Assembly (NCBI RefSeq): GCF_018882085.1
Contig: NZ_JACVPB010000003.1
Span: 186,001-250,000, forward strand
Source: Polynucleobacter sp. AP-Reno-20A-A9
Lineage (GTDB): Bacteria; Pseudomonadota; Gammaproteobacteria; Burkholderiales; Burkholderiaceae
Length of the DNA: 64,000 nucleotides
Direction of reading: 5' to 3'
Shown here in pieces: positions 1 through 64,000 of the stretch. The translations under genes and the position numbers were made by a program. Below the pieces are notes generated by a model. The model searched no databases. It saw only the letters and a program-made list of their open reading frames with translations, and had not been told where the DNA came from. The stretch's first letter is position 1; each line of letters starts with the position of its first letter.

Positions 1-1072
1 CAATGTTCGGAAATTTACTGCTCATATCCTTGGATAAAGTAGCAACACGGATGGCGACCTGTCTAGCAATACCTTTATAGATTGCGCTAATTGCGCCGTC
101 TGGGTCGGCCACTACAGTTGGACGCCCGGCATCAGCCTGCTCACGAATCGAAAGATTTAGAGGTAGTGAGCCCAAGAAATCTACTGCGTACTCTTTACAC
201 ATTTTTTCACCACCGCCAGCACCAAATACATGCTCTTCATGTCCGCATTTGGTACAAACGTAAGTACTCATGTTCTCAATAATGCCGATGATGGGTACGC
301 CCACCTTCTCGAACATCTTGAGGCCCTTACGAGCATCTAGCAAAGCAATATCTTGAGGTGTAGTAACAATGACTGAGCCTGTGACAGGAACCTTTTGCGC
401 CAAAGTCAGCTGAATGTCACCCGTACCAGGCGGCATATCCACAATCAAGTAATCTAGATCACGCCAACGGGTTTGACGAAGCAACTGTTCAAGCGCTGAA
501 GTCACCATAGGACCGCGCCATACCATGGGGGCGTCATCATCAATCAGAAAACCAATTGAGCTTGCCTGCAAACCATAGGCCTCCATTGGCTCAATCGTGT
601 TTTCTTCAATAGAGTCTGGTCTACCAGTAATGCCCAGCATCATTGGCTGGCTTGGGCCATAAATATCCGCATCCAAAATACCGACCTGCGCACCTTCAGC
701 AGCAAGAGCTAAAGCGAGATTCACGGCCGTTGTGGACTTCCCTACTCCACCCTTACCGCTAGCCACGGCAATAATATTTTTTACGCCAGGCAATAATTTC
801 ACGCCACGTTGAACGGCATGCGCAACGATTTGACTTGAGATATTGACGCTCACATTTTTGACGCCTGACAATTCACGTAAAGCATTAATTACCGATTTAC
901 GAATCGAATCAAACTGACTTTTAGCGGGATAACCCAGCACGATATCTAAAGAAATATCGCCATCTTCTACGCGAAGATTTTTAATATTTCTGGCTGAGAC
1001 AAAATCGATCTTCGTATTGGGATCAACTAAGTTTTTTAGCGCTGCCTGTACCAACTCTGGTGTAACCGACAC
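1..1072 (-). CDS. apbC: Mrp/ApbC iron-sulfur carrier P-loop ATPase (3' end cut by window)
   Basis: Cytosolic Mrp/NBP35-family ATPase that binds and transfers Fe-S clusters to apoproteins. My translation from a GTG at 1072 shows an N-terminal MIP18-like (DUF59) domain of about 90 residues, then the deviant Walker A GKGGVGKST, a DIYGPSQP stretch, the DMPPGTGD Walker B region and the CTKCG pair of cysteines that holds the bridging cluster. The GTG is chosen because AGGAGA lies six bases upstream and no in-frame ATG fits. About 357 codons are visible. The family is usually close to 360, so only a few C-terminal residues are missing. It is transcribed in the same direction as the pit gene upstream of it, separated by 129 nt that contain a perfect inverted repeat. 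Confidence 0.93.
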   Translation of the reverse strand, partial: MSVTPELVQAALKNLVDPNTKIDFVSARNIKNLRVEDGDISLDIVLGYPAKSQFDSIRKSVINALRELSGVKNVSVNISSQIVAHAVQRGVKLLPGVKNIIAVASGKGGVGKSTTAVNLALALAAEGAQVGILDADIYGPSQPMMLGITGRPDSIEENTIEPMEAYGLQASSIGFLIDDDAPMVWRGPMVTSALEQLLRQTRWRDLDYLIVDMPPGTGDIQLTLAQKVPVTGSVIVTTPQDIALLDARKGLKMFEKVGVPIIGIIENMSTYVCTKCGHEEHVFGAGGGEKMCKEYAVDFLGSLPLNLSIREQADAGRPTVVADPDGAISAIYKGIARQVAIRVATLSKDMSSKFPNI

Positions 1073-1092
1073 TACATTCTCCTAATATGAAT

Positions 1093-1117
1093 AAACCTAG
1101 AATGGACCTCTAGGTTT
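1093..1117. terminator. Inverted repeat between pit and apbC, possible terminator
   Basis: Nine-base perfect arms AAACCTAGA (1093-1101) and TCTAGGTTT (1109-1117) flank a 7-nt loop. It lies downstream of the pit stop and about 20 nt upstream of the apbC start on the same strand, so it could end pit transcription or act as a hairpin in the apbC leader. The T-tract is short on both strands, so efficient termination is not certain. Confidence 0.45.
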
Positions 1118-1201
1118 TTAGTATTTTCTTAATTAGCGCTAGCTTACTCGTAGCTGCCAATATTTGCTGAAAGTGACTTTGATCACCTTCTATTTATCGC
1201 A

Positions 1202-2212
1202 TTAGAAAATCAGCAGACTCAGATAATAGACTGCCATCGACATCAAAGCAGTGGCTGGGATGGTGAAGATCCAGGCCCAGACGATGTTTCCGGCGACCCC
1301 CCAACGAACTGCACTAGCCCTTTGGGTCGAGCCAACACCAACAATAGCCCCAGTGATTGTGTGGGTAGTCGAAACGGGAACGCCCAAGGCTGTTGCCGCA
1401 AACAAAGTGATGGCGCCACCAGTCTCGGCGCAGAAACCGCCCACCGGTTTGAGTTTTGTCAGTTTTTGACCCATGGTTTTTACAATCCGCCAACCACCGA
1501 ACATCGTACCCATCGCAATGGCGATATAGCAGCAAATAATGGTCCAGGTCGGAGGCATCTTTGCGCCAGCTTCCGCGTAACCCGTAATGATGAGCAAGAG
1601 CCAAATAATACCGATAGTCTTCTGAGCATCATTGCCGCCATGACCCAAACTATAGGCGCTAGCAGAAACTAACTGCAGCCGGCGGAACCAACGATCTGTT
1701 TTTGCTAGGTTAGCGTTTTTGCAAACCCATGCTACTAATAACATCATTAAGGAGCCAAGCAAGAAACCCACCAACGGAGAAATAAGAATAAAGGAAACGG
1801 TTTTGATGATTCCGGACCAGACCAAGCCATCTACCCCAGCCTTTGGTAATGCCGCTCCAACTAAGCCACCGATCAAAGCATGGGATGAACTGGATGGGAT
1901 GCCGTAATACCAAGTAACCACATTCCAAATAATCGCTCCTACCAAAGCACCAAAGATCACATGCAAATCAACCGCAGCTGGATGAACAATACCTTTACCG
2001 ACGGTAGCAGCTACGCTTAAGTGAAAAATGAAGATGGCAAGAAAGTTAAAGAAAGCAGCAAAAACTACCGCCTGCTGTGGCTTTAAAACACCAGTAGAAA
2101 CTACAGTCGCAATAGAGTTAGCAGCATCATGAAAGCCATTCATGAAATCAAATGCAAGAGCAAGCACCACTAATAGTGCTACAACCCAAAAAGCTACTTC
2201 TGTCGCTGGCAA
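1202..2212 (-). CDS. pit: Low-affinity inorganic phosphate transporter, PiT family
   Basis: Inner-membrane cation-coupled phosphate symporter of 336 residues, a normal length for the short bacterial PHO4/PiT proteins. The two inverted-topology signature repeats are visible: NGFHDAANS near residue 26 and the HGGNDAQKT stretch near residue 192, the Asn/Asp residues of which belong to the phosphate site. About ten hydrophobic segments are evident. It lies 11 nt after the DUF47 gene on the same strand, the usual pair in which the PhoU-like protein modulates the permease. Substrate could in principle be another oxyanion such as arsenate, as is known for PiT proteins, but phosphate is the default. 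Confidence 0.95.
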   Translation of the reverse strand: MPATEVAFWVVALLVVLALAFDFMNGFHDAANSIATVVSTGVLKPQQAVVFAAFFNFLAIFIFHLSVAATVGKGIVHPAAVDLHVIFGALVGAIIWNVVTWYYGIPSSSSHALIGGLVGAALPKAGVDGLVWSGIIKTVSFILISPLVGFLLGSLMMLLVAWVCKNANLAKTDRWFRRLQLVSASAYSLGHGGNDAQKTIGIIWLLLIITGYAEAGAKMPPTWTIICCYIAIAMGTMFGGWRIVKTMGQKLTKLKPVGGFCAETGGAITLFAATALGVPVSTTHTITGAIVGVGSTQRASAVRWGVAGNIVWAWIFTIPATALMSMAVYYLSLLIF

Positions 2213-2223
2213 CTTAATTCGCC

Positions 2224-2871
2224 TTAAGAGTTTTCAAGAACGATGCCTTCAACCAAGTTGGCAACGTCTTCACATTTATCGGTAACTTCCTCGAGTAGCT
2301 CATAGATACGCTGGCACTTAATGAGCTCACGCACTTCGATGTCTTCACGAAACAATCTAGTAATAGCAGTAGATAGAAGGCGGTCAGCCCCAGACTCCAA
2401 GTGATCAATTTCATCACAAGTCTTTAACGCCGCTTTAGCTACTTCTGGATCAGAGATATCTTTTAATGTAGCAACGGCATTCTTCATGCTGATGCAGCAC
2501 TGATTACAAAGCTCTGCCATTTGCAACATCTCTGGCGTCATTTGCTTAACGTCATACAAATGCATTGCTTCGGTGCCGTTTTGCAACAAATCAGCTACAT
2601 CATCCATCGTATTGATGAGTGAAAAAATTTGGTCACGATCGATAGGCGTGATGAAGGTCTTATGCAAACGACGATGCACTTCTTTAACAACATCATCACA
2701 AGCATGCTCTGCTGTATCAACCTCTTGGGTGTACTTAGCGCGTAATGTTTCATCGCTGTAATGCTCAACGAACTTCAAAAAAGATTCGGAGGCGGAAACG
2801 ATATTGCTAGCGTGCTCATTAAATAGCTCGAAGAAATTACCATCGTGAGGCATTAACTTACTGAAGAACAT
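2224..2871 (-). CDS. DUF47 / PhoU-like phosphate transport regulator
   Basis: A 215-residue all-helical cytosolic protein of the DUF47 (TIGR00153) family, structurally PhoU-like. Acidic/His-rich helices typical of the family, for example DEIDHLESGADRLL and DKCEDVANLVEGIV, are expected to coordinate metal clusters. The start follows a good ribosome site (AAAGGA, nine bases upstream). It is immediately upstream of pit in the same transcript. Family members paired with PiT permeases are thought to control permease activity; this role is inferred from context. Nothing unusual is seen in length or composition. Confidence 0.92.
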   Translation of the reverse strand: MFFSKLMPHDGNFFELFNEHASNIVSASESFLKFVEHYSDETLRAKYTQEVDTAEHACDDVVKEVHRRLHKTFITPIDRDQIFSLINTMDDVADLLQNGTEAMHLYDVKQMTPEMLQMAELCNQCCISMKNAVATLKDISDPEVAKAALKTCDEIDHLESGADRLLSTAITRLFREDIEVRELIKCQRIYELLEEVTDKCEDVANLVEGIVLENS

Positions 2872-2937
2872 AAATCACGATCCTTTAGGAACAAAAACTA
2901 CGGGTTTTGCTAGGTTTGCCGACATTCTAAACAATTG

Positions 2938-3132
2938 CTATTGAACAACTGGAAAGCCAGCATCTGTTATAAGCTGGCTCGCCTGCGCGGCAGATAAGGT
3001 GGTTTCGAGTGTCACTATTTGACTTGCCAGATCGGCCTGAACTTTTGCCTGAGGGTCCTCAGCTTGGACCGCCCGAGTTACGGCATTAATACAGCCTCCA
3101 CAGGTCATTCCAGATACTTTCAAACTCAACAT
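2938..3132 (-). CDS. copZ: CopZ-like copper chaperone, single HMA domain
   Basis: A 64-residue heavy-metal-associated protein with the copper-binding loop GMTCGGC. Cytosolic Cu(I) chaperone expected to hand copper to the CopA ATPase encoded divergently. I start it at the ATG at 3132 (MLSLKVSG...), which has AAAAAGG eight to nine bases upstream and leaves a 51-nt intergenic region. A longer reading from 3195 would run into copA and adds residues that do not belong to the HMA fold. It sits 66 nt upstream of the DUF47-pit pair in the same direction. A mercury-type or general metal role is possible, but the CopA neighbour favours copper. Confidence 0.88.
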   Translation of the reverse strand: MLSLKVSGMTCGGCINAVTRAVQAEDPQAKVQADLASQIVTLETTLSAAQASQLITDAGFPVVQ

Positions 3133-3147
3133 ATAGGCCTTTTTGAT

Positions 3148-3176
3148 TTGAATATAGCTTGTATAGAGTAGATTAT
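3148..3176 (+). promoter_or_regulatory. Candidate sigma-70 promoter of copA with -10 placed for a leaderless transcript
   Basis: TTGAAT (3148-3153), a 17-nt spacer and GATTAT (3171-3176) form a reasonable -35/-10 pair. The expected start point, 7-8 nt after the -10, falls at about 3183-3184, which is the A of the copA ATG. I see no CueR-type dyad of the enteric form in the spacer. The copZ promoter on the other strand must overlap this region. Confidence 0.45.
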
Positions 3177-3183
3177 CTTCTAT

Positions 3184-5451
3184 ATGGACCCCCAAAAAGA
3201 CACTAATTCAGAGCTATTTACTCTTGATATCGGCGGGATGACCTGCGCCTCTTGCGTTGGTAGGGTTGAAAAAGCCTTAGACAAGATTCCAGGGGTTGAA
3301 GCTGCTAGTGTGAATTTGGCTACTGAACAGGCCAAAATACGCATAAATACCGATTCTGGGCTCAAAATCAATGAAATCATCGCTTTGGTACAAAAAACGG
3401 GTTATGAAGCCAAAATCAGCGCGCCCCACGGCATACCAGAGTTAGCCCCCTCTAAATTGTTCTGGGGAGCCGATGGTCTGGGTCGTGTCATTCTAGGCTT
3501 TGGTCTTTCAGCCCCACTCTTTTTGCCCATGCTCCTCATGCCTTTTGGCATTCATTGGTCACTATCGCCGACATGGCAGCTATTGCTTGCTACTCCAGTG
3601 CAATTCTTCTTGGGCTGGCGTTTTTATAAAGCAGGTTTCAAATCGCTGATGTCAGGTGTTGGCAATATGGATTTGTTAGTGGCACTTGGTACAAGTGCAG
3701 CATACGGATTGAGTGCGTATCAAATGATTGCGTCACCTCATGCAAGTCACGAGCTCTATTTTGAAGGATCAGCCGTCATTATTTGCATGGTCATGCTTGG
3801 TAAATGGTTAGAGGCCCGAGCCAAACAACAAACTAGCGAAGCGATACGCGCATTACAAAAACTATGGCCTGAGCATGCCAAAGTCATCGATCGCAATATT
3901 GTCATCACCGAAGGCTTCGCATTAGATCAATTTCGTGACCTGCCGCTAGATCAAGTATTCCCTAAAGATCGCGTCTTAGTATTACCAGGTGAACGTATAC
4001 CGGTAGATGGAATCATTCTTCTTGGCAACAGCCATGTTGATGAGTCTCTTCTCACAGGGGAAAGTAATCCCGTCAAAAAACATGTTGGCGAAAAAGTCAT
4101 TGGCGGCTCACTGAATGGCGAAGGCTTATTAGCCATTGAGGCCCAGGCGGTGGGCGTTGAGAGCGTCCTCTCAAAAATTATTTCATTAGTGGAAGACGCG
4201 CAAACCCAAAAGGCGCCCATACAAAAATTAGTCGATCAAGTCAGCGCGATCTTTGTTCCTAGTGTGATTGTGATTGCGCTTATTACCGGATTGGCGAATT
4301 GGTTTTATTTAGACTCCACATCAGTAGCCATATTGCGGGCGGTCTCAGTTCTCGTCATTGCATGCCCATGTGCGCTTGGTCTTGCCACACCTGCAGCCAT
4401 TATGGCGGGAACTGGCGTTGCAGCGCGCTTTGGAATCCTCATTAAAGATCCGCAGGTTTTAGAGTTGGCGCACCGCTTAAATGTGGTGGCCTTCGATAAA
4501 ACGGGAACGCTCACCATTGGCAAGCCAAGACTACTGGAGATTATTACTTTTGATGATTCATATGCAATCGATGACATCCTCGCGAGTGCTGCAGGCTTAC
4601 AACTCGGTAGCGAACACCCTCTTGCAAAAGCACTGCTAGATGCCGCTAAACAACAGGGTCTAAACCCTATTACCCCGACTGACAGTAAAGCCCTTCCTGG
4701 TATTGGCATCAGTGGCAAACCAAGCGCTGGAGCTTTCTTGGGTCTTAGCCTAAGCCTACAAAGTATTGCATCGCTAGAAGACAACCCCCAACACCCCACA
4801 ATACTTGCAAAGGCGCAAGCTTGTTTTGATGCTGGCCAAACAGTCTCCGTACTAATGAATAAGGAAAATCCCTCATCACCCATTGCCATCATCGCCTTTG
4901 GAGATGAGTTAAAGAGCAGCGCCAAGGGGGCCATTTCCTCATTACATGATTTACGCATTCGTGCAGTGATGCTTTCTGGTGACAATATTGCCGCCGCCAA
5001 TCGCGTTGCCAAAACCATTGGCATTCAAGAAGTATTTGCGCAAATTATGCCAAGCGATAAAGCAGAAATCATTCGCCAACTCCAATCAAAAGATGGTGTG
5101 CGTCAATTTGTTGCAATGGTGGGGGATGGCGTGAATGATGCGCCCGCTTTAGCAACCGCAGATGTTGGCATGGCAATGTCCACCGGAACTGATGTAGCCA
5201 TGCAAGCCGCTGGTATTACCCTCATGCGAGGCGATCCTACTCTGGTGGCGAATGCTATTGATATCTCCAAGCGGACTTGGAAAAAGATTCAGCAAAACTT
5301 ATTCTGGGCTTTTATCTTTAATGCTACCGGCATTCCCCTGGCCGCACTAGGGTATCTATCACCGATGTTAGCTGGTAGCGCAATGGCGCTATCAAGCTTC
5401 TGCGTTCTCAGTAACGCACTACTACTCAAGCGTTGGCGCCCTGCACACTAA
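3184..5451 (+). CDS. copA: Copper-translocating P1B-type ATPase
   Basis: Inner-membrane Cu(I)-exporting ATPase of 755 residues. One N-terminal HMA domain carries GMTCASC (Cys21, Cys24). Then come the membrane segments MA/MB and the first core helices, the TGES actuator loop, the transmembrane CPC copper site (Cys394-Pro-Cys396), the phosphorylation motif DKTGTLT (Asp438), the SEHPLAKA nucleotide-binding motif, and GDGVNDAP. All key residues are intact. It is transcribed away from copZ across a 51-nt gap. No Shine-Dalgarno sequence precedes the ATG, and the promoter spacing suggests a leaderless mRNA. The protein ends with the last two transmembrane helices and a short basic tail. Confidence 0.97.
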   Translation: MDPQKDTNSELFTLDIGGMTCASCVGRVEKALDKIPGVEAASVNLATEQAKIRINTDSGLKINEIIALVQKTGYEAKISAPHGIPELAPSKLFWGADGLGRVILGFGLSAPLFLPMLLMPFGIHWSLSPTWQLLLATPVQFFLGWRFYKAGFKSLMSGVGNMDLLVALGTSAAYGLSAYQMIASPHASHELYFEGSAVIICMVMLGKWLEARAKQQTSEAIRALQKLWPEHAKVIDRNIVITEGFALDQFRDLPLDQVFPKDRVLVLPGERIPVDGIILLGNSHVDESLLTGESNPVKKHVGEKVIGGSLNGEGLLAIEAQAVGVESVLSKIISLVEDAQTQKAPIQKLVDQVSAIFVPSVIVIALITGLANWFYLDSTSVAILRAVSVLVIACPCALGLATPAAIMAGTGVAARFGILIKDPQVLELAHRLNVVAFDKTGTLTIGKPRLLEIITFDDSYAIDDILASAAGLQLGSEHPLAKALLDAAKQQGLNPITPTDSKALPGIGISGKPSAGAFLGLSLSLQSIASLEDNPQHPTILAKAQACFDAGQTVSVLMNKENPSSPIAIIAFGDELKSSAKGAISSLHDLRIRAVMLSGDNIAAANRVAKTIGIQEVFAQIMPSDKAEIIRQLQSKDGVRQFVAMVGDGVNDAPALATADVGMAMSTGTDVAMQAAGITLMRGDPTLVANAIDISKRTWKKIQQNLFWAFIFNATGIPLAALGYLSPMLAGSAMALSSFCVLSNALLLKRWRPAH

Positions 5452-5487
5452 TCAGTAACCGGCATTACTTACTAGAGCGTTACTGAT
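5451..5487. terminator. Inverted repeat between convergent copA and DUF3047 genes
   Basis: Perfect nine-base arms ATCAGTAAC (5451-5459) and GTTACTGAT (5479-5487) enclose a 19-nt loop. The left arm shares its first base with the copA stop codon. A T-rich stretch follows on the plus strand. The position between convergent genes fits a terminator for copA. Confidence 0.5.
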
Positions 5488-5501
5488 GATTTACCTTTTG
5501 T

Positions 5502-6299
5502 TTATTTTTGATTCTTGCGGATGAGTTCAATATCGCCGTAATACGCACGCGTTTCTGATTTGGTATTGTCAGTGTCAGTGAGTAAGGCGATACCAATAAC
5601 TTGACCAGGGCTCTCGCCATAGGCACGCTTGAAGTCAGCTGCTAAATCACGCTGATGTTTGTGCCATTGATCCAAATTATCCCAACCGGAATCCACCACA
5701 ATCATTTTGATGCGGGAAGTATGTGCATTCGGAATGATGGCATCAACAGGGGACCTTCCAGACCAGATATACATCAGTGTGGCATATGGCATTTCTTGCC
5801 CGCTAATGAGATTAGCCATCTCAAAAGTCATTTTTTCTTTTAAAGGTAGCTTTGACTTATTACCATCAAATGCAACCAAAATACGTAGCGGAGCATCGTC
5901 CGCATAAGCATCAGCATTATCAGCATTAACAATCGGATTGATTGCCTTCCATTCCCACTGCAGCCACAAATTATTTGCCTGACGAGGGCGTAACTTGACA
6001 GCCAACCCGGAGGCAGATGTTTTGGAATTAGCGCTCAACACTGTTCTGCCCTGATAGTTTTCTAGGCGATAAACCGTATTCTTTTTAAAGGGTGCAATGC
6101 GATAAAAATTCCAACCATTGGGCATACCAGCGCGCGCAGTCTCGGCAGAGAATTTAGGCAAGTCCTCTTGGGCCGGCAATTGATCCACATTAAATGCCTG
6201 TCCTGCCTCGTTTTGTACGGAATCGCCGCCCAGCCCTGCACATCCAGTCAAAAATACGACTGCGCCAAGGATTAAAAGTGAGAAGGCTCGCTTAAGCAT
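5502..6299 (-). CDS. DUF3047 family lipoprotein
   Basis: A 265-residue predicted lipoprotein. The signal peptide MLKRAFSLLILGAVVFL is followed by the lipobox LTGC, cleaved before the Cys near residue 20. The mature part matches the DUF3047 pattern as I know it: WNFYRI near the start, then LWLQWEWK, a central ILVAFDG strand, YIWSG and a final VIGIALLTDTDNT...YYGDIEL. This looks like a secreted beta-sandwich domain of unknown function. It is divergent from the glycosyltransferase gene by 47 nt, so the two may share control. No enzymatic role can be assigned. Confidence 0.85.
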   Translation of the reverse strand: MLKRAFSLLILGAVVFLTGCAGLGGDSVQNEAGQAFNVDQLPAQEDLPKFSAETARAGMPNGWNFYRIAPFKKNTVYRLENYQGRTVLSANSKTSASGLAVKLRPRQANNLWLQWEWKAINPIVNADNADAYADDAPLRILVAFDGNKSKLPLKEKMTFEMANLISGQEMPYATLMYIWSGRSPVDAIIPNAHTSRIKMIVVDSGWDNLDQWHKHQRDLAADFKRAYGESPGQVIGIALLTDTDNTKSETRAYYGDIELIRKNQK

Positions 6300-6346
6300 G
6301 CCCTAATTGTCCCAAAGAATGATCTCTGTGAGTCTAAAATCATCGT

Positions 6347-7843
6347 ATGCGCCAACAATCACCTTCCAGCTGGGCTGCAATCTGCATCCTCATTGCCGCG
6401 GCAGTGCACCTAGCTTTAGGCTTTTCAATAGAGTTTTCAGTTGATGAGGCCCACTATGCGTTATATGCCCAACATTTAGCCTGGAGTTATTTTGATCATC
6501 CGCCTTTGGTAGGTTGGATACAGTGGCCCTTGGTGGCGCTCACCTCTTCGGAGGGCATCATTCGCTTCATTCCAGAGTTGCTATGGATTCTCTCTAGTTA
6601 CCTAGTTTATGAAGTAACCGTTGAAGTGCACCACTTTATTCGTGGGCGCAACGCAGGCTATCTCACGAGCGCACTGCCATCAGCAAACTTATGCGGGCTA
6701 ATGGCGGTCCTAACTGTTATCGCAGCACCGATGCTGCACATTCTGGCAATTGGTTTACTACCAGATACCTTGCTTGCGCCATTAAGCCTTGGCCTGATGT
6801 GGATGGCTTTACGTTGGCTAAGCAAAAACCAATTTAGTATTGGCGATTGGATTATTACTGGCGTCTTATTAGGCCTAGCAGGTTTAAGCAAATACACGGC
6901 TGCTTTTACTGCGCTTGCATTGTTATTGGTATTGCTGAGCGCGCCAAGAAAACCATGGATTACAAAAGTGGGTTTTTGGATTGCTGCACTAAGCGCTCTA
7001 GTATTGATCACTCCCGTCCTGTATTGGAATTGGGCTAATGATTGGATTTCATTTAAATATCAGCTTGCCCATGGCGGTGGCGGAGAATGGCTCTGGCGCA
7101 GGCTGGGCGCTTATATCGGCATTCAAATACTAGTGTTTGGTCCTCTTTTTATTTTAGGATCTGTTGTGTTTTTAAAAGATTGCATGCACGCAACAAAACT
7201 ATCATTGCTTGCGCTCTTCGGATTCTTTCTGATTCCATTCGCAATCTTTGTCAGCCTCTCTGGTGGAGGTGGACTTCCTCACTGGACTTCGCCTGCATGG
7301 TTTTGTCTCGCGCCATTTGCCGGAATTGGTTTAGCAAAAGCTTGGGCTACGCAACATCGTTATTGGATTCGCATTTTGTTTTTTATCCAAATTGCTCTGT
7401 GTTGCATCGGCTTTGGATATGTATTGTCAGGCGGTATTAACTCAGCTTCTATCAAATCCAATCCGATTGCTGATTTATACGGCTGGAAGGCGGCAGGTCA
7501 AAAAGCAGCCGATCTCAGCAAAGCGACTAAAGCTGATGGTATCGCCGTTCAAAATTGGACTTTAGGTAGTCGGGCTGCTTGGTATGCATCACCCATTCCG
7601 GTCTTTGTTCTAGACCAGAGACAGGATCAGTTTGATCTCTGGTTTGGAGACCTTGCCCCAGGCGCAAATGTGCTCCTAATTAACTGGTCTGGTATGTCAT
7701 TCCCTTTGCCCGTGGGCAATAAATCAGGATTTCAGGCCTGCGAACCCTTGGATAGCCTAGAAATCGTCCGATTTGGCCGAGTTTTATCTAAATTTGACTT
7801 TAGCCTTTGCAGTCATTGGCAAGGCCCTGGCCGCGCGGAGTAA
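6347..7843 (+). CDS. GT39/ArnT-like membrane glycosyltransferase
   Basis: A 498-residue multi-spanning inner-membrane protein of the GT-C fold (PMT/ArnT, PF13231-type). The first periplasmic loop holds the acidic motif VDEAHYALYA followed by FDHPPLVGW, the characteristic catalytic and lipid-phosphate binding region. About ten to twelve hydrophobic helices follow, and the C-terminal third is soluble and periplasmic. Such enzymes move a sugar from a polyprenyl-phosphate carrier to lipid A, another lipid or a protein. It begins a plus-strand group with a flippase-like protein, a GT9 enzyme and a PAP2 phosphatase, which points to surface glycolipid modification. The donor and acceptor cannot be told from sequence. 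Confidence 0.85.
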   Translation: MRQQSPSSWAAICILIAAAVHLALGFSIEFSVDEAHYALYAQHLAWSYFDHPPLVGWIQWPLVALTSSEGIIRFIPELLWILSSYLVYEVTVEVHHFIRGRNAGYLTSALPSANLCGLMAVLTVIAAPMLHILAIGLLPDTLLAPLSLGLMWMALRWLSKNQFSIGDWIITGVLLGLAGLSKYTAAFTALALLLVLLSAPRKPWITKVGFWIAALSALVLITPVLYWNWANDWISFKYQLAHGGGGEWLWRRLGAYIGIQILVFGPLFILGSVVFLKDCMHATKLSLLALFGFFLIPFAIFVSLSGGGGLPHWTSPAWFCLAPFAGIGLAKAWATQHRYWIRILFFIQIALCCIGFGYVLSGGINSASIKSNPIADLYGWKAAGQKAADLSKATKADGIAVQNWTLGSRAAWYASPIPVFVLDQRQDQFDLWFGDLAPGANVLLINWSGMSFPLPVGNKSGFQACEPLDSLEIVRFGRVLSKFDFSLCSHWQGPGRAE

Positions 7844-7892
7844 TTCCCCCAAATTCAAGACCTTAGGCGCCTGAGGCATTATCCTTACGCTT

Positions 7893-8936
7893 ATGAGTTC
7901 ACCAGCCAAGCCCAACCCCAAAATCCAATCGGGGTGGAAATCCATTCTGAAGAAGGCTTGGCCTACCATTCGCGTTCTACTCTCCGTCGCTTTGCTTTGG
8001 AAAGCAACGAGCGGGATTGATTGGCGCTCACTATTTGACACTCATATTCAGATGCAGCCTCTATGGTTCTTGGCGGCCCTAGCAAGCATGATGTTTGCAT
8101 TTATTTGCGGCGGATATCGCTGGGGATTGTTTATGCAAACAGTAGGATTTCCTCGCCGTATTCGCTCTTATATTGGCCTCTACTTCGCAGGCGGCCTCAT
8201 TAACCAAGGTCTGCCGAGTACGTTGGGTGGAGATAGTTATCGCGCCATTACTGCAACGCATTTAACTAGCGCCGGCAATCTCACCGAAACCAAAGAATTA
8301 GACAGTGAACTTCATCACTCAGTAGACCTTGAGCACGCCACTCCTAAATTACGTTTAAGTTTTTCGATGGTGCTTGTCGACCGTCTCCTCGGTTTAGCTG
8401 GTAACAATTTACTAGGCGGAATTGGCTTGATATTGGGTGGCGCCACCCTTGCGGCATGGGGTCAGGACTTAGGCTATGCAGTAATGGCAGTAATGCTGTT
8501 AGCCGGTGTAGCAATTGCCCTCATTCTTGCCTGGGAGCCTAGCAAGCAACTTCTGGAAAAACTCTTAGAGCGCTTCAATATGAATAACGCCATGCCTGGT
8601 ATACAGCTAGCGTTTTCGTGGCCTAACAATATTGCCCAAGCGTGCCTGGCAATTGGCATTCACTTCCTCACTATTTTGACACTACTCTTTTGCCTTAAGG
8701 CTTACGGTGTAGATGCGCCTATCGAAGGCTTAATGATTGGCTTGCCTGCGCTTAGCCTGTTACTTATGTTGCCGATTAGCATTTCGGGATGGGGCTTGCG
8801 TGAAGCCACTCTTTCATCAGTCCTGGCCTTATGGGGTGTGAACCCCTCACTAACGGTATTAGCCTCTATTAGCTACGGAGCAATTACTGTTTTATCGGTG
8901 CTGCCAGGCGCTTATTTTTTATTAAAACGTAAATAA
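7893..8936 (+). CDS. Flippase-like/lysylphosphatidylglycerol synthase transmembrane-domain protein (UPF0104)
   Basis: A 347-residue polytopic membrane protein of the LPG_synthase_TM (PF03706) type. It has the family's GGYRWGLFMQ, FAGGLINQGLPSTLGGD and SGWGLREA stretches; the last is a strong family mark near the C-terminus. There is no MprF-type catalytic domain, so it is not an aminoacyl-lipid synthase. Stand-alone members are proposed to flip or handle glycolipid precursors. It lies 49 nt after the GT39-type enzyme and 17 nt before the GT9 enzyme, so it probably belongs to the same transcript. The flippase role is inference. Confidence 0.8.
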   Translation: MSSPAKPNPKIQSGWKSILKKAWPTIRVLLSVALLWKATSGIDWRSLFDTHIQMQPLWFLAALASMMFAFICGGYRWGLFMQTVGFPRRIRSYIGLYFAGGLINQGLPSTLGGDSYRAITATHLTSAGNLTETKELDSELHHSVDLEHATPKLRLSFSMVLVDRLLGLAGNNLLGGIGLILGGATLAAWGQDLGYAVMAVMLLAGVAIALILAWEPSKQLLEKLLERFNMNNAMPGIQLAFSWPNNIAQACLAIGIHFLTILTLLFCLKAYGVDAPIEGLMIGLPALSLLLMLPISISGWGLREATLSSVLALWGVNPSLTVLASISYGAITVLSVLPGAYFLLKRK

Positions 8937-8953
8937 TTTTTTAGAGCCAAACT

Positions 8954-10213
8954 ATGACTATTAGTGTCAACACTATGCGGGCGATTGATCATTGGGTCGG
9001 TGTGCCTCTTTGTGCAATCGTTAGCCCTTTTATCGCCTTGATTGATCGCATAAAAAATATATTCAATCACGGCCCAGAGACTCCAAAAAAATTACTCTTT
9101 ATTGAGCTCTCAGAAATGGGAAGCGCCATTCTAGTAGATCCTGCAATGCGCAATGCGAAAGCTCGTGGGGCGGAGTTATTTTTCTTGATCTTCAAAAGCA
9201 ATCGCGCGAGCCTGACATTGCTCAACACTGTCAAACCAGAAAATATCTTCACCATTGATTCATCTAGCTTGGGTGGATTAATCAAAGATACGCTACGCTT
9301 TCTGATACTTGCTCGCAAGCACCGCATTGACACCGTCATTGACTTAGAGCTGTTCTCCCGCTTTACCGCCCTGCTGACTGGTATGTGTGGTGCGCGACGT
9401 CGCGTGGGATATCACATATTTCATGGCGAGGGATTGTGGCGTGGCTTCATGCTCACTCGCAAGGTGCATTACAACCCGCACATTCACATTACTAAAAATT
9501 TCTTGTCATTAATTCATGCGGCATTTGCCCAACAAATTGAAGTTCCATTTAGTAAGATTGAGATTCCAGACTCTGAAGTACGCCTAGAGCAAGCCATTAT
9601 TAATCCAAGCGCCCTAGAAAAAGTGCGTGAGCGTATTGAAAAAATGGCTAAAGAGGCACGTATCAATTACACACCTGAAAAAGATCGCCTCATTCTGATC
9701 AATCCGAATGCAAGTGACCTGCTTCCGCAGCGCCGTTGGGCTCAACAACGTTTTTCTGAACTCATTCAAGCAATCCATCAGCAATATCCAAACGATCTCA
9801 TCTTGATTACCGGCTCACCTGCTGAGTTTGTGTATGTTGAAAAAGTTCGGGCCGTTGCCAATGTTAAAAATGCGTTGAATTTTGCTGGACAGGTGAGCTT
9901 TGCTGAACTTCCACCTTTGTACACGCTATCGGATGTCATGGTTACTAACGACTCTGGTCCCGGTCACTTCTCTGCGGTGACACCATTAAGAACAGTTGTT
10001 CTGTTTGGACCCGAGACTCCAGCCCTATACGGCTCTGTTGGCAATTCTATTGCGATCACCGCCAATCTAGCTTGCTCGCCCTGCGTAAGCGCTGCCAATC
10101 ACCGTAAAACCCCTTGTCAGGACAACGTGTGCATGCAGGCCATCACCGTTCCACAAGTCCTGGATAAAGTCATCAAGCAATTACAAGATGCTGATACGGC
10201 AAAGGCTCGCTAA
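8954..10213 (+). CDS. Glycosyltransferase family 9 (ADP-heptose:LPS heptosyltransferase-like)
   Basis: A 419-residue GT-B enzyme. Family hallmarks are an N-terminal Rossmann start (LLFIELSEMGSAIL), the VDLELFSRFTALLTG segment, the nucleotide-sugar binding region around INPNASDLLPQRRW, and the VTNDSGPGHFSAV acceptor/donor loop, followed by VLFGPETP. GT9 proteins transfer ADP-heptose or related sugars in LPS core assembly on the inner face of the inner membrane. The N-terminal 40 residues before the Rossmann fold are more than in WaaC/WaaF and contain a hydrophobic stretch that may tether it to the membrane. It overlaps neither neighbour and is 5 nt from the PAP2 gene. Confidence 0.85.
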   Translation: MTISVNTMRAIDHWVGVPLCAIVSPFIALIDRIKNIFNHGPETPKKLLFIELSEMGSAILVDPAMRNAKARGAELFFLIFKSNRASLTLLNTVKPENIFTIDSSSLGGLIKDTLRFLILARKHRIDTVIDLELFSRFTALLTGMCGARRRVGYHIFHGEGLWRGFMLTRKVHYNPHIHITKNFLSLIHAAFAQQIEVPFSKIEIPDSEVRLEQAIINPSALEKVRERIEKMAKEARINYTPEKDRLILINPNASDLLPQRRWAQQRFSELIQAIHQQYPNDLILITGSPAEFVYVEKVRAVANVKNALNFAGQVSFAELPPLYTLSDVMVTNDSGPGHFSAVTPLRTVVLFGPETPALYGSVGNSIAITANLACSPCVSAANHRKTPCQDNVCMQAITVPQVLDKVIKQLQDADTAKAR

Positions 10214-10218
10214 GCTGG

Positions 10219-11010
10219 ATGAGTAAAAAAGTAATTTCTACCTATGCTTGGTTCATTCCATTAGCCCCTCTTGCGCTCGCTTGCGCAATTTATTTTGGTG
10301 AATTTCAAAGCGGTACTTTTTTATTTATTAACCGCTTTACACAATTACTGCCGGACACGTTTTGGGCTTGGCTTACTTTTTTAGGGAATGGTTGGGGGGT
10401 CTTTGCATTTGCCTTTCCATTACTGTTGCTTGCACCAAGGATGCTGACTGCTGGAATTTTTGCCGGCGGGATTGCTGCATTAGCAAGCACTGCTTTAAAA
10501 GGTTTCTTCGATCTACCGCGCCCTGCAGGCGTGCTGACCGATGGCAGCTTCTATCGCATTGGTGAAGCCTTACTTCACAAAGCCTTTCCTTCTGGACACA
10601 CACTGACTGCATTTGCTATTGCAAGCGCTTTATATTTTTCCGCAGATAAAGAAAAACGTACTCCATTCATGCCGTTATTTCTACTTGCAGCCTTAGTAGG
10701 TCTTTCACGTAGCGCTGTAGGGGCTCACTGGCTTACTGATGTTTTAGGTGGTGCGGGTGTTGGCATTTGGTGCGGAATGCTCGGGGCTTTAGCGGCCAAT
10801 CAATTTCCAGAAACCCAGCTGGGGCCAAGAAAAATCTGGTCGCATCTGATTGCGCTTGGCGGCGTTATCGCAATGTACGCCCACCTTACTCAAATCATGG
10901 ATCTGGAGTTAAATCTGCCAATGCAGTATCTCTCTATTGCCATTGTGGCTTTCACCCTAGTCTTTTATGTAAAGGCGCAATTTACTCAAGCGCCTCGCAA
11001 GGCAGAATAA
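10219..11010 (+). CDS. PAP2-family membrane phosphatase
   Basis: A 263-residue integral membrane phosphatase. The three PAP2 signature parts are visible: KGFFDLPRPAGVL (K-x6-RP), then FPSGHTLTAF (PSGH), then SRSAVGAHWLTDVLGG (SR-x5-H-x3-D). About six hydrophobic helices surround them. Family members dephosphorylate undecaprenyl pyrophosphate, phosphatidic acid or lipid A. Position at the end of the GT39/flippase/GT9 group suggests recycling or trimming of a lipid carrier used by the upstream glycosyltransferase, an inference from context. The gene starts 5 nt after the GT9 stop and ends 6 nt before rlmJ, so co-transcription is likely. Confidence 0.88.
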   Translation: MSKKVISTYAWFIPLAPLALACAIYFGEFQSGTFLFINRFTQLLPDTFWAWLTFLGNGWGVFAFAFPLLLLAPRMLTAGIFAGGIAALASTALKGFFDLPRPAGVLTDGSFYRIGEALLHKAFPSGHTLTAFAIASALYFSADKEKRTPFMPLFLLAALVGLSRSAVGAHWLTDVLGGAGVGIWCGMLGALAANQFPETQLGPRKIWSHLIALGGVIAMYAHLTQIMDLELNLPMQYLSIAIVAFTLVFYVKAQFTQAPRKAE

Positions 11011-11016
11011 TTCAAG

Positions 11017-11904
11017 ATGTTTAGTTATCGACATGCATTTCATGCGGGAAGTCACGCAGACATCCTCAAGCACCTCACCTTAATTCATTTAGTTCAGTAT
11101 CTTCAAGAAAAACCTGTAGCGATCACCTTTGTTGATACTCATGCAGGCGCCGGCATCTACAGCCTGCAAGATGGCTTTTCGACAGTGAGCAAAGAAGCTG
11201 ACGGTGGAATCTTTCGCCTCAAGCAATATGTGGAAACTTGCCATCGTGCAAATACTCCAGTCCCTGAGAGCATTCAAGAGTATCTGAAGTACATTGATGC
11301 TGAGAATATTGAAGGTCAACTGAACACCTATCCCGGCTCCCCCTTTATTCTGGCCCGCCTGCTTCGACCACAAGATCGACTCAAGCTATTTGAACTACAC
11401 CCTAAAGAGATTGATATTCTGCGCCACAATATTGGCGAGCTAAAGCAGTCTAGACAGATTGATATTTATGCCGAGGATAGCTTTGCCAGACTCAAAGGAC
11501 TACTCCCCCCTCCCAGTCGTCGCGGCCTTGTATTAATTGATCCTTCTTACGAAGATAAGCAAGACTATCGCTATCTTGAAGTCGCCATGGAAGAGGCACT
11601 GCAACGCTTTGCCACAGGTTGCTATGCGATTTGGTATCCAGTACTACCTAGAAGAGAATCGGCAGCCCTGCCTGATCGTCTGAAAAAAATTGCTACAGCA
11701 CATAAACGCTCTTGGTTACATGCAGAATTACGTGTTGAAAATGCGCCAGGTGAGCGCCGTTTACAAGCTAGTGGAATGTTTATTATCAACCCACCATGGA
11801 CTCTAGAAAAACATCTAGCGCAGGCTCTACCCACTTTGACCAAGGCTTTAGGAATTAATGGCGGCGGCCAGTTCTTACTGAAGAGCTTTGAGGCCAAAAA
11901 CTAG
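11017..11904 (+). CDS. rlmJ: 23S rRNA (adenine(2030)-N6)-methyltransferase
   Basis: A 295-residue SAM-dependent methyltransferase that modifies A2030 of 23S rRNA. The N-terminus MFSYRHAFHAGSHADILKH is diagnostic for RlmJ. TFVDTHAGAGIY forms the SAM-binding motif I. The catalytic motif reads DPSYEDKQDY where the general N6-adenine methyltransferase form is DPPY, so Ser replaces the second Pro; it probably remains active. It is the last gene of the plus-strand run. Its TAG stop shares the palindrome CTAG with the stop of the convergent SOUL-family gene, so the two coding ends overlap by 4 nt. Confidence 0.94.
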   Translation: MFSYRHAFHAGSHADILKHLTLIHLVQYLQEKPVAITFVDTHAGAGIYSLQDGFSTVSKEADGGIFRLKQYVETCHRANTPVPESIQEYLKYIDAENIEGQLNTYPGSPFILARLLRPQDRLKLFELHPKEIDILRHNIGELKQSRQIDIYAEDSFARLKGLLPPPSRRGLVLIDPSYEDKQDYRYLEVAMEEALQRFATGCYAIWYPVLPRRESAALPDRLKKIATAHKRSWLHAELRVENAPGERRLQASGMFIINPPWTLEKHLAQALPTLTKALGINGGGQFLLKSFEAKN

Positions 11905-12529
11905 TCACGCAGGTTAATCAAAACCTCGTTGCGACGCATGAAGGGCAAAGTCCAAGGCGGGTTGTAGCGTGCAAAATTAGGGTTACCTGCACCCATTAAA
12001 TGGCGAGTCTTGAGCCACTGCTCTAGCTCCAATGTTTTTTCAGCTACTTTCTGATTGTTATAAAAACCACTAAAGCTAATCACTGCCTTTTTACCGCGGG
12101 AATTTGGCGCAATTGCACCTTTGAATTCATGGGCTTGGGTATTGATTCCATCGTATATTCAGCCGGCATCACAAATGACACTGTCCATTTGCCCGCATTT
12201 GACTCAATTCCTACAGGTGCAGTCATTGCAATCTTTTCGCTCTTTACTGATTGATCTTCAATTGTCACAGGCGCAGTCATTGCGATTTTTTCACTCACTT
12301 GATTCTGACCAAAAATATATGCAGCAATCAAACGAAACCCTTGGCTCGAGGCCTCATCTAAATCACCTTCAACCTGCACCTCAGCCACAATCATTGGCGC
12401 ATAAGAGCGAATTTCAAAAGGGGGCTCTTTTTCGAGAACAGCATATTTTGGCTCTTCGGTTGCCATGACTGCTCCTGTAAAGGTAAGTGCAATGAAAAAT
12501 AAAACACTTTTAAAGAAAGAGCTATCCAT
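11901..12529 (-). pseudogene. SOUL heme-binding family protein, interrupted by a -1 frameshift
   Basis: A secreted SOUL/HBP-family protein in two frames. The first part has a signal peptide (MDSSFFKSVLFFIALTFTGAVMA) and the family core (YAVLEKEPPFEIRSYAPMIVAEV, duplicated EKIAMTAPV motifs, FVMPAEY) and ends at a TGA at 12080-12082. The remaining family C-terminus (VISFSGFYN...AEKTLELEQWL...ARYNPPWTLPFMRRNEVLI) continues in the next frame to a stop at 11901. The break is at a run of five A (plus-strand T-run 12088-12092). One more A, or a -1 slip of the AAA codon, restores a continuous protein of about 209 residues. It could be an assembly error, a recent pseudogene, or real recoding. Upstream coding overlaps the LD-carboxypeptidase stop through TAATG. 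Confidence 0.8.
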
Positions 12530-12546
12530 ACGGACTTCAATAAACA

Positions 12547-13946
<1,400 letters not shown>

Positions 13947-14411
13947 TTAGACAGGATGCACATCAGCCCAGCAATTGGGCGTCTCATAAAGACGAATGGA
14001 AGAGAGCTCTAAGCGGCCACTAAAAGCTTTGCTGAAAACGGGTTTCAATATTGCAAAGGCAGCGTTAGCTAAGTTCTCGACAGTAGGAACGTGTTCCATG
14101 ACGACTGTTTTGTGACCAGGTAAGGTCGACAAAAAAGCGACTAAACCTTCATCCTCTTTGGCCACTAAAAATGCATGATCCCAAAGATCGACTACGTGTT
14201 GGTTTGTTAAGCGCTTGATATCACCAAAGTCGAGCACCATGCCATCATCTGCTTTACCAGGATGATCGGCTACCTGGCCAGTCAGCGTGACTTCAATTGC
14301 ATAACGATGTCCATGCAGATGGCGACATTGGCCATCATGATTAGGAATACGATGCCCGGAGTCAAACTCAAGGCGGCGGGTAATGGAGATGGCAGGTTGT
14401 TTATTTGTCAT
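13947..14411 (-). CDS. queD: 6-carboxytetrahydropterin synthase
   Basis: A 154-residue PTPS-family enzyme of the queuosine/7-deazaguanine pathway, converting dihydroneopterin triphosphate to 6-carboxy-5,6,7,8-tetrahydropterin. Zinc ligands are seen in FDSGHRI and CRHLHGHRYAIEV, with the catalytic Cys in QCRH. The VLDFGDIKRL and TVENLANAAF segments are typical. It follows queE by 35 nt and abuts tadA, so the two que genes form a unit. queC and queF are not in the window. Confidence 0.93.
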   Translation of the reverse strand: MTNKQPAISITRRLEFDSGHRIPNHDGQCRHLHGHRYAIEVTLTGQVADHPGKADDGMVLDFGDIKRLTNQHVVDLWDHAFLVAKEDEGLVAFLSTLPGHKTVVMEHVPTVENLANAAFAILKPVFSKAFSGRLELSSIRLYETPNCWADVHPV

Positions 14412-14446
14412 TAGGTGCTTATTTAATCCTGTTTGAGCTTAGTCAA

Positions 14447-15100
14447 CTATCGAATCCCAATCAGTTTATGAGATTGCAGACTCAACCTCCACAAAGGACG
14501 CTTTTGGCATAAGCTTACTGCTAACTCAGTATTGCTTTTGAGGTTTTGCCCATCCATGGGCTGCAAGAAACGATTGCGATAATCCATCCCCTCAAAGCGG
14601 GCCATGAGTTTTTCTAATGCCTGATGGTCATTTTGCGGGATCACTAGCTTTAATTCATCGGCTTGAAGAACGATCAGGTCAGAACCAGCTTTAGGACTTA
14701 CGCAAACCCAATCCACTCCTTTGGGAACTTTGATGGTGCCATTCGTCTCAATTGCCACTTCAAAACCTTTTTGATGAAGTGCTGCAATCAACTCTTCGTC
14801 TAATTGCAAGAGCGGCTCTCCGCCCGTGAAAACCACATAACGCTGCTGAGGACCGGCCGAAGTGCTTCGCCATGAAGCCTCGATGGCATCAGCAAGTGAA
14901 GCGGCAGTTTCAAACTTGCCACCGCCAGCACCATCGCTACCTACAAAATCGGTATCGCAAAACTGGCAAATAGCTGTTGCGCGATCCTCTTCACGACCGC
15001 TCCAAAGATTGCATCCAGCAAAACGACAAAATACGGCCGCCCTACCAGTGTGGGTGCCTTCGCCTTGGAGCGTGGGAAATAGTTCTTTTACGGTATACAT
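14447..15100 (-). CDS. queE: 7-carboxy-7-deazaguanine synthase, radical SAM
   Basis: A 217-residue radical SAM enzyme that ring-contracts 6-carboxytetrahydropterin to 7-carboxy-7-deazaguanine. The cluster ligands are in GCNLWSG and CQFCDT, giving CX14CX2C. This is the hybrid cluster motif known for QueE of Burkholderia multivorans. ELFPTLQGEG at the N-terminus and VFTGGEPLLQ, the SAM-binding GGE motif, are also present. It starts the queE-queD-tadA run and lies 28 nt after a lipoprotein gene. Confidence 0.95.
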   Translation of the reverse strand: MYTVKELFPTLQGEGTHTGRAAVFCRFAGCNLWSGREEDRATAICQFCDTDFVGSDGAGGGKFETAASLADAIEASWRSTSAGPQQRYVVFTGGEPLLQLDEELIAALHQKGFEVAIETNGTIKVPKGVDWVCVSPKAGSDLIVLQADELKLVIPQNDHQALEKLMARFEGMDYRNRFLQPMDGQNLKSNTELAVSLCQKRPLWRLSLQSHKLIGIR

Positions 15101-15128
15101 AGCAATGCATCTATTTTAAGCGCTTTGC

Positions 15129-15857
15129 TTATTTCCAGGAGATTAACTCCCACTCCAGATAGTCTTCCCAGTAGGCATTAGCCCAATACACGCCAGTAGT
15201 GATATAGCGGCCTGAACTGCGTCGAATAACCCAGCGTCCGATTTCTGGCGCAAACCACAAGTCCTCTTGCCGTTGATTGCCAACCCTAAACAGGTCATTA
15301 CTTACAAAATTCGGCATTTCGTTATGAATCCGCAACACTAAAAATTGCCCAGCGGGGGTATTAATCCGCTCCCATTGCGATGCAGTCATACTAAGCCCCC
15401 AGTAATAAGCTCCATCGGGGTATCCGAGCACTTGATATTGGGACGTAAAAAATCCATCCCAGCCAGCCTGTAATTTTGGGGGCCACATCGGGATAGGCTT
15501 TATGAATTTCTGAGTTGGCTTCCAATGGGGGTCTTGTACAACATAACCCCAGGGGGATTGAACTTCATCTGGAAGGGGTCCAGACTTAATGCTCGTGCGA
15601 GCAATGCGCACTTCATTGCCAACAGAAACTACTTTTTCGGTGACGGTATCTACGATCTCTTGATTAAATACATTCCGAACTTGATAAACCCATTCTTGAC
15701 CTATCTTGGGCGCTCTGACTACTGGAGCTGGTATGGGCTGAGATTCAAGGATGCCCCGTGGGTAGGGTTGAGAAGAGATGCATGCGGCCAGTAAGACTGG
15801 CAGCATCAATAAGATAAAGCGACGCAAAGAGCCTACTTGTAAGAAGTCAGCTGCCAT
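15129..15857 (-). CDS. Predicted lipoprotein, paralogue of the adjacent upstream gene
   Basis: About 242 residues. A hydrophobic segment ends in LLAAC, a good lipobox, so the mature protein should be lipid-anchored. The mature part has IGQEWVYQVRNVF, TVTEKVVSVGNEV, VQSPWGYVVQDPHW, FIKPIPMWPPKL and LWFAPEIGRWVIRRSSG. These align along the whole length with the product of 15833-16534, so the two are tandem paralogues. The ATG at 15857 lies inside the upstream gene and a TTG nearer the hydrophobic stretch is also possible. I do not recognise the family. Conserved Trp/aromatic motifs suggest a beta-rich extracytoplasmic domain. Function unknown. Confidence 0.75.
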   Translation of the reverse strand: MAADFLQVGSLRRFILLMLPVLLAACISSQPYPRGILESQPIPAPVVRAPKIGQEWVYQVRNVFNQEIVDTVTEKVVSVGNEVRIARTSIKSGPLPDEVQSPWGYVVQDPHWKPTQKFIKPIPMWPPKLQAGWDGFFTSQYQVLGYPDGAYYWGLSMTASQWERINTPAGQFLVLRIHNEMPNFVSNDLFRVGNQRQEDLWFAPEIGRWVIRRSSGRYITTGVYWANAYWEDYLEWELISWK

Positions 15858-16534
15858 TGAAAACTATCTTCTAAATTGGGCATACCTAGCTGGCCTTGAA
15901 TCATGTACGAACCAGAGGACTCTCGTGCTACCCAGCGTCCAATGCTCGGCGCAAACCAAACGGTTTCTTTGCGAATGCAATTTACTTTATTGTCATCATT
16001 GCTCTCATAGTTGATGAGGTTTTGATAACGCAAGGTTAAGAATGTTCCGGCAGGCACAGTAATCTGCTCCCAGCCATGCGCACTCATAAATTCCTGCCAG
16101 CCATAGGCCGAATCTGGATAGCCCGCTATTTTGTATTTGGTGTTGAGCTGCTTATTCCAGCTGGAAGACAACTCTGATGGCCATAAAGGGATAGCTGGAG
16201 TAAAGCTAATCGTACGCGACCACTGCGGATCAATCTGCACTACACCCCATGGGCCCTGCACTTCGTTCGACAGCTTGCCACCGCTTTCATCTGTACGCTC
16301 AATCACAATAGTCGAGCCAACGCTAGCAAGACGCTCGGTAATAATTCCTAAGTTTTTCCCATCGAATACATTGCGCTTGATATAAGACCACTCCTGGCCG
16401 ACTTGAGGGGCTCGCACTAATGGGAGAGGCTTTGGTTGTGCAACCGGTGTCCCGCGCTCATATGAAAGAGGAACCCCGCAAGCTACTGGGGCTAATGCGG
16501 CTGATGCAATAAAAGTACGACGCGATAAATTCAT
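15833..16534 (-). CDS. Predicted lipoprotein with Tat-like signal, paralogue of the next gene
   Basis: I start it at the ATG at 16534, which has a near-perfect ribosome site (CAGGAGAAATCA). The N-terminus MNLSRRTFIASAALAPVAC combines a twin-arginine-like motif (SRRTFI) with a lipobox-like PVAC. The mature domain, with QVGQEWSYIKRNVF, SNEVQGPWGVVQIDPQW, FTPAIPLWPSEL and VWFAPSIGRWVARESSG, is clearly paralogous to the product of 15129-15857. If the Tat signal is genuine, this copy would be exported folded, unlike its Sec-type sibling. It lies 63 nt after the radical SAM gene. Family and function are not recognised. Confidence 0.75.
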   Translation of the reverse strand: MNLSRRTFIASAALAPVACGVPLSYERGTPVAQPKPLPLVRAPQVGQEWSYIKRNVFDGKNLGIITERLASVGSTIVIERTDESGGKLSNEVQGPWGVVQIDPQWSRTISFTPAIPLWPSELSSSWNKQLNTKYKIAGYPDSAYGWQEFMSAHGWEQITVPAGTFLTLRYQNLINYESNDDNKVNCIRKETVWFAPSIGRWVARESSGSYMIQGQLGMPNLEDSFQWQLTSYK

Positions 16535-16597
16535 TGATTTCTCCTGCGTTAATTGGGAGCTTTGCAAATAATTGTAAGTCTGATTTATACGGGTGGG

Positions 16598-18496
16598 CTA
16601 GCGATATAAAGCATTTTGTATGAAATTCTTAGGGATCGTTGTCTTTGGTACAGCAATACCCAAACCATCAAACCAAGACTGTGCTTTGATCTCAAAGCCT
16701 ACGCCATGCATATAGTTATAAATGGCCTTTTTTAGCCCCTGGCCGAGCGCGTCATGATCAACTCCAGTAGGATCAATGAAGGCTACATCATTCTTGGCGA
16801 AAGTGATTTCCGGCAATGGAATGAGTTCAATGCCGTACTCTTGAGGATTCAGGCCGACAGGAGAATGCACGGTACAAATAAAACGATGGAAGAAGCCACT
16901 TTGTATACAGCCATTCTCAAATAACTGCCTTACATACTCCAAAGCATCCACCGTCTCCTGGACGGTTTGTGTAGGGAAGCCATACATTAAATAAGCATGA
17001 ACCAAGATGCCGGCATCTGAGAAACCTTTAGTAACTTGAGCAACCTGCTCAACCGACACACCCTTTTTCATGAGATTGAGCAGGCGATCAGAGGCTACTT
17101 CGAGGCCTCCAGACATCGCAATACATCCACTTTTTGCCAGCAACTCTGCCAATTCAGGTGTGAAGGTTTTCTCAAAACGAATATTGCCCCACCAAGAGAT
17201 CAGCACCTTGCGGCGAATGAGCTCCTCAGCTAGCGCCTTTAATATCTTAGGTGGCGCAGCTTCATCTACAAAATGAAATCCTGTCTGCCCAGTCTCGTGA
17301 ACAATTTGCTCAATGCGGTCCACCAATAAACTGGCTGACGCAGTTTCATAGCGAGAGATGTAATCAAGAGATACGTCACAGAAGCTACATTTTTTCCAAT
17401 AACATCCATGCGCAACAGTTAGCTTATTCCAGCGGCCGTCGCTCCATAAGCGATGCATGGGGTTGAGCATATCCAAAAGGGATAAATAAGAATCCAGCGG
17501 CAACCCATCCCAAGTGGCAGTTCCAACTTCTTCAAAAGGAACATCTAGCTCTTGCCAATTCAGATATTGCACTTGGTTTTTGGAATTCCGAATAAAGGTG
17601 CGCACCAATCTTTCTGTGGAGCGTTTGCCGCCGAGGTGCTCGAGCAAAGCAAGCAGTGGTCTCTCACCAGAATCTAGCGTAATGAAATCAACATAATCAA
17701 AGATGCGAGCATCTGATAGCTCTCGAAGCTCTGTATTGACATAGCCTCCACCTAAGGCAATCTTGATTTTGGAATGTGATTTTTTAATCACCTGGGCTAT
17801 ACGCAAGGCCGCATACATTGCCCCGGGGAAGGGTACCGATAGAAGCACTATCTCCGGCTGGTGGCGCTCAATCGCTTTGCCGGCTAAATCTTGTAAATGC
17901 AGATCCATGAGTGTTGGCTTAGCCTGGAGAGCATCAGCCAAAGGCGTAAATGTAGGCTGACTGCTTGCTAAAGACTCTGCATAGCGCACGAATTCAAAGC
18001 GATCATCAACTGCATCACGTAATACATCGGATAAATCATTGAGATAAAGAGTGGCTAAATGACGCGCTCTATCTTGCGACCCCAGGGCACCAAAGGCCCA
18101 AGACAAAGAATCGCCTGCCTCTTCATCATCAAATGCATCAAGAGAGGCAAAGCGTGGCCCCTCAGGTAAAAAATCACGGGTATTGATGCGATGACTTAAA
18201 GTGCTATCGCGCCCCTGTAAGAAACTAATGGTCGGAGCAATGGTGGATTGATATGAATCAAAGTAATCCAGAAAGAAATTGACGCTGGCACTGCGACCCT
18301 CTTCGGGAACAGTGAGCGCTTGAGTGCGAATCTCCACCATACCCTCTGGAGTAAAAAAACTCAGCACCAACGCCAAGGCGAGATCCTCTTGAACAGCATC
18401 AACACCACGCGATCTCAAGAACCCCGTGAGATAGGCCGTAGAAGGATACGGCGTATTCAGCTGGGTCATGGGTGGAATGAGACTTAATACCTTCAT
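16598..18496 (-). CDS. B12-binding-domain radical SAM protein with CX4CX2C motif
   Basis: A 632-residue protein. The N-terminal part up to about residue 290 resembles a cobalamin-binding Rossmann domain of the kind fused to radical SAM enzymes (MKVLSLIPPMTQLNTPYPS at the start, then IVLLSVPFPGAMYAALRIA and IALGGGYVNTEL). The radical SAM core follows with the cluster motif AHGCYWKKCSFCD, giving Cys365, Cys370 and Cys373 in CX4CX2C spacing rather than the usual CX3CX2C. SGGLEVASDRLL and YLMYGFPTQT are TIM-barrel strands. The start is 9 nt after the DUF455 gene, so the two are probably co-expressed. Substrate unknown; a methyl transfer or rearrangement is typical of the class. Confidence 0.82.
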   Translation of the reverse strand: MKVLSLIPPMTQLNTPYPSTAYLTGFLRSRGVDAVQEDLALALVLSFFTPEGMVEIRTQALTVPEEGRSASVNFFLDYFDSYQSTIAPTISFLQGRDSTLSHRINTRDFLPEGPRFASLDAFDDEEAGDSLSWAFGALGSQDRARHLATLYLNDLSDVLRDAVDDRFEFVRYAESLASSQPTFTPLADALQAKPTLMDLHLQDLAGKAIERHQPEIVLLSVPFPGAMYAALRIAQVIKKSHSKIKIALGGGYVNTELRELSDARIFDYVDFITLDSGERPLLALLEHLGGKRSTERLVRTFIRNSKNQVQYLNWQELDVPFEEVGTATWDGLPLDSYLSLLDMLNPMHRLWSDGRWNKLTVAHGCYWKKCSFCDVSLDYISRYETASASLLVDRIEQIVHETGQTGFHFVDEAAPPKILKALAEELIRRKVLISWWGNIRFEKTFTPELAELLAKSGCIAMSGGLEVASDRLLNLMKKGVSVEQVAQVTKGFSDAGILVHAYLMYGFPTQTVQETVDALEYVRQLFENGCIQSGFFHRFICTVHSPVGLNPQEYGIELIPLPEITFAKNDVAFIDPTGVDHDALGQGLKKAIYNYMHGVGFEIKAQSWFDGLGIAVPKTTIPKNFIQNALYR

Positions 18497-18505
18497 CTTT
18501 ATTTA

Positions 18506-19303
18506 CTACGCACCAAGAAGAGTTAACTCTTCAGTTGTAAAGCCAGCTTGCTTGCGGGCCTCCATATTGAATGGGGGCTTTAAAACAGGTGCACGATATT
18601 TGGCAGCCAACTCTCTATAAGCGGTGATTGGAGAAATATTATCTTGAGCGCACAAGAAATTAAACCAACGATTGCCAATCAGAACATGGCCAATTTCATC
18701 ATTGAGGATAATTTCCAGAATCTCGACCGCCCTAGTTTCTTTAATTTGCTTGAAGCGATCACGAATCGCTGGAACTGCGTCTAAGCCTCGAGCCTCCATC
18801 GTTCTGGGAACCAATGCCATTCTGGCAATCACAGAATCGATTGTTCGCTCGACCATCTCCCACAAACTATTGTGCGCAGGGAAATCTCCATAAGAAAATC
18901 CAAGTGCGTGCAAATGCGCATTCACCAAACTGAAGTGGTAAGCCTCTTCTTTAGCGACCTTCAGCCAATCCTCATAATATTCCTTGGGCATATCTGGGAA
19001 GCGCCAGATAGCGTCTAAGGCAAGGTTCATCGCATTAAATTCAATATGCGCAAGTGAATGTAATAAGCCCGCCCTACCTTCAGGCGAATCCATTCTTCTT
19101 TTGGGAACCAGTTTAGGAAGTACCAACTCAGGCTTTAATGGGCGACCAGGCAGAGAGACGTCTTGAGCATCAAGCTTACGAGCAATATCCAGCGTAATTT
19201 TTTGATTTTGATACTCGGCAAACAAACTGAGTAACTGACTTACCTTGCTTTGAGCATCAGCGCTTGCTAGGATAGCGAGCGCTACTTCGCGTAACTCAAG
19301 CAT
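18506..19303 (-). CDS. DUF455 ferritin-like protein
   Basis: A 265-residue helical protein of the DUF455 (PF04305) ferritin-like group. Likely di-iron ligands are in AHIEFNAMNLALDAIW, EEAYHFSLVNAHL and the later LEIILNDEIGHVLIGNRW; these E/H patterns are spaced as in the ferritin-like superfamily. MALVPRTMEARGLDA is a family hallmark. The biochemical role is not established, and related di-iron folds act as hydroxylases. It lies between guaA (31 nt upstream) and the radical SAM gene (9 nt downstream). A short GTAGGC/GCCTAC hairpin precedes the start and no strong ribosome site is evident. Confidence 0.85.
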   Translation of the reverse strand: MLELREVALAILASADAQSKVSQLLSLFAEYQNQKITLDIARKLDAQDVSLPGRPLKPELVLPKLVPKRRMDSPEGRAGLLHSLAHIEFNAMNLALDAIWRFPDMPKEYYEDWLKVAKEEAYHFSLVNAHLHALGFSYGDFPAHNSLWEMVERTIDSVIARMALVPRTMEARGLDAVPAIRDRFKQIKETRAVEILEIILNDEIGHVLIGNRWFNFLCAQDNISPITAYRELAAKYRAPVLKPPFNMEARKQAGFTTEELTLLGA

Positions 19304-19312
19304 GGCTGTTGG

Positions 19313-19331
19313 GTAGGCTTAGATCGCCTAC
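19313..19331 (-). other. Small hairpin between guaA and the DUF455 gene
   Basis: GTAGGC (19313-19318) and GCCTAC (19326-19331) can pair around a 7-nt loop. It fills most of the 31-nt gap between the guaA stop and the DUF455 start. There is no T-tract, so it is not a typical terminator; it may be an RNA-processing or stability element. Confidence 0.35.
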
Positions 19332-19334
19332 TCC

Positions 19335-20942
19335 TTATTCCCACTCAATCGTTGCGGGCGGTTTTCCGCTGATATCGTACACGACTCGATTGATGCCGCG
19401 AACTTCATTGATGATGCGATTAGAAACCTTGCCGAGTAATTCATGCGGCAAGTGAGCCCAATGCGCAGTCATAAAGTCTTGGGTTTGAACTGCCCTGAGA
19501 GCAACAACATATTCATATGTTCTGCCGTCGCCCATTACACCAACCGACTTCACGGGCAAGAAAACAGCGAACGCCTGACTAGTAAGGTCATACCAAGATT
19601 TTTGACTTGCCTCATCAATTGTATTGCGCAACTCTTCAATGAAAATGGCATCAGCACGCTGCAACAAGCTAGCAAATTCTGCCTTGACTTCACCCAAGAT
19701 GCGCACTCCAAGACCAGGGCCTGGGAATGGGTGGCGATATACCATCTCACGAGGAAGACCTAAGGCCACTCCAAGCTCGCGGACTTCATCTTTAAATAGT
19801 TCGCGCAATGGCTCGAGCAATTTGAGATGCATGTCTTCAGGTAAACCGCCAACGTTATGGTGGCTCTTGATCGTGTGCGCGCCCTTCTTGCCCTTGCCTG
19901 CAGACTCAATTACGTCTGGGTAGATCGTTCCCTGTGCAAGCCACATCGCATTCTGAATCTTCCCAGACTCAGCCTGGAAAATTTCTACGAATTCTTTACC
20001 GATGATTTTGCGCTTGGCTTCTGGATCAGCTACACCAGCCAACTCGCCCATGAATTTCTCTTTAGCATCAACGCGGATGACCTTCACACCTAAATTACGT
20101 GCGAACATTTCCATTACCATGTCGCCTTCATTTAAGCGAAGTAGGCCATGATCCACAAATACGCAGGTGAGCTGATCGCCAATCGCGCGATGGATTAAGG
20201 CTGCGGCAACACTAGAGTCAACACCGCCAGACAAGCCTAGAATGACTTCTTCATTGCCGACTTGTTTGCGAATATTCTCAACCGCTTCTGCAATGTAATC
20301 ACCCATTACCCAATCAGGCTTGCAGCGGCAAATCTCGTGCACAAAGCGCTCAATGATTGCAGTGCCTTGAATGGTATGAGTGACTTCAGGATGGAACTGG
20401 AATGCATAGAAGCGACGTTCTTCATCTGCCATGCCCGCAATTGGGCAAGACTCAGTAGAGGCCATCAACTTAAATGCAGGAGGCATTGAGGTGACTGAGT
20501 CGCCATGACTCATCCACACCTTCAAAATGCCATGATCCTCGCTAGTGGAGAAGTCCTGAATGCCTTTGAGTAAATTTGTATGCCCATGAGCACGCACTTC
20601 AGAGTAACCAAACTCACGCGCCTTCCCTAAAGACTCCGCAGAGGCAACTGCACCACCCAACTGGGTAGCCATGGTTTGCATGCCATAGCAAATACCCAGA
20701 ACAGGAACGCCAAGCTCAAAAACAATTTGGGGTGCGCGGGGGCTGCCGTCTTCAGTTACTGAACTTGGGCCACCAGAAAGAATGATGCCTTTGCCGCCCC
20801 GCTCTTGAATGAACTTGCGAATGAATTCTGGATCGCAATCGTAGGGATGTATTTCTGAATACACGCGTCCATCACGCACACGCCGAGCAATGAGTTGAGT
20901 TACTTGTGAACCAAAGTCGAGAATCAGTATTTTGTCGTGCAC
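19335..20942 (-). CDS. guaA: GMP synthase (glutamine-hydrolysing)
   Basis: A 535-residue two-domain enzyme converting XMP to GMP with glutamine and ATP. The class I amidotransferase domain has the nucleophile GICYGMQ and the [10 protein letters not shown] His/Glu pair. The ATP-pyrophosphatase domain has the P-loop [13 protein letters not shown], and the C-terminal dimerisation domain ends in KPPATIEWE. Length is standard. It follows guaB by 25 nt and is very likely in the same operon. Confidence 0.98.
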
Positions 20943-20967
20943 GAAAGGAACAGCCCTAATTTAAGTC

Positions 20968-22440
<1,473 letters not shown>

Positions 22441-22457
22441 CTAGTCGCAAAACAAGA

Positions 22458-22808
22458 TTATAGCCTCCTAGCCTTTCTTTTAGCTGCAGCAGCCTGGAAT
22501 TTGGCATCCTGGTTCTGATTGGCCTTCTTGCGTCGAACTGTTTTAGGGTCAATTAGAAGCGAGGAATAGAGCTCTAGGCGATCTCCAGCATAAATGGGGC
22601 TACCCCAATCCTTACGCCTGCCAAAGACCCCGAAGCAGCCTTTTCTGGCTAAAACAGGGTCATCTGGGCCAACTGCGATCCCAGCCCTAATGAGGGCCAA
22701 GCCCACTGTAGGCAACTCTTCCGCTGACAGAAGGAGCTTGAATGGCTTCAGCTCTGGCTCACCCTGCCTGGCATCACAGAGCATGAGATCAAGTGAGCGC
22801 TCAGCCAT
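22458..22808 (-). CDS. rnfH: RnfH/RatB family ubiquitin-like-fold protein
   Basis: About 116 residues from the ATG at 22808, which has GAGG six bases upstream and overlaps the ratA stop by 8 nt. The RnfH (UPF0125) core is seen in LPTVGLALIRAGIAVGPDD, KGCFGVFGRRK and YAGDRLELYSSLLIDPKTVRRKK. The lysine/arginine-rich tail is typical of betaproteobacterial members. The family has a beta-grasp fold and is almost always next to ratA; its own function is poorly defined. A longer start at 22823 would only add residues inside ratA. Confidence 0.88.
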   Translation of the reverse strand: MAERSLDLMLCDARQGEPELKPFKLLLSAEELPTVGLALIRAGIAVGPDDPVLARKGCFGVFGRRKDWGSPIYAGDRLELYSSLLIDPKTVRRKKANQNQDAKFQAAAAKRKARRL

Positions 22809-23232
22809 AGAGATCCTCGGCACGCTTTACAAAGCAATCAACAAAAGTGCCGGCTATATGGCCAAATACTGGACCAATAATCTTGTCCAGAATGGCGCTC
22901 TTAAACTCCCAGTGCAGCTTGAACTCCACCTTACAGGCATCTTCCCGCAGGGGGATAAAGTTCCATTGCCCAGAAAAGTGCCTAAACGGGCCATCTACAA
23001 AGACCATATCAATTGTTTCAGGGCGGTGATTCACATTCCGAGTATGAAAATACTGGGTAATGCCCTTGAAATGAATATTGATTTTGGCGTCGAGCACGGT
23101 TTCAGTCTGCTCAAAAATTTCTATCCCACCACACCAGGGCAAGAACTCGGGATAGCGGGCGACATCGGTCACCAAGCCATACATACGGTCGGCTGATTGA
23201 CCAATTAAAACGGTCTTGTAGACGTCTGCCAT
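22801..23232 (-). CDS. ratA: RatA/COQ10-type START-domain protein
   Basis: A 143-residue member of the polyketide-cyclase/COQ10 group. ADVYKTVLIGQSADRMYGLVTDVARYPEFLPWCGG at the start is the family fingerprint, followed by NIHFKGITQYFHTRN, DGPFRHFSGQWNF and FVDCFVKRAEDLYG. In other bacteria the protein was called RatA, a ribosome-association toxin, while homologues in mitochondria act in coenzyme Q binding. Which role holds here is not decided by sequence. It is divergent from smpB by 25 nt, the usual ratA-smpB arrangement, and heads the run into rnfH and guaB. Confidence 0.9.
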   Translation of the reverse strand: MADVYKTVLIGQSADRMYGLVTDVARYPEFLPWCGGIEIFEQTETVLDAKINIHFKGITQYFHTRNVNHRPETIDMVFVDGPFRHFSGQWNFIPLREDACKVEFKLHWEFKSAILDKIIGPVFGHIAGTFVDCFVKRAEDLYG

Positions 23233-23257
23233 AATCGTTCTTGAGAGCTAAATAAAT

Positions 23258-23710
23258 ATGAGTATCGTCGATAACAAAAAAGCCTTCTTTGATTATTTTA
23301 TCGAGGAACGCTTTGAGGCAGGGCTTGTGTTGGAAGGTTGGGAAGTGAAAGCCATCCGCGCAGGTCGCGTGCACATCAAAGAAGCGTATGTCGTCATTCG
23401 CAAGGCGGAGCTATATTTAATTGGCTGCCATATCACCCCCCTGCTCTCAGCCTCCACCCACATCGTTCCAGACAGTACGCGCACTCGCAAACTCCTTCTG
23501 AATGCGATCGAAATTAAAAAACTCATCGGCAAAGTAGAGCAAAAAGGCTACACCCTGGTGCCGCTTAACCTACACTTCTCCAAAGGCAACGTGAAGTGCG
23601 AGATTGGTCTGGCCAGAGGTAAAAAGCAGCATGACAAGCGCGCAGCCACCAAAGAACGTGAGTGGGAAGTCCAAAAAGGTCGCATTGCCAGAGGCGATTT
23701 AAACGCCTGA
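23258..23710 (+). CDS. smpB: SsrA-binding protein SmpB
   Basis: A 150-residue tmRNA partner for trans-translation and ribosome rescue. Family features include [38 protein letters not shown]-like region [32 protein letters not shown] and the C-terminal basic tail [15 protein letters not shown]. Length is typical. The divergent ratA gene begins 25 nt away. No ssrA gene was recognised in this window. The last codons overlap a small AGGCG/CGCCT hairpin. Confidence 0.97.
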
Positions 23711-23760
23711 CCCCATAAAAACTGGGGTAGACTGGCCTGAGGGCAAATATTTAAGCATTT

Positions 23761-23779
23761 ATGCACTTTAATGGTGCAT
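23761..23779 (+). promoter_or_regulatory. NtrC-like binding palindrome upstream of the ATP-grasp/Anbu operon
   Basis: Arms ATGCAC (23761-23766) and GTGCAT (23774-23779) contain TGCAC-N6-GGTGCA. This is the same pattern and spacing as enteric NtrC sites such as those at glnA (known form TGCAC-N6-GGTGCA). It lies 64 nt before the start I chose for the ATP-grasp gene. I could not find a convincing sigma-54 GG-N10-GC promoter between the site and the gene, so mode of action is open. Confidence 0.5.
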
Positions 23780-23842
23780 TCCAGCACCAAGCCGCTTCAA
23801 ATCGTTCCTTCCAGAATTTATAAAGGCATTAGTTTGGTAACT

Positions 23843-25255
23843 ATGAAATTGCCTTTTGACGAAATGCTCGACGCCGCAGGCAAAGCGCGTCCCCACTACC
23901 AAATCTTTCACAACTGGCTGAAGCAGCAAAGTGACACCCTCATGGGTCTCAAGCGCGCTGAAGCGGACCTAATCTTTAGACGGGTGGGAATCACCTTTGC
24001 CGTCTATGGAGATGACCTGGGGTCAGAAAGAACCATTCCCTTCGATCAAGTGCCGCGCATCTTTACCGCCAAAGAGTGGGAACAACTGGAAGCCGGATTA
24101 CGTCAACGAGTCAAAGCACTCAATCGCTTCATCTATGACGTGTATCACGACGAAGACATCATTAAAGCAGGCATTGTTCCGGCTGAACAGATTTATAACA
24201 ACGCACAATACCGCCCTGAGATGCGCAATGTCAGCATACCGCGCGACATTTATGCGCAAATTGCCGGGATCGACATCGTGCGCGCTGGTGAAGGTGAGTT
24301 CTATGTATTAGAAGATAACCTTCGCGTTCCATCTGGCGTGTCTTATATGGTTGAAGACCGCAAGATGATGATGCGCCTCTTCCCCGATCTCTTTCAGAAA
24401 TATCGCATCGCTCCGGTAGAGCATTACCCCGATCTTTTATTAGAATGTCTCAAGTCCGTGAAGCCCGATGACGTTAAAAAACCAAACGTCGTTGTACTAA
24501 CTCCAGGTATGTATAACTCTGCTTACTTTGAGCACAGCTACCTCGCACAGCAGATGGGTGTTGAGTTAGTGGAAGGCAAAGACTTATTTGTAAAGAATGA
24601 GCAAGTCTTTATGCGCACCACTCAAGGACCTGAGCGCGTTGATGTGATCTATCGTCGCGTTGATGATGACTTCTTGGATCCATTGGCATTCCGCTCTGAC
24701 TCCACTTTAGGTGTTGCGGGGCTCTTATCGGCACACCGCGCTGGTAACGTGACACTGGCAAATGCGATTGGTACCGGTATTGCCGATGACAAATCCATCT
24801 ACCCATATGTACCCGAGATGATCGAGTTTTATCTTGGTGAGAAACCGATTCTCAATAACGTTCCTACTTTCCAGTGCCGCAAGGCGGATGACTTAGCTTA
24901 TACATTAGCTAATCTGGATAAGTTGGTGGTGAAGTTGACCCATGGTGCCGGTGGTTACGGCATGTTAGTTGGTCCAGCTTCAACTAAAGCAGAGATTGAA
25001 GAATTTAGAACTCACCTTATCGCTAATCCAGATAAATATATTGCCCAACCTACTCTGGCGCTATCCACCTGCCCTACCTTTGTTGAGTCAGGCGTTGCAC
25101 CAAGACATATCGACTTAAGACCCTTTGTTCTCTCAGGCAAAACGATCAAGATGGTTCCCGGCGGATTGACTAGGGTTGCACTCAAAGAAGGCTCTTTAGT
25201 AGTGAACTCCTCCCAAGGTGGCGGAACTAAAGATACTTGGGTATTGGAAGAGTAA
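23843..25255 (+). CDS. Circularly permuted ATP-grasp type 2 protein
   Basis: About 470 residues from the ATG at 23843 (MKLPFDEML...). Longer readings from 23771 begin inside the palindromic operator and are unlikely. The family (DUF404/DUF407, CP_ATPgrasp) is recognisable by VYHDEDIIKAGIVPAEQIYNN, RAGEGEFYVLEDNLRVPSGVSYMVEDRKMM, VVVLTPGMYNSAYFEHSYLAQQMG, VIYRRVDDDFLDPLAFR, KLTHGAGGYGMLVGP and RPFVLSGKTI. ATP-grasp enzymes ligate carboxylates to amines or thiols; these are suspected peptide or amide ligases with unknown substrate. It is the first gene of a four-gene operon with alpha-E, transglutaminase-like and proteasome-like proteins. Confidence 0.9.
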   Translation: MKLPFDEMLDAAGKARPHYQIFHNWLKQQSDTLMGLKRAEADLIFRRVGITFAVYGDDLGSERTIPFDQVPRIFTAKEWEQLEAGLRQRVKALNRFIYDVYHDEDIIKAGIVPAEQIYNNAQYRPEMRNVSIPRDIYAQIAGIDIVRAGEGEFYVLEDNLRVPSGVSYMVEDRKMMMRLFPDLFQKYRIAPVEHYPDLLLECLKSVKPDDVKKPNVVVLTPGMYNSAYFEHSYLAQQMGVELVEGKDLFVKNEQVFMRTTQGPERVDVIYRRVDDDFLDPLAFRSDSTLGVAGLLSAHRAGNVTLANAIGTGIADDKSIYPYVPEMIEFYLGEKPILNNVPTFQCRKADDLAYTLANLDKLVVKLTHGAGGYGMLVGPASTKAEIEEFRTHLIANPDKYIAQPTLALSTCPTFVESGVAPRHIDLRPFVLSGKTIKMVPGGLTRVALKEGSLVVNSSQGGGTKDTWVLEE

Positions 25256-25271
25256 GGGAAATAAGAAAAAT

Positions 25272-26249
25272 ATGCTAAGTCGTACCGCTGATTGTCTTTA
25301 TTGGATGGCCCGTTATACCGAGCGCGCAGAGAATACTGCCCGCATGCTGGACGTAAACCATCAAACTTCCCTACTTCCGCAGCCAGCAGAATTTTTAGAG
25401 CAGAGCTGGAAAAAACTACTCACGATTTCTAAACTGGAAGAAGCTTTCCTCAGTAAATATGATGTGGTTAATCGCGAGAATGTTTTGGACTTCATGATTT
25501 ATGAAACCAGTAATCCTTCTAGCATTGTTTCTTGCTTGTTTGCCGCTCGTGAGAATGCCCGCGTTATCCGCGGCAAGATCACTTCCGAAGTTTGGGAAAC
25601 CCAGAACACCACTTGGCTGGAGCTACAGCGCATCCTCGAAGCAAGACATCAGACCGATCCAAGTCGTTTATTGGAGTGGGTGAAGCACCGCTGCCATCTG
25701 TTTAGGGGTGTACTTTATGGAACGATGCTCAAGAATGAATCCTTTGACTTTATCAGCATTGGAACGCTGCTCGAGCGCGCAGATAATACTGCCCGTATTT
25801 TGGAGACCAAATATGAAGATCAGGCGGCTTTGAAGATTCTCGGCGCCAAGAAATCCTCAGATGACGGCACTCATGGTGAATTCTTTGACTTCTATCACTG
25901 GGCAGCCCTGCTTCGGTCAGTCTCCGCATTTGAAATCTATCGTCAAATCTATTCTGACCAAGTTACACCAAAACAAGTTGCACAACTACTGATCTTCAAT
26001 AAACAGATGCCGCGCTCCTTAGTGTGCTGCATCAATGAACTCATTCCCCTTATTTCGGAAGTAAAGAATCAACAATCTAAGGAAATAGAACGTTTACTTG
26101 GCAAACTCAAGGCTAGCCTAGATTATTCAGACATTGATGAGGTTTTTGAACAAGGCCTAGAAGAATTCATTGAGAGTTTCTTGGAGCGCATCAATCATGT
26201 GGCTGATGAGTTCAGTAGCGCCTACCTCATACCACTAGCTGTTGCCTAA
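25272..26249 (+). CDS. Alpha-E domain protein (DUF403)
   Basis: About 325 residues, all helical, starting at MLSRTADCLYWMARYTERAENTARML, the diagnostic N-terminus of the alpha-E family. A second related segment, GTLLERADNTARILETKY, occurs in the middle, and the C-terminus is a long helix pair. The chosen ATG at 25272 lies 16 nt after the ATP-grasp stop. Alpha-E proteins are found next to circularly permuted ATP-grasp and transglutaminase genes and may be a partner or scaffold for the ligase. No catalytic role is established. Confidence 0.9.
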   Translation: MLSRTADCLYWMARYTERAENTARMLDVNHQTSLLPQPAEFLEQSWKKLLTISKLEEAFLSKYDVVNRENVLDFMIYETSNPSSIVSCLFAARENARVIRGKITSEVWETQNTTWLELQRILEARHQTDPSRLLEWVKHRCHLFRGVLYGTMLKNESFDFISIGTLLERADNTARILETKYEDQAALKILGAKKSSDDGTHGEFFDFYHWAALLRSVSAFEIYRQIYSDQVTPKQVAQLLIFNKQMPRSLVCCINELIPLISEVKNQQSKEIERLLGKLKASLDYSDIDEVFEQGLEEFIESFLERINHVADEFSSAYLIPLAVA

Positions 26250-26261
26250 GAAATCAACTAT

Positions 26262-27059
26262 ATGCATCTTAAAATTCGCCATCGCACGGAATATCGCTAC
26301 GAAACCCCGGTGCGTTACTCCATTCAAGAGCTGCGCTTGACACCACCCGCTGTTGTAGGGCAGCAGGTCGATAAGTGGAAGATTAGCACCCCAATTAAAG
26401 CCTCGAATTCAATAGATACATTCGGTAATGTCTGTAGCGTATTCGTCCAAGAGAGTCCTTACACCTCAATGATGATTGAGGCAGAGGGCGAAGTGCATAC
26501 ACAAGATGCATTTGAATTTATTGATGAGGCTAAAGCAGTTTCGCCCTATTATCTTTTACAGCAAACCAACCTGACCGAGCCAACAGAAGAAATGTTGGAA
26601 TATTTTTCTTACAGCCTTCCTAAGAAAAATTCTGTCGATCAAGTGCTTAAACTTGCGGAGGCGGTTCAGGGCTTAATTGTGTACTCCCCAGGACAAACTA
26701 ACTTTGCTACAACAGCCACTCAAGCCTTTGCCATGAAATCTGGCGTATGCCAAGATCATGCGCACATTATGCTCAGCCTCTGTCGCGCCTCACAAATTCC
26801 TGCCCGTTATGTCAGCGGCTATTTCTTTGCGGAAGAATCTCCAAACCTTGCCAGTCATGCCTGGATAGACTTTTGTAGTGATATCGAAAAAGGTATTTGG
26901 ATTAGCGTAGATATCACCCATGCCTGCTTAATCGATTCACGCCATATCCGACTAGCCATTGGTCGCGACTACTACTCAGCGGCTCCCGTAAAGGGAGTGC
27001 GCACCGGTGGCGGTGGCGAAGAACTCAGCGCCAACATCTCCATCCAGCAACTAGAGTAA
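26262..27059 (+). CDS. Transglutaminase-like cysteine protease (bacterial, with N-terminal domain)
   Basis: A 265-residue protein of the BTLCP type. The N-terminal beta domain begins LKIRHRTEYRYETPVRYS, typical for this group. The catalytic triad is visible as Cys in SGVCQDHAHIM, His in SHAWIDF and Asp in SVDITH. Probably a protease or amide hydrolase rather than a cross-linker. It follows the alpha-E gene by 12 nt and precedes the proteasome-like gene by 53 nt. In such clusters it may cut or process the product of the ATP-grasp ligase, an inference. Confidence 0.92.
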   Translation: MHLKIRHRTEYRYETPVRYSIQELRLTPPAVVGQQVDKWKISTPIKASNSIDTFGNVCSVFVQESPYTSMMIEAEGEVHTQDAFEFIDEAKAVSPYYLLQQTNLTEPTEEMLEYFSYSLPKKNSVDQVLKLAEAVQGLIVYSPGQTNFATTATQAFAMKSGVCQDHAHIMLSLCRASQIPARYVSGYFFAEESPNLASHAWIDFCSDIEKGIWISVDITHACLIDSRHIRLAIGRDYYSAAPVKGVRTGGGGEELSANISIQQLE

Positions 27060-27112
27060 GTCAACCTGCCTTTTAAGAGATAATCTCAGGAAATAATGAA
27101 GAGGGTTTAGGT

Positions 27113-27982
27113 ATGACGTATTGCATTGGGCTTTGCCTTAACGATGGTCTTGTGTTTCTATCAGATACGCGCACTAATGCTGGTGTAGACCAAATTGGCA
27201 CATTTAGAAAAATGACCTTGTTTCAAAACAAGGATCGCTTCTTTACATTAATGAGTGCCGGTAATCTCGCTATTACTCAGTCCGTTAAAGAAATTCTGCT
27301 TCAAGGACAGCTTATTAAGGGCAAGAACCTCTGGACAGCTCAAAATTCTTACGAAGCCGTGGTCGTTGTAGGTGATGCAATCAAACAAGTTTATGAACGC
27401 GACCATATAGCCCTTGAAAAAGCTGGGCTCGAATTTAATTGCAATATGATTTTTGGTGGCCAAGTGAAAGGTGAAAAACCTCGCTTATTTAATGTTTACT
27501 CGGCGGGAAACTTTATTGAAGCCACCCCGGAAACCTGTTACTTCCAGATTGGCGAATCCAAATACGGAAAGCCAATCTTGGACCGCGTACTCAATTTCAA
27601 TACGCCACTTAACCTGGCAACCAAGTGCGCCCTCATCTCCATGGACTCCACTCTGAAAAGTAATATTTCTGTTGGGTTGCCTCTGGATATGCTGGTTTAT
27701 GAAAAAAATTCTCTAAAAGCCACTAAGCTAGTTACTCTAGATGATGCAAATCCTTATTTCGCAATGATTCATCAAGCATGGGGCGAGAAGCTGCGCGAGG
27801 CTTTTAACTCTATAGCTGAACCAAGTTGGAGCGGTGCAAATAAATCGCGAGACATCTCTACTCCCGCTAAAAAAATGGGGATTGTTCCCATCAATCATCC
27901 GCCATCTAAAACAAGAGCCTTAAAGGCTGCAAAAACAACTAAGGCTTCTCCCGTAAGGAAGGTGGCCGTAAAGAAAAAGTAA
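27113..27982 (+). CDS. Proteasome-type protease, Anbu/BPH-like, with lysine-rich tail
   Basis: A 289-residue Ntn-hydrolase resembling Anbu, the ancestral beta-subunit. The sequence starts Met-Thr, so removal of Met exposes the catalytic Thr (TYCIGL). SDTRTNAG supplies the conserved Asp (17 counted from the Thr) and TFRKM a Lys near 33. The fold continues through ITQSVKEILLQGQ and MIFGGQVKGEKPRLF. The last 35 residues or so are rich in Lys, Ala and Pro and look disordered and basic, an extension beyond the core. Known Anbu proteins form helical or ring oligomers and are linked to nitrogen stress. It closes the operon and is followed by a strong terminator. Confidence 0.88.
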   Translation: MTYCIGLCLNDGLVFLSDTRTNAGVDQIGTFRKMTLFQNKDRFFTLMSAGNLAITQSVKEILLQGQLIKGKNLWTAQNSYEAVVVVGDAIKQVYERDHIALEKAGLEFNCNMIFGGQVKGEKPRLFNVYSAGNFIEATPETCYFQIGESKYGKPILDRVLNFNTPLNLATKCALISMDSTLKSNISVGLPLDMLVYEKNSLKATKLVTLDDANPYFAMIHQAWGEKLREAFNSIAEPSWSGANKSRDISTPAKKMGIVPINHPPSKTRALKAAKTTKASPVRKVAVKKK

Positions 27983-28020
27983 GTCTCCAATAATGAAGTG
28001 CTGGATACATTTACAAACAA

Positions 28021-28047
28021 AAAGGCCTAGAAAAAATCTAGGCCTTT
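28021..28047. terminator. Bidirectional rho-independent terminator between Anbu gene and ppsA
   Basis: Perfect 11-base arms AAAGGCCTAGA (28021-28031) and TCTAGGCCTTT (28037-28047) surround a loop of five A. T-runs follow on both strands. It separates the plus-strand Anbu operon (stop 27982) and the minus-strand ppsA (stop 28072) and can serve both. Confidence 0.9.
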
Positions 28048-28071
28048 TGCTTTGCTGCTATCCGCTTTGCT

Positions 28072-30477
28072 TTAGGCTTTTAAATTCTTACCTAACATTT
28101 CCCAAGTAGCTACTACGCTATCTGGATTTAATGAGATTGAGGTAATTCCCTTCTCAACCAACCAACGAGCAAAGTCTGGATGATCTGAAGGGCCTTGACC
28201 GCAAATACCAACGTATTTATTTTGCTTACGGCACGCATCAATTGAACGGGCGATCATGAACTCTACCGCTGGATCACGTTCATCAAAGTCGATAGCCAAC
28301 AATTCCATACCGGAGTCACGATCTAGACCCAAAGTTAATTGAGTCATGTCGTTTGAGCCGATTGAGAAACCATCAAAGTACTCGAGGAACTGATCCGCCA
28401 AAATTGCATTGGATGGAATTTCGCACATCATAATCAGACGCAAACCATTGACACCGCGCTTGAGACCAAACTTCTCCATCATATCGATGACGCGCTTAGC
28501 CTGATTAATAGTACGTACGAATGGAACCATGATTTCTACGTTATCCAAGCCCATGTCTTCACGAACACGCTTCATAGCTGCGCACTCAAGAGCAAAAGCC
28601 TCGCCGAAATCTTCAGATACATAACGTGATGCACCGCGGAAGCCCAACATTGGGTTTTCTTCATCAGGCTCGTAGCGTGATCCACCAATCAACTTCTTAT
28701 ATTCATTGGACTTGAAGTCTGACAAACGAACAATCACTGGCTTTGGATAGAAAGCAGCAGCAATCGTTGCTACACCCTCAACCAACTTATCCTCGTAGAA
28801 CTGACGTGGGCTAGCATAGCCACGAGCAACGCTCTCCACTGCACGCTTGAGGTCAGGATCAATATTTGGATACTCCAATACAGCACGTGGATGTACACCA
28901 ATGTAATTATTGATGATGAACTCAAGACGAGCTAAGCCAACACCAGCATTTGGAATCTGACAGAAATCAAATGCCAATTGAGGATTACCGATATTCATGG
29001 TGATCTTCACTGGAATCTCCGGCAATACACCACGAGATACTTCAGTGACTTCGGTCTCGATCAAGCCATCATAAATATGACCCTCGTCACCTTCGGCGCA
29101 TGAAACCGTCACCATCATGCCATCTTGTAAATGCTCAGTTGCATCACCGCAACCAACGACAGCAGGTACGCCTAATTCACGGGCAATAATCGCTGCGTGG
29201 CAAGTGCGTCCACCACGATTGGTCACAATCGCAGAAGCACGCTTCATGACTGGCTCCCAATTCGGATCAGTCATATCGGCAACCAATACGTCGCCTGGCT
29301 GAACACGATCCATCTCGCTTGGGTCACGAATAATACGCACAGGACCAGCGCCAATCTTTTGACCAATTGCACGGCCTTTTGCCAATACCTTTGAGCTACC
29401 TTTTAATTTGTAGCGCATCTCCACTTGACCAGCCGCTTGACTCTTTACAGTCTCAGGACGTGCTTGCAGAATATAGATGCGGCCATCTTGACCATCTTTA
29501 CCCCACTCGATATCCATTGGACGACCGTAGTGCTTCTCAATGATCACCGCATATTTAGCCAACTCAGTGATATCGGCATCCTCCAAAGAGAAGCGGTTGC
29601 GCTTTTCTGGGGTGACATCAACAGTTTGTACTTTTTCTGCAGAGCCTTTAGGGGCAAATTGCATCTGAATTAACTTGGAACCCAAGGAGCGGCGAATAAT
29701 TGCCTTCTTATCTTGAGCTAAGGTGGTTTTGAAAACATAAAACTCGTCCGGATTCACTGCGCCCTGCACTACAGTCTCGCCCAAGCCATAGCTTGAGGTA
29801 ATGAAAACAACATCCTCAAATCCAGACTCGGTATCCAGAGTAAACATTACGCCAGCAGCTCCCAAGTCAGAACGTACCATGCGCTGAATACCGGCAGATA
29901 AGGCTACTTCAGCGTGGGCAAAGCCTTTGTGAACACGATAAGAGATCGCACGATCGTTATACAAAGAAGCAAATACTTCACGAATCTTCTTCAAAACATC
30001 ATCAATACCCTCGACGTTCAAGAAAGTTTCTTGCTGACCAGCAAAAGAAGCGTCTGGTAAGTCTTCAGCAGTAGCTGATGAACGTACCGCAAATGAACCT
30101 TTACCGGAATCATCTAATACTGCAAATGCCTTACGAATTTCTTCGTCCAACTTTGGCTGAAATGGCGCGGTTTCGATCCAGTTACGGATTTCCGCACCAG
30201 CTTGCGCCAATGCACGCACATCATCAATATTCAAACCTTCTAAACGCTGCTGAATGCGCTCAGTCAGATTGTTGTGCTTTAGAAAGTCACGGAATGCTAA
30301 TGCAGTAGTTGCAAAACCCGTAGGAACACGAACCCCAGTAGACGCTAACTGAGAAATCATCTCCCCTAATGAGGCATTCTTACCGCCGACTGATTCAACA
30401 TCAGTCATTCGGAGTTGTTCAAAAGGCAAAACATAGGCATCAGCCATACTGCTATTTTGTTGCTGTTGGTTGGACAT
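28072..30477 (-). CDS. ppsA: Phosphoenolpyruvate synthase (pyruvate, water dikinase)
   Basis: An 801-residue gluconeogenic enzyme making PEP from pyruvate and ATP. The N-terminal ATP-grasp/PPDK domain has [12 protein letters not shown] and [27 protein letters not shown]. The central swivelling domain carries the phosphohistidine in [21 protein letters not shown]. The C-terminal PEP-binding barrel has the catalytic Cys in [15 protein letters not shown]. Length is close to the E. coli enzyme. It is divergent from its regulator ppsR across about 105 nt, the usual arrangement. Confidence 0.98.
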
Positions 30478-30583
30478 AAAATACTCTCAAAAGATAAGGA
30501 AACTAGTCTAGCGGCCACCCTAAATGGGGCATGCTTTAATATGATTCTATTGTAGTGCTGACCCTGACTTTTGAGCTAAATCC

Positions 30584-31411
30584 ATGTCTAACGAAACCCG
30601 CATTGTTTTTATTGTCTCTGACGGTACCGGCATTACCGCCGAGAACTTCAGCCAGTCGATTTTGGCGCAATTTGAGGCCACTTTTAAGCATATTCGAGTA
30701 CCTTTTGTAGATAGCGTGGATAAAGCGCACGATGCCGTTAGCAGCGTCAACCAGGCAGCCGCTAAATATGGGGTGCAACCCATCGTTTTCACCACTTTGG
30801 TGAACTCTGAGCTCAATGCGATCGTGGCCAAGGCAAATGGACTGATTTTGGACATGTTCCAGACCTTCGTGGCCCCTTTGGAAGAAGCTTTAGGCATGAA
30901 ATCCACCCATGCCATGAACCGCCTTCACCATAATGCCGATACCGAGGCCTATAAGAACCGGATTGAGGCAATCAACTATTCCCTGGCCCACGACGATGGT
31001 CAGTCCAATCAAAACCTAGCTGAAGCCGACGTTATCCTCATAGGAATCTCCCGGGTTGGCAAGACACCAACCAGCCTTTACCTAGCAATGCAGTATGGGC
31101 TCAAGGCGGCAAACTACCCCCTCATTCCAGAAGACTTTGAACGAGGACAGCTCCCGAAAGATCTTGTGCCTTACCGTCAAAAAATCTTTGGCTTAATGAT
31201 TGATGCTGAACGACTCTCAGAGATTCGTAATGAGCGCAGACCTGGTAGTAACTACGCCAAGCTCGAAAACTGTCGTTATGAAATCAATGAAGCAACGGCG
31301 ATGATGAAAAAGCAATCCATCCCATGGGTGCTCACTACCAGCAAATCCATTGAAGAGATTGCAACCACAGTACTACAGGCAATTAAGTCAGATAAAACAA
31401 TACTGGGGTAA
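30584..31411 (+). CDS. ppsR: PEP synthase regulatory protein (bifunctional kinase/pyrophosphorylase)
   Basis: A 275-residue DUF299 protein that inactivates PEP synthase by ADP-dependent phosphorylation and reactivates it by phosphorolysis. VFIVSDGTGITAENFSQSIL opens the protein. The P-loop-like GISRVGKTPTSLYLA and YPLIPEDFERGQLP are typical. CRYEINEATAMMKKQSIPWVLTTSKSIEEIA ends the domain. It is divergently arranged with its target ppsA. Length is standard. Confidence 0.95.
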   Translation: MSNETRIVFIVSDGTGITAENFSQSILAQFEATFKHIRVPFVDSVDKAHDAVSSVNQAAAKYGVQPIVFTTLVNSELNAIVAKANGLILDMFQTFVAPLEEALGMKSTHAMNRLHHNADTEAYKNRIEAINYSLAHDDGQSNQNLAEADVILIGISRVGKTPTSLYLAMQYGLKAANYPLIPEDFERGQLPKDLVPYRQKIFGLMIDAERLSEIRNERRPGSNYAKLENCRYEINEATAMMKKQSIPWVLTTSKSIEEIATTVLQAIKSDKTILG

Positions 31412-31460
31412 AGAAGTATTGCGTAATGTCTGCTTTTGGGCCTTAGCAGGCAGTCGGCAA

Positions 31461-34142
31461 TTACATGCCAATCGTATAAGTCGCCATTACAGTGGTTGTG
31501 GATACTGCTTGGAACGGCTCCTGCCTATAAATACCGGTTACTCCGAGTCGCTGGTTCTTGGCCACATCATAGTAAGCACCCAACATCGCAGTAGGTCTTG
31601 TCTTCACAGGAGTGGCATTGAAGTTTATTGGCGTCAGGCCACTAAATCCAGTGGCTGAGTAAGTGCCATTAGCTGTGTTGGCATCTGTTTCAACACCAAC
31701 GCTACCAAAGGCCCCTGCTTGAGAAACAAACTTATAGGAAGCACCGAGGCCTGCTAATGCAGTCGTAGCATTCGTATTAAGCGCTGAGTAAGTTAGTGGC
31801 GCAGTGACTGTCGCACTAGCGCCTTCGGTATAGCCACCCATATTGTTTTGTGTGTAGCGAATGCCAACGTATGGAGCAACGATTACGTTTTCCACAACCC
31901 CAAAACCATATTTAGCTGTTACTTGTGCGCCTTGGCTATTTAGTTGGGATGAACCAATACCCGGCTCTGAAGTATTAACCACTTGCCTTGAGATGGTAGC
32001 GTTCTTTTGGCCATAAGCTGCAGAGATCTTCACTTCGGTGCCCGTACCATCTACACGTCCATTCCAAACGCCAAACAGACCAATCAACGGAGTGTTGTTG
32101 CCAAGGCTAACTGTTGACCCGGCATTATTTACCGAAAGATTCTGGTCAACATATGCGCCGATGTGATAGTTTTGATGAGGCCGATAGGCTGCAATCAATA
32201 AACCACTCATGTTATTCAGACCATTGGCAGCAGAAACGGCAGTGTTGCGACCGCCCACTGAGATACAGATACTGTTAGCACCAAACTGATTGCAGTCATA
32301 CGAGAAACTATTTGCAAGAACAGAGTTCTGCAAGGCATAAGTGTTCTGCAAGGTGGCTGCCGTATTTATAAGAGACTGCTGAGTATCGATTAAATTTACA
32401 GGTGCAGATAAAACATCCAGATTCCAAATGCCACTAGTAGGGTCTATTTGAGTAAGTACATATGTATAGCCATTTGATGCACCAGTTACCCGAGAACCAA
32501 CAGCATTATTAAGATTGCTTGCCGAGAAGCCCTGAAGAACGCCCGAATAAATATGATTTAACGTTGCATAAGAGCCAGCAGCAATACTAAAAGTGGTTGC
32601 GCCAGACAATCCAGAACCAACCAATTGTCCATAATGGGTTTGGCTAGCTAAGAAGATGCTGTAATTTGTCGGCAATGCGCCGCCATAAGTTAACGCAGTG
32701 GTTACAGGAGAATTGCCGTTGCCCCCCTGGGCGTTAGTGAGGCTAGTAATAATGCCAGCACTTTCGTTATAGATTCCATATCCACCAATACCGCTCGAGA
32801 TTGAGCCCATATTGGTTAACGTGTTGATGGTACCCGTACTAGCATTATAAATTCCATATCCGCCATCGCCACTAGCTATAGTGCCCGTATTAATTAATGT
32901 GGTTATTGAACTACCATTGCCATTATTAATAATCCCATACCCAGCAGTCCCGCTCGTAATGGAGCCTGTATTTATCAAAGAGTTAATGCTGCTGAAGTTC
33001 AGAATTCCAGCGGCAGAATTTATAGTATCGCTATTGCCAACAATGATGGAGCCTGCATTATTCAGCGTATTGATGTCACCTTGATTGCTGATGCCAATTG
33101 AATTTCCCACGCCCGTCACGATTGAGCCTGAATTAGTTAACGTATCCATACTACCGTTATTAATGATTCCATAGCCATTATTGCCAGGCACTATTGAGCC
33201 TGTATTGACTAAGGTTGTAATTGCGCTACCGGTCTCGTTAAAAATACCGGTCGCAGTATCAGGGCCGCTAATTGTGCCCGCATTGGTTAAGGTGGTAATG
33301 GTGCTATTGCCGACGTTATAAATTCCAATCCCGCTGGCCCCACTTGTGATTGAACCAAAGTTATTAATAGCGCCAATAACCCCGCCACTATTTATAATTC
33401 CGTTTGCCCCAGCTATAACACCTGAATTATTGATTACGGATATTTGGCCGTAGTTTGCAATGCCGCTGCCGGTGCTGGAGCTGATGACTCCAGTTTGGTA
33501 ATTAGTAATAGTTCCAATAACAGAATTTAATCCATTAAAGATACCGCTCGATGCCACAAACTCTCCAGGATTTAGAGTCCCACTCATCGTTCCAAAATTA
33601 TTTAAAACATTAATGGCTCCCAAGTTTTCAACACCATAATAAAGGCCGCTAATGGAGCCTCCCTTGCCATTGGATAAAACATTAAACTGCCCCTGAAAGT
33701 TGACAATACCTGCGTTGTCTTTGCCATCATCGATAGTATTGGTAGCGGCTATCGATCCTAAATTCATTAGACCCAAAGATGAACCTGCGTTATTGTAAAA
33801 ACCAGACCAGCTACCATTGATAGCTCCGCTAGCTCCATTAATAAACACATTATTAGAGCCGAGGTTATTTAGGCCAATCGTACTTGCACTAAAGCTGTCA
33901 ATTAACCCTAAATTATTCAATGCCGCATTTGATGCGCTAACGCTAACTGCCGTCTGAGTTACACCAGATACGGTGACGCCATTATTAATCGCTGTGCTAA
34001 CGGCGGCATCAATAGTTAAATCAGAGCAATCAGAGCTAATTACTGCACTATTAGCAATGCAAGTAGCTCCATTTGCGAACACAGGTACGGTTGCGCTTAA
34101 TACTAATACGAGCGGGAATAAATAATTCGATATCTTTTTCAC
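31461..34142 (-). CDS. Autotransporter-like outer-membrane protein with repeat-rich passenger
   Basis: An 893-residue secreted protein with a GTG start at 34142. The signal peptide (KKISNYLFPLVLVLSATVPVFA) is followed by a passenger with many copies of an Asn/Gly/Thr/Ser/Ile-rich unit of about 25-28 residues, of the type GIYN..G.I.TLTN.G.I.SG, predicted to form a beta-helix. From about residue 630 an autotransporter beta-barrel is recognisable (GSRVTGAS..., then YRPHQNYHIGAYVDQNLSV, YGQKNATISRQVV, YTQNNMGGYTEG). The last strand ends VMATYTIGM, with Met at the terminus where Phe or Trp is usual. Nucleotide composition is more A+T-rich than its neighbours. Function could be adhesion, but this is inference. 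Confidence 0.8.
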   Translation of the reverse strand: MKKISNYLFPLVLVLSATVPVFANGATCIANSAVISSDCSDLTIDAAVSTAINNGVTVSGVTQTAVSVSASNAALNNLGLIDSFSASTIGLNNLGSNNVFINGASGAINGSWSGFYNNAGSSLGLMNLGSIAATNTIDDGKDNAGIVNFQGQFNVLSNGKGGSISGLYYGVENLGAINVLNNFGTMSGTLNPGEFVASSGIFNGLNSVIGTITNYQTGVISSSTGSGIANYGQISVINNSGVIAGANGIINSGGVIGAINNFGSITSGASGIGIYNVGNSTITTLTNAGTISGPDTATGIFNETGSAITTLVNTGSIVPGNNGYGIINNGSMDTLTNSGSIVTGVGNSIGISNQGDINTLNNAGSIIVGNSDTINSAAGILNFSSINSLINTGSITSGTAGYGIINNGNGSSITTLINTGTIASGDGGYGIYNASTGTINTLTNMGSISSGIGGYGIYNESAGIITSLTNAQGGNGNSPVTTALTYGGALPTNYSIFLASQTHYGQLVGSGLSGATTFSIAAGSYATLNHIYSGVLQGFSASNLNNAVGSRVTGASNGYTYVLTQIDPTSGIWNLDVLSAPVNLIDTQQSLINTAATLQNTYALQNSVLANSFSYDCNQFGANSICISVGGRNTAVSAANGLNNMSGLLIAAYRPHQNYHIGAYVDQNLSVNNAGSTVSLGNNTPLIGLFGVWNGRVDGTGTEVKISAAYGQKNATISRQVVNTSEPGIGSSQLNSQGAQVTAKYGFGVVENVIVAPYVGIRYTQNNMGGYTEGASATVTAPLTYSALNTNATTALAGLGASYKFVSQAGAFGSVGVETDANTANGTYSATGFSGLTPINFNATPVKTRPTAMLGAYYDVAKNQRLGVTGIYRQEPFQAVSTTTVMATYTIGM
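32725..33780 (-). repeat. Tandem degenerate repeats in the autotransporter passenger
   Basis: About 75-84 nt units encode the passenger motif GIxNxGxIxTLxNxGSIxxG. Recurrent core pieces such as AATAATCCCATA-like stretches are seen many times on the plus strand. Units differ in sequence and slightly in length, as in a beta-helix that has diverged rather than a fresh tandem duplication. Boundaries are approximate. Confidence 0.65.
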
Positions 34143-34583
34143 TTACTAAAAACCTTTACAAATAAATTCCACATAACACTATATTTAATGAAATACCTTG
34201 ATCGTTTGCGCCATGAGAATTAGGCCAAGCTGGATTGACTGAAGTCGCAGGTAACGCGTAAGAACACTGCATTCGCTCCCCAGCTAGTATTAGCAAGTCT
34301 ACTCCAGCCATTAGCCTCATATTGGGAAAATAAATTTAATTGGAATTATTTTGGAGTCCTAATGAAGGTTGCCTAATTTCCTGTCTCATATCTAGGAATT
34401 TCGCAAAAATTAACGGGCTAATTAGAGCCCCTGTATCTTTTGAAGCAATTAACGAGGCACTAAATTAAAGTAGCATTGACCTTCTAGAAGTGAATTAGCA
34501 GTTTAAGGCCTTAAAAAAACTACATCCACCCCCATAAGCGTCTTCTGCTAACCGAAAGCAGACCATCAAGAAAAGACTGCTAG
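34143..34583. other. Intergenic region of about 440 nt upstream of the autotransporter gene
   Basis: The longest non-coding gap in the window. It must contain the autotransporter promoter on the minus strand; AAAGG upstream of the GTG at 34142 is a possible ribosome site, and TATAGT near 34180 (minus strand) a weak -10. A short TCTGC/GCAGA pair is seen at about 34544-34562 near the rRNA/tRNA methyltransferase stop. I saw no tRNA, no long repeat and no credible ORF. Confidence 0.5.
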
Positions 34584-35408
34584 CTAACCACGTCTCGTCC
34601 GCAGAGTCTCGAATAGACATACAGCCGCTGCAGTAGATACATTGAGAGATTCCACTCTTGGATCAATCTGTATTGATACCCCTTTGGCTTGAGCAAGCAA
34701 ATCATCTGATACACCCTGCCCTTCACTACCCATTACCCAAGCAACTGGGTGCAGTAGCTCTTTTTTAAGAGAGTAAAGATCTTGCTCTGCATCTGCTGTA
34801 GCAGCAAGTAATGGCGCCGTGACTGCACTCAGTAATTGTTGGTTAGACCAGCCCTCATATAAATCTAGAAGTTTGTGAGCGCCCATACCTGCACGTAATA
34901 CTTTTGCAGACCACAAATGGGCGCAACCAGATAAAGCGATCACTTGAGTAAATCCTGCTGCAGCAGCAGTTCGCAATATAGAGCCAACGTTACCCGCATC
35001 CTGCACCCTATCCAATATCACTACATCACCCTCTAAGGTTGCAATAGATTGAGGTGTTGCGAGCGTGGATTTTGGAAGATCAAGCAAGCCTGCAATATGC
35101 GGCGCATTCACTAAATCAGAAAGCAAGTCCCAGAGTGCGCTATCCAACTGGAATACCTTAGTCTCAGGACATATTTCGAGATGTTCGTAGACGGCTTGTG
35201 AGATCTCTACATTCTTCAAACCAACCTCTGAAGTGAGCAATGTCTTCAAGGCTGGATCACCTATCCAAGTTTGGACTAGATGAATGCCCTCCAATAAAGC
35301 TTGGCCGCTAGCAAGTCTAGCCTTTTGCCCTTTAGAACCTGTGGCCTGCAGGTTGCGAATCTCCTTAAACAGCGGATTTTCTTTGGAGGTAATAAGATCA
35401 AAGTTCAT
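34584..35408 (-). CDS. RNA methyltransferase, SpoU/TrmH family
   Basis: A 274-residue SPOUT enzyme that 2'-O-methylates a ribose in rRNA or tRNA. The N-terminal substrate-binding domain begins ITSKENPLFKEIRNLQ. The three SpoU motifs are DAGNVGSILRTAAAAG, VMGSEGQGVSDDLL and ESLNVSTAAAVCLFETL, so the deep trefoil knot is complete. It may act on 23S rRNA, but the exact target cannot be fixed. It is the last gene of the minus-strand lpx cluster, 3 nt after rnhB. Confidence 0.9.
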   Translation of the reverse strand: MNFDLITSKENPLFKEIRNLQATGSKGQKARLASGQALLEGIHLVQTWIGDPALKTLLTSEVGLKNVEISQAVYEHLEICPETKVFQLDSALWDLLSDLVNAPHIAGLLDLPKSTLATPQSIATLEGDVVILDRVQDAGNVGSILRTAAAAGFTQVIALSGCAHLWSAKVLRAGMGAHKLLDLYEGWSNQQLLSAVTAPLLAATADAEQDLYSLKKELLHPVAWVMGSEGQGVSDDLLAQAKGVSIQIDPRVESLNVSTAAAVCLFETLRTRRG

Positions 35409-35411
35409 AGC

Positions 35412-36005
35412 TTAGTGGTTTTGGTTTTCTAGAACTCGGCGCACCGGTGAAAAGCTTCTTCTGTGTTGATCGCATGCGCCGTATTGTTTAAGGGCCGCAA
35501 AGTGGGCTTCTGTTGGATAACCCATATGCTGTGCGAAGCCGTATTCTGGATGGCGCTCATGCAATATTTGCATCTGGCGGTCACGCGTCACTTTGGCGAC
35601 TATCGATGCCGCTGAAATTGCAGGCTCCTTAGCGTCACCCTTCACAATCGCTTCTGCAGCAATTGGCAACTCTGGGCAACGATTGCCATCAATCAATGCT
35701 TTATCAGGCCAAGTGCCTAAGCGAATTGTGAGATCTTCGATTGCCCTGCGCATTGCCAACATGGTAGCCTGCAAAATATTAATGCTATCAATTTCTGCTG
35801 GACTGGCTTCACCAACACCCCAAGCTTTTGCCTTTTCCATGATCTGCTCATAGAGATATTCGCGTCGAACAGCGGTTAACTTCTTAGAATCCTTTAAACC
35901 TTCTATCGGATTATCGGGATCAAGAACTACGGCACCAGCAACCACCGCACCAACTAGTGGTCCGCGCCCTGCTTCATCCACACCACAGACCCAAATCAGA
36001 CTCAT
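35412..36005 (-). CDS. rnhB: Ribonuclease HII
   Basis: A 197-residue endonuclease that cuts RNA in RNA/DNA hybrids and single ribonucleotides in DNA. The catalytic [14 protein letters not shown] is at the N-terminus, followed by [30 protein letters not shown] and [12 protein letters not shown]. It overlaps the lpxB stop by ATGA (36002-36005) and lies 3 nt from the SpoU-family gene, so all three are likely translated from one mRNA. Confidence 0.97.
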
Positions 36006-37258
36006 ACACTTGTTTTATTCTTGCGTTGATTGGTAATCGTTTGTGCTATTGCTTGCGCAACCAATAAACCAGTGGGACGACGTAAAGTTTCATGCATCTG
36101 CGCAAAACGCTCTTTTAGTTTGGCAACCTTAGTTGGGTGCTCTAACCAAGCTTGTACAGCATCAGCTAATTTTTCTGGAGTGGCATCATCTTGTAGGAGC
36201 TCGGGTACAACAAACTCGCCGCACAAGATGTTTGGCAGACCTACATAAGGCATGTAGCCTTGGCGTTTCATGATCTGCGCAGTCAACCAAGGCACCTTAT
36301 AAGAAATCACCATGGGCTTTTTCCATAGGGCGGCTTGTAAGGTAGCTGTGCCGCTTGCAATCAACACTACATCTGAAGCTTCTAGCACTTCATCAGCCAT
36401 GCCATCTAGCAGATGAATCTGAATATCAGGATTACTATTTTTTGTCTTGAGTAAAAGCTGCTCAAGAGGCTCACGTAATCGTGGAGTTGCCACCGGAATT
36501 AAGAAATGGAGCTTCTGACCTTTTAATCTCTCCGCCAATAACTGCATCGTTTCAAAAAAGACGGGGGCTATGAGCTCAATCTCTGATCCACGGCTTCCAG
36601 GTAAGACAGCAATTACTAATCCTTCAAGTGAAGTAGTGGGAATTTTGAGGTGTTTACTTAATTTTTCTCGCGCTTGCTGAATATTAGGTTCAAGCGGAAT
36701 CTCGCTGGCCAAGGGATGCCCCACATAAGTGGACGCCACACCAGCTTTGTCATAGATTTCTGTTTCGAAGGGAAAGATGCAAAGCATACGTTCCACTGCT
36801 TGGGAAATCTTCTTGATGCGCCCTGCTCGCCAAGCCCAAATAGAAGGAGAAACCAAATGCAAAGTCGGAATACCCGCTTTACGTAATTGCAACTCAACAC
36901 CCAAATTAAAGTCAGGCGCATCAATTCCTAGATAAACATCTGGGCGGCCTTCATTGAGGAGGTTTTGAATTAGCTCTTTACGAAGTTTCAGAATGGCTGG
37001 AAGCTGCTTAATAGCCTCTACATAACCTCGCACACTTAAGGTTTCCATGGGCCAATTGGAGCGCATGCCCTCGGCTTGCATGCGAGGACCGCCGATTCCA
37101 TAAACCTCAAGACCGGCCATATCCGGTATTTGATTTAGCGCACTAAGTACTGGCGCCGCTAATAAATCGCCAGAAGGTTCGCCAGCTACACAAGCTAACT
37201 TTGGCAAAGTGATTCCGTTACCGAATAATGCCGCGCGTTGATGCGGCAATAAAGTCAT
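36002..37258 (-). CDS. lpxB: Lipid-A-disaccharide synthase
   Basis: GT19 enzyme joining UDP-diacylglucosamine and lipid X in lipid A synthesis at the inner membrane. [60 protein letters not shown] and LPGSRGSEI are all characteristic. The start is uncertain. The ATG at 37258 overlaps lpxA by about 40 nt and has no clear ribosome site. A TTG at 37207, 10 nt after the lpxA stop with a GGAA-like site, gives an N-terminus closer to known LpxB proteins. It is in operon with lpxA upstream and rnhB downstream. Confidence 0.93.
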
Positions 37259-38015
37259 GGAACTGCGCGAGCCTCTCAGCTGTAGCTGCATCTGCTGTAG
37301 AAGCAACAACCATCTTCTGAATCTCTACTTTGGCATCTTCAAAACTGAGGCCATCCTTATAAAGTACTTTATAAGCTTGACGCAAGGCAGAGATAGTTTC
37401 ACTTGAGAAACCACGGCGCTTTAAACCTTCTACATTAATACCATGAGGAGAAGCTTTGTCTCCTGCAGCAATAACGAATGGCGGGATATCTTGCACTAAG
37501 GCAGATGCACCACCCAGCATAGCATGCTGACCAATACGAACAAATTGATGCACACCAGACATGCCGCCCATAATTGCCCAGTCTTCAACTTGCACGTGGC
37601 CCGCTATTTGGGCATTACTTGAGAAGATTGTGTGATTACCGACCTGACAGTCATGAGCAATATGCACATAAGCCATGATCCAGTTGTCATTACCGATGCG
37701 AGTAATGCCTTCGTCTTGCGCTGTACCCGTATGAATCGTCGTGAACTCACGAACAGTATTGCGATCACCAATAATCAACTGAGTTGGCTCACCACGGTAT
37801 TTCATATCCTGCGGCGGACCACCAATGGCTGCAAAGTGGGCAAAGGTATTTTGTGCACCGATAGTGGTGTAACCCTCAATCACCGTATGAGAGCCTACTT
37901 TAGTACCAGCGCCAATCTTGACGTTAGGGCCAATGACTGAATATGGACCAACCTCAACATCACTAGCCAGCTCAGCCTTACTGTCAACTACAGCAGATAC
38001 ATGAATCCGAGTCAT
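37218..38015 (-). CDS. lpxA: UDP-N-acetylglucosamine O-acyltransferase
   Basis: First enzyme of lipid A synthesis, 265 residues from the ATG in the TAATG overlap with the fabZ stop at 38015. The left-handed beta-helix hexapeptide repeats are obvious ([29 protein letters not shown] and later). The catalytic His lies in [25 protein letters not shown] begins the C-terminal helical part. Length matches the E. coli protein. Confidence 0.97.
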
Positions 38016-38464
38016 TACGCGCCTTTCGTACGAACCGCACAAGTAATATTGGCTTCTGCTGCAATCTCACCATCCACGGTTGCCTTAACGGCAAACTTGT
38101 AAATACCAGCACGACCGCGCTCTAATGTGGCAGTCATGATTAACTGATCGCCAGGTAACACAGGCTTTTTAAAGCGCGCGCCATCAATACCAGCAAAGTA
38201 ATAAATTGCATCTTCCGCACGCTCTTCGGAGAAAGTGAGCAATGCAGCTGTTTGAGCTAAAGCTTCAATAATCAATACACCAGGCATTACCGGGAAATCT
38301 GGGAAATGGCCCTGAAAGAAAGGCTCATTCATAGTGACGTTTTTTAATGCAGTAATACTCTCACGTGGCGTAATTTCCAATACGCGGTCTACCAATAGGA
38401 ATGGGTAACGATGCGGTAGCAATTGAAGAATCTTATTGATGTCGATTGCTATTGGTGTGCTCAT
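38015..38464 (-). CDS. fabZ: 3-hydroxyacyl-ACP dehydratase
   Basis: A 149-residue hot-dog dehydratase of fatty acid synthesis. [14 protein letters not shown] gives the catalytic His, and [27 protein letters not shown] the central helix with the catalytic Glu. It sits between lpxD and lpxA, the usual place, where it competes with LpxA for hydroxyacyl-ACP. TAATG couples it to lpxA. Confidence 0.97.
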
Positions 38465-38510
38465 AAATGACCCGCTAAAAAGTAAATAATAATTTTGGTT
38501 TTACAGAATC

Positions 38511-39578
38511 TCAAGACTCTGTGTTTTTGTTTTTATCTAACAAGCGCAAGCGCTGACGTATTTTATCCAGCCCACGCAAAATGGCAGCATTTTTCTCCCA
38601 AGCGCCGTGGAGCATTGATGGATAAACACCTGTGTAATGCTGCCCAGGCTCCGCAATAGATCGAATAATGGAGGTATTACCAGAAACTGTCGTTCTGTCA
38701 GCAATCGTGAGATGACCAGCAAAGTTTGCTGCGCCACCAATGATGCAGAAATTACCAATCTTGGTGCTACCAGAGATTGCGGCACATCCTGCAACGACAC
38801 AGCAATTTCCAATCACGACGTTATGCGCTATTTGCACTTGATTATCAATCTTGGTTCCGGAGCCAATCACGGTGTCACTCATCGCACCACGATCAATCGT
38901 GGTTGAGGCGCCAATCTCAACATCATTGCCAATCGCCACTCGACCTGTCTGCGGAATCTTGACCCACTCTCCACCGGTAGCAGAAAAATCAGGAGCAAAA
39001 CCAAATCCATCTGCGCCGATGACTGCGCCGCTATGAATAATGCAGCGCTCACCAATCTGAGTGTTGTAATAAATAGAAACGGATGGATAAATCAGCGTAT
39101 CGCTTGCAATAAAGCTATCCCTAGCAATGCTGGAATTTCCTAAAACAGCAACGCGCTCGCCGAGCTTTACACCAGCACCAATTTGCACAAATGGGCCAAT
39201 ATGGCAGGAAGATGGAATACTTGCAGTGGAATCGATGACTGCACTAGGATGAATTCCGGGGGCATAGCTTGGACTACCCGCTTTTGCAAAGTGCTGCGCC
39301 ATTCTGGCAAAAGTGGCGTATGGATTTTTAGAAACAAAGTACACCCGCTTTGCGGAATTTGCACTTGGATTAGCCTGCAAAAACTCTAAATCAGACTTGC
39401 CAACAATCAAGGCGCCAGCAGCACTGTCGCTAGCTTGCTGTCTGTAAAGCGGATTGGAAAGGAAGGATATCTGATCTGACCGAGCCCGCTCTAAGGGAGC
39501 AAGGCCAGTAAATCCGTGGGAAGCCTCCCCCACCAAGCTTGCTTGAAACTGTTCGGCCAGCTCAATGGCGGTCGGCAT
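38511..39578 (-). CDS. lpxD: UDP-3-O-acylglucosamine N-acyltransferase
   Basis: A 355-residue trimeric acyltransferase adding the second hydroxyacyl chain in lipid A synthesis. An N-terminal uridine-binding domain ([18 protein letters not shown]..., [19 protein letters not shown]) precedes the beta-helix of hexapeptide repeats, in which [21 protein letters not shown] carries the catalytic His. A short helical basic tail follows. It lies 5 nt after the skp stop. Confidence 0.97.
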
Positions 39579-39583
39579 AAAGC

Positions 39584-40111
39584 TTACTTCTGGCTATTTA
39601 AAGCCTTGATAACATCATCGGTTACATCTGCCTTAGGGCTGACATAAGCTGCTTCTTGAACAATGACATCAATTTTTCTTTGTTCCGCAATTTGCTTCAA
39701 CACTGCATTTGCTTTTTCCGCAATCTTGGCGCGCTCTTCGAAAGTACGCTGATTGAGATCTTCAGTAAATTCGCGTTGCTTACGTTGCAGTTCACGATCC
39801 TGGTCAGCCAACTCACGTTGACGACGAACACGCTCAGCTTCGTTCATCACAGCAGCATCACGATCTAACTTCTCAGCAGCTGATTTAATTTTTTGAGCGC
39901 TGTCACGCAAGTCGTTTTGGCGCTTAGTAAATTCGTTTTGCAAGCGAGTTTGCATTGCTTTAGCCAGATTGGACTCGTTGAAGACTTTCTCAGAGTTCAC
40001 AACAGCAACGCGCGTTCCTGCATCTTGAGCAAAAACTTGAGGGGCTGCGATTACTGTCATTGCAGCAATCACGCCAACTTGAATCCATTTAGAAGATTGA
40101 TAAAGCTTCAT
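39584..40111 (-). CDS. skp: OmpH/Skp-family periplasmic chaperone
   Basis: About 175 residues from the ATG at 40111, which has AAGGA eight bases upstream. A signal peptide ([28 protein letters not shown]) is cut before QDAG. The mature protein is a long charged coiled-coil hairpin ([18 protein letters not shown]..., [20 protein letters not shown]) as in Skp, with conserved [10 protein letters not shown] at the start. It holds unfolded outer-membrane proteins for BamA, encoded directly upstream. Confidence 0.93.
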
Positions 40112-40129
40112 AAAACTTTCCTTAAACAA

Positions 40130-42469
40130 TTAAAACGCTGTACCCACTTGGAACTGCAAACGCTGGATATTGTCCGTTGGTTGTGACTTGTACGGAATAC
40201 CGTAGCTGAATTTCAGAGGCCCTAGCGGTGATATCCATGATAAACCCAATCCATAGGAATATCGCAGAACCAGGTTGATGTTTTCCCCAAAGGCATTACC
40301 ACCGTCTACGAAGGTAAATAGACGCAAGGTCTTGTCAACGCCAGATCCTGGAACGGGGAAGGTATATTCCACGTTGGAAACAATTTTAGATTGACCGCCA
40401 GTTGGCTGAAAGGCGCCAATCTGGGTGTTGTAGTACTGGGGCCCTAAAGATCCAGGAGCATAGCCGCGAACGGATCCAATGCCGCCAACATAGTAGTTTT
40501 TAGTAATTGGGAATGGTTTTGTGCCATAAGCCTCACCGTAGCCAACTTCACCGTTAAAGGACAAGATATTGCCCTTCGAGAAGGAGTGATACTTCTGGTA
40601 TTGGCCATAAAGACGGTAAAAAGTGAGGTCGCCGACCGGAGTGCCCACTTCAGCAGATAACTGCTGCAATGAACCATCGGAAGGAATCAACGTGCTATCA
40701 CGACCATCACGCGCCCAACCCACGGTTAACGGCACGTTATAAGTCTGCAAGCGGCCTGGCACTGTCCCACCATAGCTGGTTACATAATTCTGATAAGGGA
40801 TCGGCGTATTAGTGGTGGCATAAATACTAAATACCTCAATACCCGTTCCGAAGAACACGCGGTCAACCTCGGTGTACGGAACGCCAAACTTAATGTTGGA
40901 ACCAACTGACTTAATTTGATAATCAGGATCGCCAGCGTAGTACAAAGGCTTGGATGAACGATAGTACAGATCGGTATAACGACTAATTCCATCTTCCGTA
41001 AAATACGGGTCGTAATTTGAGAGCGTTAGATTCTGGGTAATCTTACCTAGCGATGCATTCAAGCCAATCGCAGTACCAGTGCCAAACGCGTTATCTTGAT
41101 TAACACCGGCCGACAAAATCAACTTCTCAGTTGAGGAGAAACCTGCACCGACGGTAATTGCTCCTGTTGGCTTCTCAGTGACTTTGACATTGACATCCAC
41201 CTGGTCAGGGGATCCAGGGACATCTTCAGTAGTGATATCGCTTTCAGTAAAGTAGCCCAAACGACCTAAACGCTTTTTGGATAAATCGATCTTGTCGCTA
41301 TCAAACCAAGAGCTTTCAAACTGACGAATTTCACGACGAATCACCATATCGCGCGTTCTAGCATTTCCAGAAATCGCTACTTGGCGAACATAAATACGAC
41401 GTCCAGGATCTACAACCAAGGTTAGGTCTACCTCAGCTACGTCGCGACGGATATCTGGCTGAGGGTTAATGGTTGCAAATGCGTAACCATAAGAACCTAA
41501 GATTTCAGCAATTGCCTTGGTGCTCTCGGTTAATTTAGCTGATGAGAAGGTGTCGCCAGGCTTTAAAACAATCAACTGCATCAGCTCGGCTTCTTTACCT
41601 AAAGTTTCGCCCGCTAAACGTACATCCTTAACGGTGAATTTTTTACCTTCGCGAATACTGATGGTCAGGTAGATGCCTTTTTTATCCGGAGTAATCGATA
41701 CCTGAGTAGACTCAATTACAAATTCGAGATAGCCACGATTGAGGTAATAGGATCGAATGGACTCCAAGTCGGCAGTTAACTTTTGCTTGGAATAAAGATT
41801 ATCTTTACTGTACCAAGATAACCAACCGCCAGTTTTTAACTGCATCTCGCTTTTTAAAGTGCTCTCACTGAATACTTCGTTACCAATGAAATTAATCTCT
41901 TGAATTTTGGCAACAGGGCCTTCGTCAATATTGAAATAAACAGCTACCTGATTGCGCTCAACTGGGGTAACTGTAGCAACAACTTCCGCTGCATACATAC
42001 CTTTACCAACGTATTGGCGCTTTAATTCTTGTTCTGCTTTGTCAATAAGTGCCTTGTCGTAAAAACGCGCTTCCGCAACGCCAACCGTCTTTAAAGACTT
42101 ACGCACGATCTCGGGATCAAACTCTTTCATCCCTGTAAATTCAATACGAGAAATCGTGGGGCGCTCTTCTACGATCACAATCAGAACGTTGCCCTGCTCT
42201 TGAATTTGCACGTCCCTAAAAAACCCAGTGCTATACAAGGCCTTAATCGATTCCGCGCCTTTTTCTTCAGTAAAAGTGTCGCCTACCTGAACGGGCAAAT
42301 AACTAAATACCGTTCCAGGCTCTACACGCTGCAAGCCTTCAACACGAATATCTTTCACCACAAATGACTCGGCCGCAGAAGCATTCAAACTCAACCCAAG
42401 CGCAGAAAATACCAAGATATGGGCAATGAAGCGGGCAAAAATACGGAAAGAATGTGTCAGAGGATTCAA
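40130..42469 (-). CDS. bamA: Outer membrane protein assembly factor BamA
   Basis: A 779-residue Omp85 protein. A signal peptide ending near ASAAESF is followed by five POTRA domains (FVVKDIRVEGLQRVEPGTVFSYLPVQVGDTF and on) up to about residue 425, and then the 16-strand beta-barrel. Conserved VRGYAPGSLGP in loop 6 (the VRGF/Y motif) and a C-terminal strand ending in Phe are present. Core of the BAM machine that inserts outer-membrane proteins. It overlaps rseP by 4 nt and precedes skp. Confidence 0.98.
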   Translation of the reverse strand: MNPLTHSFRIFARFIAHILVFSALGLSLNASAAESFVVKDIRVEGLQRVEPGTVFSYLPVQVGDTFTEEKGAESIKALYSTGFFRDVQIQEQGNVLIVIVEERPTISRIEFTGMKEFDPEIVRKSLKTVGVAEARFYDKALIDKAEQELKRQYVGKGMYAAEVVATVTPVERNQVAVYFNIDEGPVAKIQEINFIGNEVFSESTLKSEMQLKTGGWLSWYSKDNLYSKQKLTADLESIRSYYLNRGYLEFVIESTQVSITPDKKGIYLTISIREGKKFTVKDVRLAGETLGKEAELMQLIVLKPGDTFSSAKLTESTKAIAEILGSYGYAFATINPQPDIRRDVAEVDLTLVVDPGRRIYVRQVAISGNARTRDMVIRREIRQFESSWFDSDKIDLSKKRLGRLGYFTESDITTEDVPGSPDQVDVNVKVTEKPTGAITVGAGFSSTEKLILSAGVNQDNAFGTGTAIGLNASLGKITQNLTLSNYDPYFTEDGISRYTDLYYRSSKPLYYAGDPDYQIKSVGSNIKFGVPYTEVDRVFFGTGIEVFSIYATTNTPIPYQNYVTSYGGTVPGRLQTYNVPLTVGWARDGRDSTLIPSDGSLQQLSAEVGTPVGDLTFYRLYGQYQKYHSFSKGNILSFNGEVGYGEAYGTKPFPITKNYYVGGIGSVRGYAPGSLGPQYYNTQIGAFQPTGGQSKIVSNVEYTFPVPGSGVDKTLRLFTFVDGGNAFGENINLVLRYSYGLGLSWISPLGPLKFSYGIPYKSQPTDNIQRLQFQVGTAF

Positions 42470-43599
42470 GGCGAAATATAGCGTTGTAAATCGTTAAACA
42501 AGGCCAGTAGTGACATAGAAATCAGCAAAATAAAGCCCACTTTTTGGAGCCGCTCCTGCATTGATGTCGAAATCCGCTTACCGGCGACCAACTCCCATGC
42601 ATCATACAGTAGCTGACCCCCATCAAGCATCGGAAAAGGGAGCAAATTTAGCAAACCAATGCTAATACTCATAAGTGCCAAAAAGGCTAAAAATGGCTGC
42701 CACCCTACCTGAGCGGATTTACCTGCCATGTCTGCAATGCTGAGGGGTCCACCCAGTTGTTTTAAGGAGGTATTTCCGGTAAACAATCCAGCCATTAGCC
42801 TTGCAGAAACCTTCGTAATTACCCAGACCCTCTTTGAGGCAAAAATGAGCGCATCTACTGGCCCTAATTTCAGGTCATGCCACTTTGCCAAGGGTGTTAA
42901 TGCAGGCAGAATGCCGAGAGCCAATATCGGATCCTGTTTAGGGCTAATTTTGGGTAAATCTTTGGCATTAAAGGATTTTATTGAGCTTCCACCAGTAGAT
43001 GTTTCTAGCTCTAGAGCGAATCCGTCTCCTCCAGTGAGCGCATCCATCAAGTTCCAACGCAAGGCATTCCAGCTCGGGACAGGGTCAAAATCCCCAGAAA
43101 GGGACGCCCCACCCTCCTCAGAACCCAAATTTTGCCAACCAATCACCCGATCACCTTCCATTAGCCCCAGCTTGGCAGCAACAGAGTTTTCAGGAGGATT
43201 TTGTAAGACGGCAGGCAATTGCGGGGCGCCGGAAATATAGATCAGGGCAAAAAAGACAATCGCTAGAAAGAAATTGGCTAATGGGCCCGCAGCCACAATC
43301 AATGATCTCTGCCATAACGGTTTTTTATCAAATGCTTCAGACTCATCAGCCGGAGCAATCATTTGCTGACGGTCTCGACCATCGAGCAATTTGACATAAC
43401 CGCCCAATGGAATTGCAGCCAATACCCACTCTGTTTTATTTTTGGCACGATAGGTCAATAACGGTTTACCAAAGCCAATTGCGAAGCGAAGAACTCGAAC
43501 TCCACAACAGCGAGCAGCAAAAAAATGTCCGAACTCATGGAAGCTAACCAACACACCCAGGGTTAACAAAAAAGCCGCAAGAGTAATCAATGCCTGCAA
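42466..43599 (-). CDS. rseP: RIP site-2 metalloprotease RseP, apparently with a single PDZ domain
   Basis: A 377-residue inner-membrane zinc protease. HEFGH near residue 21 and [14 protein letters not shown] near the end form the metalloprotease site in the membrane, between the usual four helices. Only one PDZ-like region is visible (about residues 130-225, [16 protein letters not shown]). Family proteins in enterics are about 450 residues with two PDZ domains. The start is TTG at 43599 with AGGA a few bases upstream, and it overlaps the dxr stop by 13 nt. Expected to cut membrane-anchored anti-sigma factors and remnant signal peptides. Confidence 0.93.
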
Positions 43600-44783
43600 A
43601 GAATTTCCTTAACGACATCTTGCGCCGCTTGACGAGCGCGAGCATCCACATCCAAAATCAATTCTAGTGAGTCTGCATTGACGGAAGAAATGGCGTTCAA
43701 CACACTCTCTACCACACGCGGAATTTGCAAATACGGCAAGCCATCATCTAGGAATGCTGCTACCGCAATTTCATTGGCAGCATTCAGAACTGCTGGTGCA
43801 GTACCACCAGTTTTAGCGGCAGCAAATGCCAAAGAAAGACACGGGAAACGCTCTAGCTCTGGATCAGTAAAACTTAAATTCGCTAACTGCGTCAAACTGA
43901 GTGGAGCCACACCCGCCTCAATACGCTCCGGCCAGGCCAGGCCGTAAGCAATAGGAGTTCGCATATCAGGCTGACCTAATTGAGCAAGCACAGAACCGTC
44001 ACGATAACGAACCATAGAATGCACAACGCTTTGCGGATGTATTAATACTTTAATTTTTTCTAATGGCAAACCAAATAACCAAAACGCCTCAATTACTTCA
44101 AGACCTTTGTTCATCATCGTCGCAGAATCAACTGAAATTTTTCTGCCCATCACCCAGTTAGGATGTGCGCAGGCTTGTTCAGGAGTAATGCCAGCCAATT
44201 GATCAAGCGGTGTCTTTCTGAATGGTCCGCCTGAAGCAGTCAACCACAACTCTTCAACCCCTAGACCAGGATTGGGAGCTTTAGAAAATTGACTGGGCAG
44301 ACATTGAAAGATGGCATTGTGCTCACTATCGATTGGTAGCAACTCACCGCCACCCATCTTCATCGCCTGCATAAATAAATCGCCAGACATCACCAAGGCT
44401 TCTTTATTTGCGAGCAACACTCTTTTGCCGGCTTTTGCAGCAGCTAAGGCGGGCACCAATCCTGCGGCGCCCACAATGGCCGCCATAACAGTATCGCAGT
44501 TGGATTCAGTAACGGCGCTGACTAAAGCTTGCGGTCCATACAAGACCTGCGTATTGATTCTTTTCTCTAGCAAAACCTTGCTTAAGCGAGCAGCGCCATC
44601 AGCATCCGCCACTACCGCAATGGCTGGCTTAAATTCAGCACACTGCTCAGCGAGTAAATCTACCTGCTTTGCTGCGGTAAGTGCGACTACCTTAAAGCGA
44701 TCTGGGTGGGAACGAATCACATCGAGCGTGTTAACGCCAATGGAGCCAGTTGAGCCTAGGATCGCAACCTGCTTGACCGACAT
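43587..44783 (-). CDS. dxr: 1-deoxy-D-xylulose 5-phosphate reductoisomerase
   Basis: A 398-residue NADPH enzyme of the MEP isoprenoid pathway. [17 protein letters not shown] is the NADPH motif. ALANKEALV-like [30 protein letters not shown] and [12 protein letters not shown] are catalytic and metal-binding loops, and [14 protein letters not shown] continues the domain. Length is normal. It lies between cdsA (overlap at 44783) and rseP, as in many proteobacteria. Confidence 0.98.
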
Positions 44784-45610
44784 TACACAAATCCCGCTAA
44801 GAGTGCTGCAATTGGCATTGCCGGAATCAAGGCATCCACCCGATCCAACACTCCGCCATGCCCTGGTAATAAATGGCTTGAATCTTTGACACCAGCTAAA
44901 CGCTTCAACTGAGACTCAAATAAGTCCCCAAAAATACTGAAGGCTGTTAATACCGTCACCATCAGGAACATTGGAACCCAACCAAAACGGATAGCCCATG
45001 CGCCAAACAAAGTTGATTCAAAGGGTAAAAAGTAAACACATAAGAATGCATATACATAACAAAGTACTAAGCCACCGATGGCGCCCTCAATTGATTTTCC
45101 CGGGCTGATTTGCACAGCAAGCTTGTGTTTGCCAAACGCTTTACCAATAAAGTAAGCACCAATATCGGCAACCCATACGAGAGCCATACTGCTGAGCAAA
45201 AAGATCAGACCTAACTCGCGCAAGAACACTAATGCAAACCAAGTGGCTGGCAACAAAATTAAGCCAAGCACCACATAAAAAGGTCGCAGTTTTTCCAGCG
45301 AAAGGTTCATTCCTTTGGCCAAAATAAATGGCGCAATAAAGAACCAGAAAATGACAGCAAGAAGCAATAAGGCAAATTGCCAGGAAGAATTTTGCATACC
45401 CAGCAAAAACAAAATAATAGCTAAGCAAAATAAAGCGTACAACCAAGCAGCGCGCGCCGCCTCAGGCGCTAGTAAGTGACTCCATTCCCAAGCTGCGGCC
45501 ATTAAGGCCACCAAAAAGAATGCGCCTATATACATTGCAGGCAGCAAAAATAGAATAGGCAGCAATACCGCCAATAGAACAAGGGCGGTAATGACTCGGG
45601 TTTTTAACAT
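44783..45610 (-). CDS. cdsA: Phosphatidate cytidylyltransferase
   Basis: A 275-residue polytopic inner-membrane enzyme making CDP-diacylglycerol. About eight hydrophobic helices and the C-terminal signature [13 protein letters not shown] followed by [29 protein letters not shown], with the metal-binding Asp residues, are clear. It is 28 nt after uppS and overlaps dxr by a base. Confidence 0.97.
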
Positions 45611-45638
45611 GGGGAATTGAACTTAGAAATTAGCAGTG

Positions 45639-46412
45639 TCACACTGCATCGCTCATTGCTTGAGATGCAAGCTGAGCACTGGTACGACCAAAACGGCGCT
45701 CGCGCTGGCTAAACCAGTCGAATGCCTTATGCAATTCTTTCTCATCAAAGTCAGGCCACAAAACATCTGTGAAATACAACTCGGTGTATGCCAGTTGCCA
45801 TAATAAGAAATTGCTGACACGCTGCTCACCACCAGTACGAATAAACAAATCTGGCTCTGGCGCGTAAGCCATCGAAAGATGGGGCTGAAGCAATTCTTCA
45901 GTAACCTGTTCTGGCTTCAAGTTGGGATTAGTAGCTATACATTGACGCATTGCCTGCAAGATATCCCAGCGACCACCATAGTTAGCGGCGATCGTAAAAG
46001 TTAAACCTTTGCAGCCAGCAGTCTTTTGCTCGGAGAATTGAACCATCTCCTGGATAGCAGAATCAAAACGGCTCAAGTCGCCAATCAATCGCAAAGCAAT
46101 ATCATTTTCAGCCAGGCGAGAAACTTCGCCTTTTAGCGATTTCAGAAATAACTTCATCAAGAAACCCACCTCTTCTGGTGGGCGACGCCAGTTCTCTGAA
46201 CTAAAGGCAAATACGGTGAGGTATTCAACACCAAGCTTACGGCATTCTTCAACGATTTTTCGTACCGCGCTTAAACCTTCTGAATGCCCCGCAACACGAG
46301 GCATCATGCGCTTACTAGCCCAACGCCCATTACCATCCATGATAATCGCCACATGGCGAGGTATAGCACTTACCTCCGGGATGGCTAGGGTTGAACTAGA
46401 GTGTTGAGTCAT
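45639..46412 (-). CDS. uppS: Undecaprenyl diphosphate synthase (cis-prenyltransferase)
   Basis: A 257-residue enzyme extending farnesyl diphosphate to the C55 carrier lipid for cell wall and surface glycans. [27 protein letters not shown] provides the catalytic Asp and phosphate-binding loop. [15 protein letters not shown] and [23 protein letters not shown] are typical. It follows frr by 25 nt. An N-terminal Ser/Thr-rich stretch of about 18 residues is extra and poorly conserved. Confidence 0.97.
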
Positions 46413-46437
46413 GAGAGGCTAAAAATTCAAGGCGGTT

Positions 46438-46998
46438 TTAAACCGTCATGATCTCTTTTTCTTTTTCAGAAATAATCTTGTCGACATCGATCACTGCTTT
46501 ATCCGTCATCTTCTGAATTTCATCAGTAGCGCGACGCTCTTCATCCTCGGAAATTTCTTTATCCTTAGTGAGGCGCTTTAAATGCTCATTCGCATCGCGA
46601 CGCAAGTTACGAACAGCAATCTTAGTTTCTTCACCCTCATTCTTAACAACCTTCGTGAGGTCGCGGCGGCGCTCTTCAGTCAAAGCAGGCATTGGTACAC
46701 GGATTACCGTGCCCTGAGATGCTGGGTTTAAACCTAAATCAGAATCACGAATCGCTTTTTCAATAACTGCAACCATCGTCTTTTCAAATGGTTGAACGTT
46801 AATGGTGCGCGCATCCGCTAAGCCTAGGCTGGCAACCTGACTTAATGGAGTGGGATTACCGTAGTAATCCACCTGAATGTGCTCCAGAATTCCTGGGTTA
46901 GCACGGCCAGAGCGAATCTTGGCTAAATTGGTCTTCAAAGCCTCAAGAGACTTTTGCATCTTTTGATCGGTATTAGTTTTAATTTCTGCTGCAGACAT
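46438..46998 (-). CDS. frr: Ribosome recycling factor
   Basis: A 186-residue factor that splits post-termination ribosomes with EF-G. Typical blocks are [65 protein letters not shown] and [16 protein letters not shown]. Length is standard. It lies 11 nt after pyrH. Confidence 0.98.
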
Positions 46999-47009
46999 CA
47001 GGCCTCCTA

Positions 47010-47720
47010 TTAAACGTGTACTAGAGTACCTTCAGGTTCACCTTGCACTACACGCATTAATGCGCCTGGCTTGAGAATTGAAAATACTTTGATTGGTAAT
47101 TTGCGATCACGGCACAATGCGAATGCAGTTGCATCCATGACTTGTAGATTCTTGATTAACGCTTCGTCAAACGTAATGGTTTTGTATAAAGTGGCAGTTG
47201 GATCTTTTACTGGATCGGCGCTATAAATACCATCGACCTTAGTTGCTTTGAGCATGATCTCAACACCCATCTCAGCCCCACGCAGAGCTGCAGCAGTATC
47301 AGTAGTGAAGAATGGATTGCCCGTACCGGCTGCGAAAATAACGACTTTGCCCTCACCCATCGCGCGAATTGCGCGAGGACGAATGTAGGGCTCAACCACT
47401 TGGTCCATACGGAGTGCAGATTGCACGCGCGCTTCAACACCCTTTTGACGCAATGCGTCTTGCAAGGCCAGGGAATTCATCATGGTTGCCAACATACCCA
47501 TGTAGTCGGCAGTTGCACGATCCATGCCAGCTGCGCCACCCGCAACACCGCGGAAGATGTTTCCGCCGCCAATCACAATCGCTAACTCCACTCCGATATT
47601 CACAATAGCGGCGATTTCCTTAACCATGGAATCGATAGTGACTGGATTGATGCCAAAAGCATCATCACCCATAAGGGCTTCACCAGATAGTTTTAGGAGG
47701 ACTCGTTTGTAGGCTGGCAT
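47010..47720 (-). CDS. pyrH: UMP kinase
   Basis: A 236-residue amino-acid-kinase-fold enzyme phosphorylating UMP to [53 protein letters not shown], and [20 protein letters not shown]-type segments are clear. It heads the pyrH-frr-uppS run and has a 186-nt leader region after tsf with a strong inverted repeat just upstream of its ribosome site. Confidence 0.98.
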
Positions 47721-47741
47721 GTTTTTTATTTTCCGTAATTT

Positions 47742-47764
47742 GCTAAGTAATTAACTTACTTAGC
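47742..47764. promoter_or_regulatory. Perfect inverted repeat in the pyrH leader
   Basis: Nine-base arms GCTAAGTAA (47742-47750) and TTACTTAGC (47756-47764) around a 5-nt loop, ending about 21 nt before the pyrH ATG on the minus strand. It could be an operator overlapping a promoter or an RNA hairpin near the ribosome site. No clear T-tract follows in the pyrH direction, so termination is unlikely. Confidence 0.5.
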
Positions 47765-47829
47765 TTATTGATCTTTAAGCACTTTTTAATATCTCTGCCA
47801 AATTATAAAGGGCTTGGGAGGGATCAAAG

Positions 47830-47865
47830 AAAAGGGCACAGAAACTGAGGTTTCTATGCCCTTTT
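47830..47865 (-). terminator. Rho-independent terminator after tsf
   Basis: Stem AAAAGGGCA/TGCCCTTTT continued by AGAAAC/GTTTCT with one A-C mismatch and a TGAG loop. On the minus strand it follows the tsf stop by about 40 nt and is trailed by a T-rich stretch. It should end most rpsB-tsf transcripts and set pyrH under its own promoter. Confidence 0.85.
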
Positions 47866-47905
47866 GGGTATTACTAACCAGCGGGGAAAGCCCCAAACTA
47901 GCCTA

Positions 47906-48790
47906 TTAAGCTGTTGCTTTAGAAGCGGCAGCTACCTGTGCAGCTACTTCAGCCGCAAAGTCATCTTGACGCTTCTCAATGCCCTCACCTACAACAAACA
48001 TGGTGAAACCCTTGATTGTTGTATTTGCAGCCTTGAGCATTTGCTCTACAGATTGCTTGTCGTTTTTAACGAAAGTCTGGTTCAACAAAGAAACCTCTTT
48101 GAGGTACTTCTGAATAGAACCTTCAACCATCTTTTCAACGATTTCCGGTGGTTTGCCAGATTCAGCAGCCTTTTGAACGGCAACGCTACGCTCAACCGCA
48201 ATTGCTTCAGCAGGAACGTCAGCCATCGACAAGGCCACTGGCTTCATTGCAGCAATGTGCATTGCAACGTCTTTAGCAGCAGTTTCATCACCTTCGAACT
48301 CAACCATTACACCAATACGGGTGCCATGGAGGTAAGAAACTAACTTGTTGCTACCAGCAAAACGCTTGAAGCGACGCGGCATGATGTTCTCACCGATCTT
48401 ACCGATCAATGCGCTACGAACTTCATCAACAGTTTGACCGTTCAATGGCAATGCTAACAATGCAGCAACATCAGCCGGATTCTGCTCAGCAACCAACTTC
48501 ACGCAGTCATTAACAAATGCCAGGAAGTCGTCGTTCTTAGAAACGAAATCGGTTTCGCAGTTCACTTCTAACAAAGCACCAGTAGTGCCATTGATAGAAG
48601 TAGCAACGATACCTTCAGCTGTTACACGAGAAGCTGCTTTACCAGCTTTGCTACCCAGCTTTACACGCAGAATTTCTTCTGCACGAGCCATATCACCATC
48701 AGCCTCAGTCAAAGCCTTTTTGCACTCCATCATCGGAGCATCAGTTTTGGCGCGTAACTCGCCAACCATTGCAGCGGTAATAGCGGCCAT
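47906..48790 (-). CDS. tsf: Translation elongation factor Ts
   Basis: A 294-residue GDP/GTP exchange factor for EF-Tu. The N-terminal UBA-like domain [27 protein letters not shown], then GRVGAAV-type core [15 protein letters not shown] and [13 protein letters not shown] are recognisable. Length is typical. Its ATG overlaps the last base of rpsB, and a terminator follows its stop. Confidence 0.98.
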
Positions 48791-49539
48791 TATTCAGCTT
48801 TCCCTTCTTCAACAAACTCTTCTTCGCCCTCTTTAACTGCTGTCAAGATTTCTTGAACAGAGCTAGCTTTGCCTTCGAGGATTGCGTCAGCAATGCCACG
48901 TGCATAAAGGAGAACAGCTTTGCTGGAGTCGTCGTTACCAGGGATGATGTAATCAACACCTTCTGGTGAGTGGTTGGTATCTACAACAGCGATTACTGGA
49001 ATACCAAGCTTGTTAGCTTCAGTAATGGCAATCTTGTGATAGCCAACGTCCACTACAAAAATAGCATCAGGAACGCCATTCAAATCTTGAATACCGCCAA
49101 GTGCTTTTTGCAATTTGTCGAGATCACGGTCATTAGTCAAAGCTTCTTTCTTAGAAAGCTTTTCCCAGTCGCCAGCTTCTTTAGCAACTGCCATGTCTTT
49201 CAAACGCTTAAGGGAACCTTTAACAGTTTTGAAATTGGTAAGTGTGCCACCCAACCAACGGCTGTCGATATAAGGCATACCAGCACGAGCAGCTTCTTCA
49301 GCAATGATCTCGCGTGATTGACGCTTAGTACCAACAAATAAAATCGTGCCACGATTAGCAGCAACTTGTTTTGCAAATTTCAGGGCGTCCTGAAACATTG
49401 GCAATGTTTTTTCCAAGTTGATGATGTGGATTTTGTTGCGATGACCGAAAATAAATGGGGCCATCTTTGGGGACCAGAAGCGAGTTTGGTGACCAAAATG
49501 GCAACCGGCTTCCAGCATTTGACGCATAGTTACTGACAT
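48790..49539 (-). CDS. rpsB: 30S ribosomal protein S2
   Basis: A 249-residue S2 protein. [44 protein letters not shown] at the start and [49 protein letters not shown] are typical. The C-terminus is acidic. Co-transcribed with tsf. Upstream it has a leader of about 100 nt with a long hairpin, a plausible site of autoregulation by S2. Confidence 0.98.
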
Positions 49540-49565
49540 AACTTCTCCTAAGGGTTGTTTCTAAA

Positions 49566-49611
49566 GTTGAGTCCTAGCTGCGCTAAAAAACGCCACCCTG
49601 GAAGGCTCAAC
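49566..49611 (-). promoter_or_regulatory. Long hairpin in the rpsB leader (candidate S2 autoregulatory element)
   Basis: GTTGAG(T)CCT at 49566-49575 can pair with AGGCTCAAC at 49603-49611, with one bulged base and a loop of about 27 nt. It lies some 27 nt before the rpsB ATG in the transcript. rpsB operons in other proteobacteria have S2-binding leaders; homology to these was not tested. Confidence 0.4.
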
Positions 49612-49647
49612 TCGCGATTTCAAGTCCAAAATAGACCTGGAAACGAA

Positions 49648-49653
49648 ATTATA
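49648..49653 (-). promoter_or_regulatory. Candidate -10 box of the rpsB promoter
   Basis: TATAAT on the minus strand, about 108 nt upstream of the rpsB start. A matching -35 is weak, so this is tentative. Confidence 0.3.
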
Positions 49654-49744
49654 GCTTAAATATCAATGCTCTAGCCACCCTCACCCCCAAGCATAAAAGG
49701 GGGCTTGCCCTCAAAATGACCTCCAGAAGCCCCAAAAATGGGAT

Positions 49745-49767
49745 ATTTGCCTAAATTTTAGGCAAAT
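49745..49767. promoter_or_regulatory. Perfect palindrome in the rpsB/map intergenic region
   Basis: Eleven-base arms ATTTGCCTAAA (49745-49755) and TTTAGGCAAAT (49757-49767) around a single T. It lies 40 nt before the map ATG and about 100 nt upstream of the rpsB -10 candidate. The odd-length two-fold symmetry is typical of a dimeric repressor site; as RNA the loop would be too tight at the tip but a hairpin is still possible. Confidence 0.5.
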
Positions 49768-49807
49768 TGACCAAGCTAAAACTATCCAAGTCGTTGATAA
49801 TCAAGGC

Positions 49808-50644
49808 ATGAATAGTGTATTTACCGCAGAAAAAGACATCCTTGGGATGCGAGAAGCTGGCCGCTTAGCTAGCGAAGTGATTGATCATGTAGCCCCTCAC
49901 GTCAAGGCTGGGGTTACCACTGGAGAGCTGGATCGGATTTGCCATGAATATATGCGCGATGTCCAAAAAACCATTCCAGCTCCACTGAACTATCAGCCAC
50001 CTGGCTACCCACCTTTTCCAGCATCGATTTGCACTTCCGTAAATGATGTGATTTGCCATGGAATCCCGGGAGACAAAGTTCTCAAAACTGGTGATGTTGT
50101 GAACCTCGACATCACAGTGATTACTCCTGATGGCTACTACGGTGACACCAGCCGTATGTTCATGGTGGGTGAAGTTTCCGTCATGGCAAAACGTCTCACA
50201 CAAATTACTTTTGAATGCATGTGGCTGGGTATTGCTCAAGTGAAACCAGGTGCATCACTCGGTGACATCGGTCATGTGATTCAAACTCATGCTGAAAAAG
50301 CAGGCTACTCAGTAGTACGCGAATACTGTGGTCACGGCATTGGCAAAGTGTTCCACCAAGATCCACAGATTCTTCACTATGGCAAACCGGGTACTGGCGA
50401 AAAACTAGAAGTCGGCATGACCTTTACGATTGAACCAATGATCAACGCAGGCAAAAGAGATATTCGCACCATGCCTGACCAGTGGACTGTAAAAACAAAA
50501 GATCGCAGCTTGTCTGCCCAATGGGAACATACACTTCTAGTAACTCCGACTGGCGTTGAGGTGCTGACTTGGTCAGAAGGCAGCAATCCCCCTCCTGATT
50601 GCGTTAAAGGCCTTTCATTTAGATCTGCATTAGTAAGCGCTTAA
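49808..50644 (+). CDS. map: Type I methionine aminopeptidase
   Basis: A 278-residue dinuclear metalloprotease removing initiator Met. Metal ligands are in [21 protein letters not shown] (two Asp), [11 protein letters not shown] (His), FTIEPMIN (Glu) and QWEHTLLVT (Glu). [14 protein letters not shown] is typical. It starts the map-glnD unit on the plus strand, divergent from rpsB, the common proteobacterial arrangement. The ATG has only CAAGG close upstream as a ribosome site. Confidence 0.97.
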
Positions 50645-50648
50645 GCCT

Positions 50649-53246
50649 ATGAGTAAGTCGCAGGCAATCGGCACTATTATTGATGCAGCTAGCCTGCGTG
50701 CGGCACGAGAAATTGTTTACGCTGAGTTTCGTAATACACAATCGGTTGGTAAGTTAACCAAGCAACTTTCTAAGCTAAGCGATGAACTACTCTCCCATCT
50801 ATGGAATAGCTGTGGCTTAAATAATGAAGCCACTTTAGTCGCAGTTGGCGGATTCGGTAGAGGTGCACTATTTCCCTACTCTGATATTGATATATTAATT
50901 CTGCTTCCAGCGGATGAAGGTCAAGCCAGAGCCTTATCAAAGCAAGTTGAGCAATTTGTTGCCAGCTGTTGGGATACTGGATTAGAAATTGGTTCCTCAG
51001 TCAGAAATGTTGCAGAATGCATCTCTGAATCTGAGCAAGACATTACCGTGCGCACCTCCCTCTTAGAGGCGAGACTGATTTGCGGTAAAAAACAATTATT
51101 CAAAGATTTCGCCGAAGCGTTCGAATCGGCAATGGATCCAAAAGCCTTCTTTCAGGCCAAACAGGCAGAGCAGATTCAGCGTCACTACAAGTATCAGAAC
51201 ACCCCCTACTCCTTAGAGCCTAATTGCAAAGAGAGTCCTGGGGGTTTACGCGACTTACAGGTCATCTCCTGGGTTAGTAAGGCCGCATTATTGGGCGACA
51301 CCTTCAAGGACCTCAACGAAGCTGGCCTTGTGACACAGCGCGAACTCACTGAGCTCAAACGCAATCAACGTTTTTTGGAAACCCTGCGTGCCAATCTCCA
51401 TTTATTAGCAGGGCGCAGGCAAGATGTTCTTGCATTTGATTTGCAAGCAGCATTAGCAGCATCCATGGGAATTAAAGAGGAATCATCACGTCAAGCTAGC
51501 GAAGCCATCATGCGTCGCTATTACTGGGCAGCTAAAGCAGTGACCCAATTGAATGACGTTCTCTTACAAAATATTGAGGCGCTCCTCTTTCCGCAAGAGT
51601 CCAAGACAATTCTTGCTATTCCCGGAGAAGGAAACGAGTATTTTATTGAACGCCAAGGGGTATTGGATATTACTGACCCACAGCTCTTTCAAAAGCATCC
51701 AGAGCAGATTCTGAGAACCTTCTTGGTATTTGCCCAAACATCAAATGTGAAGAGCCTGTCAGCAACTATTTTTAGAGCTCTATATAACGCTCGCCAAACA
51801 ATGGATAGCAAATGGCGCAAAGACCCCATCAACCGGGCACTCTTTATTGAGATATTGAAGCAGCCTGAGGGCGTAAGTCGTGCCTTCCATCTCATGAATC
51901 GCAGTAGCGTTCTAGGTCGCTACCTCCCAGCCTTCCGTAAAATTGTTGGACAAATGCAACATGATTTATTTCATGTGTATACAGTCGATCAACATATCTT
52001 GATGGTGTTACGTAATGTGCGCCGCTTCATGGTGGTTGAGCATACCCATGAGTTCCCATACTGCAGCAGCCTCATCGCTCATTTTGAAAAACCTTGGTTA
52101 CTTGTCATTGCCGCACTCTTTCATGACATCGCCAAAGGACGTGGCGGAGATCACTCGCAGCTGGGTAGAGCTGACATGCGCAAGTTTGCAAAAGATCATG
52201 GCCTGGATAAAAAAGATACCGAGCTATTGGTATGGTTGGTTGCCGAGCACCTCAATATGAGTCAAACAGCTCAGAAACAAGACATCACAGACCCCGATGT
52301 TGTGAAGGCATTTGCCAAAAAAGTGGGTGATGAGCGTCACCTTACTGCACTCTACTTATTAACCGTAGCAGATGTTCGCGGTACCAGCCCTAAAGTTTGG
52401 AACGCCTGGAAAGGCAAGCTCTTAGAAGATCTGTATCGCGCAACACTCAGGGTATTGGGTGGGGCAAAACCAGATGCCTCCTCAGAATTAGCGCAACACC
52501 AAGAAGAATCTAAAGCCAAGTTACGTCTGTACGGTATCAATGATGAATCTTATGAAGATTTATGGAAGCAGCTAGATGTCGCCTTCTTCTTAAGACAAGA
52601 CTCATCTGACATTGCTTGGCTTACGCGCCATCTATATAACAAAGTTAATGGTGATCAACCGATTGTGAGGGCAAGACTCTCCCCAATTGGCGAAGGCTTA
52701 CAAGTGGCTGTTTACGTTAAAGACCAGGAAGATCTCTTTGCCAGAATCTGTGCTTACTTTGAAAGACATGGCTTCTCCATTTGGGATGCCCGTATTCATA
52801 CGACGCGTCATGGCTATGCGCTAGATACCTTCCAAATCTCCGGCAGCAACTTGGTAGATGAAGGTGGCAGCTATCGCGACCTTATCCAGCTCGTTGAATT
52901 TGAGTTGACCGATGCTTTAACGAATGCGGAGCCACTTCCCAACCCAAGCATGGGCCGTCTTTCCAGACAGTCGCGCACTTTCCCGATTCAACCACGCGTT
53001 CACATGGTGCCAGATGATCGTGGCCGTTATTACACGCTTGCGCTCTCTGCGAGCGACCGCACTGGCTTGCTTTACACAATCTCTAGAGTATTGGCGAAGC
53101 ATCAGGTATCCATTCATACCGCCAGAATTAATACATTGGGTGAAAGAGTGGAAGACGTTCTATTGCTGGATGCAGCAAACCTGGGTAAGAATCCAAAGCT
53201 CCAAATCCAGCTTGAAACAGAACTGCTTGAGGCTTTAGGGGCTTAA
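50649..53246 (+). CDS. glnD: Bifunctional [PII] uridylyltransferase/uridylyl-removing enzyme
   Basis: An 865-residue nitrogen sensor that uridylylates PII when glutamine is low and de-uridylylates it when high. The nucleotidyltransferase motif [19 protein letters not shown] is near residue 60. The HD hydrolase domain ([21 protein letters not shown]) is at about 480-510. Two ACT domains close the protein ([22 protein letters not shown] and [22 protein letters not shown]), where glutamine binds. Length is typical. It lies 4 nt after map, and its stop overlaps that of the convergent Nudix gene by 4 nt. Confidence 0.97.
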
Positions 53247-53704
53247 GCTAATTTATCTAAGGCGCGTTGAATGCGTATACTTTCAACGTCGCCAAAAGAG
53301 AACCACTGAAACTCAATATCTTCGACAGATTTCTCTTGTCGCAAGACACGCAAGCGATAGAGCAGATCAATATGTAAATGGGCGCCCTCGCTTTTTTTGG
53401 GATTCTCAGGGATCTCATGAATATCAATATCAATGGGATCTTGATTATCAGAGTCTAGCTCGCAGAAGTATCCCGTTTCCTCATACACCTCTCTAATGGC
53501 AGCTTCAATTGGGGAGTCTCCCTCTTCAATATGGCCTCCAGGTTGAAACCAACGCTTGATATATGGATGAAAGATCAACAGAACTTTGTCATCTTTGATA
53601 ACCAAGCCACTGGCGGTAATATGTCCCTCCTGATTTTTTCTTGAAAAAGGGTTATCGGAATTCAAAATGGTTTTAATGCGAAAATCCTCTTCAATCTTGA
53701 ACAT
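53243..53704 (-). CDS. Nudix hydrolase
   Basis: A 153-residue Nudix protein. The Nudix box is [24 protein letters not shown], which keeps the REVYEETG core but has Asp in place of the first conserved Glu. [30 protein letters not shown] precedes it. Substrate unknown, probably a nucleoside diphosphate derivative. It lies 5 nt after the Bcr/CflA-type transporter and is A+T-rich like that gene, so it may belong to the same transcript. Confidence 0.88.
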
Positions 53705-53709
53705 GTTAT

Positions 53710-54930
53710 TTATTTAACCAAGGGATTAAAGCCAATAATTTGTGTGCGAATCTCATGCTGCTTATCGTAAATACAAAGCAGAACAATTCCAGTAGCTGCA
53801 GCCAGCATTATTAGTGACGTAGAAATCCAGGTCACATCGCCGATAGAAGAAAGGATATACCCGCAAACGGCGCCAAAGAACATCTCAATTGAGTAGAAAA
53901 GACCGGAAATGAGTCCAATATTATTTTTAAAGGGTCTAGTAACACCGGCTTGAGCGGCGGGAAAAATAATACCAATACCGAATAATGCAAAAAAGACAAA
54001 TATCAGCCGAACATGAAGAGACTTAATCTCAAGCGCAGCTAATGTATACACAATTAAAGTAGCGATAAAAATAATTGCTCCAGCCAAAAAAACTAGGCGT
54101 CTTAAATTTAAGCTCGCCAATTTCCAGCGAATAAAAATTGTCCCAAAAATGAAGCCACTAATTGTTACCGAAAAAATATAGCCGTATTCAATAGTGGTGG
54201 CTTGGTAAATACCTTGAATTAGCACTGGGGATGAAGAAAGAAACGCAAAATAAACCGTCCAGGCAAGGCTAATTGCGAGGGTATAAAACACAAATTCGCG
54301 ATGCCCCAGCAGGCGATAGTATTGGGAAACAACAGACCTGACCCAAAAAGATTCCCTATCCCCACGATTCACAAGACTCTCTCTCATAAAAGCATACAAA
54401 AAAATAAATACCAAGAAAGATATAGCTGACAATGCAAGAAATATTGATCGCCAGCCAAAGTAATTTGCGATGTAAGCCCCCAGGACTGGTCCAAAAATAG
54501 GAGAAATCACCATTCCCGCAGCCAAGTAACTTAATACCCCAACCTGGGATTGCTGGTCATATACATCCCTAACAATAACCCTTGCAATTAGCGTGCCACA
54601 ACCCCCTCCGAGCGCCTGAAAAAAACGAAAAGCAGTTAATTGCTCAATCGTTGAAGCTAAATAACATCCAATACTTGAAACACAAAAAATCGATAAACCA
54701 GCGATACAAATAATTCGACGGCCATATAAATCGGCCAATATGCCCCCAAGCAGCAGACTTAAAGAATAGCCAAGCATGTATGAGGTTAATGTATTGGTGA
54801 TATCCGAGCTCATTGCACCTAATTGTAGGCCCATGGCAGGCATTACTGGAAGATAGATATCTGTAGCAATCATTGGCAAAATTACCAAGGCCATAAGAAT
54901 TGGTATTAGAAATTTACTTTTATGGGACAT
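53710..54930 (-). CDS. MFS drug-resistance transporter, Bcr/CflA family
   Basis: About 406 residues from the ATG at 54930. A longer reading from 54996 only adds residues translated from within the upstream gene. Twelve hydrophobic segments, with PMIATDIYLPVMPAMG in helix 1 and LGGILADLYGRRIICIAG (motif A) and RFFQALGGGCGTLIARVIVRD (motif C region) typical of Bcr/CflA exporters. It overlaps the FAD protein gene by 11 nt, so both are translationally coupled. Probably exports the product or substrate of that enzyme, but this is inference. The gene is visibly A+T-rich with ATA and AAA codons. Confidence 0.88.
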   Translation of the reverse strand: MSHKSKFLIPILMALVILPMIATDIYLPVMPAMGLQLGAMSSDITNTLTSYMLGYSLSLLLGGILADLYGRRIICIAGLSIFCVSSIGCYLASTIEQLTAFRFFQALGGGCGTLIARVIVRDVYDQQSQVGVLSYLAAGMVISPIFGPVLGAYIANYFGWRSIFLALSAISFLVFIFLYAFMRESLVNRGDRESFWVRSVVSQYYRLLGHREFVFYTLAISLAWTVYFAFLSSSPVLIQGIYQATTIEYGYIFSVTISGFIFGTIFIRWKLASLNLRRLVFLAGAIIFIATLIVYTLAALEIKSLHVRLIFVFFALFGIGIIFPAAQAGVTRPFKNNIGLISGLFYSIEMFFGAVCGYILSSIGDVTWISTSLIMLAAATGIVLLCIYDKQHEIRTQIIGFNPLVK

Positions 54931-56578
54931 ATAAAGGCTCGTCTTGAGTTTTCTTATATATTTCTTTCTGGTCTTGTCGCAACCCAAGTGACTCAACTAT
55001 GTGTCTAGCAACATTTTTTGCTCTCATGGAGACCATATCAAGCGAACTTACAAAATAGTACGTTCCTGAAGTAAGCTGTCCTATTGCATAAAAATAATTA
55101 AGACTCCGATGACTTACGCTTTTGACAGTTGAAGTCTCATAATCCAACATAATTCCACCATGTGGGTTTTTGACAATAACCCCTGATTTAAGCAAGTTTT
55201 TTATCAACAGCAACTCTGTGCTACCACCAACATCCTTAGCCGGACCCGTTGCATTAATTATCCAATCGCAATGAACTTCGATACTTGATTTAGATTCTCC
55301 AGATTCCCCAACAAGGGCCGTGAACCTATTTCTTCCGGAAACATTAATCATCCTTAAGCACGGGTAATGCGTAAGAATCCCCGCCTGAAATAAAGAATGT
55401 AGCTTGAGCGCAGTATGCATGGGCAGAGGGACTCTTTTAGCAGCCCATAATCGATGAAATTTACTCATAAATAGGTCTTTCTCTGAGCTGGAGAGCGCAT
55501 TCCAAAAGTCACCGATAACGTCATCGGTTTTGATTGCTAAATTTTGCCAAGAAGAGAAATCCCTATCCCCGCCTAACAAGGACTTGATCCAACGGCTATA
55601 TTCAATATTTGAGGGGCTAAAGAATTTATTCCAAGTAATTCCCGCCCATAAAAACTCCTTCCTTGCTAGCCTCAATAGCTGACGCACAGATATCCCTTTG
55701 TTATTTTTACTCTTTAAAATTTCAAGATTATCTAAAGTCAAATATTTCAACTCATATTTTTGCTGTTGATATCTTGCCAATGGAAAATTTGAGTCTCTTG
55801 TAAAGAAATTGATTGGCCCTTGATGATCTTGGTTGGCTAGTACAACTGCGATATCAGCTGCAGTAAGCTGGCCACCAATAATGCCAACGCTATCCGTCTT
55901 TGCAATAAGCCTCAAATAATTGTTTACTGGATAAGGGTTATTGATATATTGGCCCTTACCAACCAACTTAAAGATGTCCTGCGGGGAGTTATTGCCTATG
56001 CATAAAATTACACAATCAAATTCTTTGGGCTGCCCTCCAGAGGCTATTACATTGAATTTAGTGCCACCTAACACCGTAATATCGACCACCTCTAGATTAA
56101 CCAAGATAACCTCAACACCCAACTCCTCAAGAGCAAGGATTGCGTCCTCTAAACGACTTTTTAGATACAAACCAAAGAATTGTCGAGAGATATAGCCGTA
56201 TGGAGCCACCCCTGATCGAGACATGACATGATCGCTACCGATCCCGCATCCACCCTTAAAGGTCCACTCCCAAAAATCTGCTGCATGATGAGCAAAAATT
56301 GATGTGGTTGAACTTGTCATATTCATCAATAACTCATTGCTATCACACTGATATGCATAGCCCGGACCAAAACCAAAACTTTTCTCAAAAATAGTTATTT
56401 GTAATTTTTTATTGAAATTAGAAGGCAGATACTCCAGTAATCCAAATAGCGTCGCAACAGCTGCAGCACCAGAGCCGATAATTGCAATGCGAAAGATTGC
56501 CTGAGTCTCGGAAGAAACTGTGTCATCACTTGATCCAGTGTGATGATTTAGAGATTTTTCTGTTAACTTGCTACTCAT
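54920..56578 (-). CDS. FAD/NAD(P)-binding protein, monooxygenase-like
   Basis: A 552-residue protein with a dinucleotide-binding N-terminus (RIAIIGSGAAAVATLFGLL) and a second Rossmann glycine motif near residue 230 (SVGIIGGQLTAADIAVVL) that suggests NAD(P)H binding. A late WIINATGPAKDVGG matches the ATG-motif of flavin monooxygenases. It fits the FAD-NAD(P) binding family PF13454, whose members are often N-hydroxylase- or monooxygenase-like. The start is supported by AAGGGGAAT before the ATG. It is A+T-rich against its neighbours and coupled to the transporter gene. The substrate is not known. Confidence 0.8.
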   Translation of the reverse strand: MSSKLTEKSLNHHTGSSDDTVSSETQAIFRIAIIGSGAAAVATLFGLLEYLPSNFNKKLQITIFEKSFGFGPGYAYQCDSNELLMNMTSSTTSIFAHHAADFWEWTFKGGCGIGSDHVMSRSGVAPYGYISRQFFGLYLKSRLEDAILALEELGVEVILVNLEVVDITVLGGTKFNVIASGGQPKEFDCVILCIGNNSPQDIFKLVGKGQYINNPYPVNNYLRLIAKTDSVGIIGGQLTAADIAVVLANQDHQGPINFFTRDSNFPLARYQQQKYELKYLTLDNLEILKSKNNKGISVRQLLRLARKEFLWAGITWNKFFSPSNIEYSRWIKSLLGGDRDFSSWQNLAIKTDDVIGDFWNALSSSEKDLFMSKFHRLWAAKRVPLPMHTALKLHSLFQAGILTHYPCLRMINVSGRNRFTALVGESGESKSSIEVHCDWIINATGPAKDVGGSTELLLIKNLLKSGVIVKNPHGGIMLDYETSTVKSVSHRSLNYFYAIGQLTSGTYYFVSSLDMVSMRAKNVARHIVESLGLRQDQKEIYKKTQDEPLYVP

Positions 56579-56651
56579 ATTCCCCTTTCAAAGCTTCGAG
56601 CTTATCTAGAGGATGGAAAAATGACTACCTGATATTTTTGTAGGAAATTGA

Positions 56652-58676
<2,025 letters not shown>

Positions 58677-59747
58677 CTAGCTAAATAGTCTACTAGCTGT
58701 AGAAGACCCAGCAGGGATGCCGGATTTCTCAAGGTTCGAATAGAGAACATCGAGATGCTGACGAATGCTGATGACCGCAGCCTCGCTGAGGTTGATGCCA
58801 TTGTCATCCACTAAACGTCCATGAGCTGCTTGTGCAATCTCCACACCCTCAGCCAACATTCTTTCAAATGCACGCTCTTCTTGCGGGACCAGGGGAACTT
58901 CAAGCAATAAGGTCACTTGGGTTACGGACTTGTTTGGATCAAAATCAGTGCTACTAAAAAGCACTATGCCTTTGCTGAGATATTCATATTGACGGCCATT
59001 GCGAGATAACTTAAAGCCACGTTGACGCATAAGCGCATCAAAGTTACCCCATGGACATGGCTCATCAAAGAGCACATTGATACTCAATTGAATATCGCTT
59101 TCAGCAGCCATGACATCTAATTCATTAGCACTTTCCAACATCGTGCTCACGCTCGGCATATCAATTTGTGAACCCAAAGTCTCAGCAAGCGCTTGAGCAC
59201 GAGAGCAAAAATCAGATAGCTCTAGAACACCAATAGCGCCTTTGCGGCTTGCCAGCTGAATAGCAAGCTGTAAATCAGAATATCTCGAGTCGGGATGGAG
59301 TTCTTCCCAGTCTTCAGCAACGTCTAGATTGGCATTTAAACCTTCGCACATCCAGCGTGCAGTCGACTGAGCCTCCAGATCCGCCCAAGCATTAATTTCT
59401 TCCAGAATTTCTGCGCCACTAATGCTCTCGTCAAAACGAAGCGTGATCACACAGTCAATCCGAGGATCAATAGCGAACTTTTCTGGGGCTGAAATGGTTG
59501 TTATCACCTCACCGAAACTAGGTTCGGTACGTGCTGCATCGCCATCAGCAAAGCCCTGAGTAAAACTAGGCTCTTTACCAAAACGATCATCCAAAGAATA
59601 TATGCTTTGCTCTTTTGCCTTACGGCGTGCACGAGCATACTTAATATTCAGAATGGCTACAGCTATCAGGATTAATAGCCCAATAACTGCCAGCGCAAAT
59701 TGCAAATCAGACAAACCCAACATCGTCATGATTTGTTCTATATACAC
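58677..59747 (-). CDS. zipA: ZipA-like cell division protein
   Basis: A 356-residue protein with an N-terminal transmembrane helix (LQFALAVIGLLILIAVAILNI) and, after a basic and linker part, a C-terminal domain with the FtsZ-binding ZipA_C pattern (GNFDALMRQRGFKLSRNGRQYEY, ...FERMLAEGVEIAQAAHGRLVDDNG). The linker is shorter than in E. coli. GTG at 59747 directly after the smc stop may be used, though ATG codons 6-9 residues on are alternatives. Position between smc and ligA is the usual one for betaproteobacteria. Confidence 0.82.
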   Translation of the reverse strand: MYIEQIMTMLGLSDLQFALAVIGLLILIAVAILNIKYARARRKAKEQSIYSLDDRFGKEPSFTQGFADGDAARTEPSFGEVITTISAPEKFAIDPRIDCVITLRFDESISGAEILEEINAWADLEAQSTARWMCEGLNANLDVAEDWEELHPDSRYSDLQLAIQLASRKGAIGVLELSDFCSRAQALAETLGSQIDMPSVSTMLESANELDVMAAESDIQLSINVLFDEPCPWGNFDALMRQRGFKLSRNGRQYEYLSKGIVLFSSTDFDPNKSVTQVTLLLEVPLVPQEERAFERMLAEGVEIAQAAHGRLVDDNGINLSEAAVISIRQHLDVLYSNLEKSGIPAGSSTASRLFS

Positions 59748-62700
59748 TTAGGCGGCCTCCACCATTGAAACAGCAGAAGAGATATCCACCGCAACAATGC
59801 GGGATACGCCCTGCTCTTGCATCGTGACACCAATCAATTGATGCGCGATTTCCATAGTGATCTTGTTATGAGAGATAAACAAAAACTGTGTCTTATCTGA
59901 CATTTTGGCAACTAGATTTGCATAACGCAAGGTATTTGCATCGTCCAAAGGAGCGTCAACCTCATCAAGTAAGCAGAATGGGGCTGGGTTCAAGAGGAAG
60001 AGCGAGAACACCAAGGCAATTGCAGTCAGTGCCTTTTCACCACCGGAGAGGAGGTAAATAGAACTATTCTTCTTGCCAGGAGGCTGAGCCATTACCTGTA
60101 CGCCAGAGTCTAGGATCTCTTCACCAGTCATTACCAATTCAGCATGACCACCACCGAACAACTCAGGGAATAGCTTGCCAAAGTGGGTATTGACCTGATC
60201 AAAAGTACCTTGCAATAGATCACGTGTTTCAGCATCAATCTTGGCAATGGCATCTGTCAAAGTCTGCATTGCTTCATTCAAGTCAGCAGACTGAGCATCC
60301 AAGAACTGCTTACGCTCACGGGAGCTTGATAACTCATCCAAAGCAGCCATATTGACTGGACCCAAAGACTGAATCTCAGTATTTAAGCGATTTACTTCGC
60401 TCTGCAATGCGCCTACTTTTAAGTCAGCACTGAAATTTGCCTCAAGCGCAGTGAGGTCGGCTTCCGCATCCGATAACAATGTAGCAAATTGCTCAAAATT
60501 CAAACGAGCAGCCTGCTCACGCAATTGCAAATCAACTACTTTGTCACGCATTGGCTGTAAGCTGCGCTCTACCTGCATACGAGACTCATCGGCTTCACGC
60601 AATTGATGCAATAAAGCATCCTGCTCAGTGCGCGCATTAGCTAATGCAGCTTCACGTGCGCTGCGGGCTAGCAATAAGCCTTGTAATTTATCTTGCGCCT
60701 CTTCATCGCTCAAAGTTTCTAGTTCTTGAGCGGCAGCATCATGCTTATCTTGAATTTCCATGATCTGGGTACGGGCAGTACTTTGATCACGCTGCAAGTC
60801 AGCAATACGTTGTTGTAATGAACGTGTTGCAAAGGCCGCTTCTTGAGCAGCCATTTCAGCGGAACGGAGTGACTCACGCAAACGATCACGCTCTTCTGTG
60901 GAACGCTCCAATTTTTCTTGCGCCACTTGCAAAGCCTCTTGCAAGCCTTCTTTAGATTCTTCGGATTCTAGCAACTCGGCAGCAGATTGCTCTTGAGTTT
61001 GACTTACCTGCTCCATCTGTTGGCGCAACTCGCTTAACTCACCCTGAATCTGTGCTGCACGTTGACTATATTGCTCTTCAGCTTGAGTCAACTGCATTCT
61101 TTCCACTTCAAAACCATGCGCCTCTTGAACAGCATGCTCAGCATTTTCACGAGCCTGCTCAGCCGCTTGATGCGCTGCCTGGTAGTTCGCTACACACTGA
61201 TCCAACTCACCTTTGAGTTCGCTTTGCATAAGTTGTTGAGCGCGCAATTGCTTCTCGAGACTTTCCATCTCTTGAGCACGGGCCAACATACCAGCTTGCT
61301 CAGAGTCAGCAGCATAAAGCTGTACCCCAACACGACTTACTAAGTGGCCTTGTTGAGTAACAAATGCACCACCAGCTGGTAATTTTTCACGGCGATGCAA
61401 AGCATCTTCAAGGCTGCTAGCAATGTAAATATTGTCTAACCATTCTTGTAATACTGAAGTGAGTCTTGGCGCACCAGCACTTTGCACACGGCTCAACAAT
61501 GCTGTGAAATCGGCTGGAGCAGAGGTATGCGCCGGCGTAATTTCTTCTGTGAGCAAAATTGCTAAACGGCTTGGAGGCGCATCGTTAGCCAAAGCCAATG
61601 TTTCTTGCACGCTCTTTGCAGTAACAGCAGCTAAACGCTCACGCAGCACGGATTCAAGCGCAGTCTCCCAGCCGCTCTCAACTTTGAGTTCTTGCCAGAG
61701 ACGCTTGCTCTCCTTAAGGCCCTTACTTTCAAGCCAAGGTCCAATCTTGCCTTGGGCTTGAACACTTGCTTGCAAGGCGGTCAATGCCGTCAACTTGGCT
61801 TCAGTTTGAGCGAGGTCTTGATTGGCAACTTGAATCTGTTGTTGGGCAGTATTACGGGCTTCATCAGCAGCTGGAACGCGTTGTTGCGTTTCAACAGCGC
61901 GCTGCTTCGCTTCTTCAACTTTACGGGCAGCCATTACTTGACGATCCATCGCTGTTTGCAAAGCTTCAGCATCTGGGCGACGTAAGCAGTCGAATTCACC
62001 AACTAGGCGAGTCTCGCGACCCTTTAATTCATCTGACTGAGCTGACATGGAACGAAGGCGCTCACCCAGACTTGCTAAGCGCTGCTCAATAGAGGCCAGT
62101 GAATCACGTGCACTATTGAGTTCACGTGAAGCGATTTGATACGCCTCTTCACGACTTGGCATTTGCTCTTGTAAACCATTTAAATCGGCTAATAAGGTTT
62201 GTTCTTTTTCAGCGGCTAATGAGAGTTCATGCTCAGTAGTTCGTTGGGCTTGCGCTGCATCAGTTTCTTGCACAGTCCAGCGCTGTAACTGCGCTTGTAA
62301 ATCCTGAGTTTGCTGTTGTAAACGTTGACGCGCTTCTTGCACATAAAGAATCTGTGACTCAACCTGACTAACGTCAGAGTTGGTTTGATACAAGTCGCCT
62401 TGCGCTTGAGAAACTTTATCTTGTAATGCGTACTGTTGCGTGCGCATTGTCTCAAGCTCGGCTTCGACGTGGCGTAGCTTAGCAGTCTGTTCTTCTAGAC
62501 TAACTTGAGTGTCACGGATACCATTGGCATGACGCTCTTGCTCTTTACCAGCCTCGGTCTGGCGCACAAACCAAAGTAGTTGTTGCTGAGACTTCATCTG
62601 TGTAGAAAGCTCGGCATGACGCTCTGCAACAGTTGCTTGTTTTTCTAAGCGAGTTAATTGTTGATCAAGTTCACGCAAGATATCTTCAACACGAGTTAAA

Positions 62701-63269
62701 TTTTCTACCGTATCTTCTAAACGTGAAGCAGTTTCTTTGCGACGCTCTTTGTATTTAGAAACACCAGCAGCTTCTTCCAAGAACACGCGCAACTCTTCTG
62801 GCTTTGCTTCCAAAATTCGATTAATCGTACCTTGACCAATGATGGCGTAACCTCTTGGTCCCATACCGGTACCCAAGAAAATATCCTGAATATCTTTACG
62901 ACGAACTACTTGGTTATTCACGTAGTAGCTAGAATTTCCATCGCGAGTTAAAACGCGTTTGATACCCAATTCTGTAAAAGCGCTCCACTGCCCTTGAGCA
63001 CGTCCTTCAGTGTTATCAAAAATGAGTTCAACACTGGCGCGACCAGATGGTTTACGTAAACCTGAGCCATTAAAAATAACGTCCTGCATCGATTCACCAC
63101 GCAATTCACTGGCGCGGGATTCACCCAAAACCCAGCGGACGGCATCGATAATGTTCGACTTTCCGCAGCCGTTAGGTCCCACAACGCCAATGAGTTGGCC
63201 AGGCATTTCAAAATGGGTTGGGTCTACGAAAGACTTAAAGCCGGAAAGTTTGATGGATTTCAGTTGCAC
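59748..63269 (-). CDS. smc: Chromosome segregation protein SMC
   Basis: A 1173-residue SMC ATPase of the SMC-ScpAB type. Walker A GVVGPNGCGKSNIIDAVRW at the N-terminus, two long coiled coils, a hinge domain around residues 500-660, and the C-terminal ABC signature LLSGGEKALTAIALVFSLF with Walker B PAPFCLLDEVDAPLDDAN. Nothing is missing. It is the first gene of the smc-zipA-ligA run; dapD diverges across a 174-nt region. Confidence 0.98.
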   Translation of the reverse strand: MQLKSIKLSGFKSFVDPTHFEMPGQLIGVVGPNGCGKSNIIDAVRWVLGESRASELRGESMQDVIFNGSGLRKPSGRASVELIFDNTEGRAQGQWSAFTELGIKRVLTRDGNSSYYVNNQVVRRKDIQDIFLGTGMGPRGYAIIGQGTINRILEAKPEELRVFLEEAAGVSKYKERRKETASRLEDTVENLTRVEDILRELDQQLTRLEKQATVAERHAELSTQMKSQQQLLWFVRQTEAGKEQERHANGIRDTQVSLEEQTAKLRHVEAELETMRTQQYALQDKVSQAQGDLYQTNSDVSQVESQILYVQEARQRLQQQTQDLQAQLQRWTVQETDAAQAQRTTEHELSLAAEKEQTLLADLNGLQEQMPSREEAYQIASRELNSARDSLASIEQRLASLGERLRSMSAQSDELKGRETRLVGEFDCLRRPDAEALQTAMDRQVMAARKVEEAKQRAVETQQRVPAADEARNTAQQQIQVANQDLAQTEAKLTALTALQASVQAQGKIGPWLESKGLKESKRLWQELKVESGWETALESVLRERLAAVTAKSVQETLALANDAPPSRLAILLTEEITPAHTSAPADFTALLSRVQSAGAPRLTSVLQEWLDNIYIASSLEDALHRREKLPAGGAFVTQQGHLVSRVGVQLYAADSEQAGMLARAQEMESLEKQLRAQQLMQSELKGELDQCVANYQAAHQAAEQARENAEHAVQEAHGFEVERMQLTQAEEQYSQRAAQIQGELSELRQQMEQVSQTQEQSAAELLESEESKEGLQEALQVAQEKLERSTEERDRLRESLRSAEMAAQEAAFATRSLQQRIADLQRDQSTARTQIMEIQDKHDAAAQELETLSDEEAQDKLQGLLLARSAREAALANARTEQDALLHQLREADESRMQVERSLQPMRDKVVDLQLREQAARLNFEQFATLLSDAEADLTALEANFSADLKVGALQSEVNRLNTEIQSLGPVNMAALDELSSSRERKQFLDAQSADLNEAMQTLTDAIAKIDAETRDLLQGTFDQVNTHFGKLFPELFGGGHAELVMTGEEILDSGVQVMAQPPGKKNSSIYLLSGGEKALTAIALVFSLFLLNPAPFCLLDEVDAPLDDANTLRYANLVAKMSDKTQFLFISHNKITMEIAHQLIGVTMQEQGVSRIVAVDISSAVSMVEAA

Positions 63270-63356
63270 GGCGTACTTTGCAGGGAAAAAAGGGGTTCAA
63301 ATAAAGGGGTAAAAATTAAAGCTAAAGTGGGAAGATGATAGCAAGCTCTAGCCTGC

Positions 63357-63386
63357 TTGGACCCGTTTTTGCCCCATCTATATAAT
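63357..63386 (+). promoter_or_regulatory. Candidate sigma-70 promoter of dapD
   Basis: TTGGAC (63357-63362), an 18-nt spacer and a consensus TATAAT (63381-63386). The start of transcription would be about 50 nt upstream of the dapD ATG. Confidence 0.6.
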
Positions 63387-63443
63387 GATAAATCTACCTC
63401 CCGGGACAAAATCCCTTAACAATCTGATAGTTAACTAAAAAGC

Positions 63444-64000
63444 ATGAGCCAATCACCACAAAACATCATTGAACAAGCCTGGGAAAACCGCGCAAACCTT
63501 TCTCCAGATAGCGCCCCTGGGGATGTCCGTAATGCCGTAAATGCCGTATTAGAAGGCCTCAATGCCGGCACTATTCGCGTGGCTGAGCGCCGCGATGTCG
63601 GTAAGTGGGAGGTAAATCAATGGGTTAAGAAGGCAGTTTTGCTCTCTTTCCGCCTAGAAGACAATAAACCTATGGGTGCTGGGGGCTATACCCAGTTCTA
63701 CGACAAGGTGCCTAGTAAGTTTGAAAACTACACAGCAGCCGACTTTGCTGCAGGTGGTTTCCGTGTAGTTCCCCCTGCCGTAGCCCGCCGCGGCTCATTT
63801 ATCGGCAAAAACGCCGTTTTAATGCCCTCCTACGTCAATATTGGCGCTTATGTAGGTGAAGGCACGATGGTGGATACCTGGGCAACAGTTGGTTCTTGCG
63901 CTCAAATTGGTAAAAACGTACACCTTTCTGGTGGCGTTGGTATTGGTGGTGTTTTGGAGCCAATCCAAGCTGGTCCAGTCATTATTGAAGATAACTGCTT
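63444..64000 (+). CDS. dapD: 2,3,4,5-tetrahydropyridine-2,6-dicarboxylate N-succinyltransferase (3' part missing)
   Basis: Lysine/diaminopimelate pathway enzyme. About 185 residues are visible before the window ends. The N-terminus ([20 protein letters not shown], then [19 protein letters not shown]) and the motif [18 protein letters not shown] are typical of DapD. The left-handed beta-helix starts at [39 protein letters not shown] with the hexapeptide repeats; the rest is cut. A consensus-like promoter lies upstream. Confidence 0.96.

Follow-up and report, generated by a model that had tools for sequence, protein, structure and literature searches.

Sequence comparisons point to probable sigma-70-type NtrC control of the Anbu operon in Polynucleobacter, with rpoN undetected in many genomes of the genus

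Which signal, and which sigma factor, controls the operon of the proteasome-like protein Anbu in Polynucleobacter? Anbu, its operon partners and a raised Anbu expression under nitrogen limitation have been described before (PMC5666114, PMC6376114). For the present locus, an initial annotation of the window (the whole stretch of 64,000 nucleotides of Polynucleobacter sp. AP-Reno-20A-A9 analysed here) had pointed out an NtrC-type palindrome ahead of the operon and proposed control by the nitrogen cascade, with the lack of a good sigma-54 promoter as the weak point of the proposal and with repression, or activation at a sigma-70 promoter, as alternatives. We compared this region with the genomes of its genus and with other genera of the family.

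The palindrome, the operon and their conservation

The palindrome at 23761-23779, a site without strand defined by its letters, an inverted-repeat search and a 41-genome tree, is a perfect inverted repeat, ATGCACTTTAATGGTGCAT, with 6-base arms around a 7-base spacer (ATGCAC-N7-GTGCAT). It contains TGCAC-N6-GGTGCA, just as the initial annotation had it, and agrees with the NtrC-site pattern TGCACY-N5-RGTGCA. It had also been called the only strong palindrome between smpB and the operon; this holds for the NtrC-type pattern, for which it is the sole place in the window at up to one mismatch (a second match is the opposite strand of the same place), but a second 6-base inverted repeat, ACCCCA/TGGGGT, lies in the same interval at 23710-23728. 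Shuffled sequences lead one to expect 1.4 matches to TGCAC-N6-GGTGCA at up to one mismatch in the 64-kb window, so the single match, taken alone, is within chance. At the scale of the genome, the exact pattern occurs at two places in 2.18 Mb, here and before glnA, and the reversed control pattern at none; across 61 genomes of the genus, there are 139 exact occurrences of TGCACY-N5-RGTGCA, compared with 13 of the control pattern.

All genes around the site lie on the forward strand. Upstream is smpB (23258-23710; an ORF named in the initial annotation). The first gene of the operon encodes a circularly permuted ATP-grasp protein of 470 aa (23843-25255; PF14403) and is followed by an Alpha-E gene (25272-26249; PF04168 at 328 bits in the ORF 25263-26246, with the start at MLSRTADC set by eye); we take these two families to be those known under the older names DUF404/407 and DUF403, respectively. 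A transglutaminase-like gene (26262-27059; PF08379 and PF01841) and the Anbu gene (27113-27982) complete the operon. The order ATP-grasp, Alpha-E, transglutaminase, Anbu is thus found here for the first three genes by Pfam, and for Anbu by its fourth place, which is its place in the published order (PMC6376114), together with a PF00227 match of 20.1 bits that is below the cut-off of 22.4. For the ATP-grasp gene, a longer ORF would start at 23771, inside the palindrome; we rejected this start, as some relatives have upstream stops, while ATG 23843 is conserved in frame in 41 of 41 genomes and is the likely start. With the gene starting there, the palindrome is intergenic. The best named matches to this protein, at 100% identity, come from Polynucleobacter species. 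The window also holds glnD, as the initial annotation had noted (50649-53246, forward strand; NF002837, 1370 bits), which encodes the PII uridylyltransferase of the signal chain to NtrB-NtrC. Elsewhere in the window, we observed an 893-aa ORF on the reverse strand (31461-34142) with repeated asparagine- and glycine-rich stretches and a C-terminal part that looks, by eye, like an autotransporter barrel.

The gap between smpB and the ATP-grasp gene was compared in the relatives, as the initial annotation had suggested, and the palindrome proved strictly conserved at a fixed place. A match to the ATP-grasp gene was found in 48 of the 61 genus genomes searched, and 41 of these 48 loci carry the palindrome at the equivalent place, 31 exactly, 7 with one mismatch and 3 with two. 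G030 has a weaker palindrome (8 of 10 arm bases), G015 has no site, and the palindrome is missing before the ATP-grasp gene in G005, G006, G029, G056 and G032; these five genomes all have rpoN, and four of them an NtrC with the GAFTGA loop (the NtrC of G056 was not read). In a tree of 41 of the 48 loci (leaving out these five sigma-54-retaining genomes, G015 for want of a site and G025 for too short a stretch), the arms changed 0.8 times per base, compared with 9.7 for the 7-base spacer, 12.6 for the 40 bases upstream and 10.8 for third codon positions, and 7 of the 10 arm positions (CAC and GTGC) did not change at all. The distance from site to ATG is 78-82 bp over the 41 genomes and exactly 81 bp in 23 of them, including our own genome. 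In a second set of named and metagenome-assembled genomes, whose species partly overlap with the first, GCAC-N7-GTGC is intact in 64 of 68. Judged by this conservation, the palindrome is a functional site. A second, weaker NtrC-like block, AGCACCAAGCCGCTTCA (23783-23799, forward strand), is marked by conserved columns in the same tree: it begins 21 bp, or about two helical turns, past the main site, its left half GCACC is conserved and its right half is weak, and columns 23784-23789 changed 2-4 times each, compared with an average of 12.6 for the 40 bases that precede the main site. This block may be a second NtrC site.

The same motif was to be sought upstream of classical nitrogen genes, and it is present there. 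It occurs, with up to two mismatches, within 400 bp before glnA in all 52 genomes read (exactly in our own), and before amtB in 7 of 7 genomes examined, with one mismatch in our own; since six of these seven were chosen for carrying the motif, the amtB count is not a frequency. It also occurs upstream of a paralogous operon (G000:C2, about 27100-27200; L004, 1440-1535), whose first gene is a transglutaminase/DUF2126 gene and which has an 871-aa ATP-grasp-type ORF about 3.5 kb further on. Among 14 of 15 such loci (the gene start was not found in G029), the upstream GCAC-N7-GTGC is intact in 12 and the site TGCACCCTTGTGGTGAA is kept in 7, which makes GCAC-N7-GTGC the likelier site; by sequence, the paralogous operon is probably a further NtrC target. 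Two more candidates were rejected as targets: a third exact palindrome (C41:10431) lies about 440 bp from the nearest listed gene start, and a site with one mismatch in the vicinity of nitrate genes (C39:134661) falls within an ORF that we take for a porphyrin methyltransferase. Further one-mismatch sites (L003-L009, L011-L015) were judged by ORF position alone.

NtrC, rpoN and the sigma-54 contact loop

A candidate regulator for these sites is encoded in the genome, as the proposal of nitrogen control demands. A match to the NtrC profile TIGR01818 was found in all 61 genus genomes and is above the curated cut-off in 57. In our own genome the match is full-length (649.9 bits against a cut-off of 558.6), the gene order is glnA-ntrB-ntrC, and there are two PII genes. 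The protein has a receiver aspartate motif (LISDIRMP), a Walker A motif (GESGTGKELVA) and a Fis-type HTH, GRNTITRKLQEL, with matches to PF00072 and PF02954, and it is the sole strong Sigma54_activat match of the genome (218 bits; the next is 28). The initial annotation had suggested a search for rpoN along with ntrBC, and here the outcome is split: ntrBC is present, but the TIGR02395 profile search detected no rpoN in our own genome, not even as a first-look candidate. Nor was rpoN found in 38 of the 60 other genus genomes, so that it is present in 22 of 61; the rpoN of Caulobacter crescentus was matched as a control in this search.

The NtrC protein itself is altered where it would contact sigma-54. 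In our own genome the GAFTGA loop has become GAFPGA, and the Walker B motif is not intact (FLGEVGD, D to G). NtrC was read in 57 of the 61 genus genomes, and none of 38 rpoN-less genomes has GAFTGA: the loop reads GAFPGA in 29, AQFGNT in 3, GAFQGA and GAFANA in 2 each, and GAFNGA and GAFLGA in 1 each. In the 19 rpoN-bearing genomes with NtrC read, GAFTGA is present in 8 and altered in 11. Glycine replaces the Walker-B aspartate in 22 of the 57 proteins, our own among them. Outside the genus, all 29 NtrC loci read from other rpoN-bearing genomes of the family have GAFTGA. As a separate observation, the AQFGNT loops (G001, G037 and G049; L121, L122 and L123) are rewritten rather than point-changed and look like a separate path of decay within the genus.

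We considered whether every rpoN-less lineage loses GAFTGA, and this is contradicted by genus g22, in which three of three genomes have no detectable rpoN and an intact GAFTGA (L201, L202 and L203; completeness 97, 88 and 70%). Either rpoN was missed there, or its loss is recent, or NtrC acts differently; loss of the loop is not an invariable sequel. Genus g21 is without rpoN in five of five genomes, with the loops GAFVGA (three), GAFSGA (one) and GSFSAA (one); the serine in GAFSGA may be tolerated.

The rpoN genes that are present differ in place and kind. The rpoN of G005 and that of G041 are flanked by lptB and hpf-ptsN. That of G010, a genome with a broken-loop NtrC, has neighbours read as flhF, flhG, fliA and flgA, among which Pfam supports FlgA and a sigma-70-family protein and the FlhG candidate has no Pfam match; no lpt-hpf neighbour was found in the 3 to 8 kb flanking the rpoN of G018, G003 and G053. 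Compared with the rpoN of G010 and with that of G005, respectively, identity is 55.7% and 47.0% for G053, 46.1% and 55.7% for G003, and 44.2% and 44.9% for G018. The rpoN of G010 is probably a regained sigma-54, separate from nitrogen control, and we infer from these sequences that some species regained rpoN with flagellar genes while their NtrC remained uncoupled. G003 may instead have kept or moved the older rpoN: its gene is nearer to the G005 type, so its loop may have decayed with sigma-54 still present. In G053, whose assembly is 80% complete, an rpoN of the G010 type occurs together with a GAFTGA NtrC. As a side observation, the rpoN of G010 lies in an apparent flagellar cluster (G010:C1:414000-446000; L163, L164), and another NtrC-like activator is encoded at a distance of about 27 kb.

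Promoter geometry and mode of control

With rpoN undetected and NtrC lacking GAFTGA, a sigma-54 promoter is not to be expected before the operon. In line with the initial annotation, which had found no good one, TGGCAC-N5-TTGCW at up to two mismatches is absent from the 300 bp before the ATG in all 43 genomes of the uncoupled group (our own and 42 others). Among the retaining genomes, G032 has an exact TGGCAC-N5-TTGCT 60 bp upstream of the ATP-grasp gene, plus weaker NtrC-like sites; in the other four, where the gene follows closely behind another ORF, no good sigma-54 promoter was found before it. The same division is seen at glnA, which was read in 52 of the 57 genomes (its start was not found in 5). 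Each of the seven GAFTGA-bearing genomes read at glnA has a single NtrC site together with a sigma-54-like promoter of the form GG-N10-GC, TGGCATGCTTYGTGCA, with two mismatches to the consensus; GG-N10-GC is present in none of the other 45, most of which carry a pair of NtrC sites spaced by 51-52 bp. Beyond the genus, the analysis covered 24 loci out of the 51 genomes with a match in other genera of the family, and 14 of these 24 have a sigma-54 promoter (up to one mismatch) upstream of the ATP-grasp gene, with 0.21 expected from shuffles. The promoter is present in 14 of 18 loci whose genome has rpoN and in 0 of 5 whose genome does not, and there is none at L152, the one locus outside this rpoN comparison. 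Of 12 named loci from Paraburkholderia and Caballeronia, 8 combine such a promoter (one mismatch) with NtrC-like sites (one or two mismatches). Control of the operon by NtrC with sigma-54 therefore looks ancestral.

In the uncoupled genomes, a short word at a set distance takes the place in which a promoter would be sought. The word TAGTTT (23830-23835, forward strand), of the form TANNNT, is a candidate sigma-70 -10 element by conservation and spacing; it lies 68 bp past the main site and 47 bp past the second block (68 = 47 + 21). A TANNNT word is found at +66 to +69 of the Anbu-operon site in 42 of 42 genomes (42 of the 48 ATP-grasp loci), compared with 0.76% of positions at offsets 17-63, and is also present at all 67 site-bearing loci of the second set. 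At glnA, it occurs at +47 from the first base of the proximal site in 38 of 40 uncoupled genomes; this count covers 40 of the 52 promoters and leaves out the seven with a GAFTGA NtrC as well as G003, G042, G045, G025 and G049, which have another layout. At amtB, CATAAT is at +47 from the NtrC site in 7 of 7. At the paralogous operon, which was tested once the +47 rule had been fixed, TAGACT is exactly at +47 in all 12 genomes with an intact site. The genomes are related, so these spacing counts are not independent trials, and the paralogous operon is the sole test that postdates the rule. The +68 of the Anbu operon matches the +47 of the other promoters only when it is measured from the weaker second block.

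As a -10 element, TAGTTT would be short, far from the consensus and without a recognisable -35, and a sigma-70 promoter scan found no promoter at the Anbu operon. A more canonical candidate, TTCAAA-N17-TATAAA (23796-23824), was rejected because its TATAAA is not conserved in relatives (columns 23819-23824 changed 5-15 times). At both the Anbu operon and the paralogous operon, the -10-like word ends about 6-7 nt ahead of the ATG, so both mRNAs would be leaderless.

At glnA, the proximal NtrC site has at its 3' border a conserved sequence, GTGCAATAAT, that resembles an extended -10 element. In E. coli, NtrC blocks one glnA promoter and serves another (glnAp1/glnAp2), and by analogy NtrC could do likewise here, with GTGCAATAAT as a candidate element of one of two glnA promoters.

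The following model, from NtrC binding and the sign of its effect to the sigma factor used, the start point and the evolutionary order, is a proposal read from sequence. Under nitrogen shortage, the GlnD-PII-NtrB chain would lead to phosphorylation of NtrC, which very probably binds the palindrome at 23761-23779 and probably also the weaker site 21 bp downstream. From these sites, at about -73 and -52 of the predicted start, NtrC would recruit sigma-70 RNA polymerase to a promoter that consists of the NtrC sites and the -10 word, and thereby induce the ATP-grasp/Alpha-E/transglutaminase/Anbu operon through a housekeeping promoter instead of one for sigma-54. We regard it as likely that NtrC is a sigma-70-type regulator of the Anbu operon, probably an activator, with its targets intact, and have the same good confidence in positive control with sigma-70; that transcription begins at or beside the ATG, giving a leaderless mRNA, has an even chance. 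The conserved site, the presence of ntrC and ntrB and the shared motif before glnA and amtB all support the control by the nitrogen cascade that had been suggested for this operon. Several points speak against our reading: a leaderless start is unusual; the loop is deleted, not substituted, in the sigma-70-type NtrC proteins published so far (PMC10274813); the -10 word is weak and the sigma-70 scan was negative; genus g22 has GAFTGA without a detected rpoN; 11 genomes of the genus pair rpoN with an altered loop; and in P. putida the operon is also induced in an rpoN mutant, with PP_2685 hardly responding in the wild type (PMC7801951).

It is unlikely that NtrC binds here as a repressor and that the operon is off when nitrogen is short. 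An NtrC without GAFTGA is reported to repress some sigma-70 genes in Caulobacter (PMC10274813), and the proximal glnA site abuts AATAAT, a possible promoter blocked by NtrC; but the main site, 78-82 bp before the start codon and upstream of the conserved TANNNT word, is in the usual position of an activator, and such operons are nitrogen-induced in P. putida (PMC7801951) and NtrC-activated in B. cenocepacia (PMC5491218). Distinctly improbable, in our view, is that another dimeric regulator owns GCAC-N7-GTGC and that its likeness to an NtrC site is due to shared ancestry or coincidence. NtrC binding in the Polynucleobacter group is predicted from sequence, which leaves room for such a regulator; against it, the motif precedes the classical NtrC targets glnA-ntrBC and amtB, the end of the HTH (GRNTITRKL) is identical in the six genus NtrC proteins compared (one with GAFTGA, five without), and genomes with a GAFTGA NtrC carry the motif before glnA beside the sigma-54-like promoter. 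There is very little to commend an RNA hairpin (a terminator of smpB or a leader) or a chance inverted repeat, even though the palindrome is just 3' of smpB and a one-mismatch match is not improbable within the window: chance is refuted by conservation, a scan found no terminator at the site, CAC and GTGC are unchanged while the spacer varies freely and so do not show the paired changes of a hairpin, and the distance to the ATG is held while much of the intervening sequence drifts. That NtrC still acts via an overlooked sigma-54 is scarcely credible, for although our genome is in 43 contigs, its completeness is 100% without a candidate, rpoN is also missing from single-contig relatives (e.g. 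G002, G004, G016, G017, G023 and G024), the loop reads GAFPGA, and neither glnA nor the Anbu operon has a sigma-54 site.

Taking NtrC as a sigma-70 activator, the history of the locus might be reconstructed as follows. NtrC control would be ancestral; the lineage would have lost sigma-54, its NtrC the loop that touches sigma-54 (GAFTGA turning into GAFPGA) and partly also the Walker-B aspartate, and the target promoters would have been rebuilt with an NtrC site at a set distance from a -10 element. The most far-reaching form of this proposal, which we hold tentatively and with slightly less than even confidence, is that a whole regulon moved from sigma-54 to sigma-70 with its master regulator and core targets unchanged. 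NtrC would have turned into a sigma-70 activator by substitutions as the ancestral sigma-54 was lost; one layout would recur at glnA, amtB and the two ATP-grasp/transglutaminase operons, namely an NtrC dimer some 52 bp ahead of the start and a -10 but no -35, and both operons would yield leaderless mRNAs; and the species that regained rpoN with flagellar genes would still have an uncoupled NtrC. If this is true, a regulon has outlived the loss of its own sigma factor, and the poorly understood Anbu operon gains a concrete inducing condition in freshwater bacteria, namely nitrogen shortage acting via NtrC. Since genomes from both sides of the change are found within one GTDB genus, the order of sigma loss, loop decay and promoter rebuilding can be reconstructed and tested.

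Comparison with known systems

Enteric glnA has more than one NtrC site upstream, and these sites share the TGCACY-N5-RGTGCA pattern with those described here. They differ in that here there is no -24/-12 promoter, the glnA sites form a pair spaced by 52 bp and the distance to the TANNNT word is fixed. The NtrC of P. putida is canonical, unlike the loop-altered NtrC of our genome. The P. putida operon PP_2685-2688 resembles ours in operon type and is induced under nitrogen limitation, with NtrB/NtrC as the putative regulator (PMC7801951, PMC5666114). In the fold values of that study, for which we took the column order from its sister table, induction of PP_2686-2688 is 11 to 15 fold in wild-type cells and 14 to 20 fold in cells mutated in rpoN; PP_2685 changes about 1.1 fold (1.12) in the wild type and 4.8 fold in a relA/spoT mutant (PMC7801951). 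The persistence of the induction in the rpoN mutant argues against strict sigma-54 dependence in that study. In Burkholderia cenocepacia H111, the genes I35_5080-83 (DUF404/407, DUF403 and two transglutaminase genes) are akin to the operon here; under nitrogen limitation they change by log2 -8.2, -9.4, -9.4 and -6.0 in an ntrC mutant and are listed among the targets common to NtrC and sigma-54 (PMC5491218). They differ from ours in being sigma-54-dependent, and the passages that describe them do not name an Anbu gene (PMC5491218).

Published precedents thus exist both for sigma-70-type NtrC proteins, in alphaproteobacteria, and for operons of this type under NtrC, in Pseudomonas and Burkholderia. 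Among open-licence papers, judged from listings, those that name Polynucleobacter together with NtrC, rpoN or sigma-54, or Anbu together with NtrC, deal with other subjects, and we did not find the combination of a sigma-70-type NtrC with the Anbu operon in print. Altered loops as such were noted in 2011, when about 110 enhancer-binding homologues with a changed GAFTGA, in which the fourth residue is preferentially proline, were reported, including alterations in two organisms without sigma-54 (PMC3162934, the main text of which does not mention Polynucleobacter).

The closest parallels to the proposed mechanism are alphaproteobacterial. The NtrC of Rhodobacter capsulatus is likewise without GAFTGA and is reported to activate via sigma-70, with ATP binding but not hydrolysis being essential (PMC10274813). 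Its loop is deleted, whereas here the loop is substituted (mostly GAFPGA) and the Walker-B aspartate is lost in 22 of 57 proteins, and the lineage is betaproteobacterial, with rpoN undetected in many of its genomes. The NtrC of C. crescentus is also without GAFTGA and is required for glnA expression, for which the data favour sigma-70 promoters; unlike the protein here, it has an eight-residue deletion, and its host retains sigma-54, with TacA acting on sigma-54-dependent genes (PMC10274813). The absence of GAFTGA that marks a sigma-70-type NtrC is thus found in Polynucleobacter as well, where it came about through substitution instead of deletion.
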